From the NCBI GenBank assembly GCA_018812525.1, contig JAHJDE010000114.1, positions 1 to 33,243 on the forward strand: a stretch of DNA of 33,243 nucleotides, written 5' to 3'. Source of the stretch: Gammaproteobacteria bacterium. GTDB lineage: Bacteria > Pseudomonadota > Gammaproteobacteria > Chromatiales > Chromatiaceae. The notes under the pieces were generated by a model, which was given only the letters and a program-made list of their open reading frames with translations, did not search any database and had not been told where the DNA came from. Below, piece by piece: positions 1-33,243 of this stretch. Within the stretch, counting starts at the first letter, position 1. Each line of letters starts with the position of its first letter. The position numbers and the translations under genes are program-made.

Positions 1-45
1 CACACTGTTGTTTGAGTGCAGATCGATTCCAGAATACAGTTTCAT
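1..45 (-). CDS. IS110-family transposase, N-terminal 15 codons (runs off the left edge)
   Basis: The minus strand reads MKLYSGIDLHSNNSV from an ATG at 45, with a good GAGAGGAG ribosome site seven bases upstream. GIDLHSNN is the usual start of IS110-family DEDD transposases, in which the Asp belongs to the RuvC-like catalytic fold. Only 15 codons are in the window, so the IS110 or IS1111 subgroup cannot be told. IS110 elements carry a structured non-coding RNA (bridge or seek RNA) in one non-coding end; for the IS110 subgroup this lies upstream of the transposase, here the stretch from 46 to about 370. The family call rests on motif recognition over a very short stretch. Confidence 0.7.
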   Translation of the reverse strand, partial: MKLYSGIDLHSNNSV

Positions 46-166
46 GGCACGTCTCCTCTCTTCAGTGGTTCGACAAGTCTTCATAAACTCGACGATACCG
101 CCGGGGTGAGGAGGCGGCTAGATGATTATCAGGTCTTGCTCTGCGCCTTCTATAATATATCGGATT

Positions 167-176
167 AGGCCTGCTA
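167..176. repeat. Target-site duplication, left copy
   Basis: AGGCCTGCTA directly abuts the left MITE terminus and is identical to 358-367. Confidence 0.85.
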
Positions 177-357
177 CAGGGCAAACGCATGAAATATAGC
201 TGTTTTATCAATGGGTTACGGTGGGGCGGATTTTTGGTGATATTTTCATGCCAATATATCTGCCATATCCTACCCATTTAACCCCTAAATAGACGGTCGG
301 CACGGAAAGTGTGTGATAAGTCACTGTATTTCAGCGTGATTTCGTGCGTTTGCCCTG
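177..357. mobile_element. 181-bp MITE with imperfect terminal inverted repeats
   Basis: The left end (177-202) begins CAGGGCAAACGCATGAAAT and the right end, read on the minus strand from 357, begins CAGGGCAAACGCACGAAAT; the match continues imperfectly to a shared GCTG, about 22 of 26 positions. The element is flanked by a perfect 10-bp direct repeat AGGCCTGCTA (167-176 and 358-367). The interior is AT-richer than the surroundings and has no credible ORF. TIRs plus a target duplication and no transposase fit a non-autonomous element moved in trans. The CAGGG end and the duplication length are compatible with ISAs1- or IS4-type transposases, which is inference. Confidence 0.85.
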
Positions 358-367
358 AGGCCTGCTA
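358..367. repeat. Target-site duplication, right copy
   Basis: AGGCCTGCTA directly abuts the right MITE terminus and is identical to 167-176. It lies within a few bases of where recognisable methyltransferase sequence ends (about 370). Confidence 0.85.
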
Positions 368-1029
368 CGATCACTGCGCGTGTAATAGAGAATGGTGTCG
401 TATACCCTGCTGCCAAAATGTAATGCGCCCTGAGCTATGTCGCTATGTGCATCACTTCGTTTCCACACGATTGCGTTTCGGAAGTTGCCTTCTCCAAAAA
501 TCTCATCGGCAAGGACTTTGGCGTACTGAGATCGCCGGTTATCGAGATGGATGTAAATACTCCCATCGTCAGACAGTAGTTCGCGCAAGAGCAATAGTCT
601 CTTCCTTAGGAACTCCAAGAACGCAGCACCGGCAACCTTGTCTTGGTAAGCCTTCTGCTCCTGAGAGCCTTCAAAATCTCGCATCGTCGCAAACGGCGGG
701 TCGATATACACCAACCGCACTCCCGGCGTGCCGTCGGCATTGCACAGATCACCGCGCCGCTTCATTTCCAGCAGGGTTTTCATCGCTTGCCGGTTGTCGC
801 CGAAGATCAGCTTGTTGTGCCATTCCACGCCGTTCTTGTTGAAGGTGCGTACCGGCTGCAAGGGCACGGCCAGGGTGTTGGCGATGACGTCTTCCTCGCG
901 CTCCTTGCCGTGATAGACCAGCTCATATTCCCGCTTCTCGGGCGGAAACAGGATGCGTGACCACTCCGGCGCGACTTCGCCGCCGGCCCGCAGAATTTCG
1001 ATGATGTGTTGTCGTTGTTAGGGTGTCAT
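368..1029 (-). pseudogene. Site-specific DNA N6-methyltransferase (beta class, type III Mod-like), broken
   Basis: An ATG at 1029 with GAAGGA five bases upstream begins M-T-P, then codon 4 is TAA (1020-1018), where a glutamine codon (CAA) would keep the frame. The frame then runs open: QRQHIIEIL, FPPEKREYELVYHGKEREED, then catalytic motif IV as VYIDPPF, a conserved IYIHLDNRRSQYAKVLADEI segment and IVWKRSDAH. Similarity stops at about 370 after DTILYYTRSD. Such enzymes are usually several hundred residues longer and, in the beta class, carry the SAM-binding FxGxG motif after motif IV, so that motif is missing. The gene therefore has an early nonsense codon and a lost 3' part. Re-initiation at GTG 867 would still give no complete enzyme. 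No restriction partner is visible. Confidence 0.8.
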
Positions 1030-1173
1030 GGCATTCCTTCGTCAGTCGGTTGTGGGCGCCCCAGCTGGCATGGCTGACGGGCTACGGCGTGGCGGGTGAA
1101 GCCTGCTGCCAGCAAGGTGTGCAATGCTACCCCAGCCCGGCCGGGAGCGCATTCAGACAACGGTAGGTTTCAT

Positions 1174-2112
1174 TCATACGGTCAGCAGGCCATACCAGAA
1201 CGGCAGGGTCACCAGGCTCAGCGCCGTGGTCAGGGTCACGGCGGCGGCGTAGAAACCGGAGTCCAGGTGGAAGCGGTCGCAGAGAACCATGCCGAGCACC
1301 ATGCTCGGCATGGCGGCTTCCAGCACGGCGCCCTGGTGGTGGACGCCCTCAAGCCCGATCCAGGCCCCCAGGCCCCAAACGAACAGCGGGATAAGAAACA
1401 TCTGCACTAGGGAGACCAAGGCCATGGCGGGTGCCTGTGACAGCCGCCAGGTGTCCCAGCGCAGGCTGAGCCCAAGGGAAAAGAGCATCAGGGGGACAAC
1501 GCCAGCGGCCAACAGATTGAGCCAATCGGCCACCCAGGGATGGAGCGGAACGCCCGCAAGATTGAGTCCAACCGCCAGGATGGCGGCCCAGAGGGGCGGC
1601 ACCCGAAGCAGGTCCGGCAAGGGATTTCCGCCCTGACCCTGACCGAAATGCCGCGCCGTCAGGACTCCCAGGGTCAGCAGTAGCGGCGTACAGGCGAAGA
1701 GATCATATTGCACGGCGATACCGCGCCCCGCCTCCCCGAACAGCTTTTGCAGCACGGGCAGACCCATGTAAGTGGCGTTGGGAAAGGAGGCAGCCAGAAT
1801 CATGGCTCCAACCATGGCGGGGGGCGAGCCGCAGAGCCGGCAGCCGAGCCCGGTGAGGAGCATCCCCAGCAGGATGCCGCCAGCCGCGACAAAGGAAATG
1901 CGCAGGGAATCAAGCCCCAGCGGGGTCCGCCAGAGGACCGCCAAGACCAGGGCCGGCAGCAGCAGATAATAGACCAGGCTGGTAAGGACTTTACGGGTCT
2001 CCGCTGCCTCCAGCCCGGCCGGTCGCAGGAGGCGCCAGCCCAGGCCGCACAGGATCAGGGCGCCCATCTGGACAATGGTCCCCAGGATGTCGGGCGAGTT
2101 CATTGGAACCAT
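1174..2112 (-). CDS. AEC-family (auxin efflux carrier-like) transporter
   Basis: About 312 residues, nearly all hydrophobic helices, in two bundles of roughly five separated by a short polar segment near the middle (after TARHFGQGQGG). This is the layout of AEC permeases (Mem_trans, PF03547), which export or take up organic acids and similar anions; the substrate cannot be read here. The conserved-looking ASFPNATYMGLPVLQ segment resembles the N-terminal half's substrate-site motif. The start is uncertain: ATG 2139, 2112 and 2103 are in frame; 2139 nearly touches a REP palindrome and adds a polar tail, so 2112 or 2103 is preferred. It lies downstream of dxs on the same strand, but the REP pair between them argues against tight coupling. 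Confidence 0.8.
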   Translation of the reverse strand: MVPMNSPDILGTIVQMGALILCGLGWRLLRPAGLEAAETRKVLTSLVYYLLLPALVLAVLWRTPLGLDSLRISFVAAGGILLGMLLTGLGCRLCGSPPAMVGAMILAASFPNATYMGLPVLQKLFGEAGRGIAVQYDLFACTPLLLTLGVLTARHFGQGQGGNPLPDLLRVPPLWAAILAVGLNLAGVPLHPWVADWLNLLAAGVVPLMLFSLGLSLRWDTWRLSQAPAMALVSLVQMFLIPLFVWGLGAWIGLEGVHHQGAVLEAAMPSMVLGMVLCDRFHLDSGFYAAAVTLTTALSLVTLPFWYGLLTV

Positions 2113-2144
2113 GGGTCGGGAGCCCTTGTTGTGCAACAACCCAC

Positions 2145-2201
2145 AGGAGCGCCTTGCAGGCGCGGTTGGGGTGGTGAAGATCGCGCCTGCAAGGCGCTCC
2201 T
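2145..2201. repeat. REP-like inverted repeat pair
   Basis: AGGAGCGCCTTGCAGGCGCG (2145-2164) is perfectly inverted at 2182-2201 across a 17-bp spacer. The sequence has the form of the extragenic palindromes common in gammaproteobacteria. It lies between dxs and the AEC gene and could act as a transcript-stabilising or terminating hairpin. TTGTTGTGCAACAA (2128-2141) is a further small palindrome next to it. Confidence 0.85.
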
Positions 2202-2214
2202 ACAGGACGGGTTG

Positions 2215-4101
2215 TCAGGGTGGGGCGGCTTCCGCCAACAGCCCCCGTGCCGCGGCCAGGACGGAGGCGCTGTCGAGTCCGGCTTCCCGCCACTGTTCGG
2301 CCTGGGTCCCCTGTTCGATATAGCGGTCGGGCAGGCCCAGGTTGAGGATGCGCCTGATCCGGCCGGTGGCGGCCAGCCATTCGTTTACGGCGGAACCGGC
2401 CCCGCCCTGGACCGCGTTCTCTTCCAGGGTCAGCAGCAGTTCGTGGCCATCGGCCAGTTCCGCCAGGAGTTGTTCGTCCAGGGGCTTGACGAAGCGCATG
2501 TTGGCCACAGTGGCGTCGAGCTGCGACGCCACCTCCAGGGCCAGGGCGAGCGGGGTGCCGAAGACGAGCAGGGCCAGGCGTTTACCTTGGCGCCGTATCT
2601 CGCCCTTGCCGATCGGCAGGGTCCCAAGGCCGGTCTCCACCGATACGCCGGGGCCGGCGCCGCGCGGATAGCGCACCAGCGCCGGCCCCCGGTATTCGTA
2701 GGCGGTCTGCAACATCAGCCGGCACTCCGCCTCGTCACCGGGGGCCATGACCACCAGGTTCGGGATGGTGCGGCAGTAGGCCAGATCGAAGGAGCCGGCG
2801 TGGGTGGGGCCGTCCGCCCCCACCAGTCCGGCGCGGTCGATGGCGAAGGTGACATCGAGATTCTGCAAGGCCACATCGTGTACAAGTTGATCGTAGGCGC
2901 GTTGCAGGAAGGTCGAATAGATGGCCACCAGGGGCTTGAGTCCGTCACAGGCCATGCCGGCCGCCAGGGTGACGGCATGCTGCTCGGCGATGCCCACGTC
3001 GAAGAAACGGCCGGGAAAACGCTTGGCAAACTCCACCATGCCGGAGCCCTCGCACATGGCGGGGGTGATCGCCGCCAGACGCTCATCGGCCTCGGCGGCA
3101 TCGCAGAGCCATTGGCCGAACACCTTGGTGTAGGTCAGCTTGCCGCTGGAGCCGTTCATCTCGCCTGTGTCGGGATCGAAGGGGCTCACCCCGTGGTAGA
3201 CGCAGGGATCGCACTCCGCCGGCCGATAGCCCTTGCCCTTCTGGGTCACTACATGCAATAGGCGCGGGCCGCGCATGTTCTTCATGTTGCCCAGGGTGGT
3301 CAGGAGATTGCCCAGGTCATGGCCGTCCACGGGGCCGATGTAGGTGAAGCCCAGCTCCTCGAAGAAGGTGCCCGGCATCACCATGCCCTTCATGTGTTCC
3401 TCCCAGCGCCCCATGAAATGGAGCATGCCGGGAATGCGGCCCAGGGTGGCCTTGCTGCCGTCGCGCACACTGTTGTAGAAGCGGCTGGAAAGGACGCGCG
3501 CCAGGTAGTTGCTGACCGCCCCGACCGGCTTGGAGATGGACATGTCATTGTCGTTGAGGATCACCAGGAGGTTGATCTCCGGCATGGAGCCCGCGTGATT
3601 CAGGGCCTCCAGTGCCATGCCGCCGGAGAGGGCGCCGTCCCCGATCACGGCGATGGAGCAGCGGCTGTCGCCCGCTGCCCTGGCGGCAAGGGCCATGCCC
3701 AGGGCTGCGCTGATGGAGGTGCTGGAGTGGCCCACGCCGAAGGTGTCGTAGGGGGATTCGCAACGCCTGGGGAAGCCCGACACCCCGCCCTTCTGCCGCA
3801 GGGTCTCCATGTGATCGCGGCGGCCGGTGAGTATCTTGTGGGGGTAGGCCTGATGGCCCACATCCCACACCAGCCGGTCATCGGGGGTATTGAAGATATA
3901 GTGCAGGGCGAGGGTCAGTTCGACCACGCCGAGCCCGGCAGCCAGGTGGCCGCCGGTCCGGGAGACGGTCTGGATCAGGTAGTCGCGCAGCTCCTCGGCC
4001 AGGCTCGGAAGCTGTCGGGGCTCCAGGCGACGCAATCCCTCCGGGTCATCCAGTTGCCGCAACAGCGGATATCTTTCGGTGGATGACGAGGTCTCGCTCA
4101 T
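2215..4101 (-). CDS. dxs: 1-Deoxy-D-xylulose-5-phosphate synthase
   Basis: Joins pyruvate and glyceraldehyde 3-phosphate to give DXP, the entry step of the MEP isoprenoid pathway and a precursor step for thiamine and pyridoxal; cytosolic, TPP-dependent homodimer. The 628-residue length is normal. [14 protein letters not shown] (about 78-91) carries the conserved catalytic-region His; GDGALSGG (154-161) to NDNDMSIS (183-190) is the TPP/Mg-binding motif; [15 protein letters not shown] and RYPRG mark the transketolase pyrimidine-binding domain; the C-terminal transketolase domain is complete. ATG 4101 has AAGGAA just upstream. gpmI lies about 85 bp upstream on the same strand, so the two could be co-transcribed. 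No defects seen. Confidence 0.97.
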
Positions 4102-4185
4102 GTTCCTTGACTCGGGCTAAAAGGGGTAATGTTAACCGATAGGCCCGGGAGTCGCCCGCCAAAAGATCATGGAAAACGCGGCAAC

Positions 4186-5748
4186 TTACCCGTAAGCGGC
4201 CGGCCTGCCACCGCTGACCGCTTTTAACAGCAAAGAATCGATCATCTCAGGCGGTTTGGGAAGCCCCATGAGTTCCAGCACCGTCGGCGCGATATTGGCA
4301 ATGCCACCGCCGGTCGCCAATTGCCAGGGCACCTCGTCGATGACCAGGCAGGGCACCGGATAAGCTGTGTGCTGGGTATGGGGCGACTGGGTCGCGGGGT
4401 CGATCATCTCCTCGCAGTTGCCGTGGTCTGCGGTCAGAATCACCGAATAGCCATTCTCCACAGCGGCATCCAGCACCTGGCCGACTGCCCGGTCCAGGGC
4501 CTCAACTGCCGCCACCACGGCCTCCGCCACGGCAGTATGGCCCACCATGTCGCCGTTGGCGAAATTGACCAGGACAAAACCGTACTCCCCGCTGCAAATG
4601 GCCTCTGTCACCCTGTTGGCGACCTCGAAGGCGCTCATCTCCGGCTGGAGGTCATAGGTGGCCACCCTGGGCGAGGGGATCAGCTTGTGGACCTCGCCGG
4701 GCATTGTGTCCGGGTTGCCGCCGTTGAAGAAGAAGGTGACGTGGGCGTATTTCTCAGTCTCGGCGCAATGGAACTGGGGGATGCCCGCCTCGCTGATCGT
4801 CCGCGTCAGGCTCGCCTTGGGTTTCTCAGGCTCGAAGGCATAGGGCAGGCCGAAGGTCCGGTCGTAGGCCATCATGCAGGTGATGTGGAGCCGGGGGAAA
4901 CGGGGGCGGGCAAAATCGGCGAAGTCCTCCTTAAAGAGGGCCGAGAGGATCTGGCGGGGACGGTCCTTGCGGAAATTGAAGAAGATCAGGACATCATCGT
5001 CCGCCATTCCCCGGTAATCACCGATCACAGTGGGGCGGATGAATTCGTCCGTCACCCCCCCGGCATAGGAGTTCTCGATAGCTTGCCGGGCGCCCTCCGC
5101 CCGCGCACCCTCGCCCAGCACCAGGGTGCGCCAGGCCAACTCGGTCCGGTCCCAGCGATGGTCTCTGTCCATGCCGTAATAGCGACCGATGACTGTTGCC
5201 ACCTTTCCCCCGGCCTGCTCAATGCGGCCCTGGAGGGCGATAACATCAGTCAGTGCCGATTGGGGCGGGGTGTCGCGGCCGTCCGTAATCATGTGTAGCA
5301 GGGGCGGAACGCCCCGTTGGTTGCATAGGTCGATCAGGGCATGGATATGGCGCATGTGGCTATGGACCCCGCCCTCGGATACCAGTCCGGCCAGATGGAG
5401 AGGCCGTCCGGCCGCCGCCGCCCGCTCGACGGCTGCCACCAGGGCGGGATTGCGCTCGAAGCTGTGGTCACGAATGCTGTCGTCGATACAGACCAGATCC
5501 TGTCGCACCAGATGCCCGGCCCCCAGGGTCAGATGACCCACCTCGGAGTTCCCCATCTGCCCCACCGGCAGACCGACCGCATGACCCGAGGCGTCCAGTG
5601 TGGCATGGGGATGGCTGGCCAGATAGCGGTCCAGATTGGGGGTCCGGGCCAGATAGACCGCGTTGTTTGCCTTGCCGGGATTGACGCCGAAGCCGTCCAG
5701 GATGATCAGGACGACGGGGCTGCGGGGCACGCCATTTTTTTCGTTCAT
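4186..5748 (-). CDS. gpmI: 2,3-Bisphosphoglycerate-independent phosphoglycerate mutase
   Basis: Interconverts 3- and 2-phosphoglycerate in glycolysis and gluconeogenesis; in an autotroph it draws Calvin-cycle 3-PGA toward PEP and pyruvate. It is a cytosolic alkaline-phosphatase-superfamily enzyme that uses two Mn ions. The 520-residue length is typical. ILDGFG (about 16-21) supplies the first metal Asp, GQMGNSEVGH (64-72) contains the phosphorylated nucleophile Ser68, ITDGRDTPP and RYYGMDRD form the substrate-binding insert domain, and TADHGNCEEM and HTQHTAYPVP complete the metal site. ATG 5748 is preceded only by a weak AGG. It shares its strand with the LOG gene upstream (36-bp gap) and dxs downstream. 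Confidence 0.97.
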   Translation of the reverse strand: MNEKNGVPRSPVVLIILDGFGVNPGKANNAVYLARTPNLDRYLASHPHATLDASGHAVGLPVGQMGNSEVGHLTLGAGHLVRQDLVCIDDSIRDHSFERNPALVAAVERAAAAGRPLHLAGLVSEGGVHSHMRHIHALIDLCNQRGVPPLLHMITDGRDTPPQSALTDVIALQGRIEQAGGKVATVIGRYYGMDRDHRWDRTELAWRTLVLGEGARAEGARQAIENSYAGGVTDEFIRPTVIGDYRGMADDDVLIFFNFRKDRPRQILSALFKEDFADFARPRFPRLHITCMMAYDRTFGLPYAFEPEKPKASLTRTISEAGIPQFHCAETEKYAHVTFFFNGGNPDTMPGEVHKLIPSPRVATYDLQPEMSAFEVANRVTEAICSGEYGFVLVNFANGDMVGHTAVAEAVVAAVEALDRAVGQVLDAAVENGYSVILTADHGNCEEMIDPATQSPHTQHTAYPVPCLVIDEVPWQLATGGGIANIAPTVLELMGLPKPPEMIDSLLLKAVSGGRPAAYG

Positions 5749-5784
5749 GCTTTAGTTAACCTGTATGGGCGGGGGGAGAGGTGG

Positions 5785-6468
5785 TCAGGGGGTCTGGTCG
5801 GTCATGCGGCGCGTGAGCTCCGCCTCATCCAAACGCATCTTTTCACGGAAGGACTGGATGATTCGCACCACATCCAGGGGATCATCGACAATGGCGAAAA
5901 GGCCGAAGTCCTGCTCGTCGATGTAATCCTCCTTCCGCATCCTGTCCCGCATCCAGTTCACCAGGCCGGACCAGAATTCGGTGCCGAACAGCACTACCGG
6001 AAACCGGCGGATCTTGCCGGTCTGCATCAGGGTCAGCGACTCGAACAACTCGTCCATGGTGCCGAAACCGCCAGGAAAGATGACATAGGCCATGGCGTAC
6101 TTCACGAACATCAGCTTGCGCACGAAAAAGTAGCGGAAATGGAGATTCAGGTCCTGAAAGTTGTTGGGATGCTGCTCCCTCGGCAATTGGATATTCAAAC
6201 CGATGGATTGTCCCTTGCCCACCTTGGCCCCCCGGTTGCCCGCCTCCATGATGCCAGGGCCACCCCCGGTAATGACAGAAAAGCCGTTGTCGGCAAGGCC
6301 CCTGGCCACTGCGACCGCTGCCTTGTAGTAGGGATTATTGGGCTCAGCGCGTGAGCTGCCGAAGAGCGAGACCGCCGGTCCCACGTAGTTCAGGGTCTCG
6401 ATGCCGTCGATCAACTCCGCCTGGATGCGAAAGATGCGCCATGCCTCGGAGGTCTTTAAGTCTTCCAT
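5785..6468 (-). CDS. LOG-family protein (TIGR00730 type)
   Basis: About 227 residues with a Rossmann-like fold. GGGPGIMEAGNRGA and PGGFGTMDELFE are the two signature motifs (GGGxGxMG-like and PGGxGTxxE) of the LOG family, often mis-annotated as lysine decarboxylase. Characterised members cleave cytokinin or nucleoside 5'-monophosphates to base and ribose 5-phosphate; the function in this organism is unproven. The ATG at 6468 (MEDLKTSEAWRIF) is preferred over an upstream TTG at 6480; neither has a convincing ribosome site. It precedes gpmI by 36 bp and is itself preceded by a hairpin-rich, gene-free 250 bp. Confidence 0.88.
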   Translation of the reverse strand: MEDLKTSEAWRIFRIQAELIDGIETLNYVGPAVSLFGSSRAEPNNPYYKAAVAVARGLADNGFSVITGGGPGIMEAGNRGAKVGKGQSIGLNIQLPREQHPNNFQDLNLHFRYFFVRKLMFVKYAMAYVIFPGGFGTMDELFESLTLMQTGKIRRFPVVLFGTEFWSGLVNWMRDRMRKEDYIDEQDFGLFAIVDDPLDVVRIIQSFREKMRLDEAELTRRMTDQTP

Positions 6469-6493
6469 CGGATTGCTCAATATCTATGATGAA

Positions 6494-6656
6494 CTTGCAA
6501 AATGGCCGTCCTGACCATTTTGCAAGACGAAAAACAAAAATGCGATTTTCGTTTTTCTTCATTTTCCAATGGCTTGTCGCCAATGAAAAATGGCGGTTCA
6601 TCCCTGAACCCTGAGGTTCTTGCAGTATTGCAAGAACCTCCTATGAACCGCTATTT
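6494..6656. repeat. Cluster of hairpins in the LOG-cbbR intergenic region
   Basis: Three perfect or near-perfect inverted repeats lie in a row. CTTGCAAAATGG (6494-6505) pairs with 6515-6526. AGGTTCTTGCA (6614-6624) pairs perfectly with 6629-6639 over a 4-base loop. That hairpin is enclosed by AAATGGCGGTTCAT (6588-6601) and ATGAACCGCTATTT (6643-6656), 13 of 14 paired. The region is AT-richer than its neighbours and has no credible gene. It may serve as a terminator for cbbR or be a mobile palindromic repeat. Confidence 0.7.
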
Positions 6657-6720
6657 TCCATCCTCCCTGTGCCGAACTCAAAGAGATAAAGCAGGCACAG
6701 AGGGTGGGGCAGGTCTCGCT

Positions 6721-7674
6721 CTAAAGCGATTTCGCCGCTTCGGCCACCGGGTGGCGCACAGGTGACTTGAGTAGGTGGATCGATTCCTTGCTCCGTAGAA
6801 ACTCCTTGAAGGCCTGGGCAACGGGCGGCAGGCGTTTGCCTTTGCTCTGCACCAGGTACCAGTGGCGCATGATGGGGAAGTCCTCCACCTCCAGGACATC
6901 CAGGCGGTGGGTCTCCAGTTCCAGCTCGATGGTGTGGATGGAGACGATGCCCAGCCCCAGCCCCGCCTCCACCGCGTGCTTGATGGCCTCGTTGGAGGTC
7001 ATCTCCATACCGGCCTGGAGACGAAAACCCTGGTTATTGAAGAATCGCTCCATGGCGATCCGGGTACCAGATCCCGGCTCGCGTACCACGAAAACTTCCT
7101 CGCGGATGCGCGATAGGGGGACGCAGCAGGCCTTGAATGCCTCGAACAGGGGATGCCCGGGCGGTGCGATCACCACCAGGGGGTTGTCCATGAAGGCGTC
7201 CGCCGTGATATCCAGGCCATCCGGTGGACGCCCCATGATGACCAGGTCGGTCTCGTTGCTGGCCAACTGACCCAACAGGGTCTTGCGATTGGTGACATCC
7301 AGGGAAAAGGTGGTGCCGGGATAGGCCTTGGTAAACGCCGCCAGTACCCGCGTGGCGAAGTGGTTGGCCGTGGTCGCCACGCTGATGCGAAGATGGCCCC
7401 GCGTCACTCCCTTGAGGGATTCGATCACCTCTTCCGCCTCTTGCAATTGGCGGCTGATGGTCTGGCTGTAGTGGTACATCTCTCGCCCCGCCTCAGTGAG
7501 AAAGATCTTCTTCCCCAGCTTCTCGAACAGGGGCAGCCCCACCGCCTGCTCCAACTGGGCGATCTGCATGGAGACCCCCGGCTGACTGAGATGAAGCTCC
7601 TCCGCAGCGCGGGTAAAGCTCAGGTTCCTGGCTACGGACTCGAACAGGCTCAATTGTCGGAGGGTCAGACGCAT
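6721..7674 (-). CDS. cbbR: CbbR, LysR-type regulator of Calvin-cycle genes
   Basis: Transcription factor, 317 residues, divergent from the RubisCO gene it most likely controls. The first 60 or so residues are the winged-helix LysR domain (RQLSLFESVARNLSFTRAAEELHLSQPGVSMQIAQLE), followed by a LysR substrate-binding domain that in CbbR proteins senses Calvin-cycle metabolites or NADPH. ATG 7674 (MRLTLRQL) is chosen because CbbR proteins start there; the longer reading from 7740 adds 22 residues lying inside the shared promoter region. The 216-bp gap to cbbM is the expected site of CbbR binding and autoregulation. No defects seen. Confidence 0.94.
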   Translation of the reverse strand: MRLTLRQLSLFESVARNLSFTRAAEELHLSQPGVSMQIAQLEQAVGLPLFEKLGKKIFLTEAGREMYHYSQTISRQLQEAEEVIESLKGVTRGHLRISVATTANHFATRVLAAFTKAYPGTTFSLDVTNRKTLLGQLASNETDLVIMGRPPDGLDITADAFMDNPLVVIAPPGHPLFEAFKACCVPLSRIREEVFVVREPGSGTRIAMERFFNNQGFRLQAGMEMTSNEAIKHAVEAGLGLGIVSIHTIELELETHRLDVLEVEDFPIMRHWYLVQSKGKRLPPVAQAFKEFLRSKESIHLLKSPVRHPVAEAAKSL

Positions 7675-7890
7675 GCTTATCACCAGGTGCCGAAGTTGGC
7701 TTATTGATCTACTCTGACAGATAATAATTCCCTTATGCATGTGATCACAAAAAATGAATATTTTTCGTGCCTTTCCAAGGCTATTCTGGACTCACTTGAG
7801 TAGAGGCCCCGGCTAGGAGCCTTTAATAGGGAAATCGGCCCCGGCCGAGCGAAACACCACCACTTTATCCACTTTATCGAGGAACACACC
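7675..7890. promoter_or_regulatory. cbbR-cbbM divergent control region
   Basis: This 216-bp region between divergent genes holds an AT-rich segment at about 7701-7740. TTAT (7701-7704) and ATAA (7721-7724), with a second TTAT near 7733, resemble the T-N11-A type dyads bound by LysR regulators. The cbbM ribosome site GAGGA ends about eight bases before ATG 7891. Exact promoter boxes cannot be assigned by eye. Confidence 0.6.
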
Positions 7891-9270
7891 ATGGACCAGT
7901 CATCCCGTTACGCTGACCTGAGCCTGAAGGAAGAAGACCTGATCAAGGGCGACCAGCACGTGCTGGTCGCCTATCACATGCAACCGGCCGCTGGTTATGG
8001 CTATCTGGAAACTGCGGCGCACATTGCCGCAGAGTCCTCCACCGGTACCAACGTCGAGGTCTGCACCACCGACGACTTCACCAAGGGCGTGGACGCACTG
8101 GTGTATTTCATCGACGAGGCCAAGGGCGTGATGAAAGTCGCCTATCCTATCGATCTGTTCGACCGCAATATCCTCGACGGCCGCGCCATGCTGGTTTCGT
8201 TCCTCACCCTGTGCATCGGCAACAACCAGGGCCAGGGCGACGTCAAGTGCCTGAAGATGCACGACTTCTATGTTCCGTGGTCCATGCTGCGCCTGTTCGA
8301 CGGCCCGGCCATGAACATCGCCGACATGTGGGACATCCTCGGTCGCCCGCGCGTTGATGGCGGCTATATCGCCGGCACCATCATCAAGCCCAAGCTGGGT
8401 CTGCGTCCTGAACCGTTCGCCCATGCCGCCTACCAGTTCTGGCTGGGCGGCGATTTCATCAAGAACGACGAACCCCAGGGCAACCAGGTGTTCTGCCCGA
8501 CCAAGAAGGTCATGCCGCTGGTCTATGACGCCATGAAGCGCGCGATGGACGAAACCGGCCAGGCCAAGCTGTTCTCCGCCAACATCACCGCCGACGACCA
8601 TTACGAAATGCTCGCCCGCGCCGACTACATCCTGGAAACCTTCGGTCCGGACGCCAACAAGGTCGCGTTCTTGGTCGACGGCTACGTCGGCGGCCCCGGC
8701 ATGGTGACCACCTGCCGCCGTCAGTATCCCAACCAGTTCCTGCACTACCACCGTGCCGGCCACGGCGCCGTGACTTCGCCTTCCGCCCTGCGCGGCTACA
8801 CCGCCTTCGTGCTGTCCAAGATGTCCCGCCTGCAAGGTGCTTCCGGCATCCACGTAGGCACCATGGGCTACGGCAAGATGGAAGGCGCCGCCGATGACAG
8901 GAACATCGCCTACATGATCGAGCGCGACTCTGCGGATGGCCCTTACTACCATCAGGAATGGCACGGCATGAAGGCTACCACCCCGATCATCTCCGGCGGC
9001 ATGAATGCCCTGCGCCTGCCCGGCTTCTTCGAGAACCTTGGCCACGGCAACGTGATCAACACCTCCGGTGGCGGCTCCTACGGTCACATCGACAGCCCGG
9101 CGGCCGGCGCGATCTCCCTACGTCAGTCCTACGAGTGCTGGAAGGCCGGCGCCGATCCGATCGAGTTCGCCAAGGAGCACAAGGAATTCGCCCGCGCCTT
9201 TGAGTCCTTCCCGGGCGACGCCGACAAGATCTTCCCCGGCTGGCGCGAAAAGCTGGGTGTGCACAAGTAA
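7891..9270 (+). CDS. cbbM: Ribulose-1,5-bisphosphate carboxylase/oxygenase, form II large subunit
   Basis: Fixes CO2 onto ribulose bisphosphate, giving two 3-phosphoglycerates; form II enzymes are L2-type with no small subunit. The 459-residue length is typical. TIIKPKLG (163-170) contains the catalytic Lys166; [10 protein letters not shown] (187-195) contains the carbamylated Lys191 with Mg ligands Asp193 and Glu194; HYHRAGHGA and [10 protein letters not shown] (loop 6 Lys region) complete the active site, and [10 protein letters not shown] binds phosphate. Form II enzymes generally suit high-CO2, low-O2 conditions. No cbbQ/cbbO activase genes follow: a strong terminator lies about 27 bp after the stop, so the gene appears monocistronic. 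Codon use is strongly biased to C-ending codons, consistent with high expression. Confidence 0.98.
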
Positions 9271-9296
9271 CCCTCTCGGGTTAGCTGTCACCTAAG

Positions 9297-9324
9297 AAAA
9301 AGCCCCGCTCTGCGGGGCTTTATT
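9297..9324 (+). terminator. Rho-independent terminator of cbbM
   Basis: GCCCCGC (9302-9308), loop TCT, GCGGGGC (9312-9318), then TTTATTTG, with an A-run before the stem. A classic intrinsic terminator 27 bp after the cbbM stop. Confidence 0.93.
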
Positions 9325-9346
9325 TGTTGATCCTGAAAATCTCTTT

Positions 9347-9592
9347 TCAACCGCAAAGGACGCAAAGAACGCTAAGGAGAACAATAGATTGCAATCTGTA
9401 ATCTGCGCTCCCACCTTCCTGGTCTTGGGCAAAAACCAGACAAGCGTATGTTTCAATCCGCGCCCAGCCTCATCCGCCAGGCGAAAACCCGCCTGCGGAT
9501 AGAGGCTTGCGGATTGATCCCCGCCCTGAAGGGGGAGGTTTCAGACCAGCAAGGTGATTGGATGAATTCCTTTGCGTTCTTTGCGGTTAAAT
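9347..9592. repeat. Nested palindromic repeat element, about 245 bp
   Basis: The ends are inverted copies of a purine-rich motif: AACCGCAAAGGACGCAAAG from 9349 and, on the minus strand from 9590, AACCGCAAAGAACGCAAAG. Inside lie CACCTTCCTGGTC (9412-9424) and its inverse with one mismatch (9546-9558). At the centre CAATCCGC (9454-9461) pairs with GCGGATTG (9509-9516), enclosing AGCCTC...ATCCGC against GCGGAT...GAGGCT. No gene lies in 9325-9654. A third copy of the outer motif is at 18597-18628. This looks like a MITE or large palindromic repeat; no target duplication was found. Confidence 0.7.
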
Positions 9593-9654
9593 GAGGAAGC
9601 TAGATTGATGTCAGCGTCTGCGCCGGGGTTTTGGGTGCTCGGCGTTTCGGCCGA

Positions 9655-10023
9655 TCAGGCGTTGCCCTGCTCCGCTGCGATCTGAGCATGGACCTCGGTC
9701 ATGTCCAGTTCCTTGGCGTTCGTGATCAGATCACGGAACATTCCCTCGGGCAAGGCACCCGCCTCGGCGTAGATGATCACCCGCTCGCGGAAAAGCATCA
9801 GGGTTGGGATGGAGCGAATGTTGAAATGGGCCGCAATGGATTGCTCGTCTTCCGTGTTCAGTTTGGCGAAGACGATGTCCGGAAACTCCTCGGAAATCTT
9901 TTCGTAGGTCGGCGCAAAGGAGCGGCAGGGTCCGCACCAGGGCGCCCAGAAATCGACAATGACGAAGTCGTTGCCCTGGATGATTTGTTCGAAATTCTCT
10001 TCAGTCAGTTCAACGACGGCCAT
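9655..10023 (-). CDS. Thioredoxin-family protein with WCGPC active site
   Basis: A 122-residue cytosolic disulfide reductase; there is no signal peptide. FWAPWCGPCRSF puts the redox-active Cys pair at 30 and 33, and the cis-proline loop is SIPTLMLF. These are the standard thioredoxin features, so it probably reduces disulfides using thioredoxin reductase electrons, or acts as a specialised partner. The C-terminal tail of about 15 residues (TEVHAQIAAEQGNA) extends beyond a canonical 108-residue Trx, so equating it with trxA is not certain. ATG 10023 was kept. It is followed by the repeat element at 9347-9592 and preceded by the glyoxalase gene 63 bp upstream. Confidence 0.92.
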   Translation of the reverse strand: MAVVELTEENFEQIIQGNDFVIVDFWAPWCGPCRSFAPTYEKISEEFPDIVFAKLNTEDEQSIAAHFNIRSIPTLMLFRERVIIYAEAGALPEGMFRDLITNAKELDMTEVHAQIAAEQGNA

Positions 10024-10086
10024 TCTGCGCCCCTTGTTTTCGGTGGTGTATTAGCGTTTGATCATATCATCCCTTATTAAGGCCCA

Positions 10087-10467
10087 CTACCCCGCGAAAG
10101 GTGCGAGGACAAGCTCGATGCTGTTGCCGTCCGGGTCGCGGCAAAAGATTGCTTCGCGTCCCGACTGGCTGCGCGTGAAGGGGATATGGGCATGCTCCAG
10201 GCGAGTGGTAATGGTCGGGATATCCCTGACCCAGAGGGCCAGATGGCGATCCCGGCCGCCATGAGCGGGGCGTCCCGTTATTGGATCGGGGTTCGGCAGC
10301 TCCAGCAGATGGATCTGCCGGCCATCCCCCAGATGGAGCCAGGCGCCGGGAAAGCCCAGCCCGGGCCGGTCAGGGTCCGGCTCCAGTCCCAGCACACCGA
10401 CATAAAACGCCAGGGAGCGCCGGGTATCAGTGACCAGTAGACTCACATGATGCAGACCGACTATCAC
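10087..10467 (-). CDS. Glyoxalase/bleomycin-resistance (VOC) family protein
   Basis: About 126 residues with the paired beta-alpha-beta-beta-beta modules of the VOC superfamily: GLHHVSLLVTDTRRSLAFYVGVLGL at the start, RDRHLALWVRDI in the middle and FCRDPDGNSIEL at the end. The His and Glu in these segments are the usual metal-ligand positions, so a metal-dependent lyase or dioxygenase-like role is possible; the substrate is unknown. The start chosen is GTG 10467, which overlaps the EamA stop by four bases (GTGA) and has GGGGAG eight bases upstream, indicating translational coupling. An ATG at 10485 would also read in frame. Confidence 0.85.
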   Translation of the reverse strand: MIVGLHHVSLLVTDTRRSLAFYVGVLGLEPDPDRPGLGFPGAWLHLGDGRQIHLLELPNPDPITGRPAHGGRDRHLALWVRDIPTITTRLEHAHIPFTRSQSGREAIFCRDPDGNSIELVLAPFAG

Positions 10468-11336
10468 GCCGCTTTCTCTCCCCATCGCACCACCAGATAA
10501 CCCGCCAGGATGATCATGGCCCCGCCCAGGAACTCGCGCGGTGACAGCCATTCACCTGCCAGCCAGGCCGAGGAGATCCCGCCCGCAACCAATTCAGCCA
10601 TGAGCAGGACTGCCGAGCGCTGGATCGGCATGCGCGTCAGACCATAGTAAAGACTCACCGCTGCTGTGTAAAAACCCAGGGTCCCGAGCAGGGCGGCGCC
10701 CAGATAGGCTGGGGCACCGGCCACCGGCCAGGGTTCGCCCAGGACAAGCGCCCCACCCAGGGCCACCAGCGGTACGCCGGTCCAGGCGGCAAAGAGCTTC
10801 TCGGACATACTTACCTGGGTCAGTCGCCGGACGATGACATTGTTGAGGGCGAAGGTGAATCCGGCGGACAGGGCCAGCCCATCGACCAGGTTGAACTGGA
10901 GCGCGTCCCCGCCCCCCGGACGCCACAGCATCAGCACCACACCGGTCAAGGCCAGCGTGAGCACTCCGGCCATGCGCGGCCGCAGGGCCTCCCCCAGCAG
11001 GAGATAGGCCAGCAGCACCGCCCAGAGGGGCGAGAGATAAAACAGCAGCAAGACCCGCACCACCAGGCCGTCAAGCATGGCGAGGATGAAGGCCAGGTTG
11101 GCCCAGCCCGAGCTCAGGGCCAGAAGCAGCAGCCAATGGCGATGCGCGATCAGAAGGGCCCGGCTGGGCCGGCTCAATATCAGCACCAGGGGGAGGCTGA
11201 GGAGGTAGGCGAAAAAGGTGATCCAGATCCCCGCAAGCCCCTGCCCCTGCAACAGACGCAGAGGCAGCCAGGTCAGGCCCCAGAAGCTGGCCGAATAGAG
11301 CAAAGCAATGATTGGCCCTTTTGCCGAGTTCGTCAT
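10464..11336 (-). CDS. EamA-family (DMT superfamily) transporter
   Basis: Inner-membrane protein of 290 residues with about ten hydrophobic helices in two homologous five-helix halves, the layout of drug/metabolite transporters with two EamA domains. The first half contains SASFWGLTWLPLRLL and LLLFYLSPLWAVLLAYLLLGE; the second repeats the pattern ending AELVAGGISSAWLAGEWLSPREFLGGAMIILAGYL. Substrates of the family range from amino acids to nucleosides and drugs and cannot be inferred. It is co-transcribed with the glyoxalase-fold gene (4-bp overlap) and divergent from dapC with only 47 bp between, so the two promoters must overlap. Confidence 0.9.
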   Translation of the reverse strand: MTNSAKGPIIALLYSASFWGLTWLPLRLLQGQGLAGIWITFFAYLLSLPLVLILSRPSRALLIAHRHWLLLLALSSGWANLAFILAMLDGLVVRVLLLFYLSPLWAVLLAYLLLGEALRPRMAGVLTLALTGVVLMLWRPGGGDALQFNLVDGLALSAGFTFALNNVIVRRLTQVSMSEKLFAAWTGVPLVALGGALVLGEPWPVAGAPAYLGAALLGTLGFYTAAVSLYYGLTRMPIQRSAVLLMAELVAGGISSAWLAGEWLSPREFLGGAMIILAGYLVVRWGEKAA

Positions 11337-11383
11337 GGATGACCTATACTGCCGTGCCTTGCCGTCATGAATAGCGATAAGAG

Positions 11384-12583
11384 ATGAACGCCGATCTTAA
11401 CAGGCTGCAACCCTATCCCTTCGAGAAACTCGCGGTCCTTTTCGCAGGAAGCGTACCCCCAAAGGATCTTGGTCCTATTGGCCTCAGCATCGGAGAGCCC
11501 AGGCATCCGACCCCCGGTTTCATCACCGAGGAGCTGCTGACTCACCTCCATAACCTCTCGGTCTATCCCAATACCAGGGGCCTGCTGCGTCTGCGCCAGG
11601 CCATCGCCCAATGGTTGATTTGCCGTTTCAAACTGCCTGAGGGGGCGGTAGATCCCGAGACCCAGATCCTGCCAGTCAACGGCACCCGCGAGGCGCTGTT
11701 CTCGTTCGCCCAGGCTGTGATCGACCGGGACGGCGAACGGCCCTTGGTGATGATGCCCAACCCCTTCTATCAGATCTACGAGGGGGCGGCCCTGTTGGCC
11801 GGGGCCGAGCCGCACTTCATCCCCTGTCGCGCCGAGAACGGCTTTCTGCCGGACTTCGATTCGGTCGGCGAGGCAGAATGGCGCCGCTGCCGCCTGCTCT
11901 ACCTGTGCAGCCCCGGCAACCCGACCGGGGCCGTCATCGGGATGGAGCGGCTCAAGCAACTCATCGAGCTGGCCGATCGCCACAGCTTCATCATCGCCGC
12001 CGATGAATGCTACTCCGAGATCTATTTTGACGAAGGACAGCCGCCTGTCGGGCTGTTGCAGGCAGCGGTCGAGATGGGCAACGAGCGCTTCAAGAACTGC
12101 GTGGTCTTTCACAGCCTTTCCAAGCGCTCCAACGTGCCGGGTCTCCGTTCTGGCTTCGTTGCCGGGGACGCCGAGGTGCTGGGCGGCTATTTCAAGTACC
12201 GTACCTATCACGGCTGCGCCATGCCCTTGCAGCATCAGATTGCCAGTTGCGCCGCCTGGAGCGACGAGGCCCATGTGCGGGAGAACCGCGGCCTCTACCG
12301 GGAGAAGTTTGATGCCGTGCTGGATCGCCTGGGCGGCTGCCTGAAGGTCGAACGGCCCGACGCCGGCTTCTACCTCTGGGCCGAGACCCCGGTGGGGGAT
12401 ATGGAGTTTGCCCTGGGACTCTATCGTTCCCAAAACCTCAGTGTGCTGCCCGGCAGTTTCCTGTCGCGGGAGGCCGATGGCCACAACCCCGGCGCCCAGC
12501 GTATCCGCATGGCCCTTGTGGCCCCTTTGGACGAGTGTCTCGATGCCGCCTGTCGCATCAGGGACTATGTAGAATTACGGTGA
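11384..12583 (+). CDS. dapC: N-succinyldiaminopimelate aminotransferase
   Basis: PLP enzyme of fold type I, 399 residues, that transfers an amino group from glutamate to N-succinyl-2-amino-6-oxopimelate in the succinylase branch of lysine/meso-DAP synthesis. The start MNADLNRLQPYPFEKLA and GLSIGEPRHPTP are typical of the DapC subgroup. CSPGNPTGAV, AADECYSEIYFD and SLSKRSNVPGLRSGF carry the PLP-binding Asn, Asp and Tyr and the Schiff-base Lys; RIRMAL near the end holds the carboxylate-binding Arg. dapD, acting one step earlier, follows 74 bp downstream. Its last codons and stop lie inside the left arm of a 71-bp palindrome. Confidence 0.94.
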   Translation: MNADLNRLQPYPFEKLAVLFAGSVPPKDLGPIGLSIGEPRHPTPGFITEELLTHLHNLSVYPNTRGLLRLRQAIAQWLICRFKLPEGAVDPETQILPVNGTREALFSFAQAVIDRDGERPLVMMPNPFYQIYEGAALLAGAEPHFIPCRAENGFLPDFDSVGEAEWRRCRLLYLCSPGNPTGAVIGMERLKQLIELADRHSFIIAADECYSEIYFDEGQPPVGLLQAAVEMGNERFKNCVVFHSLSKRSNVPGLRSGFVAGDAEVLGGYFKYRTYHGCAMPLQHQIASCAAWSDEAHVRENRGLYREKFDAVLDRLGGCLKVERPDAGFYLWAETPVGDMEFALGLYRSQNLSVLPGSFLSREADGHNPGAQRIRMALVAPLDECLDAACRIRDYVELR

Positions 12584-12643
12584 CACTTTACTAAATACAC
12601 TTAATTACTAATTAAGTGTATTTAGTAAAGTGTCACCGTAATT
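12573..12643. repeat. Perfect 71-bp palindrome spanning the dapC stop and dapD leader
   Basis: The left arm 12573-12607 (begins AATTACGGTGACACTTTACT) is the exact inverse of the right arm 12609-12643; the only unpaired base is C12608. The left arm supplies the last dapC codons and its TGA (12581-12583); the right arm ends two or three bases before the dapD ribosome site. In RNA this would form a 35-bp hairpin just ahead of the dapD start region. It could be a mobile palindromic repeat, a processing site or an attenuator; it lacks the GC-rich stem plus U-tract of a standard terminator. Confidence 0.95.
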
Positions 12644-12657
12644 TACAGGAGAAACCC

Positions 12658-13479
12658 ATGAGCGACATGCAACAGATCATCAACGATGCCTTCGAACACA
12701 GGGCCAGCATTACCCCACGCACCGTCGATACCCTGGTCAAGGACGCGGTCGGTGAGGCCATAGATCTGCTCGATCGGGGCGAGATCCGCGTCGCTGAGAA
12801 GAGCGATGGCCAATGGCTGGTGAACGACTGGGTCAAGAAGGCCGTGTTGCTCTCCTTCCGCATCGAGGACAACGAGGTCATCAAGGGCGGCTTCACCCAC
12901 TACTACGACAAGGTGCGCTCCAAGTACGCCGACTACAACTCCCGCGAGTTCCGTGACAGCGGCGTGCGCGTGGTGCCGCCCGCCACCGCCCGGCGCGGCG
13001 CCTACATCGCCCCGAGCTGTGTACTCATGCCCTCCTACGTCAACATCGGTGCCTATGTGGATTCCGGCACCATGGTGGACACCTGGGCCACCGTCGGCTC
13101 CTGCGCCCAGATCGGTAAGAACGTCCACCTCTCCGGCGGCGTCGGTATCGGCGGCGTGCTGGAACCCTTGCAGGCGGCCCCCACCATCATCGAGGACAAC
13201 TGCTTCATCGGCGCCCGCTCCGAGGTCGTCGAGGGTGTCATCGTCGAGGAGGGCTCGGTGATCTCAATGGGGGTCTACATCGGCCAGTCCACCCGCATCT
13301 ATGACCGCGAAAACGACGAAATCCTCTACGGCCGCATTCCCGCCGGCTCCGTGGTCGTCTCCGGCAACCTGCCCTCCAAGGACGGCAAGTACAGCCTCTA
13401 CTGCGCCGTCATCGTCAAGCGGGTGGACGAGAAGACCCGCGCCAAGGTAGGCATCAACGAACTGCTGCGGGATATCTGA
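12658..13479 (+). CDS. dapD: 2,3,4,5-Tetrahydropyridine-2,6-dicarboxylate N-succinyltransferase
   Basis: Succinylates tetrahydrodipicolinate using succinyl-CoA, committing the succinylase branch of DAP/lysine synthesis; homotrimer with a left-handed beta-helix. The 273-residue length matches the family. An N-terminal helical domain (about 1-100) is followed by hexapeptide repeats from [32 protein letters not shown] to [34 protein letters not shown] and [18 protein letters not shown] are strongly conserved active-site segments. ATG 12658 has a clean CAGGAG seven bases upstream; an upstream in-frame start at 12616 would lie inside the palindrome and is rejected. Follows dapC, the enzyme of the next step. 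Confidence 0.97.
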
Positions 13480-13482
13480 CGG

Positions 13483-13510
13483 GGCGAGGGGGCAACAAGC
13501 CCCCCTTCGC
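13483..13510. terminator. GC-rich hairpin between convergent dapD and EF-hand genes
   Basis: GGCGAGGGGGC (13483-13493), loop AACAA, GCCCCC then TT and CGCC (to 13510) forms a stem with one small internal bulge. It sits just after the dapD stop and just after the convergent EF-hand gene's stop, so it could end both transcripts; there is no clear U-tract on either strand. Confidence 0.6.
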
Positions 13511-13519
13511 CTCCCATTG

Positions 13520-13882
13520 TCAACGTCCCATGCCGCCACGGGGTCCCATGCCCCTGCCGCCACGCTGCTGCATATGGGCTTGCTGCGCCGCAGTATGTTC
13601 CTCGGCGGTCAGGTTTCCATCGCCGTTGGTATCCATATCCTTGAATGCAGGCGCGCTTGCCGCCCCCCACATCGGCCTTCCCTCGGCGGCATTCCTCCCC
13701 ATGCGTTCACTGCGAGTCTGGTTGAACTCCGCCTCACTGATCAGGCCGTTGCCGTCCCTGTCGAAGGCCTCGAAGGGGATCGGACCCCAAGCCGGTATTT
13801 CCGCCGACCAGGAGGCCATCGCCGTGACGCCGCAGGACAGGGCAATCAGCAAGGTGAGGGTAAGTAATCTTGGCTTTTTCAT
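13520..13882 (-). CDS. Secreted EF-hand calcium-binding protein
   Basis: A 120-residue protein with a Sec-type signal peptide (MKKPRLLTLTLLIALSCGVTAMASWSA) and two canonical EF-hand loops: DRDGNGLISEAE and DTNGDGNLTAEE, each with Asp/Asn at positions 1, 3 and 5 and Glu at 12. The tail is Met/Gly/Arg-rich. It should bind calcium in the periplasm or outside the cell. ATG 13882 was chosen because GGGAGAAG lies just upstream and the signal peptide starts there; the reading from 13924 is too long. It follows a Gly-rich secreted protein on the same strand, and a divergent two-component system lies beyond. No enzymatic domain is visible. Confidence 0.88.
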   Translation of the reverse strand: MKKPRLLTLTLLIALSCGVTAMASWSAEIPAWGPIPFEAFDRDGNGLISEAEFNQTRSERMGRNAAEGRPMWGAASAPAFKDMDTNGDGNLTAEEHTAAQQAHMQQRGGRGMGPRGGMGR

Positions 13883-13905
13883 GACACTTCTCCCAATCAA
13901 GGGTT

Positions 13906-13952
13906 GATTTGGTGATATGGTCATCGGTCCCCAGGGCGATGATGACCAAATC
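13906..13952. promoter_or_regulatory. Imperfect dyad upstream of the EF-hand gene
   Basis: GATTTGGT...GGTCATCG (13906-13926) is largely inverse to CGATGATGACCAAATC (13937-13952). It lies about 24-70 bp upstream of the EF-hand start, so it could be an operator or an RNA hairpin between two co-directional genes. A second, AT-rich hairpin, GCAAAATT/AATTTTGC, is at 13971-13998 just after the Gly-rich gene. Confidence 0.4.
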
Positions 13953-14014
13953 GGCTCCTCTGGGGCATTCGCAAAATTCCCCTCCCTGGCAATTTTGCCT
14001 GGCCCAGTCTGATT

Positions 14015-14299
14015 TTAGTTTGTAGCCGGGGATACGCTGGTCTCCGTGGTGGTCGGGGTTTGTGTACGGGATCGGACGCGGGTGCGCAGCGGTTCGTGGG
14101 TTTGGGTTGCGCTCTGATCCCTCGTCCGGGTGCGAAGCTGGTCCCCTTGCCCGTATCCACCGCCTGTTCCGCCGCCTTGGCCATAGGACATTCCGCCACC
14201 GCCGCCTCCCATTCCACCGCCGCCGCCACGCGCATCAGCAATGCCGATCATTGAGAGAGACGCCAACAGGGCGAAGGCAATCGTCTGGGTCTTGTTCAT
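14015..14299 (-). CDS. Small secreted glycine-rich protein of unknown function
   Basis: 94 residues: a signal peptide (MNKTQTIAFALLASLSMIGIADA), then a Gly-rich block (RGGGGGMGGGGGGMSYGQGGG), then a low-complexity Arg/Thr/Gln tail with repeated RTRTR, RTRVRSRTQT patterns. ATG 14299 has AAGGAG upstream and begins the signal peptide, so the longer reading from 14323 is rejected. I recognise no family. It is transcribed divergently from the response regulator at 14478 with about 180 bp between, and the EF-hand gene follows on the same strand, so both secreted proteins may belong to the regulon of that two-component system; this is inference. Low complexity suggests a disordered cell-surface or periplasmic protein. 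Confidence 0.7.
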   Translation of the reverse strand: MNKTQTIAFALLASLSMIGIADARGGGGGMGGGGGGMSYGQGGGTGGGYGQGDQLRTRTRDQSATQTHEPLRTRVRSRTQTPTTTETSVSPATN

Positions 14300-14477
14300 A
14301 AGTTTGCTCCTTAGCGCTTGCAATTAACCGGGTTGTTCCTGGGGCCGACCCTGCGAATCGTTCCAGTGATCTCAGTGTAGAGGGACTCCGTATCCCCCCG
14401 GTGTCTGCCGGGTTTCCATTTGTATCAATCTGTTTCAGCGCCTCTTCAGGCGGGTCAGGGGGGCTATACTCTGACCC

Positions 14478-15188
14478 ATGAGCACCCTAGTCCCGCCTCT
14501 GATCCTGGTCGTTGACGACGATTTGTCGCTTTGTGATCTGTTGCAGGCCTATCTGACCGACAATGGTTTCCGGGTGGTGGCCGCTGTTGACGCGGAGACG
14601 ATGCGCAATGCATTCGCACAGGAGGTCCCCGGTGTTGTAGTGCTGGATTTGATGCTGCCGGGCGAGGATGGCCTAAGCCTGGCGCGCGACCTGCGAAGCC
14701 GTTCCGATGTCCCCATCCTGATCCTGTCCGCGCGGGGCGATGAGATCGATCGTATTGTCGGCCTGGAGGTGGGGGCGGACGACTATCTTCCAAAGCCCTT
14801 CAATCCGCGAGAATTGCTCGCCCGTCTGCGTGCCTTGTTAAGGCGCAGCCACCCCGTAGCGGCCGAGCAGCGTTCCCTGGTCGCCTTCGGGCCTTTCGTC
14901 CTGGATATGGCCGGCCACCGCCTGATCCGCGACGGCATTGAAGTCAAGCTGACCGGTGCGGAGTTCGACCTGCTGAAGCTCTTCGTCGAGAGGCCGAACC
15001 GGGTGTTGTCGCGAGATCTGTTGATCGACCAGCTAAAGGGTTTTGATCGTGCCCCCTTCGACCGCAGCATTGATATCCGGGTCACCCGGCTCCGGCGCAA
15101 GGTGGAAGATGATCCCTCAGCGCCAGTGTTTATCCGCACCGTGCGCGGGGGTGGTTACCTGTTCAATCCGAAAGGCGCGGCTGTGTGA
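14478..15188 (+). CDS. OmpR-family DNA-binding response regulator
   Basis: 236 residues. The receiver domain (about 8-125) has the acidic pocket VVDDD, the phospho-acceptor Asp57 in VVVLDLMLPGEDG and the conserved Lys in DDYLPKPFNP. The C-terminal winged-helix domain (about 140-230) has LTGAEFDLLKLFVERPNRVLSRDLL and the recognition region SIDIRVTRLRRKVEDDP, ending FIRTVRGGGYLF. It most resembles OmpR itself. It overlaps the kinase gene by four bases (GTGA), so the pair is translationally coupled. Divergent to it are two small secreted-protein genes, the most likely local targets. Confidence 0.95.
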   Translation: MSTLVPPLILVVDDDLSLCDLLQAYLTDNGFRVVAAVDAETMRNAFAQEVPGVVVLDLMLPGEDGLSLARDLRSRSDVPILILSARGDEIDRIVGLEVGADDYLPKPFNPRELLARLRALLRRSHPVAAEQRSLVAFGPFVLDMAGHRLIRDGIEVKLTGAEFDLLKLFVERPNRVLSRDLLIDQLKGFDRAPFDRSIDIRVTRLRRKVEDDPSAPVFIRTVRGGGYLFNPKGAAV

Positions 15189-16516
15189 ATCCCGCCCAGA
15201 CCACCAAGCGGTCCGGCCTGGTCCAGCAGAATACCTTACGCCTGACCCTTGTCTTCATACTGTTCGAACTGCTGATAGTCACTGTCGCCGTGGTTTTTAT
15301 CATGATGCCGATGGCGCAGCGTTCCGCAGAAGACCTTGCAGGGCTGATGGTTCTGTCCGCCCAGACGTGGAATGAGCTACCGTCCAAGACAATACCTGAC
15401 TTCGAAGAGGAACTGGCGCGCTCCCATCTTCTGTCGCTTCGATCGCCTCCCTGCGCCACCTGTGAACCTCGCAACATCCACGGCCTCTACATCTACTTCC
15501 TTGAAGAAGCCCTCGCAGCTCGTCTAGGCACTCCAGTGACGCTGAAAATCACTGTCGAAAAGGGCGGGCCCTGGCTCTGGACAACGGTCCCCGTCGGCGA
15601 CCAGAAAATCGACGTAGGCTTTCCCTACCAGCGCATCGGGACACGACCCTTCCGGGCGCTATTGGTTTCGCTCCTGATCGGTTTCGCGCTGGCGGGGGGA
15701 GTCGCTATCTGGCTGGCGCGCAGCATCGCCAAGTCGCTGGCCCGCCTGGATCGCGCTGCTGCCAGCCTGGGGCTGGGCGACACGCCGGAACTCCTGCCGG
15801 AGGATGGCCCGCGCGAACTCGCCAATCTGGCCCATCGATTCAATGAGATGGCGTTTCAGGTGAGGGATCTGCTGGCAGCAAGGACCACATTGCTGGCGGG
15901 GATCTCCCACGACCTGCGCACTCCCCTGGCGCGCATGCGACTCGCCCTGGAGATGCTCTCCAGCAAGCCGACCCCGGCGCTGGTCAGGCGCATGGAGGCC
16001 GACATCGAGGAGATGAGCAGGCTCATCGGCGATCTCCTGAATCTGGCACGCGGCCTGGAGCGGGAACCTCTCCGCGAAATCGAGTTGAGGTCGTTTCTCG
16101 GTCAACTGAAGGGCGATCTCGGCGCGGCACAGGCCGGGATATCCATAGAGGCGCCCGATCTGTACTTTCTGGCGCCTCCCCTGGCCCTGCATCGCATACT
16201 GGTCAATCTCCTGGAGAATGCGCTGCGTTATGGCAATGGGCGGGCTGTGACCCTGGTCGCCATGACTGCGCGTGACTGGCTGCGCATCGGGGTGCTTGAC
16301 CGTGGCCCCGGAATACCCGATGACCAGATGGAGGCCGTTTTCCAACCCTTCCACCGTATCGAGACCTCGCGCAATGCGGCCACCGGCGGTTCCGGTCTCG
16401 GCCTGGCGATCGTGCGGCAACTGGCCAAGGCCAACGGCTGGCGCGTCACTCTGCACCCGAGACAGGGCGGTGGGTTGGAGGCTTGGTTGGCCCTGCCGCT
16501 CCGGCGCCGCGAATGA
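15185..16516 (+). CDS. EnvZ-like sensor histidine kinase
   Basis: 443 residues starting at a GTG that overlaps the regulator stop. One transmembrane helix at about 20-42, a periplasmic domain of about 110 residues, a second helix at about 157-177, HAMP linker, then the dimerisation box GISHDLRTPLARMR with phospho-His242 and an ATPase domain with N (VNLLENALRYG), G1 (DRGPGIPD) and G2 (GGSGLGLAIV) boxes. The DLRTPL box is EnvZ-type. The periplasmic domain carries a CATC pair (Cys90 and Cys93), unusual for EnvZ and possibly a redox or metal switch. Signal unknown. The paired regulator is immediately upstream. Confidence 0.94.
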   Translation: MNPAQTTKRSGLVQQNTLRLTLVFILFELLIVTVAVVFIMMPMAQRSAEDLAGLMVLSAQTWNELPSKTIPDFEEELARSHLLSLRSPPCATCEPRNIHGLYIYFLEEALAARLGTPVTLKITVEKGGPWLWTTVPVGDQKIDVGFPYQRIGTRPFRALLVSLLIGFALAGGVAIWLARSIAKSLARLDRAAASLGLGDTPELLPEDGPRELANLAHRFNEMAFQVRDLLAARTTLLAGISHDLRTPLARMRLALEMLSSKPTPALVRRMEADIEEMSRLIGDLLNLARGLEREPLREIELRSFLGQLKGDLGAAQAGISIEAPDLYFLAPPLALHRILVNLLENALRYGNGRAVTLVAMTARDWLRIGVLDRGPGIPDDQMEAVFQPFHRIETSRNAATGGSGLGLAIVRQLAKANGWRVTLHPRQGGGLEAWLALPLRRRE

Positions 16517-16595
16517 TGCGGTTCGCGCCTTAGGCGTCGAGCAAGAATAACTTGAACATCTTGCATCTCGTCTTCAGGCCACATTTAGCCGAATC

Positions 16596-17375
16596 TCAAT
16601 CGAAACCCCGCCCCTCGCCGGCCTCTTCGTAGGTCACCCCGTCGCGGATGTGATAAATCCGCTTGAAGGTCGGGATAATCTTCTCGTCATGGGTAACGAC
16701 GATGATGGCGGTATCGAACTGCCGGGCCATCTGGTTGAGGATGCGGATTACCGCCAGCGCCCGCTCACTGTCCAGCGGTGCGGTCGGTTCGTCGGCCAGG
16801 ATGACCGGCGGACGGTTGACCAGGCCGCGGGCGATGGCCACCCGCTGCTGTTCGCCGCCCGATAGCTGCGATGGCATGGCCTTGGCGCGATGGGCCACGT
16901 CGAGCGCCTGCAACAGCGCCATGGCCTGCTCGCGCGCCGCGCTGTTGGGCTTGCCCGCAAGCATCGGCAACAGGGCGACGTTGTCGGTCACATCCAGGAA
17001 GGGGATCAGATAGGGCGCCTGGAACACGAAGCCAATCTTGTCGCGCCGCAAGGCGCGCAGATCCGAGATCCGCCAGCCACCGTCGTAGATTAGATCCCGG
17101 CCCAGGGTCATGCGCCCGGCCGAGGGCTCGATGATTGCCCCCAGGCACTTGAGCAGCGTACTCTTGCCCGAGCCGGAGGGCCCGACCAGACCCACGACCT
17201 CACCCGGACCCACAGACATATGGACATCCTTGAGGGCATCGACGGCCGTGTCGCCCTGGCCGTAGCGTTTCTTTAACCCTTCGATATGGATCCCGCCCAG
17301 GGACTGTTTCAAATCCATCCTTTGATCCGTAATCGGCGCCTTCCTGCTCCACTTATCGCCGCTATCGCTATCCAC
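16596..17375 (-). CDS. ABC transporter ATPase (MacB/LolD-like)
   Basis: 259 residues. Walker A GPSGSGKST (65-73), Q-loop FVFQAPYLIPFLDV, signature LSGGEQQRVAIARGLV, Walker B VILADEP and the H-loop VTHDE are all intact, so it should hydrolyse ATP. It matches the LolD/MacB group that powers FtsX-like permeases. GTG 17375 overlaps the permease stop by eight bases and has GGAGG six bases upstream, so it is accepted; ATG 17318 is an alternative that removes 19 residues. It is the last gene of the tetR-hlyD-permease-ATPase set and is convergent with the EnvZ-like kinase gene. Confidence 0.94.
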   Translation of the reverse strand: MDSDSGDKWSRKAPITDQRMDLKQSLGGIHIEGLKKRYGQGDTAVDALKDVHMSVGPGEVVGLVGPSGSGKSTLLKCLGAIIEPSAGRMTLGRDLIYDGGWRISDLRALRRDKIGFVFQAPYLIPFLDVTDNVALLPMLAGKPNSAAREQAMALLQALDVAHRAKAMPSQLSGGEQQRVAIARGLVNRPPVILADEPTAPLDSERALAVIRILNQMARQFDTAIIVVTHDEKIIPTFKRIYHIRDGVTYEEAGEGRGFD

Positions 17376-18582
17376 CGATCGCCTCCGCTGGATCCACCTT
17401 TAGGGCCGCGCGAATCGCCACCAGGCTGGCGAGTACACAGATCACCACCACGATGACAAAGCCACGCATCGCGTCGCCGGGTTCCAACAACACATACTTG
17501 GGAAAGACCGGCGCCCAGAAGGTGGCGGCGATCTTGCCCACCACGAAGCCGATAAGGCCCAGCCCCACAGCCTGTTGCAGAATCATCGCCGCGATGGTGC
17601 GATTCCGGGTGCCGATGAGCTTGAGCACCGCAATTTCGCGGATCTTGCCCATTGTCAGGGTGTAGATAATGAAGGCCACGATGGCGGCGCTGACCACGGC
17701 CAGGATCACCAGAAACATGGCGATCTGCCTGGCCGAGGTGGCAATGAGTTTGGCGACCAGGATCTCCCGCATCCCTGCCTTGGTATGGACGCCCAGGCGC
17801 TTCCAGCGCCGGATGGGTTCGGCCACGGCGTCAGGATTGGCGCCGGGTTCGATCTGCACCAGCACGGCATTGACATAGGGATTGGTGCTCTGCGAGGTAA
17901 TCACCGCATCCAGCAGGCCGGGCACACCCGGCCGGTTCAGTTCCCGGTTCTGGGCAGTGCGGGCACGCTGGCGCAGGATGGCATCGTTGTCCTTTAGAAA
18001 TTGCGCCTCCTGGGCGTCCTTGAGCGGGATGAAGATCATGGGATCGCCGCCCGAGGAGACCATGCGCCGGGTCAGGCCGACCACATCATATTCATTGCGC
18101 CGTATGCGGATGCGGTCGCCCAGCGCAAAGCCTGTGGCGATGTCGGCCACGGCCTCGTAGTGGCTGCGGGTGATGTGTCGGCCGGCCACCAGAAAGCCCG
18201 GCTGTCCGGGATGCCCCGGCGCGTCGGGTGTGATGCCGACCACCATCGCCCGGACATCGGCTGAAGCAGTTTCGTTCGATCGGCGCACCTGCATGGTCAG
18301 GTAGGTAATGTTGGCGGCGTCCGCCACGCCCGCCATGCCGAGTATGCCGCGATAGCTGTCGTCATACAGGCTCGATGACTCGGCATAGGGCCCTAGCGTA
18401 CCCTGCTGCACCACCCAGAGATCGGCACCGCTGTTGTCCAGCAGCACTTCAGCGTCATCGACCATGCCGCGGTAGATACCGGCCATGCTGAGCGTCACGC
18501 CGATCAGCAGCCCCAGCCCCATGCCCGTAAAAATGAATTTGCCCCAGGCATGGAGGATGTCACGCCCCGCCAGACTGATCAC
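17368..18582 (-). CDS. FtsX/MacB-like ABC transporter permease
   Basis: 404 residues with one transmembrane helix near the N-terminus (about 16-38), a large periplasmic domain of about 240 residues (MacB-PCD-like, containing LWVVQQGTLGPYAESSSLYDD), then three helices at about 285-400 with the FtsX-type segment YTLTMGKIREIAVLKLIGTRNRTIAAMI. This topology is that of MacB/LolE-type mechanotransmission permeases (and of DevC proteins in export systems) rather than classical pore-forming ABC permeases. It works with the downstream ATPase and the upstream HlyD-type adaptor. An unusual 382-bp block of repeats separates it from hlyD, so it may depend on read-through or a secondary promoter. Confidence 0.92.
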   Translation of the reverse strand: MISLAGRDILHAWGKFIFTGMGLGLLIGVTLSMAGIYRGMVDDAEVLLDNSGADLWVVQQGTLGPYAESSSLYDDSYRGILGMAGVADAANITYLTMQVRRSNETASADVRAMVVGITPDAPGHPGQPGFLVAGRHITRSHYEAVADIATGFALGDRIRIRRNEYDVVGLTRRMVSSGGDPMIFIPLKDAQEAQFLKDNDAILRQRARTAQNRELNRPGVPGLLDAVITSQSTNPYVNAVLVQIEPGANPDAVAEPIRRWKRLGVHTKAGMREILVAKLIATSARQIAMFLVILAVVSAAIVAFIIYTLTMGKIREIAVLKLIGTRNRTIAAMILQQAVGLGLIGFVVGKIAATFWAPVFPKYVLLEPGDAMRGFVIVVVICVLASLVAIRAALKVDPAEAIGG

Positions 18583-18964
18583 CCCAAAATCCTCTTTTCA
18601 ACCACAAAAGACGCAAAGAACGCCAAGATAAATAATCTGGTAACTACTTCAGGTCGACCGGCTTTTTGGGCGATCTGAATGGTTACTCCACAGCTTTTGG
18701 GGTTTCCAAAGGGGAGAAGTCTTACTCTCCCCTTTGGTCGCCCCAAAAAATTGCATTTTTTGGGGCGATCTGAATAGTTACATAATCTGCTGCATTTGTT
18801 CGGCGCATCCATGCGCCTCATCCCTTCGGGATTGGTGCGAAAATCCGCTCCCGGCAGTTTTTTGTCAGTGATCCTGCCCTCCTTATCCTGGGCTAGATCT
18901 GGACAAGCCAATGAATTTCTCTGCATTCCTTGGCACTCTATGCAGTTGATCGAGGAAATTAGTA
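18583..18964. repeat. Repeat block inside the export operon
   Basis: No credible gene in this 382-bp gap. It holds a copy of the purine-rich motif seen at 9347 (18597-18628); a direct repeat GGGCGATCTGAATGGTTAC (from 18668) and GGGCGATCTGAATAGTTAC (from 18763); and, between these, two perfect 12-bp hairpins: CCAAAGGGGAGA (18706-18717) with 18726-18737, and CGCCCCAAAAAA (18739-18750) with 18756-18767. The second has a T-run in its stem and may slow polymerase. The one long reading frame here (minus strand) runs through all these repeats and is not convincing. Confidence 0.75.
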
Positions 18965-20161
18965 TCACGGCGACTTGCCCAGAATGCGATCGACGACCTT
19001 GATGCGGCTTCGGGCGCTCAGCCCCTTGTAGCTGTAGACCACGGCCTGCTCTCCGCCACTGAGTCCTTCCAGGATCTGCACCCGGCCATCGAGATCGGTC
19101 ATGCCTGTCTTGACGGGGGCGAAGCGTAAACTGCCCTCTTCGACGACCCAGACGCCGACCCTCCCCTCGAATCGCTGCACGCTGGCATTGGGTACCACCA
19201 GAGTCGCTTCCTGTTTGGCCAGGGCTAGGGTGACCTCGGCCAGTTCGCCGATGGGAGGCGGTGTCGATGGTGTCCGTTCGAACTCCACCTTGGCCAGGAT
19301 CTCTTCGGTCACCGCATCGGCGAGGGGCTCCACCCGCGCAACCCGGCCGGCCAGCTGCGCTCCCCCCTGGGACCGGAGCAGTATTCGCGCCGGTAACCCG
19401 GCTTGCAGCCCCAGGGCCCGCTGTTGGTCGAAGCGGACATTGAGCCAGATGCTGCCGGGCTCCACCACCTCGACCACGGCCTGCCCCGCTAGCACCGTGG
19501 TACCGGGATCGGCATCGCGCCGGGTCACGAGCCCTCTGACCGGCGAGACCAGCCGCAGGTTGGCGCGTTGCCGGATCAATCCCTCTCGCTCCGCGCGAAG
19601 GCGGGCCAGCTCTTGGCGGGAGGCTTCAAGGTTGGCACGGGCGGCCGCCAGGGATGCCTTTGCTGCCTGATATTCTTGATGCTTGGTATCGACAGACTCC
19701 TTGCTTACGGTGTTGGCAGGCAACAACTGCGAGTAGCGATTTGCCTGCCCCCCCGCAAAGTCGGATCGGGCGGCTGCCTCCCGTATCTGCGCATCGGCCG
19801 CCATGACAGTGGCCTCAGCACGCTTGATTGCCGCGTCCTGGCCGCCGACCCTGTCGTCGAGATCGATCGGGTCCATCTCCCCCAGCAACTGATCTGCCTC
19901 GACCCGGTCCCCCGGCTGGACCTCCACGCGCCTGATGCGGCCCGCGAAGGTCGGCCCGATCCTGTGAGTAAAACGCGCCTCCACAATGCCGATGCCAAAG
20001 AGGGCCGGGCTAATCCGTAGGCGTTCAACTGTGGTCAGTGTCACTGGCACAGGGGCCAACGGTCCCGAGCGCAGGGCGGCGAAGGCAAAAAGGGCCAATA
20101 AAGGAATCAGGACAGCAGCCAGGGCAAGGGTCCGTCCCCGGGTCGAGAAAAATTCCTTCAT
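18965..20161 (-). CDS. HlyD-family periplasmic adaptor (membrane-fusion protein)
   Basis: 398 residues. A single N-terminal membrane anchor (about 11-32) is followed by a split lipoyl/barrel-sandwich domain (FAGRIRRVEVQPGDRVEADQLLGEMD, and later LRLVSPVRGLVTRRDADPGTTVLAGQAVVEV), a coiled-coil hairpin between them (about 110-205, rich in Ala, Glu and Arg) and a beta-barrel domain. It should bridge the FtsX-like permease to an outer-membrane channel such as a TolC homologue, which is not in the window. ATG 20161 overlaps the TetR stop (ATGA), so the two are translationally coupled. The repeat block between this gene and the permease is the only break in the operon. Confidence 0.93.
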   Translation of the reverse strand: MKEFFSTRGRTLALAAVLIPLLALFAFAALRSGPLAPVPVTLTTVERLRISPALFGIGIVEARFTHRIGPTFAGRIRRVEVQPGDRVEADQLLGEMDPIDLDDRVGGQDAAIKRAEATVMAADAQIREAAARSDFAGGQANRYSQLLPANTVSKESVDTKHQEYQAAKASLAAARANLEASRQELARLRAEREGLIRQRANLRLVSPVRGLVTRRDADPGTTVLAGQAVVEVVEPGSIWLNVRFDQQRALGLQAGLPARILLRSQGGAQLAGRVARVEPLADAVTEEILAKVEFERTPSTPPPIGELAEVTLALAKQEATLVVPNASVQRFEGRVGVWVVEEGSLRFAPVKTGMTDLDGRVQILEGLSGGEQAVVYSYKGLSARSRIKVVDRILGKSP

Positions 20162-20766
20162 GGCCCACCCCCCACTCCGCGCCGGTAGATGGCGAAAACA
20201 CCCGGTGCCTCCGCACGAATGCGCTGGATATCGCCCGACAGCATGGACTGCATGACCAGCCCCTGGATGGTCCCGATGAATAGTGTGGATGCGGCATGGG
20301 TATCGAGCTGGGAGGCAATCTCCCCCGTCGCCTTGCCCTGCTCGATGAGCCTGACGATGCGTCCGGCGTAGCGGTGGATCAAGGTTAGGGCCATACGTTT
20401 GGTCGGCGTGGACTCAGCCCGTTGCAACTCGCCGAACAGCATGCGCGGCACGCCGGGGTGCTCGGCCACGAATTCCACATGGCCCATAAACATGGCCTGC
20501 AAGGCGTCCAGGGGCGAATTGATCCCTTGCGCTGCCTGATCAAGCCGCGCCAGGAGCCGCTCCGACACCCACTCCATCACCGCCTGCCAGATGGCATCCT
20601 TGGTCGGAAAATGTCGAAATAGCGCCCCCTGCGTCAGGTTCATGTGCCTGGCGATGGCGGCGGTCGTGATTTCGCTCGGGTTGTGCGAACCCGCCAGATC
20701 AATCACCGCCTCGACAGTGACCGCCCGACGCTCGTCGGCAGGTAGGTGTTTTGTGTGGGTATCCAG
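20158..20766 (-). CDS. TetR-family repressor, probable CTG start
   Basis: Local repressor, probably of the export operon that follows. The helix-turn-helix is ITTAAIARHMNLTQGALFRHFPTKDAIW; the C-terminal part is an all-helical ligand domain. From the first ordinary start (GTG 20706) helix 1 of the DNA-binding domain would be largely lost. The frame stays open upstream and reads LDTHTKHLPADERRAVTVEAVIDLAGSH, which looks like a genuine TetR N-terminus. No ATG, GTG or TTG exists there before an in-frame stop, but CTG 20766 has GAGGTG four bases upstream. A CTG start (202 residues) is the simplest reading; an unusual N-terminal truncation is the alternative. Overlaps hlyD by four bases. Confidence 0.85.
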   Translation of the reverse strand: MDTHTKHLPADERRAVTVEAVIDLAGSHNPSEITTAAIARHMNLTQGALFRHFPTKDAIWQAVMEWVSERLLARLDQAAQGINSPLDALQAMFMGHVEFVAEHPGVPRMLFGELQRAESTPTKRMALTLIHRYAGRIVRLIEQGKATGEIASQLDTHAASTLFIGTIQGLVMQSMLSGDIQRIRAEAPGVFAIYRRGVGGGP

Positions 20767-20799
20767 GTTGCACCTCGGCGAACGGCGGACGGCGAAGAG

Positions 20800-20813
20800 A
20801 GTAATCGATTACT
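20800..20813. promoter_or_regulatory. Putative TetR operator palindrome
   Basis: AGTAATCGATTACT is a perfect 14-bp palindrome 34 bp upstream of the proposed CTG start, in the AT-rich promoter region. Size and symmetry suit a TetR dimer. The adjacent TTACC/GGTAA repeats (20816-20836) may extend it. Confidence 0.6.
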
Positions 20814-20860
20814 ACCTTACCAGGTAACAAGGTAACTTCTCAATAGCCCCGTGTAACTTG

Positions 20861-21010
20861 TAGGATGTGGTGAGCGGTAGCCTTGATTAGACGATGCCGG
20901 TGGGTATGTGGAAATGGATCGTTCCCACGCTCCGGCGTGGGAATGCAGGATGGGACGCTCTGCGTCCCGTTTCGCGACACGGGCGGCATTCCCACGCGGA
21001 GCGTGGGAAC
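20861..21010. repeat. BIME-like cluster of REP palindromes
   Basis: A partial copy of the TAGGATGTGGTGAGCG element (from 20861; fuller copy at 32960) is followed by three hairpins: TTCCCACGC/GCGTGGGAA (20922-20943), GGGACGC/GCGTCCC (20952-20968) and GCATTCCCACGC/GCGTGGGAAC (20986-21010). The first and third are inverted relatives of each other. This arrangement is common in gammaproteobacterial intergenic regions. Confidence 0.8.
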
Positions 21011-21036
21011 AATCAAAAAGCCGTTGTTTCAGTTGC

Positions 21037-21261
21037 GTAGCCTGGATGCAGCGAAGCGGAATCCGGAACGCTCCGTGCCACGCGCTTCCCGGATTCATGC
21101 GGTATATCCCTATACCGCACCCTTCGGGCGCAAGGCGTGCAAATCGGCTTTCCTGCCGATTTGTCCACTGCGTTCCATCGTAACCGTTCAGCCCCCTCCC
21201 CCTCTGGGGGAGGGTTGGGGAGGGGGTTGGGGGGTGAACGGTAACGTTCCATCCGGGCTAC
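21037..21261. repeat. Composite palindromic repeat with a G-rich hairpin
   Basis: The ends are inverted: GTAGCCTGGAT (21037-21047) and ATCCGGGCTAC (21251-21261), one mismatch. Inside, CGTAACCGTTCA (21179-21190) and TGAACGGTAACG (21235-21246), one mismatch, enclose a run of G-tracts on the plus strand (21206-21234) and complementary C-tracts. The G-tracts satisfy a quadruplex pattern. No gene is present in 20814-21336. Confidence 0.65.
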
Positions 21262-21280
21262 TCGCTGTTACGGTAATAAA

Positions 21281-21313
21281 AAAACCGGAGCCTGCATAAC
21301 AAGCCCCGGTTTT
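21281..21313 (-). terminator. Terminator of the autotransporter-like gene
   Basis: AAAACCGG (21281-21288) pairs with CCGGTTTT (21306-21313), with further pairing inside. On the minus strand the stem is followed by TTTTTTTATT, 24 bp after the stop at 21337; the plus strand also has a short T-run. Confidence 0.85.
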
Positions 21314-21336
21314 CTTTGGTCAATGTTTCGATTTCA

Positions 21337-23078
21337 TCACATCAATGGCTTGGATACCGGCTCCGTGTGGAAGTAATGGTCCAGGCGTAGCAGGCCGGTG
21401 TACTGGTCGTAGTTGTCCCTGCCGATGCTCTCACAGGCGCCCTCGATGCGCAGGCTGGTGGCCTTGCCGATGCCGAAGCTCAACCCAGCGCCGACGGTGG
21501 CGCCCATATCGCCGGGGCTGTAGAAGGTGCCGTCCGATCTCTGGATCTGGCCCACGTCGTCGAAGTCCCATTGACCTTCGACCTTGGCAAAGAACTCGGC
21601 GTTTCTGAAACTCTGTTCGAGGATGGGGATGAACACCTGGGTGCCGAAGGTCAACTGACCCAGGGTGATGTCCTGCGCGCCGTGGGCAGTGCCGGCGCTA
21701 TCGCTGTAGGACCCCTGGTTCTCCTCGGTGTAGGAGACGCCGACCTTGGGCAGCCAGCGAATGGGACGTTCGCTGCCGTCCTTCTGCTTGAGGATCACGG
21801 CGGTGAGGTTGGCGGCGGCCAACCAGCGATCGGCGCCGAAGCTGGCGGTGGTGCCGGTATCCGTCTCCCGCAGGTCGTAATCGACATCCGAATAGCTGAC
21901 TTGGCCGTCGAGGACCAGGTGAACCGGCAGGCCGGTATCGCCGGGGGTAAGCAGATAGCCGAAGTAGGCCCCGGCCACGGACGCCTTGGTGTCGAGGGCG
22001 GTGTTCTGGGAGGTGAAGTCGGCGTCGCCTTCGTCGTGGCCACCGAAGGCACCCACCAGCAGATTGCTACTGAAGAGATGGTCGATACCGACGCGACCGA
22101 ACCAGAGGTCGCCGTCGAAGTTGTTGCCGGTCTCCGAGCTATCCACCTTGGTGTAGCCGCCGGAGGCCCAGAGGTCATAGGGCGCGTTGTTGTAACGCAG
22201 GGCGCTGGGGGCCGAGGCGGTCTGGCGGCTGTTGGCGGCGAGGCCGGGTCCGTAGGCCGCGCCGGAAACCGGGCTGCTGGCGCCAAGGCTGTTGAGATCG
22301 GCCATTTCCGCCTCCCGCTTCTGCTCCTCCTTCTCCCGGTCGCTGCCGCCGAAGAGTTTACCCATCAGGCCGTCCTTGGAGTGCCAGGTGGTCCGGGAGG
22401 GGCGGTCGATGCCGGCGGAGAAGGTGCTGGCCAGGGCCTGGGCGGCGGCCAGATCCTGCAAGCTCTCCTTGGTCGCGAAGCCGGTCAGGGCGGTCTGGGT
22501 ATTACGGGAGATCATGCGGTTGACCAGCCGATTCTGGATCTGGGTCTGGGTCATGAACTGCTGGGCGTTGCTGGTGGTGTTCATGAAGCCCGCCGCGGCG
22601 CTGGTACCGGCGGAACCGAAACGTTGTTGACGTTGGGTTCCGGCATCGGCGCCCGTGGCGCCACCGCCACCAGACGGAGCCGCGACCCCGACCAAGCTGA
22701 TGTGTGGGCAGCGAAGGCCCATCCGCTTCCCGCGACCCATTCACCGTAAAAGTAATAACTGGCGTCTGTAGTAGGCTTCTTAAAAAAGTAACAGCCGGGG
22801 GTAATGGCATCGCCAGCACTCCATGTGCCAGAACAGGTGGTGTCTGTTTGGTCCGTACATTTTGTCATGCCAAAAACTGGTCCATACGTATAGACGTTGG
22901 TTGCGATCACACCAACTGCCGCGATTGTCCCCACGGGGTGTTGGCATGTTAGGTAAGAATTGCCTGCTTGGAGCGAGGCACTAACAGTGTCGCAATCTGC
23001 TGCGTAAAGCCCACCGGAAAACATCAACAATAGCAGGCCATAGAGGGTTTTGTTGAGCGCATGCCGACGGTAAATCAT
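21337..23078 (-). pseudogene. Autotransporter beta-domain outer-membrane protein, frameshifted
   Basis: Two overlapping reading frames make one protein. The first begins at ATG 23078 (GGGGAG six bases upstream) with a signal peptide (ALNKTLYGLLLLMFSGGLYAADC) and about 100 residues with five Cys. The second, open only from 22740, gives a Gly/Ala linker (GGGGATGADAGTQ), a helical region and a C-terminal autotransporter-type beta-barrel (SGGYTKVDSS..., LFSSNLLVGAFGGHDEGD...) ending in alternating strands (YTGLLRLDHYFH). Without the first frame the barrel has no signal peptide, so a -1 shift between about 22610 and 22740 joins them. This may be a true mutation, a sequencing error or, less likely, recoding; no classic slippery heptamer is evident. 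The N-terminal part is AT-richer than the barrel. Ends in a strong terminator. Confidence 0.75.
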
Positions 23079-23140
23079 TTCTTTCTCCCCAGGGATTACA
23101 AGTAATAATATAGATTTGGGCTGGCGTTCTTGATGTCCCA

Positions 23141-23824
23141 TCAAGTCCTCAACCGTTGAAGCAGGTACTCTACCGCCCCGCCCCATACAAGCCAGGAGAC
23201 CCCAAATAGCACTAGAACAACGGTCTCAAGTTTATATATAAAATCAGGCTGATCGTCTACGGGGTTAAAGCTTGCTATCACGATAAATAGTACTAAGATG
23301 GCTATAAGAACCCCGGCAAGGTAGCCAATAAACAGGGCATATACGGGTACATTTTCATCACTATGTAAGAATGCACTCGCCAGCGCGGAAAAGATAAAGA
23401 ACAACGCGGCGGAACCCCCGTGTACCATTGTCACCCAGTTGTTTTCGGCATGACCAAACATACAGGGGGACTCGGGGAGGCATGAGCACTTAAAGCCCTC
23501 GATGCCATCAGGGCAATGCGTGGGAAACAGCACGACAAGAAGGGCAAGGAAACCGGCCGCCTTCACCACCCAAATGTTATACCACTTGTCATCCCTTCTC
23601 TCGCCAGTATAGGCAAGCATGAACATGCCTATGGCCGATACAATACCTATAAACAAAACTCCTGCCGGACTGTAATAGGATGCGCTGATGGAAGGCGGGT
23701 TGCCCGCCCCAAATATCTTGTCAACCCAATAAATGGCGAAAGGAAGCGATATGCCCATGAGACCGACAGCTATCCGGATCAACTTATAGGTTTCAACGGG
23801 CAGTTTTACGCTGTCTGTGTTCAT
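23141..23824 (-). CDS. Six-helix membrane protein of unknown function (DUF998-like)
   Basis: 227 residues with six predicted membrane helices and an extramembrane loop between helices 3 and 4 rich in Cys (HCPDGIEGFKCSCLPESPC). The pattern SASYYSPAGVLFIGIVSAIGMFMLAYTGERRDDK, then a VLFPT motif and a conserved-looking His after the loop (TMVHGGSAALFF) recalls small DUF998-type membrane proteins; function unknown. ATG 23824 is chosen because GAGGTGGGA directly precedes it; the longer reading from 23980 would translate through a poly-G run. Base composition is visibly AT-richer than the flanking genes, suggesting transfer. It lies 62 bp upstream of the autotransporter gene on the same strand. Confidence 0.75.
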   Translation of the reverse strand: MNTDSVKLPVETYKLIRIAVGLMGISLPFAIYWVDKIFGAGNPPSISASYYSPAGVLFIGIVSAIGMFMLAYTGERRDDKWYNIWVVKAAGFLALLVVLFPTHCPDGIEGFKCSCLPESPCMFGHAENNWVTMVHGGSAALFFIFSALASAFLHSDENVPVYALFIGYLAGVLIAILVLFIVIASFNPVDDQPDFIYKLETVVLVLFGVSWLVWGGAVEYLLQRLRT

Positions 23825-23865
23825 TCCCACCTCTACTTTAAAGAGCAAAGATGCGTCGAATTCTA

Positions 23866-23877
23866 CCCCCCCCCCCC
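23866..23877. repeat. C12 homopolymer upstream of the membrane protein gene
   Basis: Twelve consecutive C (G on the coding strand) lie about 41 bp ahead of the start codon, within the leader or promoter. Runs of this length are prone to slippage and could vary expression. The flank resembles that of the poly-G run at 33219-33236. Confidence 0.8.
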
Positions 23878-24043
23878 GCAAGTCAATTGATTCCTTGACG
23901 GGCATCACAAATCGGCAATACCGAAGAAAGATGCGGTTATTTAAAAGGGTAGGAAATGTTTCTCGACAAACAATGAACACATGAAGGCTTTGATCTCAAG
24001 GAGTGTGAGTCAGGATGGAGGGTGGGGTCGCTCCGATGGGTGC

Positions 24044-25372
24044 TCAGTCAGCGTCAAGAAACTGGAGTGGCAATTCGATGGCAACGCGCAGGCCGCCCAG
24101 GTCGCCCGCGCGGTCGAAGCGGATGGTCCCGCCGTAGAGTTCCACCAGCTCCCGGACGATGGCCAGCCCCAGGCCGTGGCCCTCGACCGCCTCGTCCAGG
24201 CGCACCCCCCGCTGGGTGAGGAGTTCCAATTGCCGTCCGGTGACGCCGGGGCCGTCGTCCTCCACCACCAGGGCGTATGCGCGGTCCGACGCGATTCCTA
24301 TCGCCACCCGGCCGACGGCCCATTTGCAGGCGTTGTCCAGTAGGTTGCCCAGCATCTCCAGCATGTCCTCCCGGTCCAGGGGGAGCTGCAAGCCCGCCGG
24401 ACACTGGACCTCGAAGCGGGGGCAGCGCCCCTCGTAGAGCTTGCGGAAGAGATCGAGCAGCAGGGGCAGTTCCTCGCAGGGGGCGAAGCGCCGCCCCGGC
24501 GCGGCACCGCCGGCCAGCCTCGCCCGCCGCAGTTCCCGTTCCATCAGGCGGCCGATCTCTTCCGCGTAGCCCCGCACCCGGCCGAGCCTTTCGTCCCCCG
24601 CGCCGCGCCCCACCTCTTGATAGATCAGGTTTAGCGGACCCTTGAGGGCATGGGCCAGATTGCCGGCGGCGTTGCGGGAGCGGCTGATCCGGCGACCCAG
24701 AGAGCCGAGCAGGCGGTTGAATTCCACTACCAGGGGGCGCACCTCGCTGGGTACCGCCTCACCGAGGGAGTCGCGTTCCCCCCGTTCCAGGGCGCGCATC
24801 TCGCTACGCAGACCATCCAGGATGGCGAAGGCGTTGCGCAGCACGCGCCGCTGGACCCAGAGCAGGACGAACAGGCCGAGCAGGGTGGTCAGGGCGACGG
24901 CCGATTCGAAGAGGGTTCGCCAGTGGCGCACCGGGTTCAGGTCCTCGGCCACGGCCAGGGTGATGGCCATACCCTGCTTGTGGAAGCCGCCGGCCCAGAT
25001 CAGGAGGTGCTGGCCGTCCGGGCCGGGACTCTCCCAGAGGCGGAACTCCCCGGTCGCCAGGGGCGGGGGATTCAGGTTCCAATCCCAGAGGGAGCGGGAG
25101 CGGAGGGAACGATCCGGGTCGAACAACAGATAGTAGTGGCCGGAATAGGGCTGCTGGTAGACGGGCACGAGGGCGTGGTCGCTCAGGGTCAGCCCCCCCT
25201 CCTTGCGCTCCACGGCGGCAAGCAGGGCCTCGGCATCGTGCCCCAGGCGCGAGGCGATGAGTTCCCGCGTCATGCGTTCGATGGCATAGCCGCCGGCCAG
25301 GGCCAGGAGCCCCATCATCAGCAGCAGCGACCAGGCCAGGCTGTATCGCAGGCGCCGTTCCAGGGAGATCAT
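24044..25372 (-). CDS. Sensor histidine kinase (PhoQ-like)
   Basis: 442 residues. Helix at about 10-31, a periplasmic domain of about 120 residues (contains [33 protein letters not shown]), second helix at about 157-174, then a short linker and dimerisation helix with phospho-His241 in [13 protein letters not shown], and an ATPase domain with N ([12 protein letters not shown]), G1 (VEDDGPGV) and G2 (GHGLGLAIV) boxes. The AHALKGPLN box places it with PhoQ/QseC-like kinases. The start overlaps the regulator stop by four bases. It is the last gene of the six-gene cytochrome operon, so the signal is likely linked to redox state or the cytochromes' substrate; that is inference. Confidence 0.94.
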
Positions 25373-26037
25373 TCGCCGGGGTCCTGAAAGAGGTAGCCCT
25401 GCCCGCGGCGGGTCTGGATGCGTTCGTCGCCTATCTTGTCCCGCAGGCGGCGCACATAGACCTCGATGAGGTTGCTGTCCCGGTCGAAGTCCTGGTCGTA
25501 GAGGTGCTCGGTCAGCCGGGTCTTGGAGAGCAGTTCGCCGGGATGGGACATGAAGATCCGCAGGAGGCGGAATTCGGTGGCGGTCAGTTCGAAGAGGGTC
25601 CCATCGGCCAGACCGACCCGCTGGTGGTCCTCGTCCAGGGTCAGGCCGCCGGCCCGGAGCACCGCCTCGGCGCGCCCCTGGCTGCGCCGGATCAGGGCCT
25701 GAAGCCGGGCCAGCAACTCCTCCACATGGAAGGGCTTGCCCAGATAGTCGTCGGCGCCGGCCTTGAGCCCGTCCACCCGCTCCCGCCAGCCGTCCCGTGC
25801 GGTGAGGATGAGGACCGGGACCCCGTTGCCCCGGCCGCGCCAGCGGCGCAGGACATCAAGCCCGGTCAGGCCGGGCAGCCCCAGGTCCAGGACCACGGCA
25901 TCATAGGGCATCTCCCGGCCCATGAACTCCGCGGACTGGCCCTCGGCCGCCCAATCCACCGCAAAACCCGCCTTGGCCAGGTCCCGTTGCAGGCCCTCGG
26001 CCAGGCGGGCGTCGTCTTCCACGAGCAAGAGGCGCAT
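25369..26037 (-). CDS. OmpR/PhoP-family response regulator
   Basis: 222 residues. The receiver has EDD (7-9), phospho-acceptor Asp51 in VVLDLGLPG, and the conserved Lys in [10 protein letters not shown]. The C-terminal winged helix has [30 protein letters not shown] and [16 protein letters not shown], ending RRGQGYLF. It resembles PhoP and QseB. The ATG at 26037 shares one base with the PepSY stop, and the stop overlaps the kinase start (ATGA): strict translational coupling in the operon. Probable targets are the operon promoter upstream of the b-type cytochrome gene (about 27852-27954). Confidence 0.95.
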
Positions 26038-26348
26038 CAGTGCCTCCGCCGTTCGACCAGCTCCTTGCTGACCGCGTTGAACTCCAGCATCCAGACCACC
26101 CCTTGGGGGTCCAGGATGTGGAGTTCGTAGACATAGGCCTCGTGCTCCTTCTCGTGCTTGAGCACCACATCCAGGACACGGCCGTCGTGGATCTGGCGCG
26201 CCTGCTCCAGGATCTCCGTCAGCGGCCGGATCACCCCCCTCTCCGCCAGTTCGTGAGCCTCCTCATGGTCGGAATGGCCGTGGTCCGAGGAGGCATAGCC
26301 CACTACGGCCAGCATCATGAAGAGCAGAAGGGCGGCCGGCCGGGACAT
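26037..26348 (-). CDS. Periplasmic PepSY-domain protein
   Basis: 103 residues with a short signal peptide ([21 protein letters not shown]), a His-rich stretch ([12 protein letters not shown]) and a PepSY fold: [27 protein letters not shown]..., [28 protein letters not shown]. PepSY proteins act as small modulators of proteases or kinases and are often coded beside two-component genes. The His cluster could bind metal or heme; this is speculative. It overlaps by one base both the cytochrome gene before it and the regulator after it (TGATG junctions). It may be the periplasmic sensor partner of the kinase. Confidence 0.85.
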
Positions 26349-26908
26349 CAGTGGTGCCGGCCCCCGAAACCGGGGATCTCGACCTGATGCTCGTCGAAGG
26401 AGCCGCTTTCAGCCTTGGTGTGGCAGGTCTGGCACTGGCTGAAGCTCTTTACCTGGGGGTTCTCCTTGACCATGCGCTCGGGGACCTCGTGATGCTTGCG
26501 CCGGAAATAGGCCGTCTCGGTGATCCGCAAGGGCGCCCCCTCGGTGGTCAATGCCTTGGCGATGCCGGGGGAACGGCCCGTGGCGCTGTGATCGGCTGCG
26601 TTCGCGACGAGGTATTGGCTAATCTGATCCCGCACCGGCTGCTCCAGCTCGGCGTTGTCGCCGAAGTGATCTTTCAGGCCCGTCATGATTCCTTGCCAGG
26701 ATCGTTCGGGCAAGAGACCCGGCTGATAGGCGAAATGACAGGAACCGCACTCTTCCTTATAGGTGGCATTGGCGACCGGGTCCACATCCTGACCGTAGCC
26801 GAGCAGGGACAAGAGCCCGTGCTCCCTTTCACCTTCGTCGGCCGTTGCCCAATGGACGGTTCCCAGGGACCCCAGTACCAGTGTCATGGCAAGTAGTGTC
26901 TTTTTCAT
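26348..26908 (-). CDS. Diheme cytochrome c (DHC family, PF09626)
   Basis: 186 residues with a Sec signal peptide (MKKTLLAMTLVLGSLGTVHWATA) and two c-type heme sites: CGSCH in YKEECGSCHFAYQPGLLPERSW and CQTCH in FSQCQTCHTKAESGSFDE near the C-terminus. The conserved ECGSCH-(aromatic)-PGLLP block and spacing match the DHC family, found with SHP cytochromes and a b-type cytochrome in purple bacteria. DHC passes electrons to SHP in the periplasm. ATG 26908 is chosen for the signal peptide and its GAGGAGAA ribosome site; upstream starts only add shadow sequence. The stop overlaps the PepSY start by one base. Confidence 0.92.
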   Translation of the reverse strand: MKKTLLAMTLVLGSLGTVHWATADEGEREHGLLSLLGYGQDVDPVANATYKEECGSCHFAYQPGLLPERSWQGIMTGLKDHFGDNAELEQPVRDQISQYLVANAADHSATGRSPGIAKALTTEGAPLRITETAYFRRKHHEVPERMVKENPQVKSFSQCQTCHTKAESGSFDEHQVEIPGFGGRHH

Positions 26909-26922
26909 GGCGTTCTCCTCGT

Positions 26923-27267
26923 TTATTGCTGTGAAAGCCAGGCCAGCAGATGGCCCTTCTCCTGGGCGGTGCATTCGCGCCCCCAGGTCCATTCGCAGTT
27001 GCGTTTGAACCACTTTTCTACCTTCTTCAGATCGGCCAGGCGCCCGGGGTTGACGCTCGGCGCCATGGCCTCGATCCGCTTGCCGGTCTTGACATGTTTA
27101 CCGGGCGCCTTCAGTTCGCTGCCGTGGCAATCGGCACAAAGGCGCCCCTCCTGCCCCGTCCGGCCCCAGAGGACCTTGCCCTCAGGGGCGTTGAAGCCCG
27201 TGCCGGCCGCCAGGACAGGGGCGCCAGACAGGGCCGTCAGTGATATCAATATCAAGCGTCGTTTCAT
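26923..27267 (-). CDS. SHP-type monoheme cytochrome c (DUF1924)
   Basis: 114 residues. Signal peptide MKRRLILISLTALSGAPVLAA, then FNAPEGKVLWGR and one heme site CADCH, followed by GSELKAPGKHVKTGKRIEAMAPSVNP, WFKRNCEWTWGRECTAQEKGHLLAWL. This is the DUF1924/SHP (sphaeroides heme protein) family; the well-studied member binds oxygen or nitric oxide, has an Asn heme ligand that leaves on reduction, and accepts electrons from DHC. Two further Cys near the end (NCEWTWGREC) may form a disulfide. ATG 27267 with GAGGAG upstream is preferred to ATG 27282. It sits between the b-type cytochrome (11-bp gap) and DHC (14-bp gap). Confidence 0.92.
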   Translation of the reverse strand: MKRRLILISLTALSGAPVLAAGTGFNAPEGKVLWGRTGQEGRLCADCHGSELKAPGKHVKTGKRIEAMAPSVNPGRLADLKKVEKWFKRNCEWTWGRECTAQEKGHLLAWLSQQ

Positions 27268-27278
27268 CGCGTTTCTCC

Positions 27279-27851
27279 TCATTCAGGTTTGCGTTTGAAT
27301 CCGGTCCACATGGCGCGGACCAGGTTTTCCCGGTGTTGCAGGCTGGCGATGGCGACGCCGGCCAGATGCAACCCCACCAAGACCAGCAACAGATTGGCCA
27401 GCAGTTCATGGATTTCCTTCAGGACCGCGCCCCAGGAGTCGGGCGAGGCGCTGAACAGCCCGGCCAGGGGTCCCGAAAATTCCAGGTAGCCGTAGACCGC
27501 CATGCCCGAAAGGGCGATCAGTGGCAGGAGCAGCAGCATCGCCACCACCATGGCGCCACCCGCCGGGTTGTGGCCGAGATAGCGCCGCGCCCGGAAGGCT
27601 GCCATGTCGCCCAGATAGGCCAGGGTCTCGCGCGGCGGGTGGACGAAATCGCTGAAGCGGGCATTCTCGCTACCGATGAAGCCCCAGACCCAACGCACCG
27701 TCACCAGTCCCAGTACCCAGTAACCGGCCCAGGTGTGCGCCCAGAGCAGATCGTCCTCGGTGACGAAGGTCACCAGGACGGCCAGGGCCAGGGTCCAGTG
27801 GAAGAGCCGCACCGGCAGGTCCCAGACCTTTATCTCGTTCGTGTTGGACAT
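27279..27851 (-). CDS. Cytochrome b561-family membrane cytochrome
   Basis: 190 residues, first gene of the operon. It starts WDLPVRLFHWTLALAVLVTF, the characteristic first helix of Ni/Fe-hydrogenase-type b cytochromes (PF01292), with further His in HTWAGYWVLG and HELLANLLLVLVGLHLAGV as probable heme ligands; four membrane helices. It would carry electrons from the quinone pool to DHC and SHP. ATG 27851 has AGGAGG just upstream; the longer reading from 28118 is rejected because it runs through the promoter and the opposite-strand rsmJ gene. Its start is 103 bp from the divergent rsmJ. Confidence 0.93.
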   Translation of the reverse strand: MSNTNEIKVWDLPVRLFHWTLALAVLVTFVTEDDLLWAHTWAGYWVLGLVTVRWVWGFIGSENARFSDFVHPPRETLAYLGDMAAFRARRYLGHNPAGGAMVVAMLLLLPLIALSGMAVYGYLEFSGPLAGLFSASPDSWGAVLKEIHELLANLLLVLVGLHLAGVAIASLQHRENLVRAMWTGFKRKPE

Positions 27852-27954
27852 CTCGGCCTCCTCCGTTCCTCTGTTGTTGTCAGGATAGGGGGGCAAACTG
27901 AAACCAAGCTGAAAGGCCGGGTTAGAATGGTTTTTTCTACGAAGAACCCTTCCC

Positions 27955-28728
27955 ATGACGATCCCGTTGGCCGGCATCCATGCCGAATCCCCCGATGACC
28001 GGACGCGGGCCGAGTCCCTGGCGGCCGCTTTGGCCCTGCTGGTTTGCAACCAGGCACCGGACGGCCCCTGTCTCTGCCTGACCCCTGAGCGGCTGGAACT
28101 GCGGCCCGGCGGCGGCATGGGACCGCTCTTCGTGGATTTTCTGGGTGGAGCGGTCGGCCACCGTCACCGCTTCGGCGGCGGGCGTGGGCAGGGCATCGCC
28201 AAGGCCGCCGGCCTCAAGGGCGGCGTCAGTCCCTCGGTCATCGACGCCACCGCCGGGCTTGGGAAGGACGCCTTCGTGCTGGCCTCCCTGGGTTGTCATG
28301 TCCGGCTGATGGAACGTTCTCCGATCATTGCCGCCCTGCTGTGGGATGGTCTGGAACGGGCCGGAAGGGACCCCGCGATCGGCGGCTGGGTCCGAGAGCG
28401 CATGCGCCTGATCCCCGGCGATGCCGCCCGGCTGCTGCCCGACGAGACGGCCAGGGAGCCGGCGGACCTGATCTACCTCGATCCCATGTACCCCCACCGG
28501 ACCAAGAGCGCCCTGGTGAAGAAGGAGATGCGGCTGTTTCGCGAACTGGTGGGCGAGGACGGGGATGCCGCCGAGTTGCTGCGAATCGCCCTTACCCATG
28601 CGCGGCAAAGGGTCGTGGTCAAGCGCCCCCGGCTGGCCGAGGCCCTGACCGGGCCAAGGCCCAGCTTCTCGCTCGAAGGCAAGACCACCCGCTACGACAT
28701 TTATGTGATCAAAGCGCTGACCAGATAA
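27955..28728 (+). CDS. rsmJ: 16S rRNA (guanine1516-N2)-methyltransferase
   Basis: 257 residues. SAM-dependent class I methyltransferase that modifies G1516 of 16S rRNA in the small subunit. The SAM-binding motif is [20 protein letters not shown] (about 94-113), followed by [16 protein letters not shown], and the catalytic-like motif IV is [22 protein letters not shown]. Those two blocks are diagnostic of RsmJ, a family largely restricted to gammaproteobacteria. ATG 27955 gives the conserved length. It is transcribed divergently from the cytochrome operon and lies 41 bp upstream of chrB, with which it may share some read-through. Confidence 0.94.
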
Positions 28729-28747
28729 ATCTGTAGCGTATGAGACA

Positions 28748-28773
28748 TTATGAGTAGTAACATCTACTTATGA
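28748..28773. promoter_or_regulatory. Imperfect dyad overlapping the chrB start: possible operator
   Basis: TTATGAGTAG (28748-28757) and CTACTTATGA (28764-28773) are inverse at 8 of 10 positions around a 6-bp spacer. The right arm includes the chrB ATG. TATGA recurs at 28739, 28749 and 28769, spacings of 10 and 20 bp, thus on one helix face. ChrB proteins can act as chromate-sensing repressors, so autoregulation here is plausible. No Shine-Dalgarno sequence is visible, so the start may be leaderless. Confidence 0.5.
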
Positions 28774-29696
28774 ATAACTGGCTACTCCTCATCCTCAGCC
28801 TTCCCACGGAGAACGCGACCGCGCGCATGCGGGCCTGGCGCGCCCTCAAGGCCGCCGGCGCGGCGGTGCTGCGGGACGGGGTCTATCTGCTGCCCACTGG
28901 CGAGGGGCGGCGGGAGCGGCTCGCCGCCATTGCCGAGGATGTGGCCGGCTCCGGTGGCACCCCCTATCTGCTGGAGTCCCAGGGCGGGGACTTCGCCGTT
29001 CTCTTCGACCGAACCGCCGATTATCACCAACTGTCCGGCGATATCGCCCAATGCCGGGGCGATCTCGACAAGGCCGCCGCCGGCGATCTGGCCCGGCTGG
29101 CGCGCAAGCTACGCAAGGGGTTCGAGGCCATCCGGGCCATCGACTTCTTTCCCGGCCCGGCCCAGGCCCAGACCGGCGCCCTGCTCGATGACCTGGAAGC
29201 GGCCATCCGCGCCTGCCTCTCGCCGGGAGAACCCACGTCCGGCAACGCGATCATCGAGCGCCGCGACCCGGCTGCCTACCGGGACCGTCTCTGGGCCACA
29301 CGCCACCGGCCCTGGGTGGACCGCCTGGCCTCGGCCTGGCTGATCCGCCGCTTCATCGATACTGACGCCCGCTTTCTTTGGCTGGAAAATCCTGCCGATT
29401 GCCCGGAAGAGGCGCTGGGCTTCGATTTCGACGGCGCCGCCTTCAGCCACATCGGGGAACGGGTGACCTTCGAGACCCTGCTGGCCAGCTTCGGCCTGGA
29501 GACCGATCCGGTCCTGGCCCGCATCGCCCGCATCGTCCATTACCTCGATGTGGGCGGCCTGCCGGCCCCCGAGGCGCCGGGCCTGGAGGCCCTGCTCGCC
29601 GGCATGCGCGCCTCCATCGCCGACGACGACCCACTTCTGGCGGCGGCCTCCGGCGCCTTCGATTTCCTCTACGCCTCGTTCAAGGAAAACCCATGA
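28770..29696 (+). CDS. chrB: Chromate resistance protein ChrB
   Basis: 308 residues with the two ChrB domains. The N-terminal part (about 1-145, WLLLILSLPTENATARMRAWRALKAAGAAVLRDGVYLLP) is the regulatory ChrB_N region; the C-terminal part (about 165-300, TRHRPWVDRLASAWLIRRFIDTDARFLWL, FDFDGAAFSHIGERVTFETLL) is the ChrB_C fold (PF09828). Characterised ChrB senses chromate and controls the chr operon. The stop overlaps the chrA start (ATGA). No ribosome site precedes ATG 28770; see the dyad there. First gene of a four-gene, fully overlapping operon. Confidence 0.93.
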   Translation: MNNWLLLILSLPTENATARMRAWRALKAAGAAVLRDGVYLLPTGEGRRERLAAIAEDVAGSGGTPYLLESQGGDFAVLFDRTADYHQLSGDIAQCRGDLDKAAAGDLARLARKLRKGFEAIRAIDFFPGPAQAQTGALLDDLEAAIRACLSPGEPTSGNAIIERRDPAAYRDRLWATRHRPWVDRLASAWLIRRFIDTDARFLWLENPADCPEEALGFDFDGAAFSHIGERVTFETLLASFGLETDPVLARIARIVHYLDVGGLPAPEAPGLEALLAGMRASIADDDPLLAAASGAFDFLYASFKENP

Positions 29697-31036
29697 CCGA
29701 CAGACTACGCCCCGCACACCCCAGCCTGGCCCAGGCCCTGATTTATTGGCTCAAACTCGGTTTCATCAGCTTTGGTGGCCCCGCCGGGCAGATCGCCATG
29801 ATGCACCAGGAGCTGGTGGAGAAACGGCGCTGGATCTCCGAGCACCGTTTCCTCCACGCCCTCAACTACTGCATGCTGCTGCCGGGGCCGGAGGCCATCC
29901 AGCTCGCCATCTACATCGCCTGGCTGATGCACGGCATCCCCGGCGCCATCGTCGCCGGGGTGCTCTTCTTCCTGCCCGCCTTTGTGCTGCTCTCGGCCTT
30001 GGCGGCGGTCTATCTCGCCTTCGGCGACGTGCCGCTGGTGGCCGGGATCTTCTATGGCATCAAACCCGCCGTGGTGGCGGTGGTCCTCTTCGCCGCTTGG
30101 CGCATCGGTTCCAAAGCGATCAAGAACGAGCTGCTGTTCGGCATCGCGGCCCTGGCCTTCATCGGCATCTTCTACTTCAAGATCGATTTCCCCTGGATCG
30201 TCCTGGCGGCGGCCATCCTGGGCGCGTTGGGCGGCAAATTGGCCCCGGCCAAGTTCAAGGGCGGTGCAGGTCATGGGGAGAGCCATAAGCAGTACGGTCC
30301 GGCCCTGATCGATGACGATACCCCGCCGCCGCCCCATGCCCTCTTCTCCTGGAGCCGCCTTATCCTCAAGACGGCTGCCTTCAGCCTGCTCTGGGGCCTT
30401 GTCATGCTCGCTATCGGCGGCCAGCAGACCCTGGCCGACATGGGCACCTTCTTCACCCAGGCCGCCTTCCTCACCATCGGCGGGGCCTACGCGGTGCTGC
30501 CCTATGTCTATCAGGGCGCGGTGGAGCAGTTCCATTGGCTGAGCGGCGCCCAGATGATGGACGGACTGGCCCTGGGCGAGACCACGCCGGGACCGCTCAT
30601 CATGGTGGTGACCTGGGTGGGTTACATGGGCGGGGTGGCCAAGCAGGTCTTCGCCGACCCCATCGCGGCGGGCATCGCCGGTGCCACGGTGGCCACCTTC
30701 TTCACCTTCCTGCCCTCCTTCTTCTTCATCCTGGCCGGCGGGCCCCTGGTGGAAGCGACACGGGGCGAGCTGAAATACACCGCGCCCCTGACCGGCATCA
30801 CCGCCGCCGTGGTCGGCGTGATCCTCAACCTGGCGGTCTTCTTCGCCTGGCATACCTTCTGGCCCCAGGCCAGCGAGAGCGTCCCCTTCGCCGGTCCCTT
30901 CGAATGGCTGCCGGTGGTCGTCGCCCTGGCCAGCTTCCTCGCCCTGTGGAAATACAAGGTGGACATCATGAAGGTCATCGGGGCCTGTGCCCTGGTGGGG
31001 CTGGCTTATACCCTGACCATGGGAGCCGGGGCATGA
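29693..31036 (+). CDS. chrA: Chromate efflux transporter ChrA (long-chain CHR)
   Basis: 447 residues, a two-domain LCHR transporter of the CHR superfamily. The first CHR domain has LGFISFGGPAGQIAMMHQELV, LLPGPEAIQLAIYIAWLMHG and the second has FLTIGGAYAVLPYVYQGAVEQFHWLSGAQMMDGLALGETTPGPLIMVVTWVGYMGG; the G-G-P and TPGP-type motifs are family signatures. A His/Asp/Pro-rich cytoplasmic linker (about 190-225) joins the halves. It exports chromate from the cytoplasm using the proton gradient. Start set at ATG 29693, which overlaps the chrB stop; an earlier reading from 29378 lies inside chrB and is rejected. The stop overlaps the next gene (ATGA at 31033). Confidence 0.95.
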   Translation: MTDRLRPAHPSLAQALIYWLKLGFISFGGPAGQIAMMHQELVEKRRWISEHRFLHALNYCMLLPGPEAIQLAIYIAWLMHGIPGAIVAGVLFFLPAFVLLSALAAVYLAFGDVPLVAGIFYGIKPAVVAVVLFAAWRIGSKAIKNELLFGIAALAFIGIFYFKIDFPWIVLAAAILGALGGKLAPAKFKGGAGHGESHKQYGPALIDDDTPPPPHALFSWSRLILKTAAFSLLWGLVMLAIGGQQTLADMGTFFTQAAFLTIGGAYAVLPYVYQGAVEQFHWLSGAQMMDGLALGETTPGPLIMVVTWVGYMGGVAKQVFADPIAAGIAGATVATFFTFLPSFFFILAGGPLVEATRGELKYTAPLTGITAAVVGVILNLAVFFAWHTFWPQASESVPFAGPFEWLPVVVALASFLALWKYKVDIMKVIGACALVGLAYTLTMGAGA

Positions 31037-31491
31037 AATGGGTCACGCGCGAACGCCCCAAGATCGACCGCATCGCCTGCCCCTGGCTGATCAGCCGGTT
31101 CATCGACGAGGCGCCGGAGTTCCTCTATGTGCCGGCCGGCGAGGTGATGCGGGTCGCGGCCGAGACCGGCGCCACGCCCTATGACGTGCCGGGCGTGGAA
31201 TATGGCCACCATGGCGACAAGTGCAGCTTCGATGCCTTCATCGATCGGCATGGCCTGGACGATCCGGCCCTGCTCAAGCTGGCCCTGATCGTGCGCGGGG
31301 CGGATTGCGGCGCGCCCCATCTGGCGAAGGAGGCGGCGGGGCTGCTGGCCATTTCCAAGGGCCTGTCGCTCAATTTCACGGACGACCATGAGATGCTGAG
31401 ACAGGGCATGGTGATCTACGACGCGCTCTATGCCTGGTGCGGGGATACGCCGTTAAAGAAGATCGGCCGTCTGCTCGGGATCGGGAAATGA
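31033..31491 (+). CDS. Stand-alone ChrB C-terminal-domain protein
   Basis: 152 residues corresponding to the ChrB_C domain alone (PF09828): RERPKIDRIACPWLISRFIDEAPEFLYVPAGEV, YDVPGVEYGHHGDKCSFDAFIDRHGLDDPALLKLALIVRGAD. It shares the R-x-R-P-x-(I/V)-DR-(I/L)-A-x-x-WLI-x-RFID pattern with the C-terminal half of chrB in the same operon, so it is probably a paralogous domain. No DNA-binding-like N-terminal domain is present. No signal peptide, so cytoplasmic. Flanking 4-bp overlaps with chrA and the MFS gene place it in the operon. Confidence 0.9.
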   Translation: MKWVTRERPKIDRIACPWLISRFIDEAPEFLYVPAGEVMRVAAETGATPYDVPGVEYGHHGDKCSFDAFIDRHGLDDPALLKLALIVRGADCGAPHLAKEAAGLLAISKGLSLNFTDDHEMLRQGMVIYDALYAWCGDTPLKKIGRLLGIGK

Positions 31492-32686
31492 TCCTGCCCC
31501 CCGGCACCGCGCCGGAGGCACGCCTGCTGCTCTTCGGGCGCGCCTTGCGCGCCTTCTGCGACGGCTATGTGGCCGTGCTGCTGCCGGCCTACCTGCTGGC
31601 CCTGGGCCTCGGCACCTGGGAGGTTGGCCTCCTGAGCACGGCCACTCTGCTGGGCTCGGCCCTGGCCACCCTGGCCGTGGGGACCTGGGGCCATGGTTTC
31701 CACCATCGCAGCCTCTTGCTCGGCGCGGCCCTGTTGATGGCGGGGACGGGCCTGGCCTTCGCCGGCCTGACCGGCTTTTGGCCGCTGTTGCTGGTGGCCT
31801 TCGCCGGCACCCTGAATCCCAGTTCGGGCGATGTGAGTGTTTTCCTGCCCCTGGAGCATGCCCGGCTGGCCGAGGCGGCCCAGGGCGACAGCCGTACCGC
31901 GCTGTTCGCCCGCTACAGCCTCACCGGCGCCCTGTTCGCGGCCTTGGGCGGGCTGGCCGCCGCCGCGCCGGACTGGATCGCCGGGATGGGTCTGGACCGC
32001 TTGACCGCCCTGCGCGGCATGTTTGCCCTCTACGGCGGGGCGGGACTCCTGGTCTGGCTGCTCTATCGCCGCATCCCCGAGCCCCCGCCGCACCTGCGCC
32101 CGGCGCCGCCGGAACCCCTGGGCGTCTCCCGTGGCATCGTCATCCGGCTGGCGGCGCTCTTTCCCTGGATGCCTTCGCAGGGGGCCTGGTGGTCAACTCG
32201 CTATTGGCCTTGTGGCTGTTCCAGCGCTTTGATCTGTCGCTCGCGGCCGCCGGCCATTTCTTCTTCTGGGCCGGGCTCTTGACCGCCTTCTCGCAACTGG
32301 CGGCGCCCTGGGTGGCGAAACGGATCGGGCTCCTGAACACCATGGTATTCACCCACATCCCGGCCAACATCTTTCTCATCCTGGCCGCGCTGGCCCCCGG
32401 TCTGCCGCTGGCCCTGGGCCTGCTGCTCCTGCGCGCCCTGCTGTCGCAGATGGACGTGCCGACCCGGTCGGCCTTCGTGATGGCGGTGGTGACCCCGCCG
32501 GAACGGGCAGCGGCGGCCAGCTTCACGGCGGTGCCTCGCAGCCTGGCCTCGGCGGCCGGTCCCACCCTGGGCGGCGCGATGTTCACCGCCGGCTGGCTGG
32601 CGGCGCCCCTGGTCTCTTGCGGGCTGATGAAGATCGCCTACGACTTGATGCTTTGGCGGGCCTTCCGTCGGCTCGGGAGCCAATAG
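31488..32686 (+). pseudogene. MFS transporter with single-base deletion
   Basis: Two overlapping frames form one major-facilitator protein. Frame one starts at ATG 31488 (overlapping the previous stop) and gives six helices and the central loop (LYRRIPEPPPHLRPAPPEPLG), then goes wrong after RLAALF. The second frame resumes as SLDAFAGGLVVNSLLALWLFQRFDLS and runs to the stop at 32686. At about 32157-32163 the plus strand reads CTCTTTCCCTGG; one extra C (CTCTTCTCCCTGG) would restore the frame. 1199 + 1 bases make 400 codons, a normal MFS size of 399 residues. Either a real inactivating deletion or an assembly error. MFS genes of this type often end chr operons; the substrate is unknown. Confidence 0.85.
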
Positions 32687-32712
32687 TCATCCCAAAAACC
32701 AGGAATTCAGGG

Positions 32713-32961
32713 TCATTCGGGGCCAGCCAGATCGGCCCGTTTGCCCAGTATCCGCCCCAGGATCGCCTTGGAGCGCGCGGCGATAGACTCCTTGCTCAGG
32801 CGGGATTCGCGGGTCAGCAGCCGTTCCATGAGGAAAGACTCCTGGTAGAGGATGTCGGCCTCGGGGGGACTGAAGGGAGAATTGATGCTGACGCGGATGA
32901 CGCGCCCCAGGTTCAGGCCCCGACCATCGTCGAGCAGGAGCAGGTGCGGGGCCAGGGCCGT
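32713..32961 (-). pseudogene. C-terminal fragment of an unknown protein, cut by a REP element
   Basis: The minus strand is open for about 83 codons ending at TGA 32715-32713, and reads APHLLLLDDGRGLNLGRVIRV, then SINSPFSPPEADILYQESFLMERLLTRESRLSKESIAARSKAI and LGKRADLAGPE. Codon use is like that of neighbouring genes and the sequence looks protein-like. I do not recognise the family. It has no start codon near the 5' end: at about 32961 the frame runs straight into the palindromic element at 32960-33046 and no continuation was found beyond it. It is therefore read as the 3' remnant of a gene interrupted or deleted by the repeat. An internal ATG start (at LMERLL) would give a very short product. 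Confidence 0.55.
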
Positions 32962-33046
32962 AGGATGTGGTGAGCGATAGCGAACCGCATCGTTTGCATG
33001 AGCTGCCTCCTCGATTGATGCGGTTCGTGCCTCACCGGCACCCTAC
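32960..33046. repeat. Palindromic repeat (GTAGGATGTGGTGAGCG family)
   Basis: The left arm starts GTAGGATGTGGTGAGCGATA (32960) and ends GAACCGCATC (to 32991); the right arm, GATGCGGTTC to CACCCTAC (33017-33046), is its imperfect inverse. A partial copy occurs at 20861, and GATGCGGTTCGCGCC after the EnvZ-like kinase stop (16516 onward) looks like a remnant of a right arm. Confidence 0.8.
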
Positions 33047-33193
33047 GGGCTTATGGTCCACTCCCCGTGCAACGCCCCAACCTCTCAAGCGATCCCAACA
33101 ACCGCACCTAATCCACTCATTCTGCGGGGCTTCTTTGTCCCAGTCCTCGACAGCTCCTTGCCAGTCAATTGTTTCAATTGACTTTATTTTCAT
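33032..33193 (-). CDS. Possible small ORF, 53 residues
   Basis: ATG 33193 opens a frame reading MKIKSIETIDWQGAVEDWDK, then EAPQNEWIRCGCWDRLRGWGV and stopping at TGA 33034-33032 inside the palindromic repeat. There is no clear ribosome site (only GGATGG seven bases upstream) and its first codons lie in an AT-rich palindrome. No family recognised. It may be the 5' remnant of a longer gene cut by the repeat. Confidence 0.3.
   Translation of the reverse strand: MKIKSIETIDWQGAVEDWDKEAPQNEWIRCGCWDRLRGWGVARGVDHKPVGCR
33163..33183 (+). terminator. AT-rich perfect hairpin followed by a T-run
   Basis: AGTCAATTG, loop TTT, CAATTGACT, then TTATTTTC on the plus strand. Looks like a weak intrinsic terminator, though it is far (about 480 bp) from the nearest plus-strand gene. 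Confidence 0.4.
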
Positions 33194-33218
33194 GCGCCAT
33201 CCAAAAAGGCGTTGACGC

Positions 33219-33236
33219 GGGGGGGGGGGGGGGGGG
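33219..33236. repeat. G18 homopolymer at the right end
   Basis: Eighteen consecutive G followed by AAAATTC and the window end. Possibly real, as a C12 run with a similar flank occurs at 23866-23877, but a homopolymer at a sequence end is also typical of a sequencing or assembly artefact. Confidence 0.6.
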
Positions 33237-33243
33237 AAAATTC

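Follow-up and report, generated by a model that had tools for sequence, protein, structure and literature searches.

The window analysed here, the whole stretch of 33,243 nucleotides, carries on its minus strand an operon in the order tetR-mfp-permease-ATPase (Table 1). The operon combines an RND/HlyD-type adaptor with a MacB/FtsX permease, as expected of a tripartite ABC exporter of the MacAB/DevBCA type. In MacB the ATPase and the permease are fused. Here they are separate genes, so MacB proper was rejected, as was DevC proper, for which the score of 36.3 bits lies far from the model cut-off of 290. In the sister genome the adaptor gene adjoins the permease gene, but in the window 382 bp (18583-18964) lie between them. 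Pieces of this stretch are widespread, with 59 own-genome matches among those listed, the query included, and this recurrence suggests that a dispersed repeat has entered the operon. Another repeat-like intergenic element, an inverted repeat built on GTTCCCACGCTCCG, lies upstream of the operon at 20917-21014.

Table 1. Features of the tetR-exporter locus, in window coordinates.
Feature	Position	Strand	Description	Basis
Putative ABC ATPase gene	16596..17375	-		ORF; sister orthologue; gene order as in annotated plasmid copy
ABC permease gene	17368..18582	-		MacB_PCD and FtsX, both over Pfam cut-offs
Periplasmic adaptor (membrane fusion) gene	18965..20161	-	ATG overlaps tetR stop	TIGR01730, 136.8 bits (cut-off 94.9)
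TetR-family repressor gene	20158..20766	-	202 codons, CTG to codon preceding TGA	Pfam TetR_N; full-length homologue alignment; AlphaFold model
GTG, Val21	20704..20706	-	First in-frame canonical start codon; not the start	Homologue codons; model
Predicted leader hairpin	20721..20792	-	Pairs Shine-Dalgarno match with codons 7-8	MFE; shuffles
CTG, strongly supported start codon	20764..20766	-	ATG in sister genome	ATG/GTG/TTG in homologues at this position
Shine-Dalgarno match GAGGTG	20771..20776	-	6-nt match, 4 nt from CTG; GGA only in sister	
Predicted 26-bp palindromic operator TAAGGTAGTAATCGATTACTCTCTTC	20794..20819	-	Core 20800-20813	22/26 match to family consensus
Predicted -10 box TAAGGT	20814..20819	-	TAAGAT in most homologues	Position
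Predicted -35 box TTGAGA	20838..20843	-	18 bp from -10	Weak

The product of the first gene, translated from CTG 20766, is a protein of 202 residues. It scores 32.4 bits for the Pfam DNA-binding domain TetR_N (PF00440; cut-off 24), which bears out the first-pass annotation in its claim of a convincing TetR N-terminus upstream of GTG 20706. TetR_C_13, TetR_C_24, and TetR_C_4 also exceed their Pfam cut-offs. The AlphaFold model consists of nine helices with a mean pLDDT of 91, and its top structural matches are TetR-family proteins. The protein thus has the all-helical architecture and the C-terminal ligand-binding domain expected of TetR/AcrR repressors. By sequence, the nearest solved structure is the TetR-family nucleoid occlusion factor SlmA (5haw, E 1.1e-15), and SlmA is nearest by fold as well (4gct, TM 0.80-0.85), with other TetR-family regulators also among the closest structures. 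However, the identity to SlmA is only about 20%, and the window protein, unlike SlmA, adjoins an exporter and has one predicted palindromic operator. The NCBIfam SlmA model gives 67.4 bits and does not reach its cut-off of 120, so the protein was not assigned to SlmA.

Homologues of tetR are also found on plasmids (224 of 72,556 plasmid records), and the gene is nearly unchanged across many proteobacterial genera. One E. coli plasmid (L113) carries a tetR-adaptor-permease-ATPase-cytochrome c-outer membrane operon between IS110-like elements. The operon on Enterobacteriaceae plasmids such as p1585m1_C has the gene order of the window and encodes a TetR that is 76% identical, and genome loci of this 76% type have the same operator as the window. 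In contrast, the 76% type starts with GTG, and the plasmid operon includes the extra cytochrome c and outer-membrane genes, neither of which lies directly downstream in the window.

Direct reading of the minus strand (20158-20820) showed that the tetR frame holds no ATG, GTG, or TTG from the stop located 15 codons above CTG 20766 down to GTG 20706. The CTG, the upstream GAGGTG, and the lack of an earlier canonical start thus agree in coordinates and codons with the first-pass annotation, which had proposed that the gene needs a CTG start. Relatives were collected by a species-genome scan, which gave 514, of which 80 loci were kept, and by a family search that added more. A total of 112 loci were loaded, and matches with an E-value of 1e-30 or lower were obtained for 94, including that of the window itself. 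At the codon aligned to CTG 20766, the 93 other loci have GTG (48), ATG (31), or TTG (10), making 89, and the remaining 4 have an ATG one to three codons upstream. A canonical start therefore lies at the CTG position or within 3 codons of it in 93/93 loci, which strongly supports the need for a start at this place, and none of the 93 was found to begin at the position of GTG 20706. CTG itself occurs at the aligned codon in 0 of the 93. This count is redundant, because L004 and L080 represent the same record and many of the loci are almost identical copies of a single mobile (plasmid-type) version. Among 70 distinct leaders, a set that excludes loci with a non-NTG aligned codon, there are 30 GTG, 29 ATG, 10 TTG, and a single CTG, that of the window. 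Pattern searches covering 369, 31, 20, and 4 genomes reached eight further genomes, all with ATG (8/8), and thus a second CTG-start member of the family was found neither among the 93 loci nor in these searches. In an E. coli plasmid record, the homologue is annotated from the same codon as the window CTG. GTG and TTG starts are favoured in this repressor family (40 of the 69 other distinct leaders); the family is already partial to weak starts, and the CTG continues this trend. The alignment also showed that the ADERR segment named in the first-pass annotation is conserved.

A 14-bp palindrome had been reported just upstream of the gene and taken as a sign of an autoregulated operon. The palindrome AGTAATCGATTACT is indeed present at 20800-20813, but the full palindrome is larger, and the 14 bp form the core of a conserved 26-bp site (20794-20819). 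Exact AGTAATNNATTACT sites number one in the 3.5-Mb genome, namely the operator core. Compared with the consensus of the 26-bp site, TAAGATAGTAATcaATTACTATCTTA, the window agrees at 22 positions and each of the 79 other distinct leaders at 19-26 (median 24). The window site has 9 of 12 symmetric pairs and is less symmetric than most, since 62 of the 79 others have 10-12. The site spans the predicted -10 box, at its left end, and the predicted transcription start. In 22 of 80 leaders, a hexamer resembling a -35 box lies 15-18 bp upstream and agrees with TTGACA at 5 or more of 6 positions; these include the window, with TTGAGA at 18 bp. Just 3 of 6 positions are reached in 41 of the 80. A generic promoter scan upstream of tetR returned no site, so the -10 and -35 assignments derive from the homologue alignment alone. 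Given that a conserved putative operator with this palindrome as its core lies over the predicted -10 box, it is very likely that the repressor autoregulates its own operon through this predicted site. The position and conservation of the site thus favour the autoregulated operon proposed earlier.

The leader between the operator and the start codon is unusual in the window. The spacing of GAGGTG, 4 nt from CTG, is workable, though the motif is predicted to be paired. The distance from the site to the start is 27 nt in the window, 14 nt in the sister, and 9-22 nt in the others, making the window leader 13 nt longer than that of the sister. Together with the different Shine-Dalgarno sequences, this length difference indicates a change in the leader on the window branch, the sister branch, or both. 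The predicted minimum free energy of the window leader is -28.8 kcal/mol (z -2.25), and 3 of 200 shuffles were equally stable. It is the most stable of the 70 leaders, although it lies only 1.7 SD off expectation after correction for G+C, and its initiation region is the sixth least accessible of the 70. Twelve homologue leaders folded singly gave z values from -1.64 to 1.99. No known RNA element was detected by Rfam in the leader (16000-24000 searched). The longer leader, the 6-nt Shine-Dalgarno match, and the strongest fold of the set suggest that translation from the CTG is likely to be low, and the combination of a CTG with predicted pairing of the whole Shine-Dalgarno sequence could yield almost no protein.

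Such a low output raises the question of whether the window has really lost its start, with the CTG and the closed leader giving next to no repressor, the operon being constitutive, and the gene beginning to decay. Reporter output from CTG was about one-tenth of that from TTG (Hecht et al., cited in PMC11983097), and both the predicted pairing of the Shine-Dalgarno sequence and the 382-bp stretch that now parts the adaptor and permease genes would fit such a loss. However, the frame is intact, and so is the operator core. We compared the gene with that of the sister codon by codon. In codons 2-20 there are 6.5 synonymous differences over 15.2 sites (0.43 per site) and 2.5 nonsynonymous differences over 41.8 sites (0.06 per site); in the rest of tetR the values are 45.5 over 135 and 30.5 over 402 sites, respectively. 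These counts indicate that purifying selection acts on codons 2-20. When amino-acid changes were polarised with 27 outgroups, 11 were assigned to the window branch and 16 to that of the sister, and 3 were ambiguous; the window branch shows no excess, and the protein departs from none of the otherwise invariant TetR columns, although a very recent mutation would look alike. A pseudogene was rejected for want of any sign of decay in the codon comparison, the branch changes, or the invariant columns, with the reservation that decay from a very recent mutation would not yet be visible. We consider a genuine loss of the start to be fairly improbable.

An error of sequencing or assembly is also improbable. 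According to this explanation, the true codon is ATG (or GTG or TTG) and the gene is ordinary; the CTG comes from a single assembly of 215 contigs, the sister has ATG, and no other homologue has CTG. However, the leader too is unlike that of the sister, being longer by 13 nt and having another Shine-Dalgarno sequence, which argues that this stretch has really changed. To obtain a base rate, 0.51 and 1.13 Mb of the two genomes were compared, yielding 163 reciprocal frame pairs (antisense shadows included) whose differences lie mostly at third positions. A canonical start is shared near the beginning of the alignment in 96 of these pairs, and near ones occur in 4. Among the other 63, TetR is the only pair in which a canonical start faces CTG within the first two aligned columns, indicating that such faults are not common. 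One further CTG/ATG pair was seen at aligned column 6, in a short frame (L170) of doubtful coding status. Only about 0.024% of bacterial genes are annotated with a CTG start (PMC11983097, PMC11497404), and so a real CTG would be rare but not absurd.

Two other starts within the frame were considered. GTG 20706 is the first in-frame canonical codon and would give a shortened protein of 182 residues, as in the table of ATG/GTG/TTG open reading frames. However, in 37 of 74 distinct homologues codon 21 is GTC, GTA, or GTT, and it therefore cannot be the start of the family. Moreover, helix 1 of the DNA-binding domain comprises residues 10-27 in the AlphaFold model, so that a start at residue 21 would fall within it and remove its first half, and codons 2-20 are conserved. 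The homologue codons and the position of helix 1 in the model thus rule against GTG 20706, and translation from it is very improbable. Initiation at the ATT within the operator, codon 2 of the open frame and the sole ATT/ATC/ATA codon between the stop and CTG 20766, has a negligible chance, as no Shine-Dalgarno-like stretch precedes it, it lies at about the predicted transcription start, and the homologues, whose starts lend it no support, begin at the CTG position.

The start of tetR translation at CTG 20766 is therefore strongly supported by comparison with its homologues. As far as alignment can tell, this comparison shows the position of the start, the conservation of the N-terminus, the lack of a usable alternative start, a conserved putative operator, and the ATG of the sister. 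As expected of a bacterial CTG-start gene, tetR has CTG at its start position and no usable canonical start. We favour, with a probability of roughly three in four, the reading that tetR is intact, starts at CTG 20766, and encodes a TetR-family repressor that autoregulates the four-gene operon of an ABC-type tripartite exporter to which it belongs. The CTG would be read as fMet. A repressor dimer would bind the 26-bp palindrome, covering the predicted -10 box and transcription start, and block tetR and the pump genes, and a ligand, judging from the family and the anatomy of the operon, would release it from the operator. On the window lineage, the change of the start codon to CTG may have lowered initiation, while the 6-nt Shine-Dalgarno match close to it may preserve some, and the CTG and the folded leader would together hold repressor output low. 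Published measurements on start codons (PMC11983097) make plausible the earlier suggestion that repressor levels are kept low by the rare start. The suboptimal starts GUG and UUG tend to accompany stronger Shine-Dalgarno sequences (PMC5622118). GAGGTG in the window versus GGA in the sister fits this pattern as a single case, and that the Shine-Dalgarno sequence compensates for the CTG is a guess from one lineage.

A close parallel is the rep gene of the FIB replicon of F-like plasmids. Its CTG start was proven by mutation and by N-terminal analysis, and annotations commonly place the start, wrongly, at a GTG 14 codons further on (PMC11983097). Like the window tetR, it combines CTG with a good Shine-Dalgarno sequence, has a downstream GTG that canonical-start annotation takes (14 codons there versus 20 in the window), and encodes a regulatory protein of low expression (PMC11983097); the last probably holds for tetR as well. 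In contrast to tetR, rep encodes a replication initiator rather than a repressor, and CTG in the tetR family was seen in a single genome, that of the window. No CTG-start TetR repressor appeared among the papers listed in our literature search. CTG starts are already known in bacteria, and the window tetR would be a new member of this small class, as a repressor. LacI is not a TetR-family protein. In E. coli lacI, a weak GTG start leads to less repressor and higher basal expression of the operon (PMC11445065), an effect measured in lacI and presumed for the window tetR, where the codon is CTG, not GTG. Low repressor production from CTG would take the logic of the lacI GTG further.

A bolder and unlikely interpretation is that the region around the start now acts as a rebuilt translation switch, set very low and possibly adjustable, in which the CTG was chosen by selection and not merely tolerated. 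The extra G+C-rich stretch of the longer leader would then fold onto the first codons and cover the Shine-Dalgarno sequence, and the CTG, the folded leader, and an operator whose outer arms are weakened would jointly set the repressor at few copies. If so, the pump would be primed or noisy.

For the reading that we favour, an intact repressor starting at CTG 20766, the significance lies in initiation rather than in a new type of system. Well-supported natural CTG starts seem to be few, and gene callers limited to ATG, GTG, and TTG shorten the genes that have them, which makes the case of interest to annotators and to students of initiation. Here, a deep family fixes the position of the start, and the sister with ATG and the window with CTG form a clean pair for gauging the effect of CTG on an autoregulated repressor.
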